Shown: one piece after another, positions 1 to 64,000 of the stretch
Numbering within the stretch: position 1 is the first letter of the stretch
Layout: each line of letters opens with the position of its first letter
Made by a program: the position numbers and the translations under genes
Notes under the pieces: generated by a model
Database searches by the model: none
Seen by the model: only the letters and a program-made list of their open reading frames with translations
What the model was told of the DNA's origin: nothing
Assembly (NCBI GenBank): GCA_036925085.1
Contig: JAUPFP010000033.1
Span: 1,224,501-1,288,500, forward strand
From: Brachycybe producta
Taxonomy: Eukaryota > Arthropoda > Diplopoda > Playtdesmida > Andrognathidae
Direction: 5' to 3'
Length of the DNA stretch: 64,000 nt

Positions 1-980
1 TTCTTCTTATTGCATTAATCATCGAGCCATATAAAACTCGAACAGATAGATATAATATATATATGATATTTAAAAGTAATAATCATAACAGACACACAAA
101 GCCAAAGAAAGAAGGGGTGTCACATGAGTGGGTGCCATTATCTGCACTTTGCCAGACCTTAAATAACTTTTAAGAACAAAAAGGTATTAGGTATTAAATA
201 CGCTAGAACAATCAAGAAAACGACTTAAAAACAAAACCTATGATGATGATGATGCATCATCACTCCAATAAAATCCTATTGCAAAAGCAGCGAGCATAAT
301 AATAATTATTATAGATTATTTTAAACAAAAAAATGAAAACATTCAATTTTATAAAATCCTAGATGGCCTTTTCATTTATATAGATCCTGAAATCCTGATC
401 TATTTTTTTTTTTAGTTCTTTTCTATAATATAATTTTTTTTTGCTTTTCTTTATGACAACATGGCCCTTCCATTATCCCTTTCTTGCAATGCAATTAAAT
501 TTGAAAAATTACATTGCAGAAATTCACCATTTTAGAAATATTAAGTCCACCTTTTTATATTCATATTTAGCATAACAATAAAGAAATTTAATCATTTTAA
601 AACTGAAGGCGAAGAAAAAAAAATTTACTTTTAAAAGTACTTATCATCATAAAAATACTTTTTAAGAATATAAACCAATCAACAATGAACCAACCATTTC
701 AAGTTTTTCTAACGAACGAAGTTTAAATTATTTCTTAAAAGTTGCTTTTCTAAAAAGATAAGAACGCCCACTTTATACACCTAAAAAGGTAATGTTAAGA
801 AGAGTATTGAGCCATCGTAAGTTTAACTAATGGTCTACAATATAAGTAAACTATCCAATTTACCAGTACATGTATTGGAAATGATTTATGGAAACGCCTC
901 AATTAACCATCACAATAAGATATGGTTAACAAATCAGTACTGAGTGTGCACAATTAAAAGATACACAAATCTGTTAATTT
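1..980. other. A+T-rich DNA, no gene seen
   Basis: Poly-A and poly-T runs with a short ATG/CAT palindromic stretch near 241-262. No open frame of note, no RNA-gene signature and no clear terminal inverted repeat were seen. Confidence 0.6.
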
Positions 981-984
981 TTAT

Positions 985-1390
985 TTTGTTCGGGGTGAAT
1001 TGATTTAAATCAATAATCACAAGATTCATATTATTGGTCTTTTTTTTTTCTAGAATTATAAGACAATGGAACTCTCTTCCTGAGGAAGAAGTGGTGAATG
1101 GGGATAATTTTGTTTTGTGGGATTGACATTTGTATATTCATTTTGTGTTTATATATGCGCTTGACAATGCTTAATGCTGCATATGGACTTTTACGTCCCT
1201 CTGCCATAGGCCTATTTGGCTGCTAGCAGAGTACTAATTGTAATTGTAATTTAAATCGTGACTTAAATCAAGTAATTTTTTCTTCTTTAAAATCAACGTG
1301 ATTTAAATTACGATTTAAATAAAAAAAAATTCTAACACAATAAAAATCAATTGATTTAAATCGCATTTTGAATTTTGTTTTCTCAGAATT
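985..1390. mobile_element. TTTAAATCA-type MITE remnant, interrupted by a LINE end
   Basis: Several GATTTAAATCA-like palindromic motifs occur on both sides of the LINE 3' end at 1051-1250. The same motif forms the terminal repeats of the complete element at 16197-16921. I infer that this is a degraded copy into which the LINE fragment was inserted. The outer limits are approximate. Confidence 0.4.
1051..1250 (+). mobile_element. LINE 3' end (CR1/Jockey-like), severely 5'-truncated
   Basis: Frame 1052-1126 reads R-I-I-R-Q-W-N-S-L-P-E-E and ends at a TGA, followed by about 120 bases of 3' UTR and a short TAATTG hexamer tail. The R-x-W-N-S-L-P-E motif is a known C-terminal hallmark of CR1/Jockey-class LINE reverse-transcriptase ORFs. 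A near-identical copy lies at 63454-63667, so the family was active fairly recently. No target-site duplication was identified. Only the last ~25 codons remain, so it is inactive. Confidence 0.75.
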
Positions 1391-1907
1391 TTGCTTTATT
1401 TATTAAAATGTGATTTTTTTTTCTCTTTTATGAAATACCTTTCTTACAATAAAAAAAAAATCTTTCTAATTCTTTCTCTAAATTCTTTCTAAAAATTACT
1501 GTTGTATAAATTGTATATATTGTAATTTTCATTAGAAATATAATTTTCAAATCACTTATAAAAATTATAAGCTTATTTTTCAGAAAACAAATTTTTGTTT
1601 TCAATGTGAGAAAAAACTATAAAAAATTAACTAAACTTTTTTCAGAGAAACAATAATAACAAACACATCAAAAGTTGACTTAAAACTTTTTTTTTAGCAC
1701 AATTTGCATATTAATAAATTAATGAAGTTAATATAACCACATCACACCATAAAATTAATATTAAAAAGATTTTTTTTAAGGTTGAAACAACAACAAAAAA
1801 AGTCTTTTAAAATTGATTGACTGAATAATAAAACTGTTAAAAAGATAAAAAATTGAGCTTAAAAAAATTATCTTTCTGAGCTCAAGTCTCAAAAATATAG
1901 GTATAGA

Positions 1908-1910
<3 letters not shown>
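1251..1910. other. A+T-rich DNA, no gene seen
   Basis: Beyond the MITE motifs that run to about 1390, only poly-A/T runs and simple sequence are visible. Confidence 0.6.

Positions 1911-1955
<45 letters not shown>
1911..1955. repeat. (TTA)n microsatellite
   Basis: Fifteen uninterrupted TTA units, followed by a TA-rich stretch. Confidence 0.95.
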
Positions 1956-1958
<3 letters not shown>

Positions 1959-2620
1959 TAAATATATATATAAAATATTATAATAGAGAGTGAAAGTGTT
2001 TTGAGAATCAATTTACTGTTGAGAATAATAATGGCAAAAATAAAAAAGAGGCGAGGTGAAGTTCAAACTTCCTCCTATGTATTTTGATATGTTCATTAGA
2101 AAGAAGAAGAAGAAAGAAAAAAAAACACTACATTATTATATACAACTTTTATTATTATATTATATAAAAAAAAAAACTTTTGACGTCGTGAATATTTCAC
2201 ATTTTCAAATTTTCGATTAGGAAGAAAGGAGATCAATGAACCCTCTCCTCATTTATGACCCCCCTGTTGTTAACACACTTGTATACAACAACATGTGTTA
2301 ACAATAGAGGAACATTTAACAACAACAACAACTACATGTTATTCTTGCAACAACAACAAAAAAGGTCAAGATAATATGGAATAAGATTTTGAAAATATAT
2401 TTCACTTCAAAATGTCGTATTATTTTAATTTTGGATGCAAACAAAACACCAAGTATTTTGCAATTATGATTACAAAATTAATCAATAAAAGTCTAAACTT
2501 AATTATATTATAAAGGTGGTTTTATCTTTATTTTGATATTAAGAAGTTTATGCCTCTATTTTGGAGCTAAAAAAAGTTCAAAATTGCAAAAACAAATTTA
2601 GCACTTGAAACCTCTCAACA
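1956..2620. other. A+T-rich DNA with simple repeats
   Basis: Contains AAG/AAC-rich simple sequence and a short direct/inverted cluster of TGTTAACA motifs near 2270-2300. No gene was recognised. Confidence 0.55.
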
Positions 2621-2624
2621 GGGG

Positions 2625-3150
2625 TTAAAGATGGTTTATGAACAGCTAATTTTTCTAACTCTTAATTATTCCTTTCTTTCAGAAGCATAATGAAGTGAAA
2701 CTTAGATGTGCTTTTAGAAACTAGAACGATAGCTGATTCACTTAAGGGTTTTAAATCTATGGAAAGATTATCAATTTAAAAACTAGAAAGCATACGGAAA
2801 TTTCCTTTTACTGTTATGGTTTTTAGATATTTTTTTCTAGTTTCTTTTAAAATTTCATTCATTTCTAGTTTTATACAAAAAGCTGTTTAGTTTTTAGAAA
2901 ATATTTCATGATTCGATTTTATATTAAGTCTATGGAGAGGTTGGGACGTTCCATCATGTTCGGTTTCTAATTTTTCATTTAAAAACTAGAAGGCACACAG
3001 AAATTTCCTTTTAGGGTTATGGTTTTTAGATATTTTTTTCTAGTTTCTTTTAAAATTTCATTCATTTCTACAAAGCTGTTTAGTTTTTATAAAATATTTT
3101 GTGCAGTGTCAGATTTAAGTCGGATGGGCAGGACGAATGGGGCTGTGCTC
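2625..3150. repeat. Foldback-family copy with a 203-bp tandem duplication
   Basis: Left arm of the window's dominant foldback family: TGGTTTATGAACAGCTAA near 2633, then TTTTAGAAACTAGAA near 2713. It is followed by a segment repeated at a 203-bp offset (AACTAGAAAG at 2781 and AACTAGAAGG at 2984). Both copies continue with the same GTTATGGTTTTTAGATATTT stretch. A third partial start is visible near 2750. The end (about 3110-3200) is unusually G+C-rich for this window. Confidence 0.6.
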
Positions 3151-3199
3151 TCTGAGGCCCCCACGGGCAGCACCTCACAGGCACCCACACAAAATTCTA

Positions 3200-5150
3200 C
3201 TTTTTAATATCGGTGATTAGTTTAAAAAAATACAAATTAAATTATTTACTAACTTACCCCGAAAAACACTATGACGTCTATATGTATGATGACACGTGTG
3301 GTTTTTAAGTGGTCATTATACCTAGAATAATAAAAAAAATATAATAATTAAAATATAATAATTATTGTATAATTTTATTTTTACAAAAATCATCAACAAT
3401 AAAAACTTAAAATTGAGAAATAGGTTAAGGTTTTATTGTGAAAACTGACCTCAAGATATTCTCTCCACCCCCTACCACTGTGAGGTCAATCTTATGAATA
3501 TGTCTCAAGGCATATTTCATGAAAAAAAGGGAACAACAATTAAAAAGACCTACAGAGTGACCAATACCACCACCATCCCATCCATCCCCCTCCATGATGA
3601 AAAGGAAAAACAACAAAAAAGGGAGAGAAAAACAAAAATATCGAACTTATCACACACAAGGGGTGGGACGATGACCAATCTATCAGCTGTTAAGTATGAA
3701 AAAGAGATAACAAATATAACGGGAATCTTGAAGTCCAGTGACCTCTATACCAGTTGACCACTAACTACTTTTTCATGAGACAGTTTCAACAGAAATATCT
3801 TTTTCCTCATTGGACTCATAAATTGGTCAAGTTTGAGATTTATTGAGACCAAAAGTTAGTTCAGAAATGTCACAAGTATTCAAAGAGGTTTTGAACTATA
3901 GAAAGTGTGTTAGTCATCTTGGGGATTTGGAGATTGTCTTGAGAGAGTTCACTCTCAAAGTGACTAGTGATTACTGATAAGTGATCACTGATAGTGGTAC
4001 TAATTCATTTAAAATTTGATTCACAAGAAAAATGTGTTCACTTATTTCAAGACAAAAGATTTGACACAATTAGACATACATTTTATAAAAAAAAACTTGA
4101 AAATGTGATTAAAAACTAGAAAGAAAAAAAAAGCTTAATGTGCTAAAAAAAATAGTTTAAAATTTCTAAAAAAAAAAAAGAGAACTATTTGTACATATAA
4201 ACCTTATATTTTCACTAAACCATTAATGGTAAAAAAAACAATAAAAATTAATTAAAAAAATTCATTCTTCAATATATCAATCATCAAGAAAAACGACAGT
4301 TATTTATGAAATATTGAAACTTTCGATTTTTGTTGAAAAAAAAAAGTTACAACCATTTCTTTAGACACTTTCACAATTATTGTTGAGCCATCACAAAATG
4401 AATTACTCTGAACCCAAATTAAAAAAATTTGCACTGGAACTTTTTACATCTGAACCTTCTGAGCAAAGTTCCTATTCAGAAAAACCATTTCAAGAATCCT
4501 CTCAAGTAAAACCGTAGTTTTCTATGTTGGAACCCTGTTCAGAGAGTTCAAGTTATTAGAATGATATTTTTAATAATGATTACTAACTGTAATATTGCTA
4601 TAACTAGTGATAAACTCATCAACTTTCATATTTTTAATGGGATTAGAAGAAGCTAAAAGAAGCAATATTAAAATATAAAATGTGTGCTAAACTCAGCTGG
4701 GCAACTTCTCAGCTAAGCTCACTTCTAAGCCATGACGAAGAAAATTTCAAACTTATTAAGTCAAAGATTCACGATAAGAAGTTTCATGCAAAAGTTGATG
4801 AGTTTAGCACTTGCTTTGACTTAAAAATCATTAAGAATATGACCCTTAACTTTTACAAGCAACTAACTTAAATCCAAAACTTAATCAAAATAAAACTTAT
4901 TATTTTTCTTTGGTTCCAAAAGCCTTAAGGCCCTAGAGCCTTAGTTTCAGTAACCTAACATTTACAATTCAATAAACATAATTGAAGAAGAAGAAGAAGT
5001 TAAAAATGAAGCATAGTTTTTTTTTAGATGAATAAACATTTGAAGATTATGAAACGATTTAAATACATACACAAAGCTAAAAATACCATGTTATGCAAAC
5101 TATATTACTATTAAATTATATTTAAAAAAACACATCTTGAAATAAAAAGT
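3200..5150. other. A+T-rich DNA; one repeat fragment near 4500-4560
   Basis: Open frames of 60-90 codons here show no recognisable domain. At about 4500-4560 there is a copy of the dispersed block GTTGGAACCCTGTTCAGAGA, also seen near 13.4, 13.85 and 47.15 kb. Nothing else was recognised. Confidence 0.55.
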
Positions 5151-5169
5151 ATATTCCTTATTAATATTG

Positions 5170-5664
5170 TTCCTTATTAATATTAATATAAGTTTTATAG
5201 AACAGTAGTCAGACCAGCTATGTTGTATGGGTCAGAATGTTGGGCAATCAAGAAGGTGCATGCAGATAGAATGCAGGTAGCTGAGATGAGAATGCTAAGG
5301 TTTATGAGTGGGGTGACCAGAAGGGATAGGATCAGAAATGATTTTATTAGGGGTAGTGTAGGGGTAACAAATATAGTAGAAAAGATGCAGGAAAATAGGC
5401 TGCGGTGGTTTGGGCATGTCCTCAGGAGCGGAGAAGATGGGATGCTGAGGCAGGCAATGAACTTAGACCTGGGAATAAAACGGGTTAGAGGAAGACCCAA
5501 GCAAACCTGGGATGTGGTAGTAAAACGGGATATGGTGGCATGTGGGGTCACTGGGGGCTTGGTGCAAAATCGGAACGAGTGGAGAATTAGAACCAGCAAG
5601 GCCGACCCTGCTGCTTGCGAGATAAGGTACAGGAAATGATGATGATGATTCCTTATTAATATTA
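5170..5664 (+). mobile_element. 5'-truncated RTE-like LINE insertion with target-site duplication
   Basis: The body (about 5186-5648) is bounded by a perfect 16-bp direct repeat, TTCCTTATTAATATTA, at 5170-5185 and 5649-5664. It ends in a short ATG/TGA trinucleotide tail. A short microsatellite tail and variable 5' truncation are characteristic of RTE-clade LINEs. A further copy of most of the 16-mer (5154-5168) lies just upstream, suggesting that the target site was already locally duplicated. Confidence 0.85.
5190..5639 (+). pseudogene. C-terminal fragment of RTE-type endonuclease/reverse transcriptase
   Basis: About 149 codons are open in one frame, entering with K-F-Y-R-T-V-V-R-P-A, then MLYGSECWAIKK, and including ENRLRWFGHVLRS and RGRPKQTWD. 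These motifs are typical of the region after the reverse-transcriptase core in RTE-like LINE polyproteins, which are often annotated as craniofacial-development-protein-2-like. The endonuclease and catalytic core (the Y-x-D-D box) are missing because the copy is truncated at its 5' end. The stop codon is part of the TGA-repeat tail. No frameshift was seen in what remains. The first ATG at 5220 is internal to the ancestral protein and is not a real start. Confidence 0.85.
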
Positions 5665-5955
5665 GGCCTCGGATGTTTATGCAATGTCAAGGGAATGCTT
5701 CTCAATCTGTGGCCCAAGTGCCAATTGTGAAGTACAAATCTCGTTTAGATCAACCAACAATAATTTTATTACGGTTTTTTCCAATCAAAACACTGGTTAG
5801 AGAAAACTAATAGTAACCAGACATCTAGCCTCTAACCATCCTTTTGTGATTAGAAAAAGTAAAATTGTAGTTGCTCTAATGATGATAATGATGGTTCAAC
5901 TGGCACTTGAGCCACAAATTGAGAATCATTTTGCTTGATATTAACATCCGAGCCC
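5665..5955. mobile_element. TA-flanked MITE, copy 1 (Tc1/mariner-like)
   Basis: A 291-bp element with imperfect long inverted arms, GGCCTCGGATGTTTATGCAA and ...CATCCGAGCCC, flanked by TA on both sides (5663-5664 and 5956-5957). The inner arms carry CTCAATCTGTGGCCCAAGTG and CACTTGAGCCACAAATTGAG. Copies 2 and 3 are at 26874-27171 and 35930-36242. TA duplication suggests Tc1/mariner-type mobilisation. It has no coding capacity. It directly abuts the 3' target duplication of the RTE insertion. Confidence 0.85.
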
Positions 5956-5957
5956 TA

Positions 5958-7250
5958 CTTATGAATATCAGAAAAATGTACTTTTTTTCAACAACAAAAA
6001 AACATATTCTTGAAAATAAAAATAATATAATAAGTTGTCTCATTAAAATACATGTTTCATGTATTCGTATTAAACTCCCTTAGGCCTTCAGTCATCATTT
6101 TTTATTCAAATAAAAATAAAAATCTCTTCCATTCCACAACAACCACCAAAATTGATTTGCATAATAATAATAATAATAATAAAAAACACCCAATTTTTTT
6201 TTTCGTTATATTTTTAAAGACAGCAACTTCATAAATCGACCCATTTCTTAGAATTTATTTACACAAATATACAATTGTATAACTATCTCTATACAAGTCA
6301 ACGGAAACATAAATTAATGGATTAAGTATTTAAAAGAACATAATTTAAAAGATAACAAAAAAAAAATTTACAAAATGAAATTGATGAAAAATTTATATAT
6401 ATATATTTTTTTTATATAATTTCGTGGAAGAAACATAAATCATAAAAAAATATTCTTATTTCTCATACAAAAAAATATGAGTTAAAATAACAAGATTACT
6501 TCAATGAGCGCATTTATATATTATTTTTTAAAAAAAAATACATACAGAAAGAAAGAACATTTGTATATATTGAAACATACGTTAATTAATCAAGTAAAAC
6601 CCTCTTAATGATATAATGAATAACAAACATTTCTAATGAAGAAAATACATTCTTATTTGAATGAATGAAAGGACAAGTAAAAAAAAATTGAAACAAAAAT
6701 CTCATTTGAGAATTTTCTAATGTGTATTATGTGTATATTACTTTGACTAAATTGAAATTCCAACTTAAGAAATGTTCAATTTAGGTTCTTAAATTCTAAA
6801 AACACATTCTCTGTACAACTAATTAAGACTGACAATTTTTGGAGAAAGAAAGAAAAAGAAAGTTCTCAATTAATCACAAATTGCTGAGACATATATAAAT
6901 GTATCTTACTACTAATTTCTAGAAAACTTACAAATTAGACACACAAAAAAAATTGTTCAAAATAGTAATGAAACTTCCTGTGGCTTTTATCACAATTTTA
7001 GAACATTTACAACAAAGAACTTACATTGTCACATTTTATTTGAAAACAAAGTATATATGAGAAATTGAAATTTATTTTTCTTTTTCAAATACAAAAACTG
7101 TTAAAAAGTAGAAACAAGACTTTTTTTTTAAAAAAAAATATGCGAATGATATTTTAAAATAAACATTTTATTAAAAGTTTGTAAATAAACAAAAGTTTAA
7201 TCAAGTTTTTTTTTAATATTATAAAAATCTGATCTTATATACTTACTTCT
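5958..7250. other. A+T-rich DNA with (AAT)n near 6161-6181
   Basis: Mostly poly-A/T sequence and short simple repeats. No gene, no paired inverted repeats and no recognisable element were seen. Confidence 0.55.
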
Positions 7251-7259
7251 ACAGGAAAA

Positions 7260-8030
7260 TGTTCTTTATCTTTTCTAGTTTTTAACACACTTTCAATTTC
7301 TTTTTGAAACTTGCTTTCGAAAAAGCTGTGACAATTCAAAAAGGGTTCCTACATTGTAAAACCCTGTTTGATTAATTAATTACTGAGTACTCTTGTCTCT
7401 TGCTCAGAAATGAAAATGAGGGGAAAAAAATTCTCTGAAGTTGTTCTTTCACTCTTCTAGTTTTAATGCACTTTCAATTTGTTTAAAAGTAGCTTCTAAA
7501 AATCCACAACAAGAAATTGTTCTTTGAGCAGACAAATCCCTCAAAATATAATTATTAAACTTAAAACTTTAACTTCAACTAGAATCCTTTTAAAATGATT
7601 CCAACATAGTAAAACTCAGTGGCGTAACTAGGTTTTTGGCGCTCAAAGCAAAAATCTTGAGTGCCCCCCGGCCCAAAAAAATGTTTTTTTTTAAATAAAA
7701 ATTTGTAAGTAAACCAAACACAAATGTGTTTTTCAGTTGCAGAACCTTGGTTAGAGCCGAAAATTCAGAGGTGGAACTAGCATCTAGCATAGCATTTATT
7801 AAGAGTGAAGACTCAAACGAAGTTTTTTTTTAATACTGAAAGTGAATTTCTTTTTTTCTAATTGCCTTACTAATTAATATAAAATTATTAATCAAGAAAC
7901 TTGGAAATCAAATTTTAAAAATTAAAGGAGACTGGTGCCAGAAGCAAACTTGCTCCCACTGTTCCATGTAGCTAAGCCACTGGTAAAACCCCGAATTATT
8001 GAGAATCATTCATTAAAAAGGTCTTATTTT
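7260..8030. repeat. Foldback-family fragments, split by a hAT-type MITE
   Basis: The right-arm motif (TTTTCTAGTTTTTAACACAC near 7273, again as CTTCTAGTTTTAATGCAC near 7453) occurs twice at about 180-bp spacing. The second copy runs into the insertion site of the element at 7617-7982. Confidence 0.45.
7617..7982. mobile_element. hAT-type MITE, copy 1
   Basis: A 366-bp element starting CAGTGGCGTAACTAGG and ending in the inverted counterpart GTAGCTAAGCCACTG. It is flanked by an 8-bp direct repeat, GTAAAACT (7609-7616) and GTAAAACC (7983-7990), matching at 7 of 8 bases. CAGTGGCG-type ends with 8-bp duplications are diagnostic of the hAT superfamily. There is no transposase, so it is non-autonomous. 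A damaged relative starts at 19149. Confidence 0.88.
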
Positions 8031-9120
8031 ATTAGAAAATTGTTCAAAATTCTCAAGTTGAGATTGAAGTGTCCAAGTATCTCCTCTCTTTCTTGAATTT
8101 TGGGACCCAAACTAATAAGATCTGATACTACTTGACAGCCCATACTGAAAAAAATATGGCATTCATTTTGAAACTGTTAACATCAACAGTTTAAAACTCT
8201 TGACAACCAACCCATATTCCCATCTATTTTGAAGCTATTTTTAAACCAGTTCTGACTTTGTAAATTGGTCTTTCTTTCTTGAATTGACCCCATGTATATA
8301 ATACTGTACTTAAAAAGAAAATAACTACCTGTCTTAACCAATCCAATGATTTTTACAACAAGAAACTTAATCTTATATAATCAATACAAGTATATAAATA
8401 CATTAGTTAAAAAGTAGCCCATAGTAAAAAAAACCGCTTTCTACCCTATCATAAGCTTTCCTTTAATTCCTTGTCTTGTGATAATAAGGCATTTTCTAAC
8501 AAAAGTTAAAGTAGCCTTCAATTGTCTCAAAATTAGGGTAACAGCATCTGGTGAATGCTAACAAGATAGAAAACAACCACAAACACACACCTTCTATATG
8601 ATGGCGGTCCCTTGTCAATTTTCTATTCAAAAAAACAACCTCCAAACTGGACACAAGAAAAAAACAGATGGCTAACAAGAGGCACCTCACCTCCCAAATA
8701 TATTTTTTCTAGGTTAATGAAAGAAAAATGAACGCCCCAAAGTGTCTCCCATTGCAGCTAGCCCAGATTCTTGTTCCTTCTATTATTTTATTAAGAATAT
8801 AAAAACCAAGAAAAAAAGATTCATCCTCCTAAAAAAAAGCCCCCCCATCGTCCCGACACCCTGAGACAAATTAGGAACACCTTTTTGACGCAAATTTATC
8901 TACTTAGAGGATACATTTTCACGCCTTTATATTATTAAGAAAAAAGAAACCAAAAAAAAAAAACCCGCACCCGTTGTTCTTTTTCTTTATTCATATAAGT
9001 TTCAAAACATTTTTCCTCTTTTATATTTTTTTTCCTACCATTTCTTTTCTGTTTAACGGAATTGTAAACTAACACTAGCTTCAAAATATAACTTGTCCAT
9101 ATAAAACCTGTCGTTTCTTA
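7991..9120. other. A+T-rich DNA, no gene seen
   Basis: Apart from the tail of the surrounding foldback repeat, only short runs such as C7 near 8840 are notable. Open frames are under 65 codons and carry no recognised domain. Confidence 0.55.
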
Positions 9121-9124
9121 TGTT

Positions 9125-9530
9125 TTAAATGCACCTTTTTTTTCTCTTTCTCCAGGGTTAAGAGTTCTACAGAGTCACTCATAAGTGTTGGAACCATATA
9201 GGTTCAATGCAGCAAGCAGCTACCCATAATCTTGCTGAGCATTGCATCAGATTGCATCTGAAGTAGAGACGGGCTGGCCAAAGGGCAGCTTGGGTAAATG
9301 AAAGAAGAACCGGTAGTCATTTCAGCCTGTATTCAATTGGGCCATTTGTTCTTTTTTCAAAAAATATTACCAATCCCGTATATAATGCCAGGACCAAAAT
9401 ATTTTCCTCAGAACGCCTCTGATCCGAACTGTGGAGCCATTGCGTGCGTTCAGTTCCTAAGCACTTTTGAGCAAACTTGATGTGCTTAGAATCTAAACGC
9501 CAAACAAAAAAAAACTATTCAAATAGTCGA
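9125..9530. other. More complex sequence of unknown nature
   Basis: Less simple-sequence than its surroundings, with a 60-codon open frame (9298-9480) that resembles nothing I recognise. It could be repeat-derived or an isolated exon. I see no splice-site evidence strong enough to call one. Confidence 0.3.
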
Positions 9531-9534
9531 TCGA

Positions 9535-9870
9535 TGCGCTCGTTGAGCAACTGTTCTGGAAGTTAACGTTTAGGCATTTTGGAAACATTCTGTATTTGTT
9601 ACGAGAATTTTGTCAAATCTCACATTTTGCAAAATACTCAGGCATGTTGTTGATATGCTTAAAATGGTGTTTGTCCTGGAAGCCAAACAACATTCTAGCA
9701 AGAAGACAACAGAAAGCCTATTATTGCTCCTTGCACACTACCAGCATTATTCCAAATGAAATTTTAAGCATTTTATCATCATGCATGCCTAGATTTTTGC
9801 AAAATCTGACATAAGGACAAACGACCAAATTGTTCCAGTGGACACACATTGAACACATTCATTTTGAATG
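9535..9870. mobile_element. Foldback/MITE-like element
   Basis: The left segment around 9615-9680 (TTTTGCAAAATACTCAGGCA, then ATATGCTTAAAATGG) is matched in inverted orientation by 9755-9815. The arms are imperfect, and no flanking duplication was identified. Confidence 0.5.
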
Positions 9871-10590
9871 CAAAATCATTTTCATCATTTTGCCCTAGGA
9901 TTTCAAACTTATGAACGACTCTGTAGTATAAAACAGAAAAGAGAAAGAAAAAAAAAACCTGAGAGGGTACACACATTTCAAAATTTGTTAAACCTGATAA
10001 AGCAAAAAGGTATTTAGAAGAGGGTTGAAATGAGAGATAGAAAAAGGTACAAAATGAAGGTAATCTTATATGATAGATGAAAAAAAAAACAGAGGGGGAG
10101 TGGGGGATAAAAAAATATAATAGGATGGGACGTCTTAAAACACCCCAAAAAATCACCAGAAAAAAAAGAGGGAGAAAAATATTATGAAGAATATTTTGTA
10201 CTTCAAACATCTGTTGACTTTTTCTTCTTCTTCTATATTATAATATTATATTGAGCATAATAATAATAAGAAAAAGATAGAGAACTTGTTCAAACTGTAA
10301 TAAACAAGAAGTCTTGACTCCATGTCGTTTTTTTTTGGGAGGAAATTTCTAAGATGAACTTGATTTTTTATTTTCGCTCAAGAACTTCAGTGGAACCTCC
10401 CCAATGATCAAATGGTAAACCATAAAATGATGAGGGGATCCCCCCCCCCCCCATGAGAGAGAGAGAAAACTGATCATCATTTTCAAAAATGATCCCATTC
10501 ATTATCACACCTTTGAATAACCACTTAAAAAGTAGAAAAATAAGAAAGACGTGAGATCGGATTTTTATTTTAGCCATAAAAGAAAATGAA
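9871..10590. other. A+T-rich DNA with C13 and GA tracts
   Basis: Holds a C run (10440-10452) next to a short GA tract and otherwise unremarkable sequence. Confidence 0.6.
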
Positions 10591-10600
10591 TAGTTTCAAA

Positions 10601-10984
10601 GGTTGTAATCTCCAACTGGGACGACGCCAAGGGTTGGAACTTGGAGGTGAAGGCTAACAGTGATGTGGAGGTAGCGAAAAAAATATAAACAAATGAGCTG
10701 AGCATATTATGCAATTGTAACAGATTACAAAAGCAAAACGGTACGCAAAAAAGCAGCTAATTTATCTCAGTATTTTTTGCATTTTAAAAGAAACTATTTC
10801 GATTTAATAAATAACATTCTTTATCATTTGTAAATTTTTGTTTGCACTCCATTCCCACTTGAAATGCATATCCTCTATACTATTTAACAGCTCGTTTGTT
10901 TATTCCTTTTTTTAGTACCACCATGTCACTGCTATAGTCTCTACCTCCAACCCTTGACGTTGTGTCTCACAGCTGGAACACACC
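10601..10984. mobile_element. 384-bp MITE with ~70-bp terminal inverted repeats and 8-bp TSD
   Basis: The ends GGTTGTAATCTCCAACTGGG and (inverted) GGTGTGTTCCAGCTGTGAGA continue as similar arms: CCAAGGGTTGGA, then CAGTGATGTGGAGGTA on the left, with inverted counterparts at 10910-10965. The flanks carry GTTTCAAA (10593-10600) and GTTTCAAG (10985-10992). An 8-bp duplication with GG ends could suit Merlin or a divergent hAT. The superfamily is uncertain. Confidence 0.75.
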
Positions 10985-11139
10985 GTTTCAAGAAGAGAGT
11001 TAGAAAATTTTACAATTGCAAATCCTTATATAGCAATGAAGGATTAGGAGGATGTGGAAGAAGGTGGTCAGATATAACTAATACATACATGATATATACT
11101 TCAAAATAATGTATATCATTAACACTCATTAAGTTATAT

Positions 11140-11935
11140 GGAGTTGAAAAACTTGAAAAATAAAAGAGTTCATAACTTTTTTCTTAATGTTATGTCAGCA
11201 AATTATGGGGTCTCAAAATCCATATCCGGTCAACAATAAAACGGAAATCAAATTGAAAACTCTATCAATATTTTAAGATGTTTTATTGAAATTCTTGAGA
11301 CCTCATTACAGAAAAAAAAATCATAAAATTGTGACAGTAATATCTTATGAAGTAATTCAGATACTTTACCCTTCTAGTTTTTGAAACACTTTCTAGGTTG
11401 TTCCTAAACCCATTACACATCATCAATTATGTCTAAAATATTTGTGTGAATTAAATGATGAATGTTTTCGTGAATGATTTGGTACATAAAATGTATAAAT
11501 TAATTTATAAGTATCATTCGGCAGTTATACCATATGTAAAAGTATTTGAACATTTTTACCTAAAAAATGTGCGCAGAACAGTGCGTAATGTGACAGTTTA
11601 TCGTATATTTAACCTTGTGACCTTCTAGACAAGAGAATTTGGGGAGAGGTGTGCTAAATATGTTGCAGAGCGCATCGTATATAGCTTTGTAAATTACATA
11701 AGAATGATTCTGATCCTGAAAAAGCGCTCTAGTAAGAGAACATCTTCTAAATTAATGCAACTTTGAACAAATAATTTAACATTTATGTCGTTATACACAT
11801 GCAATGTCACATTTATAAATTAATTTATACATTTATTGAAGACATAATTGATGGTGTATAACGGGCTTTAAAGCTGTTCATAAACCATATCAATTTATTT
11901 AAGAATCCCTCATATTTTTAAGATGCAGCAACTTT
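11140..11935. repeat. Foldback-family copy interrupted by a second MITE
   Basis: The right-arm motif CCCTTCTAGTTTTTGAAACA (near 11369) is followed by the outer-end motif GCTGTTCATAAACCATAT only at about 11874-11891. In uninterrupted relatives these two motifs lie much closer, so the 11409-11868 element lies inside this copy. Confidence 0.6.
11409..11868. mobile_element. 460-bp MITE with inverted ends, nested
   Basis: The left end CCCATTACACATCATCAATT is mirrored by the right end as CCCGTTATACACCATCAATT on the opposite strand. An inner palindrome, ATAAATTAATTTAT, lies near each end (about 11499 and 11814). It is inserted in a foldback-family copy and is therefore younger than it. The target-site duplication is ambiguous. 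Confidence 0.7.
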
Positions 11936-12765
11936 AGACGGGAATTTTGTTTGCTTTACATAAATTTTTACAGCTGTTTGGGAGTTTTTAATAACTTTAT
12001 GCAGCGCCCAAAATTCGAATGTTTAAATTTTGTCCGAACCCACAAAACAACAAGTAAATATTTTATAAGTTCTTAAGAACCGATTATGAAATATTCAACT
12101 GAATTATGAAATATTTTTAAAGCTCTCAAAAAAAAAATACAGACAAATTCATAATGCATCATGTTGTACATATTAAAGGAGAATTTTATATACTGTATAA
12201 TAAATAAATTATAAAAATAACTTTCTAATGGTGTTTGTGTGTTTATTCAGTCAATAATAACAAATGAAACAGATATTCTTGTAGAAAATTGTAAACAAAC
12301 TGACAAGAAAAATAAGACAAAAAATATATATATAGATAGATATAGGTAAAACATGTATAATTGACAGAAAGAAGAAAAAAAAAAGATTATGGAGATTATT
12401 AGCTTTAATATTTTTTCTATAGAAATATAGAAATATAGAAAAATTCTTCTTTAGAAATAAGATTTAGTCACGAGACTCTTTCAACCTAATCCAATAATAG
12501 GTGAACTGATTTATGAAAAGTGAAACGAAAAAAACATTAAACAATTATTTTTTTCTTCAATACTACTTTTATCAACTCAAGATGACTGGCTCGCTTATTT
12601 AAACATAGCAATGTCATTAAAATTTTCCAATTGTACTGATTGGTCCAGTGAGGTTTTTCCAACCAATAACTATTGCACAGTTGCTCTGGAAGGTCTTAGG
12701 CTAGGTTTATACTCCAAACTTCTCTTAAGATTTTGCAAGCTTTGAAGCTTCTAGAAAGTAGCTCC
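11936..12765. other. A+T-rich DNA, no gene seen
   Basis: Contains short ATAGAAAT tandem units near 12415-12440. A locally palindromic CAAGCTTTGAAGCTTCTAG lies near 12737. No gene was recognised. Confidence 0.5.
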
Positions 12766-12769
12766 CCAA

Positions 12770-13290
12770 AGCTTACCTTGTTCATACAACATGTGGTCTT
12801 GCAAGCCTTACAATATTTTCTAAATATGCACTATATAAAACACCTTATTCAAAATGTCACCCATGGAAATTGAAGAAAAATAATTCATTAGAAATTACAT
12901 ATTGCAGTTTCAAACAGGCAACATTTTTAAATTTTCAAAAAATTTGTCAAAAAATTTTAATATTTAGAAAAAATTCTCTGAACATCAATGAACCCTGATT
13001 CTATGTTCACCTTATATATTTCCACAATTTTCATGAAGTCAGAAATGTTCTGAGAGCTTATTTTTTTTTGGAAAAAAATTGCAAAAATTACAATTTATGC
13101 ACTTTTTTTGTGCCAATTTTAGCAAAATATACATGATTTGAAAAAAAAAATGACAAAATATGCAAAAACATGCATTATAAAATTCATATATTTAGCTTCA
13201 GCATGATATGAATCATGTTCCTATCTCATCTAGCATGAATTCTGAGCCAGCATACTAAACATGCATTTTTGCATGAACCTCCTTGCCCTG
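12770..13290. mobile_element. hAT-like repeat, degraded copy
   Basis: Shares about 450 bp with the complete element at 57101-57636, including TTCATGAAGTCAGAAA, CAAAATATGCAAAAACATGC and GCTTCAGCATGATATGAATC. The right terminus CCTTGCCCTG is intact at 13290. The left terminus is eroded (about 12770) and no target-site duplication could be matched. Confidence 0.75.
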
Positions 13291-14015
13291 GAATTATCAG
13301 AGAAAGTCTCCTCATATAAATAATACAACCAGTAATCTTGAATTGTCACAAAGATAAATATCGTTTAATATATTGAATACCCTTGAAGATAAATTCATGT
13401 TGAGAACCCAGCTCAGAGAGTTCAAGTGCCATGTTTCCTTCCATGAATTTTGGGCCAGAAACCCAACAACCCCCCCCCCCCCCCCATTTCTCTCATCATC
13501 ATCATGATAAAAAAACATAAAAATTCTATTTTGGAATTTCAAATAAAATCTAACGGGAGTTTCTTGTTCTTAATATATATCGAATACCATTTTCTCCATA
13601 TGATTGAACATATATTATAGAATAAGAAAAGGAACAAGCCCATCAATGGATCGAATATCTTTTGAAGAGTTCTCAATAGACAACCAAAAAAAAAACCTCC
13701 ACAAAAGATTTATCTTAGGTCCAAATTCAAGAGGGGAAAACTTAGTCCTCGAACTACAACTTGAAGCCTCTGAGAAGGGTTTCAATATAGAAAAATCCTA
13801 CTCGAAGGTACTTAAATTACCCTTCAATGTTGGAACCACTTCTTCTGAGGGTTCAAGTGACATGTTTCTGCGTTTATTTCTTGAAATTAACTTCAGCTTT
13901 CAAACCTCAAACTCTTTCTGTCTTTCATAATATGAAAAAGAAGAAGAAGAAGAAAACTAGAAACGCGTTCAGAATATTGAATGTGTTGGAATTTGGAGAA
14001 CATGAAAAAAGTTAA
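13291..14015. repeat. Fragments of the GTTCNAACATAGAAA family plus C16 run
   Basis: Dispersed-block motifs occur near 13400-13430 and 13760-13870, the latter including an inverted pair of TCTGAGAAGGGTTTCAA-like segments. A C run spans 13470-13485. The 108-codon frame 13604-13930 crosses these repeats and is not a credible gene. Confidence 0.5.
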
Positions 14016-14026
14016 GAAATTGAAGG

Positions 14027-14060
14027 TGGTCGGTCGGTCGGTACGTCTGGATGGACGGAC
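14027..14060. repeat. GGTC/GGAC tetranucleotide cluster
   Basis: Short run of GGTC units followed by GGATGGACGGAC. Confidence 0.8.
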
Positions 14061-14499
14061 AATAAATATTGGGTAGTTAGAAAAACAGATCACGTTCAAG
14101 TCGATGATGACCTTTCGATTTCGAAATGTCGTCCAAACAAAATCCAAATGTTTATTGGATATAATATCAAAAAGAACAAGTTGTAAAACTTGTGTAAAAT
14201 TTTAGAATTGGCTTCAAACACACAAACAAAGAAAAACAAGTCAATGAAATTGACTGCATTTCCAATTGTAACAACATAAATTATAGCGAAAAATTAATAA
14301 TAAATAAATTTTTTTTATAAATATTGATTGTCACAAAAAAAATTCTTGTCTCTCTTGAGTTTTTTCTAGTAATGTAGTTCTCTTAATAAAAAGAAATTGA
14401 AAGTGAGATCGAAACTAGAAAGGTTTTTTTACTCAAGGTATTTTACATTTATAGAAGTTTAACATTTTTTGTCTTTAAATCTTTGTACCTTTTTTTAGG

Positions 14500-15120
14500 T
14501 TTTTTTGGGAATTCTAAGGTCAGTGCAGCATTCTTGAGGCATTTTAGGGCATTTAAGCAATTTTAGATTTTTGGCCATTTTTTTGAAAAATGACAAGATT
14601 TTTTTCCCCAACTTTTTCAAATTTTGAAATTTTTTTTTTAAATCTTTGTAAAGTTTACTTTTTTGAGCTTTTTTGAACTTCAGGAGTGCAGGACTGAGGC
14701 ACTTTCAGGGCATTTAAATAACTTTAGATTTTTGACTTATTTTTTTTTTGTTGAAAAATGCAAAATCAATAGACATTATTTTTTCGACTTTTACTAATTT
14801 TAAATTCTCAGATGTTTGTATTTTTCTAGTTTTTAGGGCTTCAGAAGACAGTATGGTAAAAATCTGAGGCATTTTCAGGGTATTTAGGCAAAACACTTCA
14901 ATTTTTGGCCATTTCTTGTAAAAAAATGTATAGAAATGATTTTTTTAAAAAAATTACGAGGATTTAAAAATTTTTCAAATGGAGGCAGCATTTGAAAAAT
15001 CCTCATCATTTTTTAAAGCTTTTTGGGGATAATTCTGGAGCCAAAATGGAGCCGTTCCCGAGGCATTTTTAAGGTCGTTTATAAACCCTTTTTTTTCGAT
15101 TTTTGACTTTTTTTTAAAGA
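14500..15120. repeat. Divergent tandem array of four ~160-190-bp units
   Basis: The block GAGGCATTTTAGGGCATTTA, then TTTTAGATTTTTGGCC, recurs at about 14538, 14695, 14867 and 15060 with substitutions and small indels. The spacing is about 157, 172 and 193 bp. A further relative is near 18276-18360. The units are A+T-rich with long T runs and no coding content. Confidence 0.7.
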
Positions 15121-15129
15121 AAAATAATA

Positions 15130-15900
15130 TATGAATCAATCGATGTGTTTTCACCTCGATATGTAACATTGGAAACCAAGGAGATTGATTGTATTTGAAT
15201 TTTTTTTAAAAAACATGTCTTTGTGTGTTGAGTGAATGGATGGCTTTTAAGCTGTCAACTATTGTGTGATTACCTCGTATCGTCATAACTTTATGAATTT
15301 ATAAGTGGCTCATTTTTTTTGTTGAAAAGAAACGATATTTCCATGTATTTTTTTGAAACATAATATTTATAAATTATAATGAATAAAAAATGCTTTTAGA
15401 TTAATTGTCAGATATTTCTTTTGTTGTTGTAATTCATAAATACTACTTGTGTTTTCAATATAAACATTAATATACATATAAGACTGCATTATATCAGATA
15501 ATCTACATAATTATTGATTAAATATATAATTTAGTATTAAATCAATAATACAAAAATAAAATATATCATAAAATTAGCTCAAAAGTTGTGAACAAAATTT
15601 CCAATAATCCAATTTAAGCTAAAAATGTTAATCTTTTTTATTACTATTTCAGTATTTTTTTTTTTGACGATGAAGTTAATTTTTCTAATGCGAATCTGAC
15701 AAACATTTACAAATTAAAATATTTAATTTTTTAATGCTGCAAACTCTGGTTATTATGTATTTGAAAAACTAAAGGAGAAATTGAAAGTGTTTTAGACACA
15801 AAAAATGGTAGCTGAATCACATAATTAAGTTAATATAATAATCATGTTGATTAATAATATCTTTTGAAATAAACTTCTTATTGATAAAAATTAAAAATTG
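15130..15900. other. A+T-rich DNA, no gene seen
   Basis: Low-complexity A+T-rich sequence. A single foldback-family-like fragment may lie near 15760-15800, but it is weak. Confidence 0.5.
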
Positions 15901-15904
15901 TCTG

Positions 15905-17000
15905 CTTATGACAGTTATTCGTTTCCACTACAAAATTAACTGCAGTTAACTAACCAAGATTATAATGAACTGCGGATAAGCTAGAAAGAAGTAGTACTGT
16001 TGGGTGTTTCTATTTTGAAGACACTTAAATGTGGTTAAATGATTCGGAGTCACTTCCTGTTAAACAGTTGTGGATTTGGTGAAGTTTTCATATGTAAGCA
16101 TAGGCATTGTAGGCTAAATTTGTTTGAATGCAGGAAGTGCTGTATGTAACCATTCATTGGCATTTCATAATATACTTAACCACAATGTGTCAATCAGGGT
16201 GGCAGTGATTTAAATCACATTGATTTAACTCAAATGATTTTTTTAAATAAATCAAATGATTTTTTTAAAAAAAATATTCACATTTATTTAAACATTTAAA
16301 TTCTACAATAAAAATAAAACCGTTCCCAGCATTTTTCTCTATGTTTATAAAATAAAAGTCCGGTGGTAGGCCTTTCATTAATGCAGTATTTTTTTTGGAA
16401 GTACCCCCAATTGACTAGTGGAAAAATCATTAAAGAGATACATACATATAAATAGTAATAGTAATCTATGTAAGAGCCTCAAAGGTAAACTGTTTTAAGT
16501 CACCAAACCTAAATTTTACAGTGGAGTTGTTACTACTGATAGAACTTGACAAGCTGTTTAAAAAACACGAATTTTACATATTATGAAGATGTAAAAAACG
16601 TATTTTTTTTTAAAAAAAAGTGACTTAACCCAGTTTACCTCTTGAGGCACTGATTTGCTTTGGAAACTGAAAAGACTGCAAAGCTGGTGTTTATATGTTC
16701 AGAATGTTAAATTAAACATACTTGAAACTTACTATTTTCAAATTTGAATGTTTATTAACATGCATTAACATTGCAAACATCATCATAAAAAAAATTTAAT
16801 ATTTCATATAAATGATAAAAAAACCAAAAAATCTGATTTAAATAAAAAAAAATCTGATCTAAATCAAGTAAATCGATTTATTTGATTTAAAAAAAAAATC
16901 AAAAAAAATCAGCCACCCATGGTTAATGTAACCACCTTTGTTTCCGCTAGAAAATTAATTATAATTAACTTTTTAACTGCAGTCAAATTTTTGAAGTAGA
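15905..17000. mobile_element. Foldback element with TTTCCNCTA...TTAACTGCAGTTAAC ends, interrupted
   Basis: The left end carries CGTTTCCACTACAAAATTAA and CTGCAGTTAAC. The right end (about 16937-16985) carries the inverted equivalents. A homologous, uninterrupted copy lies at 40520-40900, sharing CACTTCCTGTTAA, AGGCTAA.TTTGTTTGAA and ATGGTTAA. Comparison shows that 16197-16921 is an insertion. The element has no coding content and no superfamily was assigned. Confidence 0.65.
16197..16921. mobile_element. TTTAAATCA-type MITE, complete, nested
   Basis: Left end CAGGGTGGCAGTGATTTAAA and, on the opposite strand, right end GGGTGGCTGATTTTTTTTGA, with TTTAAATCA motifs repeated inside both arms. The ends resemble hAT-type CAGGG termini, but a clean 8-bp duplication was not resolved. 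Its insertion splits the older element at 15905-17000. Related fragments lie at 985-1390 and 34500-34590. Confidence 0.7.
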
Positions 17001-17059
17001 TAGAAACTAGGTATTATACAGTTGGATCATCTTCGCAATGACATAAAAAGTTTAATTTA

Positions 17060-17190
17060 AAAGATATCAACATGAAATTACCCTTCTAGTTTCTAAAACA
17101 CTTTCAAGTGTAATTTTAATTTTCGCTCTTTAAAAGTTATGTTATTCAGAGTTCGATGAGCTTTTCCAATGTTAAACCACCTTAAGATAA
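17060..17190. repeat. Foldback-family right arm (solo)
   Basis: AAAGATATCAACATGAAATT is followed by CCCTTCTAGTTTCTAAAACA near 17080-17100, matching the right arm of the complete copy at 23150-23530. The left arm was not found. Confidence 0.55.
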
Positions 17191-18250
17191 AAAAAAAAAT
17201 CAGATTTTGTTACAGACTAGAATAGTAGGTGTATATGCTAAGAAGCATTCATGATTTCTTAATAGATAAAACGTTGTATGACAATGTGTAAATATTAATA
17301 ATTTCATTTTCCAATAAGTGTTTTTACGTGTTAATTTTTTTTTTAAAAAATATCGCTTAATGTATAAGTTACATAGAAATGAAAAACTGACACACTATCT
17401 TAAAAAAACGAAGTTTATACGAGTGAACTACTGACACAAACGGAACCAATCCAGAGTCATTTTAGCTCACATGAGGCTATTTAAGCGTATAAAATACGCG
17501 GTCTTTACAACTACTTTTCTGAGCATAATAACAGTAATTAAATAAATTCAATTATCAAAATGTAGACCTAATAAAAAAAATTACCATTTTTGAACTTTGC
17601 TTATTTGTATGTTCTAATTGCTATTTAGTAAGAACAAACAATATATATATATATAAAATAATCATTAATTATGCACTTGTTAAGAGTTAGCCTTTAAATA
17701 GATTCATGATGAATAGAATAGATTAGACAAACAATTATGTAAATACACAAAAGTCGATCTTATTATTTAAATTAACATGAAGCTTATTATCATATGGCTT
17801 TTATATATTTTTAATAATTAATAAATACAAAGAGCAGAAGGCAAAAAAAAATTAAGGATGTGAAAAACGGGTCATGGAAATTCGGCCAGTTGAGAGCCCA
17901 ACCTTTTCACGGTATTTTTCAATTTATTTTATTTATGGAGGTTATATGTTGGGCTTTTTTTGTGTGGCAATTTTAGCCCTACTCAGGCCGATTGAACGGG
18001 GCGTTGAAACCTGCAAAGGCGCCATTAAAAGCCAGAAATGCAAAAAAACGGAATATAAAATTAAAATTTCGTCAATTAGATGTAATTGTCAAATAAAGTG
18101 GGTAAAATAAAAATGTGCCAATTTTTCTAAAATGAATATTCTACTTTGGTTTGTGGCTCGCCTTTACCAGAATCGAGAGGCGCCTCTAAACGTTTCGCAC
18201 TGGGCCGTTGAGTGCCACTAAACGTTTTGCATTAGGCGCCACACTACCTA
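17191..18250. other. A+T-rich DNA with a hAT-like end near 18255
   Basis: Holds a TA run near 17641-17655. Near 18165-18258, GGCGCC-containing sequence ends in CGGCACTG, which looks like a hAT-type terminus, but no partner end was located. The 78-codon frame at 17874 is not recognisable. Confidence 0.45.
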
Positions 18251-18259
18251 TAGAAACGG

Positions 18260-18420
18260 CACTGTCTGAGAACCTTTCAGATTTCTTCAGTGTATTTTAA
18301 ACAATTTTTGATTTTTAGCCCTTTTTTTTTAAAGGTTTCAATTATTTTTAAATTCGTAATTTCTATTGGGCTTTTTTTATTGGCAAGTTGAGCTTTTGGC
18401 TTTTTCAGTTCGTTTATTTG
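18260..18420. repeat. Outlying copy of the 14.5-kb tandem unit
   Basis: CTTCAGTGTATTTTAAACAA, then TTTTTGATTTTTAGCCC, follows the same motif order as the units at 14500-15120. Confidence 0.4.
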
Positions 18421-18990
18421 GATTTTTCATTCAGCAATAAGATGATGTGCATCAAAATCTTTGTTTTTTGAGAGCTCCATTAAACTCAATCCAAATTCCA
18501 GTAATTCAATTATCATTAATTATGAAAACCTTTTCCCAGCACTATTAAAAATCTAATAATGCCCACCAATTGTTTAAATTCCATCATTATTATAAAGACA
18601 ATAGATTTTCGTGATAAATGTCGACTATAGGCGGCCATATTTAAATAGTATGGGGACTGTGAAGACAACACACACTATCATTATTATTTCTCTCTGATAG
18701 ATTTCGAAATTGACAACAAAAAAAAAAACGATTGCCAATAATGTTTCTACTCACTAACCCACCCTCCCACCTTTTGACTTTCTATTGTGTAATATACAAG
18801 ATGAAAATGAAAAAAAAAAATACTATCTGTCAACTCAAGATTACTGATTACATTATTTAAATGAAGAGCATCATTATCTTGTTCATAATTGTTTTGATTA
18901 GCCGCTATGACGTGTTAACTTTTAGTAAAGAAAAAAAATTGGAAAAACTAAAAATCTACTCTTGATTTGTTAAAAAATTTAGCTTGTATT
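18421..18990. other. A+T-rich DNA, no gene seen
   Basis: No element or gene was recognised. Confidence 0.55.
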
Positions 18991-18999
18991 TTTGGTGGG

Positions 19000-19445
19000 G
19001 GCGCCAGAAAATGGTTTTGCCTAGAAGCAGAGCTAAGCTTTGGCATCATAGCAATAATTAGAGCAAGGCAAGAGATGCACCTGCCTCGGCCGCAAAGCTC
19101 AGGGCGCGAAAATAGGAACTCAAAATAACTAGAATGGTAATTAAGGAACACTGGCGTAACTAGGTTTTTGCGCCAAGAGCAAAAAAAAACCAAGCGCTCC
19201 CTAATTTATTTTTTTGCAGAATTTGGTTAGAGGCTAGAAATTCATAGATGAAACTAGCATCTAGCATAACCTTATTATCAAGACTAAAATGAAGTTTTTT
19301 TTGTTGTTTAAAAATATTAATTATTAAATAGTAAACCTTGAAAGAAAATTTTGAAACTAAAAATGAGATATGAAAGCGCCCTTTTATAGACTGCCGCCAG
19401 GAGCAATCATGATTCAGTTAGATCTTGCTTCCATTGTGGTGACAA
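19000..19445. mobile_element. hAT-like MITE remnants (two pieces)
   Basis: 19149 starts ACTGGCGTAACTAGG-type sequence that follows the 7617-7982 element through TTAGAGGCTAGAAATTCA and TGAAACTAGCATCTAGCATA. The 3' end is replaced by the minisatellite from 19446. Just upstream (19055-19130) lies a fragment resembling 53525-53640 (GCAAGGC, then CTGCC and TAGCTAGAAT-like blocks), probably another hAT-type relic. Confidence 0.65.
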
Positions 19446-19804
19446 TTTCAACTTTTTTTGAAAATTTCAACTTTTTGAAAATTTCAACTTTTTGAAAATT
19501 TCAACTTTTTGAAAATTTCAACTTTTTGAAAATTTCAACTTTTTGAAAATTTCAACTTTTTGAAAATTTCAACTTTTTGAAAATTTCAACTTTTTGAAAA
19601 TTTCAACTTTTTGAAAATTTCAACTTTTTGAAAATTTCAACTTTTTGAAAATTTCAACTTTTTGAAAATTTCAACTTTTTGAAAATTTCAACTTTTTGAA
19701 AATTTCAACTTTTTGAAAATTTCAACTTTTTGAAAATTTCAACTTTTTGAAAATTTCAACTTTTTGAAAATTTCAACTTTTTGAAAATTTCAACTTTTTG
19801 AAAA
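19446..19804. repeat. 17-bp minisatellite, left arm of an inverted pair
   Basis: One 19-bp founder-like unit followed by 20 perfect tandem copies of TTTCAACTTTTTGAAAA (19465-19804), with no substitution or indel. Each unit is itself nearly palindromic. The perfect homogeneity implies recent expansion or conversion. Confidence 0.95.
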
Positions 19805-19876
19805 ATAGAACAAACGTGGCTTTTGCTTATGATAGTCAATAGGCGGAGAAGCCAACGTTTCTTCAATTTTTCTCCA

Positions 19877-20074
19877 GTTGAAATTTTCAAAAAAGTTGAA
19901 ATTTTCAAAAAAGTTGAAATTTTCAAAAAAGTTGAAATTTTCAAAAAAGTTCAAATTTCCAAAAAAAGTTCAAATTTTCAAAAAAAGTTCAAATTTTCAA
20001 AAAAGTTCAAATTTTCAAAAAAAGTTAAAATTTTCAAAAAAAGTTAAAATTTTCAAAAAAAGTTCAAATTTTCA
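19877..20074. repeat. 18-19-bp minisatellite, right arm of an inverted pair
   Basis: About 11 units of GTTGAAATTTTCAAAAAA, the reverse complement of the left-array unit plus one or two A. The inner four units are uniform. Outer units change GTTGAAA to GTTCAAA or GTTAAAA. The spacer (19805-19876) and outer flanks (CCATTGTGGTGAC; GTCACTCC-like CACTCCAATGG) also show imperfect mirror symmetry. Confidence 0.92.
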
Positions 20075-20079
20075 CTCCA

Positions 20080-20815
20080 ATGGGAAACAATGCATTACTG
20101 CTCTGTTTGGCATTTATTGAATTGAGACAAAACATTGAATGTTCAATTGAATGTTTTTCTCAATTCGCGCTAAAAAGGCGCCCCCATTTAATTTAAATAA
20201 ACCAACCAATAATCTTAAGAGTTAACAAATTAAGAGCTCTTCTTCTGATCCACTCCTACTATCTACTTTTTTAGTCATATTAAACTACGAAAAAAAAAGT
20301 TATATAAAAAAGAATATTAAATGTCATTTTGGATGAATACAAAAAAAAACTAAGAGGCAAATTTCAACAAAATATCCATTAAGGAAATCAATACGCTGTT
20401 AATTACGTAAAATGAGAAGAAAATTACATTATTCACAATATACATATATAAAAAAAATGACTGTCACTCTTTCTAACTTAAAGCACATTTGTTTTTGTTT
20501 TTTATTATTTCTTTTGTTTCTAAGTTCAATCTTATGAAAGAAAATAATATATAAAGAAAAACTGTCTCAACGTTTGCATAGTAAAAACAAAAACAAAAAA
20601 AGAACTTTTCGCAAAATAAAAAAATTGTGTCACGCAAATGTGAGGAGGGGGAGTGTGGGTGAATCCGAAGAAAAAACACACAACCTGCATATATATTTTT
20701 CTACCTATATATTTAGAGAAGGAAAAAAAACCTCCCCTTACACATACACATCCATTACATGCACACACACATCCAAATATTAAGGTATTTGCTAAAGTGA
20801 AAATATCGATTATTT
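20080..20815. other. A+T-rich DNA with CA-rich stretch
   Basis: Contains a CA-rich segment near 20740-20775. No gene was recognised. Confidence 0.55.
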
Positions 20816-20820
20816 ACAAG

Positions 20821-20884
20821 TCAGAGAGAGAGAGAGAGAGAGAGAGAAATTGTTGCATATATAAACTAAGATGAAGAGAGAGAA

Positions 20885-20920
<36 letters not shown>

Positions 20921-21282
20921 TGAGAGAAAGAGAGGTAGAATGAGAAAGAGAGAGAATGAGAAAGAGAGAGAGAATGAGAAAGAGAGAATGAGAGACAGAG
21001 AGAGAGAGAGCAATAGAGAGAAATAGAGATAGAGAGAAAAAGAAAAAGACAAGAGAGAAAGAATGAGAGACACAGAGAGAGAGAGAGAGAGAGAGAATGA
21101 CAGAGAGAGAGAGAGAGAGAGAATGACAGAAAGAGAGAATGACAGAGAGAGAATGACAGAGAGAGAGAGAGAGAGAGAGAATGACAGAAAGAGAGAATGA
21201 CAGAGAGAGAGAATGACAGAGAGAGAGAGAGAGAGAATGACAGACAGAGAGACAGAGAGAGAGAGAGAGAATGAGAGCAAAA
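20821..21282. repeat. ~460-bp GA/GAGAAT polypurine tract
   Basis: Nearly all-purine on the + strand: GA dinucleotides with interspersed GAATGAGA and GAATGACAGA units. A mirror-rich polypurine tract of this kind can adopt triplex (H-DNA) structure. The 160- and 214-codon minus-strand frames here (Ser/Leu-rich) are translation artefacts of the repeat. Confidence 0.95.
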
Positions 21283-21755
21283 AAAAAAACACGGGTAAAC
21301 TTTTTCTTTTCTGTGCTAAGAAAAATTTTTCTGCAACGAAATGAAAGATGGGCGGAAAAGAGACAACTACAAAGAATTTTTTTTTTCAGCAAAACACCTT
21401 TGCAAAAAATAAATTTTGAGTTAGTAGAAGAAAAAAAGCAAAAAAAAAAAGTATGCACTCATGGGAAGTAAAAACAAAAATAGTTTTTTTTTTGTTGTGA
21501 ACGTGCTTACTAAAAAAAAAAATAAGTGCAAATAGGTGCTTGCGTTTACAGAAACGCCTACGGATATTGGTACTTTTCAGTACTTTACGAATGCAAACAA
21601 AATTGAAAGGAAATTTTTGATCAATGCACAAACTCAATCCCGCCATCATTTTATTTTTATTTTTCTCAGTTCTTTAAAAAAGCCCTGTTCACACAGACGC
21701 AACAAGGTAACAACATTTTTAACCTTCAACAGGTTTCAGTAATAAAAGTGGCTAT
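21283..21755. other. A+T-rich DNA, no gene seen
   Basis: Poly-A and poly-T runs. No gene or element was recognised. Confidence 0.55.
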
Positions 21756-21764
21756 ACTTACATG

Positions 21765-22189
21765 CAGTGCTGCAACTAGGAATTTTGTGCCCGGAGACTA
21801 CATTACTGTGAACGCCCCTTTAACTCCCTAAAGGCTACTCACACACAAATTTGAGTAGTTTGTATAGTGTGAATAAATGTGAATTTTTAGGCTTGCAAGT
21901 GTTAGTTTAAAATCAAAAACTACTCTATTCTCTTTAGTAGACATTGCTTATAGCAGTGTACAACTTTTTGTAAATTTTGCAAATTGCACGACGGGTTTAC
22001 TTAGTGTGAATAATTTGTACAATACATGAAAACTACTAAATTAATGTGCAATAACGAAAATAGTGGAAAAAAGTAGAATTTCAAAATTTATAAGTCGTTT
22101 TTTAATTTTAATTTCTAACCGTTTGGCGCCCCTGTTTGTTGGCGCCCAGAAATGAACTTTCACCCGTCCTCCTCGTTGTTGCGCTACTG
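21765..22189. mobile_element. hAT-type MITE, copy with perfect TSD
   Basis: A 425-bp element starting CAGTGCTGCAACTAGG and ending TTGTTGCGCTACTG. It is flanked by a perfect 8-bp direct repeat, CTTACATG (21757-21764 and 22190-22197). CAGTG ends plus an 8-bp duplication place it in the hAT superfamily. Its interior is unrelated to the 7617 element, so it is a separate family. It is non-coding. Confidence 0.9.
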
Positions 22190-22199
22190 CTTACATGTT

Positions 22200-22600
22200 A
22201 CTGCTACTTATATCGGTTTTCGCCTGATGCATTTTTAAAATGCAAAAAAAAAAATATGTCATTTTTTGATGAAAGAAATTTCCTGCATTTCTTTGATTCA
22301 ATTTCAAATCAATGACTTTCTATAGTTGACGCATATTGCTAGATGTTTCTAAATTATTTCTGTTATACTAGTTGCCAATTGCTCTGTCTTGTTGCCTGTT
22401 ACTATTTTGAACCTATAAACCACAAAGAGAAAAATGGCAACATGTGGTGGACAATAAATTTTGAGAAACATGGAGCAACTTGTTACTAAACACTTTTGTT
22501 TCAGCAACAGGTGTTTCAAAATTATGGCAACTTCATCTCAGTATAGGTCAACAAAAATATTTACCACTTGTTGCCTCTTGAGTGGACAGGACTTTTAAAT
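22200..22600. other. A+T-rich DNA with GTTGCC-rich repeat-like sequence
   Basis: Recurring GTTGCC/GGCAAC motifs at 22375-22575 suggest a degraded foldback repeat, but arms were not cleanly paired. Confidence 0.4.
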
Positions 22601-22601
22601 T

Positions 22602-22721
22602 CAATATGAGAAAGGAAGATGAAATGTGGAAGCCATTTTGTTTGCTTCATGTATTTCACAAGTCATGACATACATGAAGCAAACAAAATGGCTGCCAAAC
22701 ATCATCATTATTCTCATATTG
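22602..22721. repeat. 120-bp palindrome
   Basis: Perfect 22-bp inner arms (22632-22653 and 22671-22692, GCCATTTTGTTTGCTTCATG...) flank a 17-base loop. The symmetry continues imperfectly out to CAATATGAGAA at 22602-22612 and its complement at 22711-22721. It could be a small foldback element. No flanking duplication was resolved. Confidence 0.9.
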
Positions 22722-23149
22722 ATTGAAAAAAAAAAACCTAACAAAATGAGGAAGACGTGGCGCTGTGCATAAATGATGTATTACATTAATTATATATAAT
22801 AATTTTGTTATGAATATTTCAAACTTATAAATATTTGCAAATAGTAAACATTCATTAATCAAAAAAAAAGTATAGACACAAATAGAAAACCCGATAAATA
22901 AATTAGAATATTCAATTATTATATGATGCAAAAAAGCATTAAGAAGTGTTAGAACATCAAAGTTCGGGTGTAAATTTTGGAACTCAAATAACTACGCCTA
23001 TTTTTGCTTTGAATGTGGAACGAAATTAAATTTAACGGCTCTAAGCATTACATGGAAGCTATCAGTGATTGCCAAAAATCAAGGGGGCAAACTTAAGCAC
23101 ATTTAATTTTGCGTTTTTCAATAAATGAAGACTGTTTAGACTTTTTTTT

Positions 23150-23530
23150 AATAATTAAGATGGTTTATGAACAGCTAATTTTCGAACTCTTGATTTCTGT
23201 CTTTCAGGAACATTATTAAGAAAAACTAAAAAGTGTTTTAGAAACTAGAAGGGTAGAAAAATCACTTAAAAGTATTTTAAAATGTTGACATCTTTCAAGA
23301 ATCAAAAATAAACTTTTTATAGGTCTACAAAAATTAAAAAAAAATATCGTCTGCTTAAATTTGGGTCATTTTTCAAACTGCCATAAAAAAACGCTTATTT
23401 TGAAAGATATCAACATGAAAATACCCTTAAGTGATTGAGCTACCCTTCTAGTTTCTAAAACACAAGTTTCTCTTCATTTTGCACCTGAAAGATTAATCAA
23501 GAGTCCGAAAGGCGTTTTTACGTATAAACA
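23150..23530. mobile_element. Foldback family, best complete copy
   Basis: Left arm: TGGTTTATGAACAGCTAATT, then GTTTTAGAAACTAGAA (23235-23250) and a TGTTGACATCTTTCA-like motif. Right arm, inverted: TTTGAAAGATATCAACATGA, then CCCTTCTAGTTTCTAAAACA. The centre carries GACAGTTTGAAAATGACCC-like sequence on the opposite strand. At least seven two-armed copies and many solo arms occur in the window. It is non-coding and the superfamily is unknown. Confidence 0.75.
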
Positions 23531-24590
23531 ACTAAATTAGGTCAAAATAACGAAATAAAACTAAAACTTGGACACTCTGCACAATGAATTTAAATTTTAT
23601 TTTATTAAGTAGGCCTACCACTGACAAATTTTTTTAAAAAATTTGAATTTCAATAATTACTCTGCAAGCAGCCCAGAGGACCTGTTGCAGAGGAACTATT
23701 TAGTTCAAAAGCATCATAAAAAAGCATTGTTAAACCTCCTCAGAAGGTTCAAAAGTTTAAAGTTAAAAAAACAGAAGTTTTCTTCTTGAAATTAGTTTCT
23801 AAATCAACGAGTGTCAAAAATAGAAAGACACCTTTATCCAAATTTTCTAGTTTACTTTGCATAAAATTGCGAATTACGAGAGAATGTGTGTGGACATTGG
23901 CCACGGAGAGTAAAACGCTTACAAAAAGCCTCATATAAATAATTAACTATATATTCCGTCAAAAACTGCCTAAATTTCTATTAAGAGGAACGCCTAGTAA
24001 CATCATCGGTTGGCCACAAGGTGCTTCGATAACAACAACAACAACAACAAAAAACCCTGAAAGCTCGAAAAATGCAAAATCAATTCAATGTAATAAAGTG
24101 ATGGGAAAAACACCATACGGAAAAATAAGAGATGGGTTGGAGGAGGTTAGGTGAGAAGGGGGTTTTAGAGAGAAAAAAGACGATTACAGTGTTGCCAGCC
24201 ACAAAACACGCAACAAAAACAGCCCCAAAATGTATTATCATCCCCATCACCCCCATTAATACAACCACAAAGTCGATAGAATTACAAGAGAAAATGATAG
24301 CAAAAAAAAAACACACACAGAGAAGATATAAAAGCGGAAAAGTCAGTTAACAATTTCCACTTGTCCATTGAGTTTGTAATAAAACATGCGTTCTGGACTA
24401 TTTCTGATGGACGATACAAAAAAAAAACCCCACATATAATATATTTTTGTATATATTCATATTCATATATTCATAATCAATTTCCATCTGTTGCTTTTGT
24501 TGACAGCCGAGTTGGGTGGCTGGTGGATGCCACTGAATTACATTTCAAGCCTTATTTGTCTAAGAGAATTTATAGATTTAATATGGTTGA
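23531..24590. other. A+T-rich DNA with fragments of the GTTC-family
   Basis: Near 23690-23760 there are GTTGCAGAGGAACTATTTAG and CTCAGAAGGTTCAAAAG blocks of a dispersed repeat. An AAC trinucleotide run lies near 24030-24050. No gene was recognised. Confidence 0.5.
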
Positions 24591-24594
24591 AAGT

Positions 24595-24830
24595 CCAGAG
24601 AGAGAGAGAGTTTTTTTTATGTTTCAGACTAGAAATTCTGGCTTAAATTCAAGAAGATAACTTTCTACTTGAATATTAATTTAAACTCTCTCTCTCTCTC
24701 TGAACGAAGTTCTAACTCAGTATTTTATACTTTATTTAGCATATTTAATGTGGCTGAATAGATATTAATTCTGTTTTATTACATCAAATGGCGCCACACT
24801 CAAGTGGTTATTATGTTCTATAGGAGAGAC
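24595..24830 (+). repeat. GGCGCCAC-block dispersed repeat, copy 1
   Basis: GA and CT tracts (24597-24612, 24687-24702) flank TTCAAGAAGATAACTTTCTA. Then comes GTGGCTGAATAGATATTAAT and TGGCGCCACACTCAAGTGG (24789-24807). The block order is shared with copies near 25.3, 28.2, 49.9 and 50.45 kb. Confidence 0.6.
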
Positions 24831-24879
24831 CTCTTTCCGCTACACCTATAGTTTTGAAAGCGAACGTTTTTCAGAAAAG

Positions 24880-25150
24880 TGTTTTAGAAATTAGAATAAT
24901 TGGTGATGAATCTGAGGATGCTAACAGTTGTTTCATGATGATATCGTTCAAAATACACTTTTTATGACAGTTTGCAAAAAAAGGCAAAAAATAGGGTTTT
25001 TTTGTAAAATGTTAATGCAAAAAAACCTATAAAAAAAACGGGTCATTTTCAAACTGTAATATAAAATGTTTATTTTTTTTTTAAATATTGATCATGAAAA
25101 AACTTTTAACATAATCTAGTACCCTTCTAGTTTTGAAAACAATTCGAATT
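24880..25150. mobile_element. Foldback family copy
   Basis: Left arm GTGTTTTAGAAATTAGAATA near 24889, right arm CCCTTCTAGTTTTGAAAACA near 25123. Inner CAGTTTGCAAAA/TTTTCAAACTG mirror pair. Confidence 0.65.
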
Positions 25151-25229
25151 TTTTTTTGTAATGTTGTTTCTAAAAAAAAGTTCACTTGACGTTTTTGTGT
25201 CCAAATTTTCCAAATGTGTTTCCAAAAAT

Positions 25230-25430
25230 TTTTTTTTGCATTTATGGAGCTTAGCATTAGCCAATTGCAGTGGCGCCATCTAGGAAGACAAAAACAAAAT
25301 AAATATCTATTTATCCACCTTAAACAAAGTTTTCTTATGATGGATTTCTGTTCAGAGGTTCTGTTTAGAAGGGTTTCAAAGTCAACAGTTCAAACCTTTT
25401 TCAAGTGTCCTTCTTGAATTTATGCCATTT
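25230..25430 (-). repeat. GGCGCCAC-block dispersed repeat, copy 2 (inverted)
   Basis: Reads CTTAGCATTAGCCAATTGCA, GTGGCGCCATCTAGG, then AAATAAATATCTATTTATCC, the reverse-strand order of copy 3 at 28205-28310. It is followed by GTTCAGAGG and TTCTTGAATT blocks. Confidence 0.65.
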
Positions 25431-25464
25431 TGCCTCCTCTATATTCTAATCCATCTTTCTCTCA

Positions 25465-25471
<7 letters not shown>

Positions 25472-25504
<33 letters not shown>
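25472..25504. repeat. (TC)n microsatellite
   Basis: About 16 uninterrupted TC units. Confidence 0.95.
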
Positions 25505-25508
<4 letters not shown>

Positions 25509-26260
25509 ATCTATCTAGCTCTAAATAGATGCTATAACGATTAGATGGCACGACATTTAGCATGTCCAGATATAGTTAGACCAAAATGTATAATAGATGC
25601 AACAACATATAGGTCTTTCTATATATAAAAAAAACGCATAGAACGAAAATAAAACAAAAAAGCCAAATAACAATATCGTAAGTCACATTCTGAAAGATGA
25701 TGAAAAATAACACATTTGACAATTGGGTTGCCAAAATAAAAAAAAATATAACAATTATTAATTGTATTATATTCTAAAAAATAAAAGAAACGTCGAATTT
25801 TCCTGTTTTTCCTTTTTATTCTTTCTTCTTAAACTGGAAACTGATAATACAATTAAAATAAGTAACCTTTTATTTTAATTAACTTTGAATAAGAATCAAC
25901 TGCATTTTTTTTTTGCAAAAAAAACTATCTGACTTAAATATATAAAAATTCATCATCGTAAAAGGTTAATTAAAACTAATTTGTTTTATATATTAAAGAA
26001 CTTTAAATGATGTATCAGAAAATTAAGAAAAAGTGCCTCTGGGCTCTTTTCTGAAAATCATGTCGAAAAATGTTGCGCACAATTGGAAAAAAAAAATCAT
26101 TAATGATATAAATAGATATGAACATTAATTACAGTTTAAATTTACCATTTTGACTCCTATATATCGTATTGTAATCTTAACTCTTTGAAGAAGCCATTGC
26201 AAAATATGCAAATGAACAAATAATAATGCATTTATTATGCGTTTATTCATCAATTATTCT
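25505..26260. other. A+T-rich DNA, no gene seen
   Basis: Low-complexity A+T-rich sequence only. Confidence 0.6.
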
Positions 26261-26662
26261 ACATTTGAAAAGCAACAATAAGAAGAAATCAAGTATTTTT
26301 AGAAACTAGAATAGTAACAAGATTACATAAGAGAATTCTAATATGATCATAGATCATATATTTAAAAACTAGTGGAGTAACCCGTCATAAATGAAGTGGG
26401 TAATCTAGTTTAACTATTTTATTCAAATACTGAAGGTCACTCAATGAAGGACGTTTCCTTCTCCCCTCTCCCCCACCCCCCTCACATGTGTTTGCTTAAA
26501 GGTTTTTTGTCCTTGTTCGTACAGCGTTACATATAGACAGACATGGGTATTTTTTCTGCATTTATTTCTTCATTTGAAAAATAACAGTACGAAGAAATCA
26601 AAAGTGTTTTTAGAGACTAGAATAGTAACAAAATCACTTAAGGACATTTTCATAAGAGTATA

Positions 26663-26747
26663 CAGTAGAATCCAATTAAATGGGACACACCAGGTTTATT
26701 TGGTACAAAATAGTCTCATCTCAATGTGCCCCAATTATCCGGAATCT
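26663..26747. mobile_element. ~85-bp pogo/Tigger-like mini-element
   Basis: CAGTAGAATCCAATTAAATG preceded by TA. The other end gives, on the opposite strand, TAGATTCCGGATAATTGGGG. Both resemble the CAGT... ends of the Tc1/pogo group. The right boundary is approximate. Confidence 0.6.
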
Positions 26748-26873
26748 AATACATTTTAAAATAAACATTTTTTTCGGTATTTTTTCTTCATGTATTCTAC
26801 CGTTTGAGAAACAACATTAAGAAGAAATCGTGTTTTAAAAAGTAGAAAAAAAAATAAAATCTCTTAAAAATTA

Positions 26874-27171
26874 GGGCTCGGATTTTTATGCATTTATGAA
26901 TGTTTCTCAATTTGTGGCCCCAAGTATGAAGAAATGATCATCATTAGAGGAAACTTCACTTATGCTTTCTTAAATCAAAAAGGCTGGTTAGAGGCTAAAT
27001 GTCTTCGTTACTACCAGTTGTCAGCTAGCCATTCTAGCATGTAGCCAGTATTTTTTTTATTAAAAAAAACCCTGTAATTGTTGGTTGATCTAAACGAGAT
27101 TATTTCACGATTGGCTCCTGGGCCACAAATTGAGAAACACTTGCTTGATAACTGCATAAAAATCCGAATCC
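26874..27171. mobile_element. TA-flanked MITE, copy 2
   Basis: A 298-bp relative of 5665-5955 with ends GGGCTCGGATTTTTATGCA and TGCATAAAAATCCGAATCC, flanked by TA (26872-26873 and 27172-27173). It interrupts a foldback-family arm, so it inserted later than that copy. Confidence 0.88.
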
Positions 27172-27379
27172 TATTCATTATATTTCAAAATAAACATTTT
27201 ATGGATATTTAAAATAATAGATTTTAAGTATTCACTTCATGTTAGGCGAAAAAAAAATCGAATAAAATCGACTAATAATGTTTAAAAAAATGTGTTGCCA
27301 TTTTCAAAAAAAGATATATTAACATAAAACTTCTCTTAAGTTACTCTTCTAGTTTCTAAAACATTGAACTTGAATTCTA

Positions 27380-28135
27380 CTTGACACTTTTAAGTTAACT
27401 GAAACAAATAGCCTCTCTTAAAGCTAATTCAAAAATTTTAAAAAAAAGTTAGAGATCAGCTTAGGATTACCATGTAGCCTTACACCTTATACACTATGAC
27501 CTTTAACTAATCCTAGACTTAACATTTGACTTAATCAGCTGTTAATTTAACTCTCCAGTCTCGAATGTGACCAAATAGACTTTCAAACTGAAAAAAAGCT
27601 CAATTTACACACACATATGAGGATTCAGAGGACCTTTGCGTCCTTAATTAAAATAAACAAATGGTGAAATCCCTCTCACCCAACCTCCAAATACAAGGAG
27701 TCTTTTGTGTAAATTTGTGCTCAAAATAAATGCAAATTATGCAAAGGCTGCACATAAACACACTGAGAAACACTTGCTTGGTTTTTGTTTTTTTACCATC
27801 TCTCCAAAATTTTTAGGTTGAGAAATTAAAAGTTCACGTCTTAAATTAATTAGCGAACAAGAGTGTGTGTATTTTTGCCTCTTAAGATTTGAATTGACGA
27901 CGACGATGAAGACAAAACAAATTAAGACGAACTAAGAAGGAAAATAAAAGTAGTAACAATAAAACTAAATTCTTTCTCTCCACACAAAAAAGAAAAGATT
28001 CAATAAAAGATGGTCTTGAGAAACTCAAAAGTCGTCACCTCTTTTTCTTCACTTTTTTTCTCTTTGAAGAATTTAAACATGTATATATGCAAATGAGATG
28101 TGAATAGAAAGATGTTGCGTTTGTGCGGATAATAA
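27380..28135. other. A+T-rich DNA, no gene seen
   Basis: Short open frames only. No element or RNA gene was recognised. Confidence 0.55.
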
Positions 28136-28139
28136 ACCG

Positions 28140-28310
28140 AATTTTTCAAAATTCAATAAGAAACCCGTGGCATTTGAACTTTCAACTCGAACCCTCAGAA
28201 GAAAAAAAAAACATGTTTTATTAAAGTCTCTGAATTGATATTTATTTTGTTTTTGTTCCCTCGGATGGCGCCACTGAAGTGGCCAATGCTAAGCTCCATA
28301 GATGTGTTTT
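28140..28310 (+). repeat. GGCGCCAC-block dispersed repeat, copy 3
   Basis: TTTGAACTTTCAACTCGAAC is followed by TGATATTTATTTTGTTTTTG, GGATGGCGCCACTGAAGTGG (28264-28283) and CCAATGCTAAGCTCCATAGA. This is the clearest copy of the conserved block. Confidence 0.7.
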
Positions 28311-28314
28311 TTTT

Positions 28315-28640
28315 TGGAAGAGTATAGCAATGAAAATGTTGTCTTAATAGGCTTGTAAGACACTAATGTCTTCATTTCCAGTGTTGAATGCACGATTCAA
28401 ACGAGTGCATGGGCATGGTTTAGGTGTTTCTATAAAACATACTGTACATGCTTATGAAGTTATGAGAATGCATCTTCGAAAATTTATTGCACGTGAACGG
28501 GAAGAGTGACAACGGAAATGTTGGGTGCGATACATTTCCAGTGACGTCTACAAGACACTATTGCCTTCATTTCCAATGTGCAATAGGCCAATTCAAATTG
28601 GTCGTGGTTCAGGTGACCTAACACTGTATAAACAAGGACA
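28315..28640. repeat. Local ~183-bp direct duplication
   Basis: The segments beginning ATGAAAATGTTGTC (28331) and CGGAAATGTTGGG (28514) both continue through a TACAAGACACTA or TAAGACACTAATG block and a CTTCATTTCCA block. A related segment occurs near 54205-54290. Confidence 0.6.
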
Positions 28641-28960
28641 AAAACCTTGATGCACGTCGAATTTATATAAATTTAAATGAATGAACCATTTTTTTTTCTC
28701 AAGGTCAACCTATATGTTGCACACACCCCATCCAAGAACCCCATGATATTAAATTAGAGAGGGGGAAAACCCTGGAAAGTGTAGAAGGGGAGAGAGAGAG
28801 AGAGAAACGTGGAGGGGGAAAAAGTGGAAGGGGTGACTGAAATTGAAATGAAAGGAATAAAAAAGAAACAAACGACGCGCATGCGCACACCAGAGAAAAT
28901 GAAAAACTCAATTTTCTCTTTCAAATATAAAAAGGGGAGGGGATAATAGTAGCAAAATTA
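28641..28960. other. A+T-rich DNA with GA-rich segment
   Basis: Contains a GA-rich run near 28790-28805. No gene was recognised. Confidence 0.55.
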
Positions 28961-28964
28961 AACC

Positions 28965-29162
28965 AGAGTTTATCACGGGCAACTGTGCCCAGCATTAGAA
29001 TTTCTTTTGCTCAGCCCTTTTATGAACGTCATCAATTTCTAATTGGGTTTGTTACTTGGTCTGACGTCATAAAAGGGGCGAAGGAAAAGAAATTCTAATG
29101 CTGGGCACAATTAATTGCCTGTGAATTTTGCTCCCGTCATTTATGACGGGTTACCCCACTAG
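28965..29162. mobile_element. Foldback MITE with TGACGTCA-containing core
   Basis: Arms near 28979-29030 (TGTGCCCAGCATTAGAATTT, then CAGCCCTTTTATGAACGTCA) mirror 29060-29109. Beyond the right arm lies a perfect short hairpin, CCCGTCAT..ATGACGGG (29133-29150), and the putative terminus TTACCCCACTAGT. The same terminus is found inverted near 26370. The core, read on the minus strand, matches the core of the element at 35403-35876. Confidence 0.75.
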
Positions 29163-29164
29163 TA

Positions 29165-30060
29165 ATATTATATTTAAGTATTAACTCAATATTTTGAGAT
29201 TATTAACTGAATAAATTGAATTCGATATATTGTTTGTTTGCCCTTCACAGGGGGCTCTGTAGAACGTGTTTAATATTTAAATGCATTTAACTGTGCATGT
29301 GTGTCGAAGGAATTAACTCTGTTTCTTAAAAACAATTTCAAAGTTGTAGAATTTTACCTAAGTTCTGAAATAATTTCATCTTTAAACTAGAAACGTTTTA
29401 TTTGAACCACCTTGGATAAATACTTTCTAATATGTAGTTGTAAACAGAATTAACAACATGTTGTGTGTGTGTGTGTGGGGATTTTTGTATCAAAATTCAC
29501 ATTTTATGATACACATGCAATCCAAATTATGCATTTATTATATTTATATGAAAGTCCATGAAAAATATATAGATTTAGAGAAGGTGGTGGCAGGGAGAGA
29601 GAGACTTCGCCGCTTCGGCCACCACCACTACCACTACCACCACCACCGCCAACAATAACCCCACTTGCTGGCTGCGCAAAACAATTAATTATGGCACTTA
29701 TACAATAAAACAGGTACACGTACAAGTATACAGTGTACATGTATACACGTTGCACATACGTTAAATCAATAAAACTGTTTTCATCATCAGATCCATACTT
29801 ACAATGTACATAAGGACACACACGAAATTTCCGTTTCTATTCATAGACACAATGGACACACTCACTCCTATTAGTGGTTCCAGACATTCAAAGTCCTACG
29901 GAGGCTCAGATTCAAGAAGTAAACTTAGCACTTGAACTTCAAGTGCTATGAACATATAAAGGCAGGCTTACTTACTAGCATGCTGAACATGAAAAATGTT
30001 TTTTACTGAAGCTTACCCTGTTCATTGGTAAAGCTTTTCAGCTATAGTGAGTGGCTCAGT
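29165..30060. other. A+T-rich DNA with GT and CCA microsatellites
   Basis: A (GT)n run lies at about 29461-29477 and CCA/CCACTA repeats near 29619-29650. Repeated GTTCAA-family blocks are near 29865-29950. No gene was recognised. Confidence 0.55.
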
Positions 30061-30089
30061 CAACTTCAGCTACAATAGAACATATTATT

Positions 30090-30205
30090 GGGGTTATATT
30101 TTAGGGTTTTGGCAATGCATTTCACATACTGCAATTGGACTTTTGTCCATCTGCCACAGGTCTTCTTGGCTGCTTGCAGAGTAATTTTTCAAATTCAAAC
30201 AGTTC
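30090..30205 (+). mobile_element. LINE 3' UTR relic
   Basis: GGCAATGCATTTCACATACT, CTGCCACAGGTCTTCTTGGC and TGCTTGCAGAGTAATT follow the same block order as the LINE 3' ends at 1051-1250 and 63454-63667. The coding end is not recognisable here. Confidence 0.6.
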
Positions 30206-30262
30206 AGCTTTTCAGTTCACATATAAAATTAGTTGCAACAACCAAAATAAATCCATTTTAAT

Positions 30263-30355
30263 ACACAAATTGAATAAACGCCAAACTGAGTAACTGCCAA
30301 ATTTTTGGCTTTTATTAAGTTTGCCATTTGTTCAATTTGGCGTTTATTCAGCGCC
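30263..30355. repeat. Palindrome built of 16-bp tandem units (copy 1)
   Basis: Left: GAATAAACGCCAAACT + GAGTAACTGCCAAATT. Right: the same 16-bp units inverted, then GCGCCACCACTG. The right end resembles a hAT-type CAGTGGTGG terminus. A second copy lies at 32959-33130. Confidence 0.8.
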
Positions 30356-30625
30356 ACCACTGAAACCTTGGCTCATTGAATCCAAGCTGAAGTTCAAGCG
30401 CCAAGATTCCTTCTTGAATTTGAGCCTATATTAAACATAGTAGATAGGCTTAAATCTTGGAAAGTTCCAAACTGGAATCTAGTTTTACAAGTAACACTAG
30501 AGTGAAATATTTTGTGTTCAAAGTTAAACAGCCATAGAGCAAACATTCTCATTCCCATTACTCTCGAGGGAGTGGGACTAATCAATAGCAAAACGCCATA
30601 CTTGTGTAATATTTAGTAGGTGTTA
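30356..30625. other. Repeat-like DNA, no gene seen
   Basis: Includes a CTTGAATTTGAGCC block of the GTTC family. The 65-codon minus-strand frame has no recognisable domain. Confidence 0.45.
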
Positions 30626-30630
30626 TTTAT

Positions 30631-30662
30631 ACATGTACAATGTACATGTACATTGCACATGT
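30631..30662. repeat. 32-bp palindrome of TGTACA motifs
   Basis: ACATGTACAATGTACA is followed by its near-perfect inverted copy (15 of 16 bases), with no spacer. Confidence 0.9.
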
Positions 30663-31260
30663 ATATCTATGGTATTTCCCATGCAAATTGGATCTACATG
30701 TGTAACAGTTAACACAAAGAAAATTTTACATAATAGACAGGAACACATTTTTAAAGAAGCAACTTTTAGAAGAAAAAAAAAAGAAAAATTTCTAAAAAAA
30801 AAAAACTAGAAATAGTAGGCAGTTTTCCTAAAAAGTCTTTTCAATTTTTGAATAAAATAAAATGAAAAAAAAAAATGAGAAAATATTTCATCTGATTTAA
30901 ATAAAATGTGTTTACTATTTAAAATTAGTCACTTTGATTTGAGCCATTTTAAAATAATTGAGAAAAATTAAAAAAAAGTAACTAATAAATATCAAATCAT
31001 TCCATCATTTTCAATTTTTCAATCAAAAAATAACATTTTGTTAGCTGTCTAAATGAAGAAGAAGAAAAAAATTGACAAGTATAAATATAGGAAAATGTGT
31101 CAATAAATTGAACGAACAGTTAAAAGGGAAATAAAAGCTGTGAGTAAGAGCGACAACCGGAAGTACACAGACCCCACTCTATTCAATTCAATTATCCACA
31201 TTTACCAGGTTATAACATAAAGGGAAAAAAAAAGCCATGTGCTACTACTACTTTTTGATA
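30663..31260. other. A+T-rich DNA, no gene seen
   Basis: Poly-A runs and an AAG-rich patch near 31055. No gene was recognised. Confidence 0.55.
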
Positions 31261-31270
31261 TTATTTGGTG

Positions 31271-31415
31271 GATTTCCTAGTGAGCTGAAGATGCGTCCTG
31301 TATCAGCTGAAGCAGAAATATGTCAGTTTTTGCTTTTTATGTTTGTACTCGACTAGCTAGCTGAAGTTGAAAACTCTTCAGCTGAAGATGAAATTCTTGA
31401 GCTTCAGCTTGAACC
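31271..31415. mobile_element. TTA-flanked MITE family, partial copy
   Basis: TCCTAGTGAGCTGAAGATG, then repeated CAGCTGAAG motifs, abutting the complete copy that follows. Confidence 0.5.
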
Positions 31416-31418
31416 TTA

Positions 31419-31909
31419 ATGGCGCATTTACTAGTGAACTGAAGATGAAATTCTTGCATTGAAGCATTAGTTTAAAAAGAACATGTGTTTCATATATTGC
31501 ATTTAACCATCTTCAGCTACAACAAAATAGCTCAGCTTTTCAGTACATATTAAATTAGTTTCTAGCACCTCAATGAATGTATTTTAATACAAAAGGTCGA
31601 CATCATGTGGCCTTGATAAGGTAATTATTAGCTTACAATACCATTTTCACAGTCCTATTGGTTTATGGGTATCATGTGATGATGACATCCTTAGCCGACC
31701 AGCTACAAATGAGCTGAAATATCTAACTACATTCGATATGAGCTGAAACGCATTTTAAGCTCCAATTTGTTGCTTCAGCTGAAATCTTTCATCTTCAACT
31801 TACATGCAAATGTCAGAGCTGATAGAGGAGAAGCATAAGATGGTACAACATTTCTGCTTCAGCTCATACAATTCTCTTCTTTAGCTCACTAGTAGATCTA
31901 AATGCACCT
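31419..31909. mobile_element. TTA-flanked MITE (PIF/Harbinger-like), copy 1
   Basis: A 491-bp element with ends GGCGCATTTACTAGTGAACT and, inverted, AGGTGCATTTAGATCTACTA. It is flanked by TTA (31416-31418 and 31910-31912). AGCTGAAG/CTTCAGCT motifs are scattered throughout both arms. A 3-bp TTA duplication is typical of PIF/Harbinger elements. Confidence 0.7.
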
Positions 31910-31957
31910 TTACATGACAAAATATTCCATCTTCAGCATGCTACTAAACCAGCCTTA

Positions 31958-32209
31958 AGGTGCATTTACTAGTGAGCTGAAGATGAAATTCTTGTATTGA
32001 AGCAGTTGCTGGAAATGAACATGTGTTTCAGGTAATTGTGTTTAGCCATCTTCAGCTGCAACAAAACAGCTCAGCTTTTTAGTTGACATAAAAAATGAGT
32101 TCCAAGCTTATTGTAAATGTCAGAGCTGATAGAGGAGAAGCATAAGATGGTACAACATATCTGCTTCAGCTCATACAATTCTCTTCTTCAGCTCACTAGT
32201 AAATGCGTC
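31958..32209. mobile_element. TTA-flanked MITE (PIF/Harbinger-like), copy 2
   Basis: Left end AGGTGCATTTACTAGTGAGC. Right end on the opposite strand GACGCATTTACTAGTGAGC. TTA lies at 31955-31957 and 32210-32212. It shares AATGTCAGAGCTGATAGAGG and AAGCATAAGATGGTACAACA with copy 1 in the same orientation, so the two copies are closely related. Confidence 0.75.
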
Positions 32210-32215
32210 TTATAG

Positions 32216-32955
32216 GCGCCCTATATGCGCTTTATAGTTGTATTCACATGGAACACTTGAGACAAAAAAAAAACTGTTCAAATCAATAGACAAGGTGCAG
32301 ACAACATCCTGCATTGTGAACCAATTGAAAACAATTTGAACACTACTATAAAAATAAATATTATATATACACAGAACCTGAAAACAGCATACAACTTTTA
32401 TCAAAGAGAGAAAAACTAAAAGATAGGAAAAGTATAAAAGAGATCGAAAAACTCGATACAATAACGGAAAAGTAAAAACAAGCCCAACCAAATACTACAT
32501 GTATAATAAAACAAAGAGCGGATATACATATTTAAATACATGCTGTATATTACAGTTTGTTTGTTTGTGGGTGTGGCATATTTATCTTTGTTATTTTTGT
32601 GTGTGTATGTGTAAACATCAACACAATATGCACCATTAAAGTTCACAAATAAATTCATCATGATGATGATGAGTTTTTAACATTAATGTGCGTTAAGTAT
32701 TATTGTGTGTGCACAATACGCCAATAAACTTAAAACTCATCTTGAAATTGCGATCAATGATCATTGATCGAGCTAAATATATGTAAACACTTGAATTGCA
32801 GTACGAATGTTACGTAGGGGTACTGAATATATTCAAATATAGGCTGTACTTACATGTGTTGTTTAAGCTGAAATTTAAGAAGGAAATCTGATACTTCAAC
32901 TTGAACTGAAACGGGTTCTAAAACCAAAAAAAAAACGTGGTTTAGTGAATGCACC
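32216..32955. other. A+T-rich DNA with one MITE-end fragment
   Basis: A solo end, TTTAGTGAATGCACCTT (32941-32957), resembles the TTA-MITE terminus. An ATG/CAT run lies near 32658-32670. No gene was recognised. Confidence 0.5.
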
Positions 32956-32958
32956 TTG

Positions 32959-33130
32959 GGTGGTGCTGAATAAGCGCCAACTAGAACAAGTGCCAAATGG
33001 AGTAAATGCCAAATTGAATAACCAGCACATTTTTTGGCTTTTTATTCAGTTTGGAATTTGTTCAATTTGGTGCTTATTCAGTTTGGCAATTGTTTCAATT
33101 GGCGGTTAGTCAATTTTTCGGTTACCACTG
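32959..33130. repeat. Palindrome built of 16-bp tandem units (copy 2)
   Basis: Left: GAATAAGCGCCAACTA, GAACAAGTGCCAAATG, GAGTAAATGCCAAATT, GAATAACCAGCACATT. Right: inverted degenerate units (for example TTTGGTGCTTATTCAG) ending GGTTACCACTG. More units than in copy 1, so unit number varies between copies. Confidence 0.8.
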
Positions 33131-34190
33131 TTTACTATTCTAATTTCAAATGAATCTTGAAATTCTTTTAATCTTGTGGACACTTTCCCCCCTATAATCA
33201 AACTTAAAACTGTTTTGAGATCATTTCTAGACTTAACTAACTTTACCATCTCATTAATTAATAAAGTAAGAATTGCAGTCAAGTAAGTGTAAGAGACACT
33301 TCTGAACAAATGTATTAACCAAATTTGCTAAAAAGGATTTTCTTAAGGCCACGAAAAATCCATTGAAAGATTCCATTGTCCTGTATAGACGACATCACTG
33401 TATTGTCATTATCAGCTTTTATAAGCTTTGACTTACATGTAAATATATAGTAATAAAACAATTCAAAACATTACAAGATTCCTCATGAGATTCACTTTTG
33501 AATCTGAGCTATAAAGACTGAAATATAATACATACATAATCGTGTGTGTGTGGTCAAACTCTCTACTGATTAAAAGCTGGACAAAGATGAAAGAAAAACT
33601 TCAAATGAGTCACAAAAGATTGAAGCACCTTGACCACAAGATTCCTACCTATATGATGATGACCAACCACTTTTCTAAGACAGTATCATTAGAAGAAATT
33701 AGAAAACACAAGCAAGAATATTTAAACATATTTATAAAAATATATATATGTTTGGGTTTCTGACCACAAGTACCACTTGAGAGTGTAAAACTCAAGTTAT
33801 GAGAATTGGAGTGAAATGGTCAAAACTCTATTTAAATGGGGTTCAAAATGGACCAAAAATGACAAATGTCTATAGAACATTATAAAGCATTCTTCCCTAC
33901 CATTTAAAAACCACAGACAGACACAGAAAACACATTCAAAAAAGATAACGTTGGAATAATCTCATTTGAAAAATCCATCTGAAGCACAGAGATAAATTGC
34001 AAATTATTTCTACCTATTTTATATACAAGTTGCGCCATCTGTTAATCATTTTAAAAAAAATCTCATTATTTAAGACCATTCCAAAGGGGGGGGGGAATTC
34101 AATTTGGCTTATACAAATACTGCATTTACACAAAATGTATGTACTGACTAGTGACAGTAGTACAGTACTGACCTGCAAACAAGACTTGTA
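33131..34190. other. A+T-rich DNA, no gene seen
   Basis: Open frames of 67-90 codons have no recognisable domain. G9 run near 34087. Confidence 0.55.
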
Positions 34191-34460
34191 TTTCTGGTCA
34201 TTCCACAATGGAATTTGCTTCCAGAGGATGCTGTACACGAGGGAATGTTATGATTTGGAAAATTCTTAGGGGGTCGGTCTACTATTAAACAAAGTAAATA
34301 TAATGATGATACAATTGAAATTATTATATTTAAATGGATGATTGGTATTACAGGGAATAAATGTTTATTTTGACAATGCATTTCACTGCTTTTGAACTAA
34401 ATGGCGCCCACTCTGCCACAAGCTCTCTGGGCTGCTTGCACAGTAATTATTCAAATTAAA
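34190..34460 (+). mobile_element. LINE 3' end relic
   Basis: In one frame, I-P-Q-W-N-L-L-P-E-D-A-V-H-E (about 34198-34239) matches the W-N-x-L-P-E C-terminal motif of CR1/Jockey-like LINEs. It is followed by GACAATGCATTTCACTGC, CTGCCACAAGCTC and GGGCTGCTTGCACAGTAATT of the same 3' UTR family as 1051-1250. More diverged than the 1-kb and 63-kb copies. Confidence 0.65.
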
Positions 34461-34499
34461 ATTTGTCATCAATAGATTTTCAGCTTTTAAATGGGCAGT

Positions 34500-35395
34500 T
34501 TTAGGAAATTAAAAAAACGCATAAAAATCTGATTTTAAATCAAAATAATCCGATTTTTTTAAAAAAAATCATGATTTTTTTTCCACAGAAAATTTCTGAC
34601 CAATTTTTAAAGCAATCAAAAATGAGAATAAAAAGCAGTTTTCACAACTTTCCAAATATGAGAGGGAGAAGAAAAAAGAGCAGGAGAAAAAAATGTGTGA
34701 CTGTGTGTAACACATAATTTAATATTTCTTGTAAAGAATCTTGATTTATTAGATGGTTTTTTTTTGTGTGTCAAAAATATATATAAAAAACGTTAAGTTG
34801 TCGTCTGCTTTAACTCATGTCGTAGCCCCCCACATGGTGATGAATAGAATAAAACCTCGAGTTCATTTTTACTTTCTACAATAACAACGACAACTAAGTT
34901 TTAATGTCATAATCAAGGGGGCTATTCATTATTGAGATACCCATGGTGTAAAAATATTGTAGACCCAGGCTAACAAATAATATAAATTCATCATGTATGC
35001 AAAGCACACAAAACATATTATAAGAACTATTCTCCCTCCATTACTCTTGTTATTAGATGGAGGAGGAGGAGGAGGGGGGGGGGGGGGGTGGTGGTCAAGC
35101 AAAAGACTGAATGACTCTAAACCTAAGCCCACTCACTGTGAGTGTGTGGGTTGTAATATTTATGACAAAACAATCTAAATACACACAACATTTAACAACA
35201 ACAAAAACAACTAAGTGAAAATTTCAGTTCAGAAATAAGATAAAAGATAAGTTTAAAACAACATTATGAGAATCTAAGTAATAATAAAAGTTTCATCAAA
35301 TAATAATTTCTATTTTTTTAAAAATGTTTTTTTTTAGAATCTTGTTTATTTATTAAGGTATGTTTACACCACACAGAAAAAAACTTTTAAACGTG
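34500..35395. other. A+T-rich DNA with GGA/G15 run
   Basis: Near 34525-34590 there are TTTAAATCA-type MITE motifs. (GGA)n plus a G15 run spans 35058-35088. No gene was recognised. Confidence 0.55.
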
Positions 35396-35402
35396 TCTAA
35401 AC

Positions 35403-35876
35403 CTTAGACTATTACTTTACTGGACTGGCAACTCCCTATCTTCTCCATGTTAAAGCATTGAATGCATGTTCTGAGGCAAAAGTGATGCCAGCTCCGTCTG
35501 GTGGATTATTTATTTTACAGAAAATCGAAGTGAAAGTCTGTTTTTTTTTTGTGTGGTTCGACGTTGATTGATGTGACGTCAGAGTACATAACCAACCAAT
35601 TAGAAGTTGCATTTGGCACAAAAAGGGCGGAGCCAACTTCAGTTCGTCCCTCCCGATTTCTAATTGCCAATGTAGTTCTTCATCGACCATACTTTTTATA
35701 CTAATATATAAAAATACACCCTACATAGATACAAAATGAACTCGTCCAAAACTTGACTTTTACTATCAAGTTCATATACCATAGTCCCGCTAGAGGCGCC
35801 ACTTGGAAAACGACAATTCAAAACTGTCAAACACAAAATTTCAGGAGTTGCCAGTCCAGTAAAGTAATAGTCTAAG
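35403..35876. mobile_element. 474-bp element with perfect 33-bp terminal inverted repeats
   Basis: The termini CTTAGACTATTACTTTACTG... (35403-35435) and their exact reverse complement (35844-35876) match over all 33 bases. TCTAAAC occurs on both outer flanks (a 7-bp duplication, or 8 bp if the end is shifted by one). The interior carries TGACGTCA (35574-35581), CCAAT (35596-35600) and GGGCGG (35625-35630). There is no open frame for a transposase. Perfect termini suggest recent mobility. Confidence 0.88.
35574..35640 (+). promoter_or_regulatory. CRE/CCAAT/GC-box-like motif cluster inside a MITE
   Basis: TGACGTCA, then AACCAATTAGAA, then AAAAGGGCGGAGC. The same order occurs on the minus strand of the foldback element at 28965-29162. 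The motifs match known CREB, CCAAT and GC-box consensus sequences, but no gene lies downstream in the window and function is unproven. Confidence 0.3.
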
Positions 35877-35929
35877 TCTAAACAACCCAGCAAATAATTT
35901 TTATCAGAAATTCACTTTGCTGATTAGTA

Positions 35930-36242
35930 GGACTAGGATTTTTATGCAATACCAAGCAAATGATTCTCAATCTGTGGCTCAAGTGCCAATTGTTACGTAA
36001 ACATCATCATTAAAAGCAACTGCAATTATGCAGTTTTTTAATCAAAAAGGCTGGTTTGAGGCTAGATGTGACTGGTTACTATCAGCTGTCAACTAGAATT
36101 ATAACCTATAAACAGTGCTTTTTTATTGAAAAAAAACACACACTTGTTGGTTGATACCTAAACGAGATTGTTACTTCACAATTGCCTCTTAGGGCCACAA
36201 ATTGAGAAACATTTGCTTGATATTGCATAAAAATCCGAGCCC
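35930..36242. mobile_element. TA-flanked MITE, copy 3
   Basis: A 313-bp relative of 5665-5955 with ends GGACTAGGATTTTTATGCAA and TTGCATAAAAATCCGAGCCC, flanked by TA (35928-35929 and 36243-36244). The interior shares GGCTGGTTTGAGGCTAGATG and TAAACGAGATTGTTACTTC with the other copies. Confidence 0.88.
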
Positions 36243-36426
36243 TATTCACGCATAAAAGGCATAGTAGCTACGGCCTACCGAAACTTTTGAAGCCTACGAA
36301 AATGTTTAACATTACAAGAAGAAAAAAAACGAAAATCATTATTAGTTTGATTATGATGTTCGTGAATATATCGAAAATGACCAATTTGCAAGTAAATATG
36401 CAAATATGCATTAGTGTTTAAAAGAC

Positions 36427-36513
36427 AATGTGCAGCATTTCCATAACAACAACGTTAATCTTATATCATGCTATAGATTGAATTGTTGTTATAGAAACGC
36501 TGCTGCACATTGC
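36427..36513. repeat. Imperfect palindrome
   Basis: CAATGTGCAGCATTTCCATA, then ACAACAAC, mirrors TTGTTGTTATAGAAACGCTG, then CTGCACATTG. The loop is about 25 bases. Possibly a small foldback element. Confidence 0.75.
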
Positions 36514-36980
36514 CTAACACAATATTACTTTTGATGAAAATTATCAAACATTCAAACAAAATGAGTGACTTCCTATAACTTCCACAAATATTTTTTTTTG
36601 ATGAAAACGAAAGCAAGAATTTTTTATGCAAATAAAAATCCCAAAATATGCATTGTGCAACAAGAAGCAAAAATTGAAAAAGAAAAATAATTTTGTTAAA
36701 GAAACCCTTTGTAGAAACTTTTTCTAACGAAAAGTTTTGCAAAAGAAAAATGTGAAATCATGCACATTTTCAAAAATTATGCAATTTGTGCACTGTACGC
36801 ATTTTGCTTTTTGGTTAAATGTTGTAGTGTTTGTGCTTTGATTATTGCATACATGGCACATATGGTATAATAGGACACCCAAAAGGGGTTGGAACTGTCA
36901 AATTATCAATTAAAGAGACATACATACATAAAGCCACAGACAATCTGCAGAGTTGAGTCTGGGTTGGTAATTATATTACA
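36514..36980. other. A+T-rich DNA with ATGCAAAT motifs
   Basis: Several TATGCAAA/TTTGCATA-like motifs (36590-36800) recall the hAT-like repeat at 57101. No boundaries were resolved. Confidence 0.45.
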
Positions 36981-36987
36981 AAAAAAA

Positions 36988-37277
36988 GCTCACGGGGTTC
37001 GTGGGGCCTCATGGAACTGGTGGGCTTCGATATTCTGGCGAGCTTGTGGCATCATGGAACTGGTTGGTTTTGTAGGTATCAAGGATAAGGTGGGCTTCGT
37101 ACGTTTCGTGGAATTGTTGGGCTCCATGGGCTTCACTGGTCTCGTGTGCCGTATGGAAGTGGTAAGCTTTGAGGCCCTCCTCGAACTGGTAGGTTTTACG
37201 AGCTTCATGGTCCTGGTGGGTTCTGACTTCTGTGGTCTTCGTAGATCTTGTGGGACTTACGAGCCTTGCGAGCTTGA
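36988..37277. repeat. Degenerate 9-bp-period minisatellite
   Basis: Successive nine-base units such as GGGCTTCGT, GGAACTGGT and GGTTTTACG continue for about 290 bases with few phase breaks. The tract is markedly more G+C-rich than its surroundings. In one frame it gives a three-residue period (V-G-F, V-E-L, M-G-F...). A shorter relative with the same 3' flank lies at 48826-49010, so it belongs to a dispersed repeat. I do not regard the 140-codon frame 36889-37311 as a proven gene. Confidence 0.75.
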
Positions 37278-38820
37278 AAAAGCCCGGAAAATGAGCTTTG
37301 TGTGCCTATAGAGGTTTTTTTTTATTTATAAAAATCCAGTCCATGGGCCTTGTGAACCTGGGCTCATAAATATGCATGAATAGTTTATGATACTATTTTA
37401 ATAGTTTGATTTTACGTTTTTCTTTCTCCCCTATATAAGCATGGTACAAAAAAAATAACAGTAGCAAACAAACATTTTTCTACCTTTCAATAAAAAATAA
37501 GTTGTTTTTCTTGTTACACTCACGGATTATTTGTTATTTATTCCATTTTTATCCGCATACAAAAACACACTCTAATAGTAAAAGTTTAGATGTTTACTAT
37601 ATAGTACATGAAAAAGAATGAAGGAAATGATGATGCACTTTTCTGTATTATATATATATTGTAAGTAAAAAATATAGGTACAAAATAAACCCTCTAAACC
37701 TATATATAGACCCCTATAAGTACCTAGACACATAACACCAGAGAATTGAGTCAAAAGCCAAACAATATACAGTCAAAAGATTTTTTCCCTATTTTTTTAT
37801 ATTCCTTGAACCACTTTACTATGATATAAATACATAATTGTTCATTTCTGCATCACGTCACAATATTCACTCACTCTATTACGCCTCACCATAATATATA
37901 ACAATATAATATATAAAAATTTAAACAAATAAAAGCTCCCTCTTATTATATTTTAATGCATTCTACTTTTATTTTTTTTTTCTCCTTTATCCCTCAAAGA
38001 GGTTAAACAACATCAGAAAAGCATTAGTAAAAATGCTTGAGAAAAATACTCTATTTTAGTATGTGTGTCTTAACCCTTTTCTTTCTAGAAAGGGCCCTTT
38101 TTCTTCAAACCAACCCACCCCATAACCCTCCCCATATTATTACACAGGAAAGAACATCATGTTTCCATCAGGGTTTTTAACTTTTAATGAAAAATTGTAG
38201 CAGTGGAAAAATCATTAATATGCATCCAATATAGAAGCAAGCAAGCAAGCCAGACAGGTTACGTCTGGAGGCATCAAAATGCCAATTAACATACAACATA
38301 CATATATACATATACACATTCAAATTGGATGGCAATGATGCATTTATGTGTGGCAACATGTCAAAACATGTTCAGTGCCTCATTTTCCATTTTCATGATG
38401 ACAGGCATAAGTTTCATGCACACACACAACACACACAAAAAAATCGTTCAATATACCGCCTACACATACATAAACCACCCTTTTTTTCTGTGGAGGGAGC
38501 AGCCACCCACACATATACACAATGTTTTCAATTTCTTAAACGTAAAAATTATATTTTTCTTCAAATAAATAAACAAGAAACAGATCAACTTTGAATAGAA
38601 TGTCTACCTTTCTTTTTATCAGAACTTGCCAACAAATTTGGCAGCCATATTGCAAATAGCAATTTGAATTAAGCTACCTTAGAGACACAATAGTAAATTA
38701 AATCTGCTGGCAAACAAGTCAATTTAAGATAACCAGTTGGATTATCCCTTTTTTTCTTCTCAAAATGTTCTGTTTGGGCATTTGGAATGATGGGAACCAT
38801 AAAGCTATTTGTTATACTTG
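37278..38820. other. A+T-rich DNA, no gene seen
   Basis: Repeat flank up to about 37375, then A+T-rich sequence with a TA run near 37650 and CA-rich segments near 38420-38520. No gene was recognised. Confidence 0.55.
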
Positions 38821-38824
38821 CTTT

Positions 38825-39200
38825 TTAAATTACATTTCGCCCATTTTCTATTGCCCTTTGCTTTTTTTTCTATTACTCGTTCGCCATTGTGTCATTGCCC
38901 ATCTTTGCATTGACCACCTTTTCTTTTGCCTTTGTGATTCCTTTTTGTCCTTTTTACCATTAGCCCTTAACATGTTTGCCCCTTTACCATTTTCTATTAT
39001 TCTTTTGCCTAATTCCGTCAACTTTTTGACGTTTTAATTGCCCTTTACCTTCTTTTGAATATTTCCATTGCTCATACGCCCGTTGCATTGCTCCTTTACC
39101 GTTTTTCATTATTCTTTCGCAATAATCCATTGCCTATTTGTCCTTTTCGATTGCCCCATCTTCTTCTTCTACTACTGCCTTAGCACTTTGTTGCTCTATT
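38825..39200. repeat. Degenerate pyrimidine-rich TTGCCC/ACCATTTT repeat
   Basis: Recurring ATTGCCC, TTTACCATTTT and TTTCTATT words on the + strand at roughly 10-base steps for about 370 bases. Strong strand asymmetry (C+T). The 90-codon frame 38765-39037 runs through it and is likely spurious. Confidence 0.65.
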
Positions 39201-40515
39201 GCACAAATTAAGACAACTTTCTGAAAGCAGCCTCTTCATTTAAATAAATGATGCAACCAGTCATCTTGAGTGGCCTCATAAACAGTATACATACGCATTC
39301 TTGAGGAACAATATTAATTAAAAGCTGCTTCCACACATTTATGAACTCGCCAATATATTTTCTGCACAAAGAACACCACAAATTCTTAAGACTTAATATA
39401 AAGAATGACCACCAAAATAATGCGAATAATTTCCACTATTTAAAAATGACCGACACATGTACAAACAGCAGCTGCAAGACAGCAGAGAAAAACACACATA
39501 AACTGTAATTAACAGAAGTCTAATTAAACATCAAATAAGATGTGTCCTTTTCCTATTAACTGATGTCTAAAAAAAAAGGTCAAGGAATGCAAGAGTGAGG
39601 TCCATTTAATGAGGAAATATATAGAAGAAGGGAAGTTAAAAAGACTAGCTTTGAAAACAATTAATTATCAAGTTTGGTGCTCTAAAAGTGAGATCAAAAC
39701 AAAAACCTCCAGAAATGTTTATGAAAAGGAAAAGAAAGACAGGTGAACAGGAAGAAGACCAATTGGGTCCAAAAAATATTAACTACCCCCCATAGATTAT
39801 TAAAGCAGCTGGCAAAAAGAACATTTAAGAGAGAAAAAAGAACCAGTCTTTCTTTTTGCAAATGGAATTCTTATAAACAATTAGCAAATGCCCAAAAGAA
39901 GACTTAAGTCGTAGGGGAGAGGGGAGGGAGCGGGAGGAGAAAAAGTTCTTTTCTACAATGAAATTTCATTTGGAATGTGTTCGAACCAAAAGGCACTCGG
40001 GGGTCCTCAATTTCTCAGCAGTATGTCTCTGATTTCCTCTTCCCTTTTTTTTCTTCTTCTTCTTCTTCAAAAGTTGCAACAACAACAACAAATAACCAAC
40101 CTAACATGAAGTAGAAAAGCTTAATTATATTTACGTAATAAGACGTTTCTCTCTCTGGTCTTTTTTTCTTTTGTCTTTGGAACTTCCTTACCTTTTACTA
40201 TTTACTATAAAAACAAAAGAACTTTATTAACAAGTTTTTCTCCCTTGAGGTTTTCAAGATTCTCTCGACGACAACAACAACAACATCTCTATGTACAATT
40301 CAATAGTTAAAGTTTCAGCAAAAAGAACAAATTAACCATCACTTTTCAAACACTTTGTTAAAAAAAATCACATTTTAACACCATTTAGATTAAATAAAAT
40401 AAAATTATTGAATATTAATGAATAATTTAAATATTAATTATAATAGTATGGGCAATTTTTTTCTTCTTCGTAAATTAATGTTTTAACAACACAGCTAATT
40501 ATTAAAATTCGGTTT
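39201..40515. other. A+T-rich DNA, no gene seen
   Basis: AAC and CTT trinucleotide runs near 40045-40085 and 40270-40285. No gene was recognised. Confidence 0.55.
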
Positions 40516-40519
40516 ATTT

Positions 40520-40900
40520 CTGTAGTTGCAGAAGCAACACTAATACCTCAGTTCCACAAGAAAAAATAACTACACTTACATAACCAAGGTTATAAGTTAA
40601 CTGTAGACAAACTAAGTGGTACTTTTGTTTGTGTCCACTTTAAAGACATGTGGTTAAAAGGTGTCACTTCCTGTTAATACTTGTGCGTTTTTGTGAAATT
40701 TTCAATCCCCATTCAGTCAAAAATTGAGTGTTCTCACTGTCCACCACGTTATTTTAGGCTAAGTTTGTTTGAACATAAGAAGTGACGTATTTAACCATTC
40801 AATAATATGATTAACCACATTGTGCTCAATTGTTTAGAAATTTAATCATGGTTAAAGTAACCTCATTTGTGTCCACCAGAAAATTAATAATTTAAAAATG
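40520..40900. mobile_element. Uninterrupted relative of the 15.9-17.0-kb element
   Basis: Shares CACTTCCTGTTAA, AGGCTAAGTTTGTTTGAA, ACCATTCA and ATGGTTAAAGTAACC, then TGTCCACCAGAAAATTAAT, in the same order as 15905-17000. It lacks the nested 16197-16921 insertion and so serves as an empty-site paralogue. Confidence 0.65.
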
Positions 40901-40924
40901 TCACGTAAAAAGATACATAAAAAT

Positions 40925-41290
40925 ACGCTTAAGAAATTAAGCAAACATTCTAGTTTTTAAAACACTTTCAAGTTTCTGATAATTTTGTTCCTGAACTTTA
41001 AGATAAAATAACCAGAGTTTGAGGGCGAGTTCACACTTTAAACCCCACTAAGCTATGCGCTTTAATATGTATGTAGGTATCCACTAGAAAGTTGAGCAAA
41101 AGAAGGTCTTTAACCAAAATAAATAACCACTAATTCCAAAAAGTGACAATTGGAGAATCATGTTGAAAAAAATATAATAATAAAAATTTCTTGTTTTGTA
41201 GTTTCAAAAACACTTTTAATTTCTTCTTAATATTGCTTCTGAAAAGCTTGAGGAACCCTGGAAGTTTTTTGTTGTTGTTGTTGAACAGAC
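40925..41290. repeat. Foldback-family arm fragments
   Basis: ACATTCTAGTTTTTAAAACA near 40945 and GTAGTTTCAAAAACACTTTT near 41200, each followed by TTTC-rich arm sequence. No complete two-armed copy was resolved. Confidence 0.5.
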
Positions 41291-41553
41291 CAAATGACAC
41301 TGGAAGGAAGTCACCATCTTTTTGGCACCTTGCTTGGCAATATCTTTGTAGTTCGAAACATGTTTTGAGTTGTGCCTTATTGAATTTTCCTGATAGACAC
41401 TTGTCACTGTAGTCAGTGACAATGGTATCAAACAGTGGCTTTTTTCCCCATGTCTCAAAAATTGTTTATTGATATTTTTCGAACACTTTTAAGTGTATCT
41501 CCTCTTCATGTGACTGTCACCCAATGTCCCTTTTCTAACAACAACAAAAAAAC

Positions 41554-41597
<44 letters not shown>

Positions 41598-42155
41598 ATG
41601 TACTAAGTTCTTATAAAAGTTATATAGAAAGTAGAAATGATGATTTGTGCAGTAGTAGTAGTAGTAGTGTAAAAAGTAGATTTTCTAAACCACAGTGGCA
41701 CCAAAGTCAGTATATTTTTCTTCAAATATTTAGCATGACAGCTAAATCAGCAAAGAAGAAGAAGAAACTTGGTGAAAGAATCTTATCTTTTGGCAAAAGC
41801 TTAAGTACAAATCCGTGTAAGGTACCAATCATGAATGATGGGGTCAATTTAAAAAGACAGCGAAAAAAAACAGAGAACAGAAGAGAGATAGATATTTTTT
41901 ATCTAAGATATAGTCACAAGTTCTTGTGAGATATATGTATATATCATATACATGTATATTACAGATTTTTTAAGAAACATATATTCATTCCTTAATTCTG
42001 TTTTTGAAACATGGCACTTTTCATATAAAAGATGGCAAAAAGTAAAGAAAATTTTATGAAAAATCACCAAAACCAGTTTTAAACACATCAAACATTGTTC
42101 ATATATAGGCCTAATATTATAATGCAAAACTTTTCGTCATAAAGTTACGGGAATA
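41291..42155. other. A+T-rich DNA with (GA)n at 41557-41593
   Basis: A GA run of about 18 units and an AGT trinucleotide run near 41651-41668. The 164-codon frame 41435-41929 spans these simple repeats and has no recognisable domain. Confidence 0.6.
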
Positions 42156-42300
42156 ATAATGTTGGCACTAAATATTATTGTCGCTTAGAAGAAAATAAAA
42201 ACACTTTTAAAAAATATTTTTAACGTTTTAATTATGTATCTCATAATTTAAGAAAACATTAACCTACCTTCACAATAATTAGTTGTGTCTCATTTGAATG

Positions 42301-42497
42301 CTCAGAAAAAGAGAAAAAACCCTGATTGCACACACAACTGGCAATTTTTTTATTTTTCCGTTAGCATTGGCATACATGTATGTAGTAAGGAAGAGGTGAT
42401 AATGCCTTTATACGCGGGTCAATACTAACGGGAAATTAAAGAAACAAATTTGTCAGTTGTGATTGCGATCAAGGCTTTTTCTCCTTTTTTTTGGAGC
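42301..42497. mobile_element. ~197-bp foldback inside the larger palindrome
   Basis: CTCAGAAAAAGAGAAAAAAC, then TGATTGCACACACAACTGGC and TTTTCCGTTA, mirrors 42426-42497 (TAACGGGAAATTAAAG, TCAGTTGTGATTGCGATCAA, TTTTTCTCC). It is present on only one side of the outer palindrome, so it looks like a secondary insertion. Confidence 0.75.
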
Positions 42498-42530
42498 TGA
42501 ACAAATAGGATACAATAAATTACAGTTGGG

Positions 42531-42862
42531 GGTCACTACAGCTACTAAGGCTCACAAGAGCTACTAGGGGGAGAACAGCTACTTGTGTCACTACAGCTAC
42601 TAAAAAAATAACCCTTTCTCCCAAACCTAACCGAACCTTACCTAATGAAACGTAACCTAACCGAACCGAACCGAAGCGAACCTTACCTAACTGAACCTTA
42701 CCTAATAAAACCTAACCGAACCTTACCTAACCTAAGCAAACCGAAACTAACCGAACCTTACCGAATCTAACCGAACCTAAACTAAACTTAATGACTCAAG
42801 TAGCTGTAGTGACCGTATTGATAAATTAGAAAGGCCTATATTTTTTGGTAGCTGTAGTGACC
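42531..42862. repeat. Inverted GGTCACTACAGCTAC repeats flanking a pentamer array
   Basis: GGTCACTACAGCTAC at 42531-42545 and a GTCACTACAGCTAC copy at 42587-42600 face inverted copies at about 42800-42814 and 42848-42862. Weaker copies (CTCACAAGAGCTACT; ATAGGTGTAGTGAGCC) lie between and outside them. This looks like a subterminal repeat set around the array. Confidence 0.85.
42624..42793. repeat. 34-unit AACCT/AACCG pentamer array (TTAGG-like)
   Basis: The five-base phase holds from 42624 to 42793 without a single indel. Units are AACCT, AACCG, TACCT and rarer variants (AATGA, AACGT, AAGCG, AAACT). AACCT is the complement of TTAGG, the telomeric repeat of most arthropods. Here the array is interstitial and degenerate. 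Confidence 0.9.
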
Positions 42863-43013
42863 CAAATAGGTGTAGTGAGCCAGTCCCTAAATTACGGAGG
42901 TAGGTTAATATTTTATTAATTATGAGATATGGTTTTTTTTAAATTGTACTCAAGACATTAAAAATATTTTTAAAGCGGTTTTTTCTAAGTGACTATATGA
43001 TCTTTAGTGATGC

Positions 43014-43630
43014 AAGCGTCCCTACTCACCCTCCGTGGAGCTAATCGAGCCTCTTAACAAGGGATTAAAAAAACTTTATAGACCATTGTTACAATCTTTA
43101 TGTTATTGCAATTTGAAACTTCATTTTTTAAACTTCTGATAAAAATCATTTTAATTTATCATTTATTAAGAATTTTAATTGAAATTTCAGGCTTTATAAT
43201 GCAGTTAAATGCACTAACTTGTTTTCAAATATCAAGAGCATAGAATTGCTATGGTTATAGCCTCCTTTCTCATCTAATATAACAAAAGAGGCTACCTTAT
43301 ATTTCTATGGTCTGCATTGTCTAAAATTAAATAGTTAGCATCCTTGGTATGTTCGGATTCATTTAGAAATTAGTTGAGTATTCTAGGCGGTCCCTACAAA
43401 AATTTCAAAATTTGAACAAGAAATTAATTATAATGAATTAATTAGTCGATGGATTGTTTCGATTATTCACACAATTGCATGTCGCCGAGTAACAGAACAA
43501 CATGCAATGGATTTCCAGATCTAGGCTTATAATATTATGGCAACAATCCGGATAAATAACGAGCAACATTTTTGGTATCCATCCTCGCATCTACCCAAAT
43601 TTCGTTTGCTTTTGTTTTTACCTAACATAT
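43014..43630. other. A+T-rich DNA, no gene seen
   Basis: Nothing recognised beyond ordinary A+T-rich sequence. Confidence 0.55.
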
Positions 43631-43632
43631 TA

Positions 43633-43800
43633 AGGTACTTGGCACACAAGACCACTTTTTGACAGCAAAATGAAGCCATGTTGGCGCGAAAACCGACAAC
43701 AGTGAGTCTTTCCATAGAAAATATATTGTAACCACATGGAAACCACAGCCCAGCCACCTTCGCAAAGTGTCCAAATAGTGGTTCACGTATTCCAACCCTA
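43633..43800. mobile_element. GGAATACAC-family MITE, copy 1
   Basis: ACTTGGCACACAAGACCACT and TTTTGACAGCAAAATGAAG, then GAGTCTTTCCATAGAAAATA, ending GTGGTTCACGTATTCCAACC. Members at 55.1, 56.3, 58.7 and 63.7 kb share the CAAAATGAAG and GTCTTTCCATA blocks. Confidence 0.65.
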
Positions 43801-45530
43801 AGATTTTGTATTGCTCTAAATAGCAACAAAGGTCTAAAAATGGACTTTGGTGAATTTTTCACAGTAACAAAAAAAAAGACAGATTACTCCTTCACGCCTC
43901 CATAAAACCTCAAGCAGAAAAAAAATAGAAGACATTAGTTCCAATTTTCACTATATTGAGAAATAATACAATTCAACATTCATCCTTCAATGACTTTCTT
44001 TCAAGATTTTTACTTTCTCCAAATTTTCATATTAGTGGTGAAGTTCTGAATGTCCATCTCTCTCTCTCTCTCTCTCTCTTTCTTCACATCCCTTGTGCAT
44101 AATGTCCAAGCACGCATCCCTTGTTCACATCAACATCTCTTGTTCACAATTCCGTGACAAATTCTCTTTCTTTTTCCCTTTTGCTTAAGAAGCAAGTCCA
44201 AAGAAGTGTGTAACACTTAAAGAAAAGCAACCAAAATTAGCAAGACGAATTACAGCCGCCCTCTTCCAAATTTCTGTTTCTTTCAAAAGCTTTCACACAC
44301 ACAAAAAAAAAATGTAAAAAGCCCCTAAATTTTATTTTTTATTATATAGTGCCGTGAAAATCGTTAATGGTCAACGCATTTCATGGACCCAACCTCTTTC
44401 CTACAGAACCTTTTCTATCACATCAATAGGATGGACTGTGTGCCACTACTACCACTGCTACTGCCACACCTTACAATAATCACAGACAAGAAACTATACC
44501 AAAGTTGTCAACTAAATAATAACCCATAAGGACCATGGAAAAAAAGAAAGAAAACTGGGAGGTCATTGAAGAGTTCCCCCCACCACCATTTTTTTTCTTT
44601 CAAAAATTCCCAAAAAAGTATCATTCAAGCGAACATAATCTTTACACCTGATGAACGGAAAAGAATCTCAGAGACCCATACTGAGAGTGTAAAAAGCACA
44701 TGCTTCAAGAAATTGAAGGGGGCTACTCTACTTTCTAAGCAACTTTGATACTACTACTACTGCACCTCCCCCCTCAAGTGGAGAACTCCATTAAAAGCAA
44801 CAAAAAAAAAATGACGAAAAAAAAAAGCTGCCATCATTTTTAAGAAAAATCAAAAGCAAAGGAATCAGTGACCCAGAAGTGGTCCACCACCTTATGGGTA
44901 AAGAACACTGCAGTCAAAGGGCTTATTAGATATACATGGATGCTGGTTGTAGGCCTACACAAGACACACACACATACTGTAAGAGTAGGGTAGACCATCA
45001 TCATCATCATCACCTGGACACCACCCTCCCCCCCCTCTCTTCTAGTCTTTCCTAGAGACTAGAAGTTCCATTTGAAATATTCATCCAGCCATGTACTAAT
45101 TTGGTACCTAGTCTATCTATTGAGATTCATTGAAGCATATGCTGAAGAAGAAAAAGACTTCGTCGCAACGAGATGCAAATGTTTGAAGGGAGGAAACAAC
45201 TTTTACTTCAAAAAGCAACCTAACTCTCACTATATTATAAGAATTGAAATTCTTATTTGTAAAGAAACAGCATCTTGTAAAATTAAAAGAAGAAGAGAAG
45301 AAAAAAAAAATGCATGAATCTTTATTTTCTAAAGATGTAAAGGTAGACAATAATAAAATGAGGTGGAGAGGAAGAGAGAACTTTTGATAGAAAAAGATTG
45401 GGGTTTGAAACTTGGATAAGCTCGGCTCAGCTCAAAAAAAAAATCTCGAGAAAATGAGCTAAAATCCAAAATCTATCCACGCATAATAAAGATTTAAGTT
45501 TATTTTTAAAGAAAAATCTGCTTGGAGAAG
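43801..45530. other. A+T-rich DNA with TC and ATC runs
   Basis: (TC)n at 44056-44079 and an ATC run near 44998-45012. Open frames of 60-81 codons have no recognisable domain. An expressed exon cannot be excluded but none is supported. Confidence 0.5.
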
Positions 45531-45532
45531 AA

Positions 45533-46520
45533 TATCGAGGTATATATGTGGTCATAAATGCTGCTATCATCAGAGATAGTTGCTATTTCAGTGTACTGAT
45601 ATAATAGCTTGCACGTGCATGTTCTACGACAATGTCACAGTATAGAAGGACTTCCTATGCTGTACCAAATTTCAATAGGCATCAGTGGTAGTACATTTGA
45701 TGGCCTAAGACCTAGTACGGACCGGGTGATAATTGACAAGACACAAAAATTTAGTGACTTGAGAACATAATCGTCGGACAAAACGACTTGTAGCTGAATA
45801 CATGTAGCCAGTGAAGTTGCGCATCGAAATGAAATAAAAAACCACAATGAAAATAAATTTCACTAAAATCACAATAAAATCCTCAGTCGCTTGTCTGCTT
45901 CTTTACGTACAGACTGAGCGATGTTTTCCATTTGAAGTAGAAAACAGAAACAAGCAACACTCGTTGATACCAAGCTGCAGGATACTCTCAGGCGATGTTG
46001 CTTTGTATCCGCAAAGATGTCTCGACGTTATCAGGAAACATCACTAGCGACAACATTTCTGGCGAATATCACGCTGCCTGTAGTAGTCTAAAGGACTTCC
46101 AAAGTACATGATTGGGACTGTGATTCGCCAACTTTCCCACATGAACCATACTGTCTGAAATTCACAGTTGTCGCGAGTCATAATCCAGAATTTTGAATCG
46201 GCCAAATTTTTTAATTGCTCAGCTGCGATAACAATAGTGGCTGCTCCACAAGCTCCATTCTGGCTCTAGGCAAATACAAGTTGCTTTATTGTTCCATACT
46301 AAAGCTCTTGATTTCCCGGCTTTGCTTACTTAGAACAAAGTGCTCTGCACAGAATTCAAATGTGAAAGTCTGTGACAACGTGCAAGCATCGTGTAGAATT
46401 GGTCTATTGGCCTACTTTACTGCCTAAAAAATAGTTTATTTGCTGGAAGGATAACAGTAAACTAAATGGCAGAAATCTCTTGATAGCAGCATTTTCTACC
46501 ACATACACCAGCAAGAGATT
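45533..46520. mobile_element. ~990-bp element with ~75-bp terminal inverted repeats
   Basis: The left end (TATATGTGGTCATAAATGCT, then GCTATCATCAGAGATAGTTG) is mirrored by the right end, which reads on the opposite strand GTATGTGGTAGAAAATGCTG, then CTATCAAGAGATTTCTGCC. The arms continue inward through a TTACTG-TAT block. The interior is more complex and less A+T-rich than its surroundings, with frames of 66-70 codons (45847-46047, 46215-46427, and 45635-45847 on the minus strand). None resembles a transposase I recognise. Confidence 0.7.
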
Positions 46521-47270
46521 TTTTTTTTGAATTTGGTACAGTATTCAACTTCCAATGAATAGGGCCTACATTCAATATTATCAAGTACTTTTCCTGGTTT
46601 GTCACTACGACGACAAATCAAAACTCCAGCCAACCAAATTCATCTAAAAAAAAAGAAGTGGAAAAAATTGTATGTCTCCCAATAATGTATAATGAAAAAC
46701 ACTAATCCTTACGCTCTTATACAGTATTGTCACTCTATCGAATGCCTTCTTTAACTTCTGTTGTGCCACCAAAAAACACAATTCAAACTACTGTATGATA
46801 CAACTTACCTGATAAACATCTAACTTAATTCATGAACCGTGGAATCAAATCATTCTTGACTTTAAAAAAAAAACGTGTTCTGAATATAACTACCACATAA
46901 AAATCGATAACAATCAAAATAGAAACATTTTCAAGACAATTAGAAGTGACGTTTTCAATGTTAAATCCATTAGAAAACCTCTTCAACAATCAATTTTACT
47001 AGAGCCATCATCAAACAACAAAAATATATTAAAACAAAACCTACTAAAAGGGGGGTTTTGTGGTTGGTAAATTGTAGGCCTAAATTCAAGAAGAAAACTC
47101 GGCAGTTCAAAAAAATGTTTCGTTTTTTTACTCAATCGGGTTATTTTTCTATATTGGAACCCTACTCAGAGAGTTCAAAATGCCAAGCATGTTTTTTTAG
47201 TAGATTCACATTAGTCAACAACTTGTAGTAAAATGCTGCACAACATGTAGTGTGCAACTTATTCATTTTC
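46521..47270. other. A+T-rich DNA with a GTTC-family fragment
   Basis: TTGGAACCCTACTCAGAGAG and TTCAAGAAGAAAACTCGGCA (47080-47180) belong to the dispersed GTTC family. No gene was recognised. Confidence 0.5.
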
Positions 47271-47275
47271 ACATT

Positions 47276-47650
47276 AAGGCTGCTTTGCACATGAGCGACT
47301 TTTTGTCGTGCAACAGTTTTGTAGCAAGACGCAGTTATACTAGCGATTTTCTGTCATCCTCCACAGTAGCAACATATTGTTGTGCGACAGTATGCATCAT
47401 GAAAAACTAAATATAATGCCTATTACTATAGGAGCTTATGCGACAATTTGTAGTCCGTCTGCATAGTTCCATTGAAACGAACAGACTATGTTCCATATAG
47501 GTGACGACACAAGAAAATGGAATACGTTGCAACTTTTTAAACACAGCACAAACTGTCCTACGTCTGTCTTGTGTCAATTGAAACAAATGTTGTGCGTCAT
47601 GTCGTTGTTACGACAGTGTGACACAAAAACGCTCGTGTGCATTAGGTCTC
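47276..47650. mobile_element. MITE with GAGCGAC-TTTTTGTCG-type ends
   Basis: The left end GGCTGCTTTGCACATGAGCG, then ACTTTTTGTCG, is mirrored by the right end, opposite strand GACCTAATGCACACGAGCG, then TTTTTGTGTC. Internal GCGACA/TGTCGC motifs recur. The TSD was not resolved. Confidence 0.6.
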
Positions 47651-47654
47651 AATT

Positions 47655-48000
47655 GAACTCAACAGTTTGTGGAGGGTCATTTTGCTATATTGGAAAGACG
47701 CATCACTAATTTGCATACTAGTGATTTTAATCAATGACATTGTAAGGGCACGACCCAATAATATTATTCTAACAGGATCCCAACCTTGAAGGCTGTCCTT
47801 CAAATTGGTTTAACTTGTAACAACTTCTTTTTTTTTTTTTTTTCCTTATCAAAAAAAAAAAAAAATAGAACTCTGTCCTCTTATTTTATAAAATGTACAA
47901 CTCAACCACACAAGTTGAAATTGGCGTTGTGTGGCATTGCACTTACACTTTGCAACAAATTGTTGAATAATGTGACTGTACCTTAAGTTTAACCCATGAA
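47655..48000. repeat. Dispersed repeat shared with 54.06-54.48 kb
   Basis: Common blocks are TCAATGACATT, ATTCTA.CA, TTGAAGG.TGTC and CAACAAATTGT. This is probably an old foldback element. A T/A run pair (47828-47866) interrupts it. Confidence 0.5.
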
Positions 48001-48815
48001 ATCCGTGACAAAACAACAACTACAACAACAACACATTCACTGATGTTATTCTTGTTTTGTTTTTTTCTCCAAGTTGTATAAGTTGCAACCACATGTTAAC
48101 ACCCTCTTGCTGTATATATGATGAAATTGACGCCACCCAAAGACTGATTATTTATTTAATAAGCTCATTTCTCCATATGTTTGCATGCATATTTATGTGT
48201 TTGGGTTTGGGTAACTTAAACTATGTGCTAGGAAAACCAAATGTGAATTACACAAAACCAGCAGGAATGAATAACAAAGTCTGTGTAAACGCGATAAAAG
48301 CTAAAAGAGATGTTGGAAAAGCAAGGGGAAAAAACCTCCTGATGATGATGAGGAGGAGGAGGAGGAGGAGGAGGATGGGGTGGTCTTTCTCTCTTAAACA
48401 CATATTATGTGATATTTATACATTCAAAATAAATAAATTGTATTGTTCTTGTATGAGCTATTAGAAGAAAATTGCAGTAAGTCATGTAAACAAAATGTCA
48501 CCTACATTCCACAAGAAGTAACTAACTAATATACTCTCCACGCAAAGTCGCGTCCATTTAATTTGAACAAATAAACAAAAAAAAAAACATGCATACATTA
48601 AAATTAAAAAGATGAGAATATGCACGCTTTTTTTCTTCTTCTGTGTAGCATGAACTTCATTAAACCATGGTCATATAAATTGATAATTTGATAAAAATGC
48701 TGAACGGATGGATGGATGGACACTTGACAACAATAAAAAGGACTGATTAAAAGTGCCAAAATTGAATTATCATCAATAGTGGTATTGATTAATAATTTAC
48801 TCAACACTTCATGGC
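48001..48815. other. A+T-rich DNA with (GAG)n
   Basis: ATG/GAG run at 48341-48375 and GGAT units near 48705-48722. The 135-codon frame 48057-48464 encodes a poly-Arg run from the GAG repeat and is not credible as a gene. Confidence 0.6.
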
Positions 48816-48825
48816 CTGAGCTGAG

Positions 48826-49010
48826 CTGGACTGGCAATTTTACAAAAAAAAAAAGCTATGGGCTTCGTAAGGCTTGGGCTGAGCTGAGCTGTCAATTTTA
48901 TGAGGGGAAAAAAGCCATGGGCCTGGTAGGCATTACAGGTCTGGTTGGCTTGTGGGAATCGGGGTTCGGCAGGTTTTTTTTTCTGCAAAAAATCCATTCA
49001 ATGGGCTCTG
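48826..49010. repeat. Relative of the 9-bp-period minisatellite
   Basis: GGGCTTCGTAAGGCTTGGGC and CCTGGTAGGCATTACAGGTC show the same G/C-rich words. The 3' flank (GGTTTTTTTTTCTGCAAAAA, then ATGGGCTCTGTGAGAAACT) aligns with that of the 36988-37277 array. Confidence 0.6.
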
Positions 49011-49014
49011 TGAG

Positions 49015-49885
49015 AAACTAGGCCAAGAATGCATATTTGCTTTCTGTAGCTTTAAAGCTACTGCTTGCTGTTGATCTCTTTCAGCTGCAAAATTTACAGC
49101 AAAATCTAACCTATAGTATACTCAAAAAATGGTATGTAGCTGAAACGACATAATCAGCTGACCTGACTTTTCTTTTTTCGTGGAATCTCATTGGTCAGTT
49201 AGTATTTCAATGCTATGATATGCTGCAACTATCAACCAAATGGAAGCTTCAAAAAGCAAGCAGAAGTAACAGTTTGCTTTTTTTTTGTAAAGCCACATTA
49301 AATGAAAATCTAGAAAAAGCAATACAAAGCTTAGCTTTAAAACTGGAGAACGCACATTTTTGTTTAGAAAACGTAGTTCTCCAGCACTGACCAATACTAG
49401 TGGCGCACCAAACTAATAAAATTCCATATTTAATAACGTGTAAAAACGCGTCAGTTAATTTCTGTTTAGTGTTTATCCAATTAGGCATGGGGGTTTCAAT
49501 TGGCGCCAACAATAATTATTCAATCCAGATGCGATATTATCAAAGGGAAGACTTTCAAGTTCCTCTTAGGCGCACCCATATTTTAAATGGCGTGACTGTA
49601 TAAAATGTAATAAGTTGATAACATACCATTAATTAGCTTAATGAAATTAGCGTATGATTCCATCTATAGCACATGTAAAGTTACATCACTACATTAACAC
49701 TATAATTTGGTGCTAATTCTGTGTTGTGTTTATATTACATTATGCATTTTTATTCAAATTTGCACCCTAATTCAGTGTTAACATTTGTTCTGCTTATTCT
49801 TTTTTTGGCATGTACTCAATTTAGCACTTTTTTTTAGCTACAACAACATGAGCACACTGTCCATATCTATAGTGCCAATTTGCCA
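49015..49885. other. A+T-rich DNA with GGCGCC/GCAGC motifs
   Basis: Several TTGGCGC and CAGCTGCAAA motifs suggest old MITE remnants. No clean boundaries were found. Confidence 0.4.
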
Positions 49886-49889
49886 AAAA

Positions 49890-49965
49890 ATAAGGCGGCT
49901 GAATAGATTAATTTGGGTTTTGTCCCCATGAATGGCGCTACTGTATAGTGGCAAATGGTATTGTT
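49890..49965 (+). repeat. GGCGCCAC-block dispersed repeat, copy 4 (diverged)
   Basis: GCGGCTGAATAGATTAATTT, then ATGGCGCTACTGTATAGTGG, matches the block order of copies 1 and 3. Confidence 0.55.
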
Positions 49966-50039
49966 TCATACATGTTGTTAGAAAAATGTGATGCAAAAAC
50001 ATTAAGCAAACTTTTTTTAGAAACATTATGAAAAAAAAA

Positions 50040-50310
50040 ATTAAAATTGATTTCAATACTAGAATGGTCGAAGATTATACTAAAAGTTTCTTTCATGGCA
50101 ATATCTTAAAAAAAATAAAACATTTTATAAGTTCAGTTTGAAAATGAATCCCCCCCCCCGTTTTTAAGTTAATTCATTGAGATTTCCTGAGAAACTCTCT
50201 TCACCTTTTTCAAACTGTCATAAAAAGTTTATTTTGAAAGATATCAGCATAAAGAAGAAAAAACAAATTTTAACATTATCAACAACTATTCTAGTTTTTA
50301 AAACACTTCG
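50040..50310. mobile_element. Foldback family copy
   Basis: A left-arm TTTCAATACTAGAATGGT-like motif near 50052. Inner CAGTTTGAAAATGA/TTTTCAAACTGTCATAAAAA pair. Right arm TTGAAAGATATCAGCATAAA and TATTCTAGTTTTTAAAACAC. Confidence 0.65.
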
Positions 50311-50429
50311 AATTTTTTTCTTTTTTGTACTGTTTCTCCTGAATAACGTTCGCTTGAAAAACAGAATTTTTTCTCTCAAAACTGCGGCGTGTGGTGGTAA
50401 GAAACCTCCTTTAGAACATATACAGTATT

Positions 50430-50530
50430 AATAATAGCCACTGCAAGTATCGCGCCATCCCGGAGAATAAAAACAAAAAATAAATATCTATTCAGCCATC
50501 TTAATTTCATCTTAAGAAAACCCCATCCCC
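50430..50530 (-). repeat. GGCGCCAC-block dispersed repeat, copy 5 (inverted)
   Basis: ATAGCCACTGCAAGTATCGC, GCCATCCCGGAGAATAA, then AATAAATATCTATTCAGCCA, the inverse order of copy 3. Confidence 0.6.
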
Positions 50531-51590
50531 GCTTTGAGCACCTGTGACAAGTGTGAAAGTGAATAACCCTAATGCAAACAAACACACCTGAAATTCAGTT
50601 GAAATTGCCATTGGTAAAAAGTAAATGGATTTCAGCACACACAACACACAACAACAAAAAATAATGGGAAGATGGAAGAAGAAGAAAAAAAAAAATTCCT
50701 CCTAATCCTTGACAAATATCTTAATCCTATATTTGCGTACATGTGGACTGTCTCTCTTTTCTCCACACAGATCCAGTTACTTTGGCACATTCTAGCTAAG
50801 AGCAAAATAGAGAGAAAAATAATAAAGAGGTGTGTTTGGATTGTTTGGTTTTGCCTATCTCACTCACTCTATCTCTTCTAAACATAACATTGTACACTTT
50901 CTCACATGTACCTATAGACTTTAACATAGAAGCACTAATAATAATGTGTATAATATGACAGTAAAAGATAGAAGCAAAAAAAAAAAAAAAAAAAAGAAAT
51001 GGCGGTAAAGGTAGAGAGAGATAGAAAGAAAAGCTTTTGCGTTTAGCACATGGCAAACAAGTCTGAAATAATCCTTATAAATCCCTTTTTGCTAACAAAA
51101 AAAAAGGATTCACCATTTCACTGTGAATCTATCTACATTCTTATTTCCCCTTACCACCACCACCACCACAACCAACATCACCTCTTTTCACACCCAAACA
51201 CATAGAGAAATTATTATAAACCCTCCTTACTAAAAAAAAGAGAGAAAAAAGGTATTTGTTGTACTAAAACTCCAAACTCACTTCTTTCACTCAACTGTAG
51301 CCACAAATCTCAAATCTTGATAAGTGGTTGGTTGGAAAGAAAAGAAAACGACTAAAAAAGAGAGAAATTTTGGGGAACCTCTCTTCTTTATATAGTAAAA
51401 TTGTATAGTAAGTTAGTAACCCCTCCTCAGAAAAAAATCATAGGAACACTTCAGACATGATTTGGAGAGTTTAAAAAAAATAGGGAGCAGGTGACAACTT
51501 ATTTTGCCCTTAACCTCCTCTCACAACAGCAAGAGCAAAAAAAAAAAACAATTTTCAAGCCAGGGTTACACTACTCAATTCGGACAAGGC
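50531..51590. other. A+T-rich DNA with A20 run
   Basis: A20 run at 50976-50995 and a CAC/CCA run near 51151-51170. No gene was recognised. Confidence 0.6.
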
Positions 51591-51599
51591 ATATAGTAA

Positions 51600-51760
51600 C
51601 AAATGCCACATTTCAAATTCATTTTACATTTATATGGTGGAATTGTTGTAATAGGTACTAAGACAATGCTTTTTATGCTCCTTCTGGGCTAATGGTCCCT
51701 CTGCCACAGGCCTTCAGAGGCTGCTTGTGAAGTACATAGTCAAATTCAAACAAATTATAG
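51600..51760 (+). mobile_element. LINE 3' UTR relic
   Basis: GACAATGCTTTTTATGC, GGTCCCTCTGCCACAGGCCT and GCTGCTTGTGAAGTAC follow the block order of the LINE tails at 1.2 and 63.6 kb. Confidence 0.6.
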
Positions 51761-51808
51761 GACAGTGTCACAGTATAGAAACAATTTGCACGTTGGTGTG
51801 CCCTTTTA

Positions 51809-51905
51809 CAGTAGGAACTCGGTTTATAACGCGGTTCGGTTCCTGAAAATCAATTCGTAAAATGAATTGTCGTAAAACGAATCCATTTTATAGGAGGTTT
51901 TAGTT
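51809..51905 (+). mobile_element. pogo/Tigger-like element end
   Basis: CAGTAGGAACTCGGTTTATA preceded by TA, then AACGCGGTTCGGTTCCTG. This is a typical terminus of Tc1/pogo-group elements. No opposite end was found nearby, so it is probably a truncated copy. Confidence 0.6.
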
Positions 51906-52129
51906 AAGTCCATCTCAGATAATAACGACCGGCCACATGCCAAACGGATTTACTTGGAATCCGAGCCACTCGATGTCAGTTTTTCAAAAAAACGCTGTAT
52001 GCAATAGTTTGGTGAACAGCCATATTTGTAAATGATCAAAGTTTGTAGAATAACTGAGGCATCCTCGGCGCCTCGTTCGATGAATCATTCAAAATGAAAC
52101 GTTTCACACATGAAGCATTCGTGTGTCCA

Positions 52130-52300
52130 CACCTTCAGGCCCGGTATCAGCGCAAGGCGATGCGAGGCAAGCCGCCTTGGGCCTCACTCTTTCAGGAGCC
52201 CCGCACTGCTGACTAAACATTTTTTCTCAGCCCCGCTCATCGCTAGCTGCCTCGGGGCCCAGCATACTCTATTGCCGGCCCTGCTCACCCTTCCTCGTTC
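52130..52300. other. G+C-richer patch, probably hAT-type relic
   Basis: GCCCGGTATCAGCGCAAGGC and GGAGCCCCGCACTGCTGACT stand out by composition. They recall the fragments at 19055 and 53525. The 85-codon frame 52110-52367 has no recognisable domain. Confidence 0.4.
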
Positions 52301-52387
52301 GTGCTCATACTGTATGTGTACCCAGCTTACTTTTGCACCCCCAGCTTCACATCATAGAATTTTTTAATCCTCTTCAAATCTTCCCAT

Positions 52388-52390
<3 letters not shown>

Positions 52391-52434
<44 letters not shown>
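52391..52434. repeat. (TC)n microsatellite
   Basis: About 22 uninterrupted TC units. Confidence 0.95.
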
Positions 52435-52437
<3 letters not shown>

Positions 52438-53515
52438 TCTGAAATATAAATCTACAAACGATATTCCAAGCAATGAACAGTTTCATTCTCTTTAATACAG
52501 CTCCAACACTGTCACCCCCCTCATATTATTAAGAACACCAAAAGATTAACACATCACCTGCCCCCTCACCAAATCTTCCCCAATCGAAATATAGGGGGCC
52601 TACATTTGAAAAAAAAATCTCAGTTTTAGGTGTCAAACTTCGCCCATTTTGTCTCCTCACAAATGGGCCCACAATAGTTATTATATCTCAACTGAATGAA
52701 TTGAATACAATTTGAAGTATCTAACCACCAAATTGAACTACACACCATACAAACAACTTGTGATTTTCAAGTGGAATTTTATTATGATAAAAGGAGACAA
52801 TTTTGGACAATTCTAATTCAGCAAACAACACCCAAAAAAAATAATAAATAGAACTGATTTTGCAATGAATTGATTTTGATAATAGCAATCCGTAGTGCAA
52901 TAATAAGGTTATATGAAGTTCTCTCTTATTTCCACCAAAACTTTCTAAAAGTGTTATTTTGCATTCAAAACTGTCCTATCCACCGCCCCCACCCCCCTTA
53001 TCTCCAGCCTCTTTTTCTTTTCATAATCAAGTCAGACAATTTCAATATTTGCAAAGCTGTCTGAAGCATCATCTTTTATCAATAAAACGATTCAAAAACG
53101 GTTTCTCCCCAGGTTTTTTTTTTATTCTTACAAAATATATATAAAACTGCGATATAGTGATAAATATTCCTCCAGACTTTTTGTTTGGTCAACAAATGTT
53201 GTTCAACACAAATGTGCTTATTTCCCTTCAATTGAGAGCAACAAAGTAACAACTTACTGGAGGTGTGACAAAAATGACACCTTGTACTTGAGAGATAAAC
53301 CATACATATAATTATCTTTTTTTTTTTCCTTCTGAACTTCAAAAAAGGAACTACATTTGTGTCACCACAAATAATTCAATGAAAGTGCCATTTATTTGTA
53401 TTATTATTAGACCCTGCTAATATCGGGTTACAATCTGAAAACAAAAAACTAATGTTTCAAAAACAAAAAAAAAAGATTATTATTACTGTAAGATTAATTT
53501 GTAAGTAAAGCGAGA
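52435..53515. other. A+T-rich DNA, no gene seen
   Basis: No element or gene was recognised. Confidence 0.55.
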
Positions 53516-53519
53516 GCTG

Positions 53520-53665
53520 TAACTTAGGGCAAGGCGAGTGAGGCATCTGCCGCGGGCACAAAGATCAGGGGCAGAGAGAGCTCAGAGACGCAGAAATAAA
53601 GGTGCAAAATAGCTAGAATTATAATACTACGGAGCGCCCGCCCAGTTTTAATCTTGCCTCGACCC
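53520..53665. mobile_element. hAT-like relic
   Basis: GTAACTTAGGGCAAGGCGAG, CATCTGCCGCGGGCACAAAG and AATAGCTAGAATTATAAT parallel 19055-19130. The termini are unresolved. Confidence 0.45.
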
Positions 53666-54825
53666 CCTTTGCAGCACGAACTACCAAAAAGTCGTACCCA
53701 TTCCTGGGTTATCGTTGTCGGAAGCATTCACAGATGAATTTCCAGTTTTGTGAACTGCTTCTCCATCAAACAATACATTTTCTCAGCCGTGGACATGTGC
53801 TCACGTGTTTGCTCTCACGAAACCCCTGTGTCTAACTATGACTCAATTATGGTTCTCAGTAAATCACAAGCAACTTTTGAGCTATGACTACTAATTACAT
53901 TACTTATGTTATTTAGGTATTGCTTAAATCCAGTAAAATCCTATTGTTGCATAAAACTTGACAACTTCCTGGGCATTTTGCTGCAAATCTTCAAAGAATT
54001 TGATGAATTCCAAAAAGTTTTTGTAATTTTTTCTTAAGAATGAAAATTTAAACCTAATGTAATGATGGCTGAATTTTACTCAACAAATTGTAGCAACATG
54101 CTACACAAACTGTGGCGAGCAACCTAAAACTGTTCACACTATAAACTCAGCAAACTAAGCCATTCATTAGTGCTCACTGACCAAACACATTGCATCTGAA
54201 CCAGAAGAGTGGCAATGAAAATGTTGGGAGTTGGGTGCAATACATCCTCAACTTCATTTCCAGTTGCAGCAATTCACAATTCAATGCTAGTCACCTTCAT
54301 CAATGACATTATACAGCCACAATGCAATAGGACCATTCTAGCAAGACGGAACTTTGAAGGATGTCTTTCTATTGGTTGCAAACACTTCGAAAAAAAAAGA
54401 ACTCCAATATATTCTCCATAACACATGTTACAAGTGGTGTTGCGCGACACTGACCTCCACTTTACAACAAATTGTCACGTGAACCGACCTTAACATAAGA
54501 TTAAAGATGAGGTCCTCAATCATGAGAACTTTATCAGCTGTTAAAAAAACATAATTGTTTCTATTTACTGTGTGTTTTATGATGTGGTTTATCAGAATAT
54601 TTCTATATAAACTTAAATATCCAATAAAACCTTTTTTTTTTAAATTACATTAGATAAACTGTACAAACAAATAATTTCAGAAAAGTTTAAAGAACTTTTC
54701 TTGAAGATGACAAAAACACTTCAAAGAGCAAAAACACATTTGTTGTGATCTTAAAACTTAAACCCATTTTGAAATTTTCATTGAAAATGTTGGCATTAAT
54801 AAAAAAGGGTGGTTTTAAAGTATGA
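53666..54825. repeat. Old repeat shared with 47.65-48.0 and 28.5 kb, plus A+T-rich DNA
   Basis: 54060-54480 carries TGGCAATGAAAATGTTGGG, CTTCATTTCCAGT and CATCAATGACATTAT blocks also present at 28315-28640 and 47655-48000. No gene was recognised. Confidence 0.5.
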
Positions 54826-54829
54826 ATGC

Positions 54830-55110
54830 CCCTCGAACTCTGATTTTTCTGTCTTACACGAGCAAAACTAGGAGAAACTTGATGAAAGCGTGTTAGAAAC
54901 TAGAATGGTAACTCAATCACTTAAGGGCGTCTTTAGGTTGCTATCTTTCAAAAATAAGTATTTTTGTTTCCGTTTAAAAACGAAACAACTTAAAAGTAGA
55001 TGATATTTGTTTTAATTTTGGGGTTATACATTTTTTAAAGATATTAACACAAAAATGCCATTAAATGATTCAGCTACCAATCTAGTTTATAACGCTTCAA
55101 TTTCCCCTTT
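54830..55110. mobile_element. Foldback family copy
   Basis: Outer GAACTCTGATTTTTCTGTCT, left arm GTGTTAGAAACTAGAATGGT, AACTCAATCACTTAAGGGCG. Right arm inverted: TTAAATGATTCAGCTACCAA and TCTAGTTTATAACGCTTCA. Confidence 0.7.
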
Positions 55111-55111
55111 T

Positions 55112-55260
55112 AGAATTGGAATACACAGACCACTTTAGGACTGCAAAATGAAATAGAAGGAGGTTGGGCTGTGCATTTTCCATGCAAAGATTCCAGGTGA
55201 TAGGTTTAGTCGACCTGCCTGTTGAAAACTGGTCTATCTGCCATGGACCTCAGTATTGCT
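55112..55260. mobile_element. GGAATACAC-family MITE, partial copy
   Basis: AGAATTGGAATACACAGACC, ACTTTAGGACTGCAAAATGA gives the left end. The remainder is diverged. It starts exactly where the foldback copy ends. Confidence 0.5.
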
Positions 55261-56285
55261 CTTGAAACACAGAATAACCCACATGCCGAAAATCAACTTC
55301 AAATAGTCAAAAACTGAAGTTCAAAAAGGAACCTTAACCCTCTAAAGTCCTAGTGAAAGGGTTCAACTTCAAGTTGAAGTGCCAAGTTGACCTCATGAAA
55401 TTGGACCTAACACTTAAAAACACCAAAAATTCACATAAGACACTAACAGCTGCTAAAATAAGCCTGATGATGGTGGTGGTGGGTTCCCAACCACCACAAT
55501 TCACTTTCACCCCCTTCAACACAAAATTTTAAAATTTTTTAATGGGTTCGAATGAGGTGAATGGAGGTTAAAAATTGCATAAAACATTGAACAGACAATA
55601 CAATTGAAAAAAAAAAACTTGTGGGTGTGACCACAAAAAAAAATAGACAAACAAAAACTGAAGGAAGTAGAATAGAATTTGTAGACAGTTAATTCAGAAA
55701 TGGTGGTGGTGGTGGTGGTGGAGGGAGGAGGTTAAAGAGGAAGGTGAACGTTTAATCATTAATTATAGCAACACTAAAAATAAAAATACCATCAAACAAA
55801 CAAACAAACAAAAATCACTAAAGGACATTTTTCAAACACCGTCACAAATGAAAAAGTGTCTTGAATGTAATATTATTGGTTATAACACCGGATGTGTTGG
55901 CTACACTATAAAAGAAAATAGGGTGTATGTGGGTGTGGGTGTATTTTCTTGATGTTGTTATTTATAAAGATGTAAATAAGTTTAGTTGTCGGTAAACAAC
56001 AATAAACATCCTCGCATCCAAATTCACAAGTCAAGAAAAATGCAAATTTATACTTTCTATATATTGTAACAAAAGAAGATTAATTTTGTTAATATTTAAA
56101 AAGAAAAAACATCAAGGAGTCCATTGAATTTAAATTGAATATGGGTGACATTAAAAAAAAATTGTTTTATTATAATGGTGAAAAGCTGAAAAGGTATTTT
56201 TTGACCTTTGTTGCTCTTTAGAGCAACAAAAAGTCATATGTGTGGAAGTAAAAAAGTTTGTGGTCTGAAAACCCTGAATAACTCC
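55261..56285. other. A+T-rich DNA with (GGT)n at 55701-55721
   Basis: Contains the GGT run, CAAA units near 55797-55812 and GTTCAA-family fragments near 55355. No gene was recognised. Confidence 0.55.
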
Positions 56286-56291
56286 AAGGTC

Positions 56292-56664
56292 CTTGGCACG
56301 CAGGCGACTTTTGAAACACTTTTCGACGACAAAATGAAACCCAGTTGTGACCAAAACCAAACACTTTCAAAAAAACTGCTGTGTTTTCACAGTCGTCCAA
56401 ATTTGTCCCAAATGTGGTCGAAATTGGCGACAAGATAAAATAAGACTCTGATAAAGAACCACGTACAGAAAAAAAAATCCATAGGAAGTACTGCGCAACG
56501 AGAACATCAAGGAGACTCGCCGTGCCGTTAGAAAACTGTTTTCAAAGTCGCCTGTGGGCCAAGGTTGGCGTCTTTCCATAGAAAATACATTGCGACGCCA
56601 GCCCCGCGATCTTTGACTTCATTTTGTCGTCGAAAAATGTTTCAAAAGTCGCCTGTGTGCCAAG
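56292..56664. mobile_element. 373-bp MITE with ~48-bp inverted ends and an internal third end
   Basis: Left CTTGGCACGCAGGCGACTTT, right (opposite strand) CTTGGCACACAGGCGACTTT, both continuing through TTCGACGACAAAATGAAG-type sequence. An extra copy of the terminal motif (GTCGCCTGTGGGCCAAGG, 56549-56566) sits inside, so the element may be a composite of one complete and one partial copy. Confidence 0.8.
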
Positions 56665-56835
56665 TCGCTAAAAAACAAGTCACCTACAACAAAATGACAT
56701 CAGACCTGAAATCAGGCATATATTCTAAAAATGAAGACTGCTCAAATTTTCAAGTTTCAGAGTGATTAGACACCTATATTATTTCCAAAGTATGCAAATG
56801 TTGGGAAACATTGTTTAACATGTCACAATTAGCCT

Positions 56836-57001
56836 AGTTTCACACGTGTATTGCCATACGTGTCTGCTAGATACTGAATTTACATGTACACACCAATAGA
56901 AGCGTCCATATGGCGATACATGAATGCTTCCATTGGTGTACATTGTAAATTCAGTATCTGTCCTAACACATATGGCAATACACGTATCCTCGTATGAAAC
57001 T
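56836..57001. mobile_element. ~166-bp foldback MITE
   Basis: AGTTTCACACGTGTATTGCC, then GATACTGAATTTACATGTAC and ACCAATAGAAGCGTCC, is matched in inverted order by 56920-57001. Both sides abut TA/TTA, but the exact duplication is unclear. Confidence 0.85.
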
Positions 57002-57100
57002 TACAATAAAGACAAAATTAAAAGTGGTTTAGAAACTAGAAGCGTAAATGAATCTCTTTAAGTGATTTTCATCTTCATACCTTTTTAAAATACTTATAAC

Positions 57101-57636
57101 CAGGGCAATGAGGTTCATGCAACAAAAAACAACTAAATATGCCATTAAATATGCACTATAAACAAATCTTATTCAAAATTTCACCCATGGAAATTGAAGA
57201 AAATGGCAACAAATTCAAATTCAAAATTTCATCGATTTTTTGTCTCTCGACATCAAAGGATGTACGAGGAGCATAAGTGGTTCAGAATATAATTTGTATC
57301 AAGTTCATTGTTAATTTCATTTATAAGATGAACCTGATTCTATGTTCTCCTTATAAAGTATATTTCCACAATTTTCATGAAGTCAGAAAAGTTCTGAGAC
57401 CGACATTTTTTTGTAAAAAAAAATTGCAAAAATTACAATTTATGCACTTTTTTTTTTTTGCCAATTTTGACAAAATATGCATGCTTTGAAAAAAAATGAC
57501 AAAATATGCAAAAACATGCATTATAAAATTCATATATTTAGCTTCAGCATGATATGAATCATGTTCCTATCTCATTTAGCATGAATTCTGAGCCAGAATA
57601 CTAAAACATGCATTTGCATAGAACATCCTTGCTCTG
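57101..57636. mobile_element. 536-bp hAT-type MITE, complete
   Basis: Starts CAGGGCAATGAGGTTCATGC and ends CATCCTTGCTCTG. Flanked by a perfect 8-bp direct repeat, CTTATAAC (57093-57100 and 57637-57644). The interior aligns with 12770-13290. The A+T-rich interior contains repeated ATATGCAAAAACATGCA-type words and no transposase. Confidence 0.9.
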
Positions 57637-57644
57637 CTTATAAC

Positions 57645-58235
57645 AGTTTACAAATGTCAATTTTTGTTCATTACAAGTTCACATCAGTGCTGGAAACATC
57701 AATGTAACAATGTAACTTTTCTAGAGTTTGTTTTCCTTGTATGTATCTAATTTATTAGCAATTGTTTTCATAAGTTATCAATCTGGATAAATATTTTTTT
57801 CATCCTTGAATTAAACTTTTGTGGAGCCTCTCTCTCTCTCTCCTTTCAAACCATTGAACAAAAAAGGGAGCAACATCCTCAAAGAAAAAAAACAATTGAA
57901 ATATTCTTATTAATTATGAAAAAATGTCATAACTAACTTAAAAGTTACAAATTGTAATTGAAAGTTCTACAAAGAGAACTTCGTGTTCAAAAAGGTGGCC
58001 ACTTGAAATTAACCCAAATAAATGGGGTAATTTTTTGTTGTTGTTGTGTATGTTCATAAAAGAAACATTGCCAGAGGGTCAGAGGTTATCTTTGAATGAC
58101 CCCACTATATACAACTATTTAGTTCATGTACAATAATACAACCACATCAACATGACCACTTAAGAATTAATCTTTTAAAGTCAATTTCATCCACATCTTG
58201 GTGTCTCAACTTGGTTTAAAAGTGTAAATACCCTT
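57645..58235. other. A+T-rich DNA, no gene seen
   Basis: A short CT run lies near 57830-57842. No gene was recognised. Confidence 0.55.
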
Positions 58236-58239
58236 CTAT

Positions 58240-58510
58240 TAATACTTCTAACTCTGGTTATGAAGAGAGATACTTGAATGTGTTTTAGAAACTAGAAGAA
58301 TAGCTCAATCATTTAAGGCTAATTTAATGTCGAGATCTTTCAAAATAAACTTATATGAGTTTGAAAATGAACCAACTTTAAGAAGATAATTTTTGTCTGC
58401 AGTTTATTTTGAAAGATATATGAAAATACTTCTACGTGATTGAGCTAACCTTCTAGTTTCTAAAACACTATTTGCTCTTAATTTTGCTCGTATAAGACAA
58501 AACGAGAAAA
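58240..58510. mobile_element. Foldback family copy
   Basis: TGTGTTTTAGAAACTAGAAG (58279) with AGCTCAATCATTTAAGG; right arm GTGATTGAGCTAACC and TTCTAGTTTCTAAAACAC (58452). The outer symmetry AGAAATACTTG/TTGCTCTTA is weaker. Second-best complete copy. Confidence 0.75.
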
Positions 58511-58574
58511 TGCAAAAAATAAATCATTAAAATACATAAAACTAAAAAATGTAGAATAATAAATTCACAAAACT

Positions 58575-58816
58575 TTTATTAAGATATTTTATGAGCAGCT
58601 GATTTGCGAAACCGAACCTGTGCCAGAAACTAGAATGACTTTTTCAGAAAAATTTTTTAAAAAAATATCGTACTTAGATCTTCAACATGAAGTCGGGTTG
58701 TCGTCAAAACCGACCACAATGAGTCTTTCCATAAAAAGATATATGGCAACCACAGACCACAACTATCTTCAACTTCATTTTGCAGTCGAAAAGTGGCCCG
58801 TGTAATCCAACCCTTA
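58575..58816. mobile_element. Foldback arm fragment followed by GGAATACAC-family MITE
   Basis: TTTATGAGCAGCTGATTTGC and CCAGAAACTAGAATGAC are a solo foldback arm. From about 58680, GAAGTCGGGTTG, GAGTCTTTCCATAAAAAG, TTCATTTTGCAGTCGAAAAG and GTGTAATCCAACCC form the MITE. Confidence 0.6.
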
Positions 58817-59091
58817 TACTGCTATAAAAAATATTTCTAACAAAATTTTTTTTAAAAAAAATACCAAATTTTCCTTCAAATTTTCAAAATCTCTCTAATC
58901 TTCTGTTAGCTCAGCTGCTTTCTATAAACATCTAATTAAAGTTATATAAATAAACAGACACGCGTTTCATACATTGAAGTCCTGATTCTGGAAAACTTCA
59001 AAAACGATTTTCATTCCAATCAAAAATGATTTTTATTTTCTACACTCATTTTTCTCAAACTTTTTGGTTAACGTACACTGTATGCAGAGTG

Positions 59092-59481
59092 TAGTACTGG
59101 GGCAAACTGGGATGAAAAAAAAAAACGGCCCGGGGAACTCCCAAAAAATGTCTATAGCACTCCGCCCATTGTGAGCTTTTTTTTAAGTAAGTGTCAATTT
59201 CTTACGCACAAATGTTTAGCAAGCGTAGCGAGCAAATATTTTTTTTATTAAAAACATGTCTAAAACCAGCAAAATTATTGTCTTTCTAAAATATTTTTTT
59301 CTAGTTTTCATTCTTTTTAGCTACAAAATGTGTCATTTTACTTTTTTGGAGGATTTTCTATTAAATAAAATATTAGCCTTCTGATCTTTTTCTTGTACAG
59401 ATTTTCATCCTAAAATCGGTCCTCTAATAATAAAAACCCGGCCCTCAAACAAAGCGGCCCATTGGAGAAATGCCCGAGTGC
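59092..59481. mobile_element. Putative MITE with GGGGCAAA / CGGGCATT ends
   Basis: ACTGGGGCAAACTGGGATGA, then ACGGCCCGGGGA, is approximately mirrored by the right end (opposite strand ACTCGGGCATTTCTCCAATG, GGGCCGGGTTTTTA). No clear flanking duplication was seen. Confidence 0.5.
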
Positions 59482-60165
59482 TCAATGAGCCAATAGTTGA
59501 CCAGAACATAAAATAACCCATACCTCTTAACAAAATATGTACTTTGATACATTTTTATTGTTATAAATTGCAAACTTTCTAAAATATACAAATGATTATA
59601 CTCCAAAAAAAATCCAAATAACAGTTTTTTTTGCGCACCTATGCATACATACTGTACAATGTCCAATTTCAAATCAATATTTGCCAAGATGCCTATATTT
59701 TGAAAAACAGGTGCAAAAACATGCAGGTGAATAAGGTGGTGAAAACTTATCTCTATAATACTAGAAATACATATTTATAGTCATGAGTGAGAGTCAATGT
59801 CATTTTGAAAATGAAAAGTGACCACGTCTGGTTTTTTTTTTTACATGTTATTCAAAATAAAATAAAATAATGTATTCATTTTACAGTTTCCTTTTGAATA
59901 AATTATATAATCAATTAATAATTCTCGTTCTAACCGCCACCACTTTTTCAATTAAAATCGAATATGCTATCAAGTTACCACCACTTGTCAATCAAATGTA
60001 GGAAATATAATATTGTAATTACATGTATATGAGAGCTACCAGCATAAATAACATACATTTAAAACTATAAAAAAAGGAAAATTCTTTTAATTTTCATGGA
60101 GGCTACTTTCAATTCTAAACAAAGTTCACACTAGCGACCTACACAAAGCTCATAAAGGTTTCTAC
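59482..60165. other. A+T-rich DNA, no gene seen
   Basis: No gene or clear element was recognised. Confidence 0.55.
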
Positions 60166-60169
60166 ATGT

Positions 60170-60550
60170 AGTGCATACAGACCTAGACAGCACGCCAATG
60201 ACGAACTAATAATCATAATGTTGGGTTTTATGTAAAAATGTTGGCCTAATGAGTAATATGTCTACGTTGGCCAACTAATGGTCGCACTAGTAGATGTACT
60301 GTACTTGTTGGCCAAACCAATAGCTTGAACCTGTTACCATTAAGTGAGCCATTTTTGGGCCATATGCATTTTTTTCAACATTGGATTAAGATTAAATATC
60401 ATGACCCAATGTTGGAAAAAATGCATATGGCCCAAAAATGGCTCACTTAATGATAACAGGTTCAGCTAACTAAGTGCTGGGCCAAAAGGTTGTTGCCAAC
60501 TGCCAACCAAAATTCGTAAATTTGGACAACATGTTGTGCTACTTGGGAAC
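60170..60550. mobile_element. Palindromic MITE with GTTGGCC motifs and clean inner arms
   Basis: Inner arms 60327-60384 and 60406-60463 match almost base for base (GAACCTGTTACCATTAAGTG... versus its complement) around a 21-base loop. TTGGCCAAA/GTTGGC motifs recur outside the arms on both sides. Boundaries and duplication are unresolved. Confidence 0.8.
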
Positions 60551-60594
60551 ACTGGTTTGGTTACAGATGTTTCTTTAGACAACATTTTAGAAAC

Positions 60595-60835
60595 AATTTT
60601 ACAAAGAAACTAAAACTGTATTAGAAAGTAGAAAAGTAAACAAATAGGCTATGACAACTTTGATATGAAATGAACGCATGACAGTTGTAAACTGCCCCAA
60701 ACAAGTTGAACAGTGTCAAAGTTGATCATTTTCAAACTGCCATATAAAGTTTATTCGAAAAGATAAAAAATATAATCAAATCCTTATTATGTAATTAATT
60801 CTACTATCCTAGTTTCTAACACATTTAAATGATTA
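60595..60835. mobile_element. Foldback family copy (diverged)
   Basis: AAACTGTATTAGAAAGTAGA (60618) on the left and TCCTAGTTTCTAACACATTT (60808) on the right, with inner TTTTCAAACTGCCATATAAA. Confidence 0.55.
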
Positions 60836-62100
60836 AAAAAACTAGTTAAAAAAAAGGTGTAAACCCATAAATTCGTGTTAAATGGTCCATGAGCCTTTTT
60901 TTTCAAGAAACTATTCACACTTGTCAAAATTGGTGAAATGGAACATTTGAAACTACAAATTCAATGAATTAACTAGAGACTCAGGATCAACTCTATAGTT
61001 CCCTCCTTTCACAGTGAAATCATCTGGGAATGCCCATCTGAGACTTTACTAAAAAAAAACTTCCATAAAATAAGTACTGCAATACTTTTTATAAAATTCT
61101 AGCAAAAGTGTTTCCGCCTATCAAAGATTACAATGTTGTGGGGGTTTTTTTAGTAAAAAAAAAGCCAAGAGTTACTTTGAATTACAAAACATGCTCAAAA
61201 TGGAACACAACTTGGTCTACTGGGTCTCAACAACTGAATTTAGAATAAAAAAACTATTCTTTATTTAGTTCCCCATTTATTATTGGCTCTCCTTCATTAT
61301 CACGGAGTTCATGTGATGAAGATGATGGGTTAAAAGGTTATTCATCCATTTCTTACTCTCTAACATATCCCCTCTCTCTTTTTTTTGCATCACAGTTACT
61401 AATTTAGGGATCACCTTAATGCTTATTTCATTAAGGAGGAGTTTTGAAGAGTTCAAAAAAAGAGAGAGAGTGAGAGTGAAATGTCCAGGAAGGGAGGAAA
61501 AAAAACCTAGAAAGAACAATAATACTACGATTGCCGAAATATATAACCCCTAGCACCCCCCTCAATATTCAATGCCCCCAGAAGACCTCAAATGGAAACT
61601 AAAGAGTATAGATGACTTGTCTTTTGAGTTTGACTAATTTAGCATAATGTGCCAGACTGTGAATGTGGGATTAAATCCTGATGGCGAAGATCTCAAGTCA
61701 AAAAAAAAAAAGATTGGATATGGCCCTTTATGTCCTGAAGGTCTACCTCAGTTTTTAAGAGTGAAAAATATAATAACATGTGGACCTCTCTAAACAACCC
61801 CCCCCCCCCATATGTATAATATCCATTAATATAGAGCTAATTAGAGAGCTTTTAAAAATGTTTCTGTGTTGCACATTTAGCTAAATATGCATGCAATTCT
61901 CAATGGAACAGCTGTGAATGGGATGTCACATCAGTATTCATATTTGAAAATGTGTACAGTATATAGGCCTAACAGCAGTAGCAGATTGGAACCTTTCCCT
62001 TCCACCTCCCCCCACCCCTTTCTCCACCAGGTTACAAAATCTGCTCAGTACTGTACAAATTTGACCACCAATTTCAGTTCAATCTATAACTTAAAATAGT
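60836..62100. other. A+T-rich DNA with GA and C12 runs
   Basis: GA run near 61460-61478 and C12 at 61798-61809. No gene was recognised. Confidence 0.55.
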
Positions 62101-62395
62101 AGAGATGTCCAATTCCGATTCGATTAATCAGAGAATTTTTTTATGTTCGATTAATCGTATAAATTGAATCAATGCTAACGCTTCCGATTAATCGTATAAA
62201 TTAAATCTTATCTAAAGCTTCAGAAGAATCACCACAAAACGGTCATTTAGTTTTAAAAAAAATGATTTAACTAAAAAATCGAATAAAATCTAGGTATTTT
62301 TTCCCCGATTTTTAATCGGAATCGGAATATAGAAACATCCAACTTGATCTGATTCTTAAGAATCGATTCTTCGGTGAATTTCGGCCAACCCTTAC
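62100..62395. mobile_element. Putative hAT-like MITE with CGATTAATCG-rich ends
   Basis: TAGAGATGTCCAATTCCGAT, then CGATTAATC repeats, and an opposite end reading TAAGGGTTGGCCGAAATTCA, then CGATTCTTAAG. Similar GATGG-CCGATTC ends are known among hAT MITEs. The TSD is not resolved. Confidence 0.5.
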
Positions 62396-62815
62396 TTGAA
62401 GTATAGTAAAATACAGTTAGTTGTTTTAGCCAATAAAGTATATTATTACATAAAAGAAATTGCAAACAAATGAAGCGTGCAATAGACATTCTAATATATA
62501 CTTAAAACACCATCTAATATTTTTACACAAAAAAAGAAAAAACAACGAAAACATTCTTGAAATTTTATACTTTATGAGAAAAATACACATCCTTATGGAT
62601 CTTTAAACAAGTAAAAACAGAAGAAGAGAGAAAGAGAGAGAGAGAGAAAAGATATTGAATTTTGTTGAAACCTAATAGAAAAATGGATTTTACACAAATT
62701 GTATATGGTAAAGATAAACAAGTAATCGCCCAAATCGATAATGAAACAGAATGAACACAAAATAATAGAACGAACATGAAAAAAATCACACACAATCCAC
62801 ATGGTTACATTTTAT
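62396..62815. other. A+T-rich DNA with short GA run
   Basis: GA run near 62628-62648. No gene was recognised. Confidence 0.55.
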
Positions 62816-62819
62816 AGAA

Positions 62820-63340
62820 CCACAAACACATTATTTAGCTCTCTGTGCTACTGTGACTAAAATGCATCAACTTAAATAACTTGCAAATATAAGTTTAATA
62901 GTTGCCCTTCATAATTATGCTCTGTGTAACCACTGGCAACTTAGTGAACCCACTGACAAGCTCGCAAACTGATAATTTGATAAATTACATATGCCAGATT
63001 CACACAGTGTCTAAAATTCTAAATACATCAAACTCCAAAGCACTTCCACATCATTTTAACAGTTGTTGTGCTTTAGAATGTTGCTGTATAAAACCACTGG
63101 CAACTCGATAAACAAATATGCACTGTTGACCAAATGTATCAACTAGCACGCACAACTGCAAACACAAAATGTCTTATTAACTGATAGTATTGCTTTAGAA
63201 TGCTGCTGACTCACTAAGTGACCAACCAGTGACTATGTCACCATTCAACTCATTGACAAAGTTACAAATATGGTTCAACTGATAACTTGCACAAATTTAC
63301 AAAATAGTGTCACTGAAGATGCTGTCAGTGCAACAATGGC
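62820..63340. repeat. Divergent tandem repeat, ~120-163-bp units
   Basis: AACCACTGGCAACTTAGTGA (62928) and AACCACTGGCAACTCGATAA (63091); CTTTAGAATGTTGCTG (63071) and CTTTAGAATGCTGCTG (63192). Spacing varies between about 120 and 163 bp. A fourth partial unit is near 63311. Confidence 0.6.
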
Positions 63341-63453
63341 ATAGTTTGGCACATCACAGGGCTGAGTTAAGTTTGAAATTGTTTAGAAAAATTACACGTG
63401 GTGATTGTTCTAAACCACAGTCCAGTGATATTCATAAAGCAGGGCTGACCACC

Positions 63454-63667
63454 TAGAGTTATAAGACAATGGAACTCTCTTCCTGAGGAAGAATTAGTGA
63501 ATGGGGATAATTTTGTTTTGTGGGATTGACATTTGTACATTCATTTTGTTTTTATATATATGTGCATGTATATGTGCTTGACAATGCTTAATGCTGCATG
63601 TGGACTTTTATGTCCCTCTGCCATAGGTCTATTTGGCTGCTAGCAGAGTACTAATTGTAATTGTAAT
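63454..63667 (+). mobile_element. LINE 3' end, near-identical to the 1-kb copy
   Basis: Frame reads R-V-I-R-Q-W-N-S-L-P-E-E-E-L-V-N-G and ends at TGA, then the same 3' UTR and TAATTG tail as 1051-1250, with a short TATATGTGCATG expansion in the UTR. High similarity points to a recently active parent element. Confidence 0.78.
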
Positions 63668-63689
63668 ACCAATTTCACAGTTTCTATAA

Positions 63690-63790
63690 AAAAGACTAAA
63701 GGTGCATGGTCGGGTTTTGCCGACAATCCGACTTCATTTTTGCAGTCGAAAAGTGGTCAAAACTTGTTCCTGTGTATTCCAACCCTTAAG
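63690..63790. mobile_element. GGAATACAC-family MITE, partial copy
   Basis: GACTTCATTTTTGCAGTCGA, AAAGTGGTCAA and GTGTATTCCAACCCTTAAG match the right end of the 58.7-kb copy. Confidence 0.6.
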
Positions 63791-64000
63791 TCTATTATCG
63801 AGCTGCTCTACTCGCATCCATACATCCTAAAAATTTGGCCCATTTTGTCTATTCCCTGTCATATAAGACGTTGTAACTTTGCAACAAAATTCTAAAACGA
63901 CAGTTTTTTCTTGAAAAATGTTCAAACCTCAAATCCTTAAGAATTCTACAAATTTATGAGAAAATTCCAAAGAGAAAAAAAAAAAAATGAAAACATCCAA
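63791..64000. other. A+T-rich DNA, no gene seen
   Basis: Nothing recognised. Confidence 0.55.

Follow-up and report, generated by a model that had tools for sequence, protein, structure and literature searches.

A tandem-repeat MITE with telomere-type pentamers nested in a foldback MITE of Brachycybe producta

Introduction

Does a palindrome with telomere-like repeats at its centre mark a former chromosome end, a single mobile element or something more composite? The question is raised by an ~850-bp structure in the 295-Mb genome of Brachycybe producta (442 contigs), found within a 64,000-nucleotide stretch of DNA, C33:1224501–1288500, which we refer to as the window. A sequence-only reading had distinguished three layers, namely outer inverted arms, a secondary foldback on one side only and a motif-bounded core containing AACCT-type pentamers, and had proposed either a mobile element carrying a telomere-like satellite or a hairpin-capped interstitial telomere remnant. 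Here, we present evidence that the locus is, with high confidence, a tandem-repeat-bearing MITE nested in an older foldback MITE, the three layers representing two unrelated mobile elements. Both element families are scattered through the B. producta genome. Tandem-repeat-bearing MITEs are a class already described (PMC12628747, PMC4079207); the core element is unusual in its telomere-type cargo.

Results

The core is a dispersed element with defined ends

The core occupies 364 bp of the window (42524–42887, + strand) and is delimited by its ends, its target duplication and its family. Two copies of the 8-bp sequence TAAATTAC, at 42516–42523 and 42888–42895 (both +), sit exactly at its edges. 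The 5′ domain (42525–42620, +) consists of the terminus GTTGGGGGTCACTACAGCTAC and further CACTACAGCTAC-type motifs, and the 3′ domain (42791–42887, +) of inverted motif copies and the terminus ...GTAGTGAGCCAGTCCC. The termini are imperfect inverted repeats: GTTGGGGGTCACTACAGCTAC and GGGACTGGCTCACTACAGCTAC have CACTACAGCTAC in common and differ in their outermost bases. CACTACAGCTAC is repeated subterminally, in forward orientation towards the left end and in inverted orientation towards the right end, with up to 13 inverted copies at a spacing of mostly 18 bp in one family member (L032). As had been described, GGTCACTACAGCTAC-type motifs flank the core on both sides, with seven matches (at most 3 mismatches) in the window, six of them in the core, compared to 0.47 expected. 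In the window copy, no stop-to-stop reading frame of at least 90 aa overlaps 42105–43050.

Genome-wide searches revealed a large family. With one mismatch allowed, GGTCACTACAGCTAC occurs 1749+1766 times, compared to 10+8 for the reversed control, while an 18-mer from the 5′ end of the core is found at 220+214 = 434 sites and a 16-mer from its 3′ end at 283+271 = 554 sites (at most 1 mismatch, control 0 in both cases). Among the matches listed for contigs C1–C4, 50 of 75 exact 5′ ends have an exact 3′ end on the same strand at most 10 kb away, and the elements paired in this way have a median length of 623.5 bp (range 279–1343). Out of 100 ends listed for each side, the pairing drew on 75 5′ ends and 83 3′ ends, so that both sets covered C1–C4, and a given 3′ end was allowed to count for two 5′ ends; the remaining 25 5′ ends may pair with a mismatched 3′ end, the listed matches all being exact.

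We then compared individual copies at their ends. From 32 core loci (L001, L006 and L009–L038), 28 copies were used, with L020, L028, L031 and L037 left out for their ambiguous ends; the sample is non-random, comprising the window's own copy, 25 copies found by similarity to it and two from a motif-pattern list, and the ends were hand-picked as the outermost of several fuzzy matches. Within this sample, 12 of the 28 copies have a perfect 8-bp target duplication, compared to 0 of 756 mispaired flanks, and 20 match at six or more of the eight positions, compared to 13 of 756; the other eight have fewer than six matching bases at the fixed offset. Two loci (L021 and L016) appear to hold adjacent or nested core-family copies.

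The pentamer array varies in length and shares variants between copies

The array of the window copy (42621–42790, +), delimited by TRF and by a pentamer parse, comprises 33 in-phase pentamers of AACCT/AACCG type with no phase shift, so that the indel-free array of the sequence-only reading stands with a count of 33 rather than 34. Ten of the pentamers are AACCT, eight are AACCG and the others are variants; self-identity is 0.73 at a lag of 30 bp, 0.78 at 60 bp and 0.68 at 5 bp, and the array is more than a simple 5-bp repeat.

An AACCT-type array lies on the same strand in all 28 core copies, with scores of 82–308, compared to 4–7 on the other strand. Among their 1313 pentamers AACCT is the commonest (433), AACCG accounts for 229, and AATGA and TACCT are also frequent. 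No phase shift is seen in 17 of the 28 copies, with 17 shifts in total per 1313 pentamers, and 25 copies have a best repeat lag divisible by 5 and between 15 and 60 bp, the exceptions being L006 (10 bp), L017 (5 bp) and L019 (26 bp). By eye, most arrays start with a form of CCTAACCTAACCGAACCTTACCTAATGAAACC and end with a form of AAACTAAAC(G/T)TA.

The internal sequence of the arrays also recurs between copies. Sixty-one per cent of the 20-mers in the window array are present in the other 27 copies and 39% are absent from them, while 500 shuffles of pentamer order gave a mean of 14% present and a highest value of 33%; taking all copies together, 43% of array 20-mers recur between copies, compared to 11% in shuffles. 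Since many of the array variants recur from copy to copy, a large part of the variation came by inheritance and was not acquired after insertion, and the preserved phase therefore needs no special cause; a further reason for its preservation is that the longer repeat units mostly have lengths divisible by 5 bp (L019, with its lag of 26 bp, excepted). The survival of phase, previously regarded as unusual for a decaying microsatellite, is thus shared by most copies and loses its singularity. We also considered it as a sign of selection and rejected this, the shifts being judged to show no excess of preservation beside a 5′ domain that differs from the majority sequence by 2.1–10.5% in 19 copies (~9.5% in the window copy).

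The array is mostly confined to the core family. A 17-mer from it, AACCGAACCTTACCTAA, occurs 846 times in the genome (control 0), and on contig C1 up to 17.31 Mb, 16 of the 17 AACCGAACCTTACCTAA matches lie at most 1 kb from an exact core-motif copy (by eye, among the matches listed), the single exception being at C1:7912537. Array length, which had been suggested as a point of comparison between copies, ranges from 120 to 480 bp (median 220) in the 28 copies and reaches 2132 bp in L093 (C2:3318900–3321500), a core-family element with matching ends and a target duplication matching at seven of eight bases by eye. The best lag in this long array is 25 bp, corresponding to 25-bp units built of pentamers, and its position inside L093 indicates that arrays can grow to small-satellite size in place.

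The array unit matches the apparent host telomere motif

The host telomere appears to be of TTAGG type: five TTAGG units in tandem occur 558+7295 times in the genome, four TTAGGG units in tandem are absent from it, and contig C1 carries, after an N run, a perfect CCTAA repeat of at least 1525 bases in left-telomere orientation (one contig end seen). The majority base at every phase of the window array equals this motif, bearing out the likeness noted at the outset, and a random pentamer would fall in the telomere-motif class in ~1 of 102 cases (classes counted). It is plausible that the array was derived from real telomeric DNA.

An ordinary minisatellite in the founder MITE, matching TTAGG by coincidence, is an alternative that differs from a telomeric source in the origin of the array only, and we give it a substantial chance, if one short of even. 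Exact AACCT makes up only 433 of the 1313 pentamers, with AACCG, AATGA and TACCT frequent, and longer units of 15 to 60 bp dominate in 25 of the 28 copies, as a minisatellite history would have it; the agreement of the majority base at every phase of the window array, and the rarity of such a match among random pentamers, argue instead for telomeric DNA.

Much less probable is an interstitial telomere remnant, in which telomeric DNA left by a chromosome fusion or by telomerase-mediated break repair would later have decayed. The TTAGG-type host telomere and the rank of AACCT as the commonest pentamer agree with such a remnant, but the arrays lie inside a transposon with target duplications, and their borders and variants are common to copies at many places, for which reason we reject a decayed telomere. 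Nor does the window locus consist of pure or nearly pure telomere repeats that mark a unique breakpoint outside a transposon. The hairpin cap proposed earlier fares no better, as the hairpin belongs to a separate foldback element and the degenerate array has the borders of its family.

The outer arms form a foldback element interrupted by the core

Both inverted layers outside the core are real. The outer arms, at 42166–42269 (+) and 42898–43009 (−), pair with an alignment score of 55, compared to a best score of 32 in 500 shuffles, and the one-sided foldback, in which 42306–42369 (+) pairs with 42420–42488, scores 59, compared to a shuffle best of 25. In aligned copies, this inner part of the left arm is continuous with the arms. 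Removal of 42524–42887 together with one copy of TAAATTAC restores the outer element, and 14 copies aligned with this empty site of the window show two arms running from the ends to the middle over ~490 bp. As delimited by arm pairing and by its copies, the outer element spans 42166–43029 (no strand assigned), the insertion included; its diverged ends may extend to ~42110 and ~43050, the termini being too diverged to place exact ends or a target duplication. Its long inverted arms enclose a short middle and its copies are dispersed, which is the make-up of a foldback MITE.

The position of the core explains the asymmetry of the palindrome. Because the core inserted into the right arm, severing the outer part of that arm (42898–43009) from its remainder, the outer arm parts pair across the core and the inner parts pair wholly to the left of it. 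Insertion into the right arm thus by itself yields a secondary foldback on one side only.

We searched for the outer family with the left flank (42150–42524) and the right flank (42876–43040) alone, retrieving 50 loci that represent 37 distinct places, the window included. At all 36 other places a continuous BLAST match of at least one arm crosses the insertion point; both orientations (both arms) are continuous across it at 25 of them, the match to the empty-site query reaches at least 300 bp at 19, and none has a core motif inside the matched range. Likewise, the 27 other core loci are all free of outer-family matches at E 1e-5. The outer family occurring without the core, and the core family without the outer, the arms, the one-sided foldback and the core with its array are two elements.

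A single composite element, in which arms, foldback and array move together, is suggested by layers that adjoin and look nested in the window, but we consider it barely credible in view of the 36 core-free outer places, the 27 core loci free of the outer family, the 8-bp duplication exactly at the core's edges and the failure of any other core-similarity match, among those listed, to extend beyond ~42517–42893. The sequence-only reading had named arms without the array as grounds against such a composite, and dispersed copies with the same layout and defined termini as support for a mobile element; on the evidence above, its mobile element carrying a telomere-like satellite survives for the core alone, with its dispersed copies and 8-bp duplications, and falls for the ~850-bp whole.

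Discussion

The evidence fits a cut-and-paste mechanism in which the transposase is provided in trans. The core would be a non-autonomous DNA transposon of this kind, with clustered inverted motifs near its ends around an internal array of variant telomere-type pentamers, and such a transposase would have inserted it into an older foldback MITE, in the right arm, producing the 8-bp target duplication. The repeated CACTACAGCTAC motif is a putative transposase-binding site, and the array, perhaps seeded by telomeric (TTAGG)n DNA, would lengthen and shorten mostly by multiples of 5 bp through slippage or unequal exchange.

At 8 bp, the core's target duplication has the length seen in hAT elements, and P, Merlin and some Mutator elements can leave duplications of this size as well. 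A search of the genome for MULE transposases gave 21 matches, ten of them on contig stretches covered by the lists of family ends, and among the matches that could be compared with these lists (10 of 21) no transposase or autonomous partner linked to the core ends was found; one of the ten (C1:4996294) lies ~2.3 kb from a core-family copy, outside the copy. At C1:17311303–17314581, two outward-facing core-family 3′ ends stand 3.28 kb apart and mark a candidate long or autonomous copy.

As a short non-autonomous element with a variable internal array, the core resembles the tandem-repeat MITEs, which include miDNA4 and Xstir of Xenopus and are described as short and non-autonomous, holding an internal array that varies in copy number (PMC12628747); for miDNA4, capture of a pre-existing tandem repeat followed by array expansion has been proposed (PMC12628747). 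Elements of Donax trunculus, cited in PMC12628747, and the hitchhiking (GTCY)n MITEs of insects, cited in PMC6947457, are likewise MITEs that contain tandem repeats. In contrast to these, as compared by description rather than by sequence, the unit of the core matches the apparent telomere motif of its host. Tetris, a foldback element of Drosophila virilis, is reported as noncoding, with 8–10 bp target duplications, internal repeats that expand into kb-size arrays and no autonomous copy found (PMC4079207). The foldback layout, the absence of coding capacity, the similar duplication size and the expanding internal repeats recall the present locus; however, the ~220-bp repeats of Tetris lie inside its inverted arms (PMC4079207), whereas here the pentamers are enclosed by short inverted ends and the foldback belongs to another family.

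Telomere-like sequence within a DNA transposon is also a feature of the ciliate TBE (telomere-bearing elements), although there, as described, it lies at the tips of the inverted repeats and a transposase is encoded (PMC7325037), while the core has an internal array and, in its window copy, no reading frame that reaches 90 aa. Abundant, dispersed telomere-motif arrays are likewise reported in the shrimp Penaeus monodon, where (AACCT)n loci average 316 bp; in contrast to the arrays studied here, ~70% of them are perfect or nearly so, and the available text of that report mentions no transposon carrier (PMC3124438). Literature searches for a MITE with a TTAGG array returned no matching report as judged by title or start of abstract, and the titles among the matches listed for CACTACAGCTAC were on unrelated subjects.

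Apart from the telomere motif, the locus is unremarkable, a member of one repeat family inserted in a member of another. With that motif, a DNA transposon offers a concrete route for scattering telomere-motif arrays without chromosome fusion or telomerase repair, and caution is needed before an interstitial telomere signal is taken for the scar of a fusion. A bolder proposal, which we regard as unlikely, is that the core family is a vehicle of captured telomeric DNA from which hundreds of interstitial telomere-like tracts were seeded, with at least one of them grown to a 2.1-kb satellite within its element, and that such tracts might bind telomere proteins or seed telomere healing and chromosome rearrangement.

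Other features of the window

A Pfam search of three reading frames elsewhere in the window (5187, 13604 and 36874) gave no match; the first, a 150-aa frame at 5187–5639 (+), is similar in appearance to the C-terminal portion of a non-LTR retrotransposon protein. At 19440–21270, the window holds a 17-bp tandem repeat in 21 copies (99% match), followed in turn by a 19-bp repeat in 10.7 copies and a degenerate AG run of ~400 bp.
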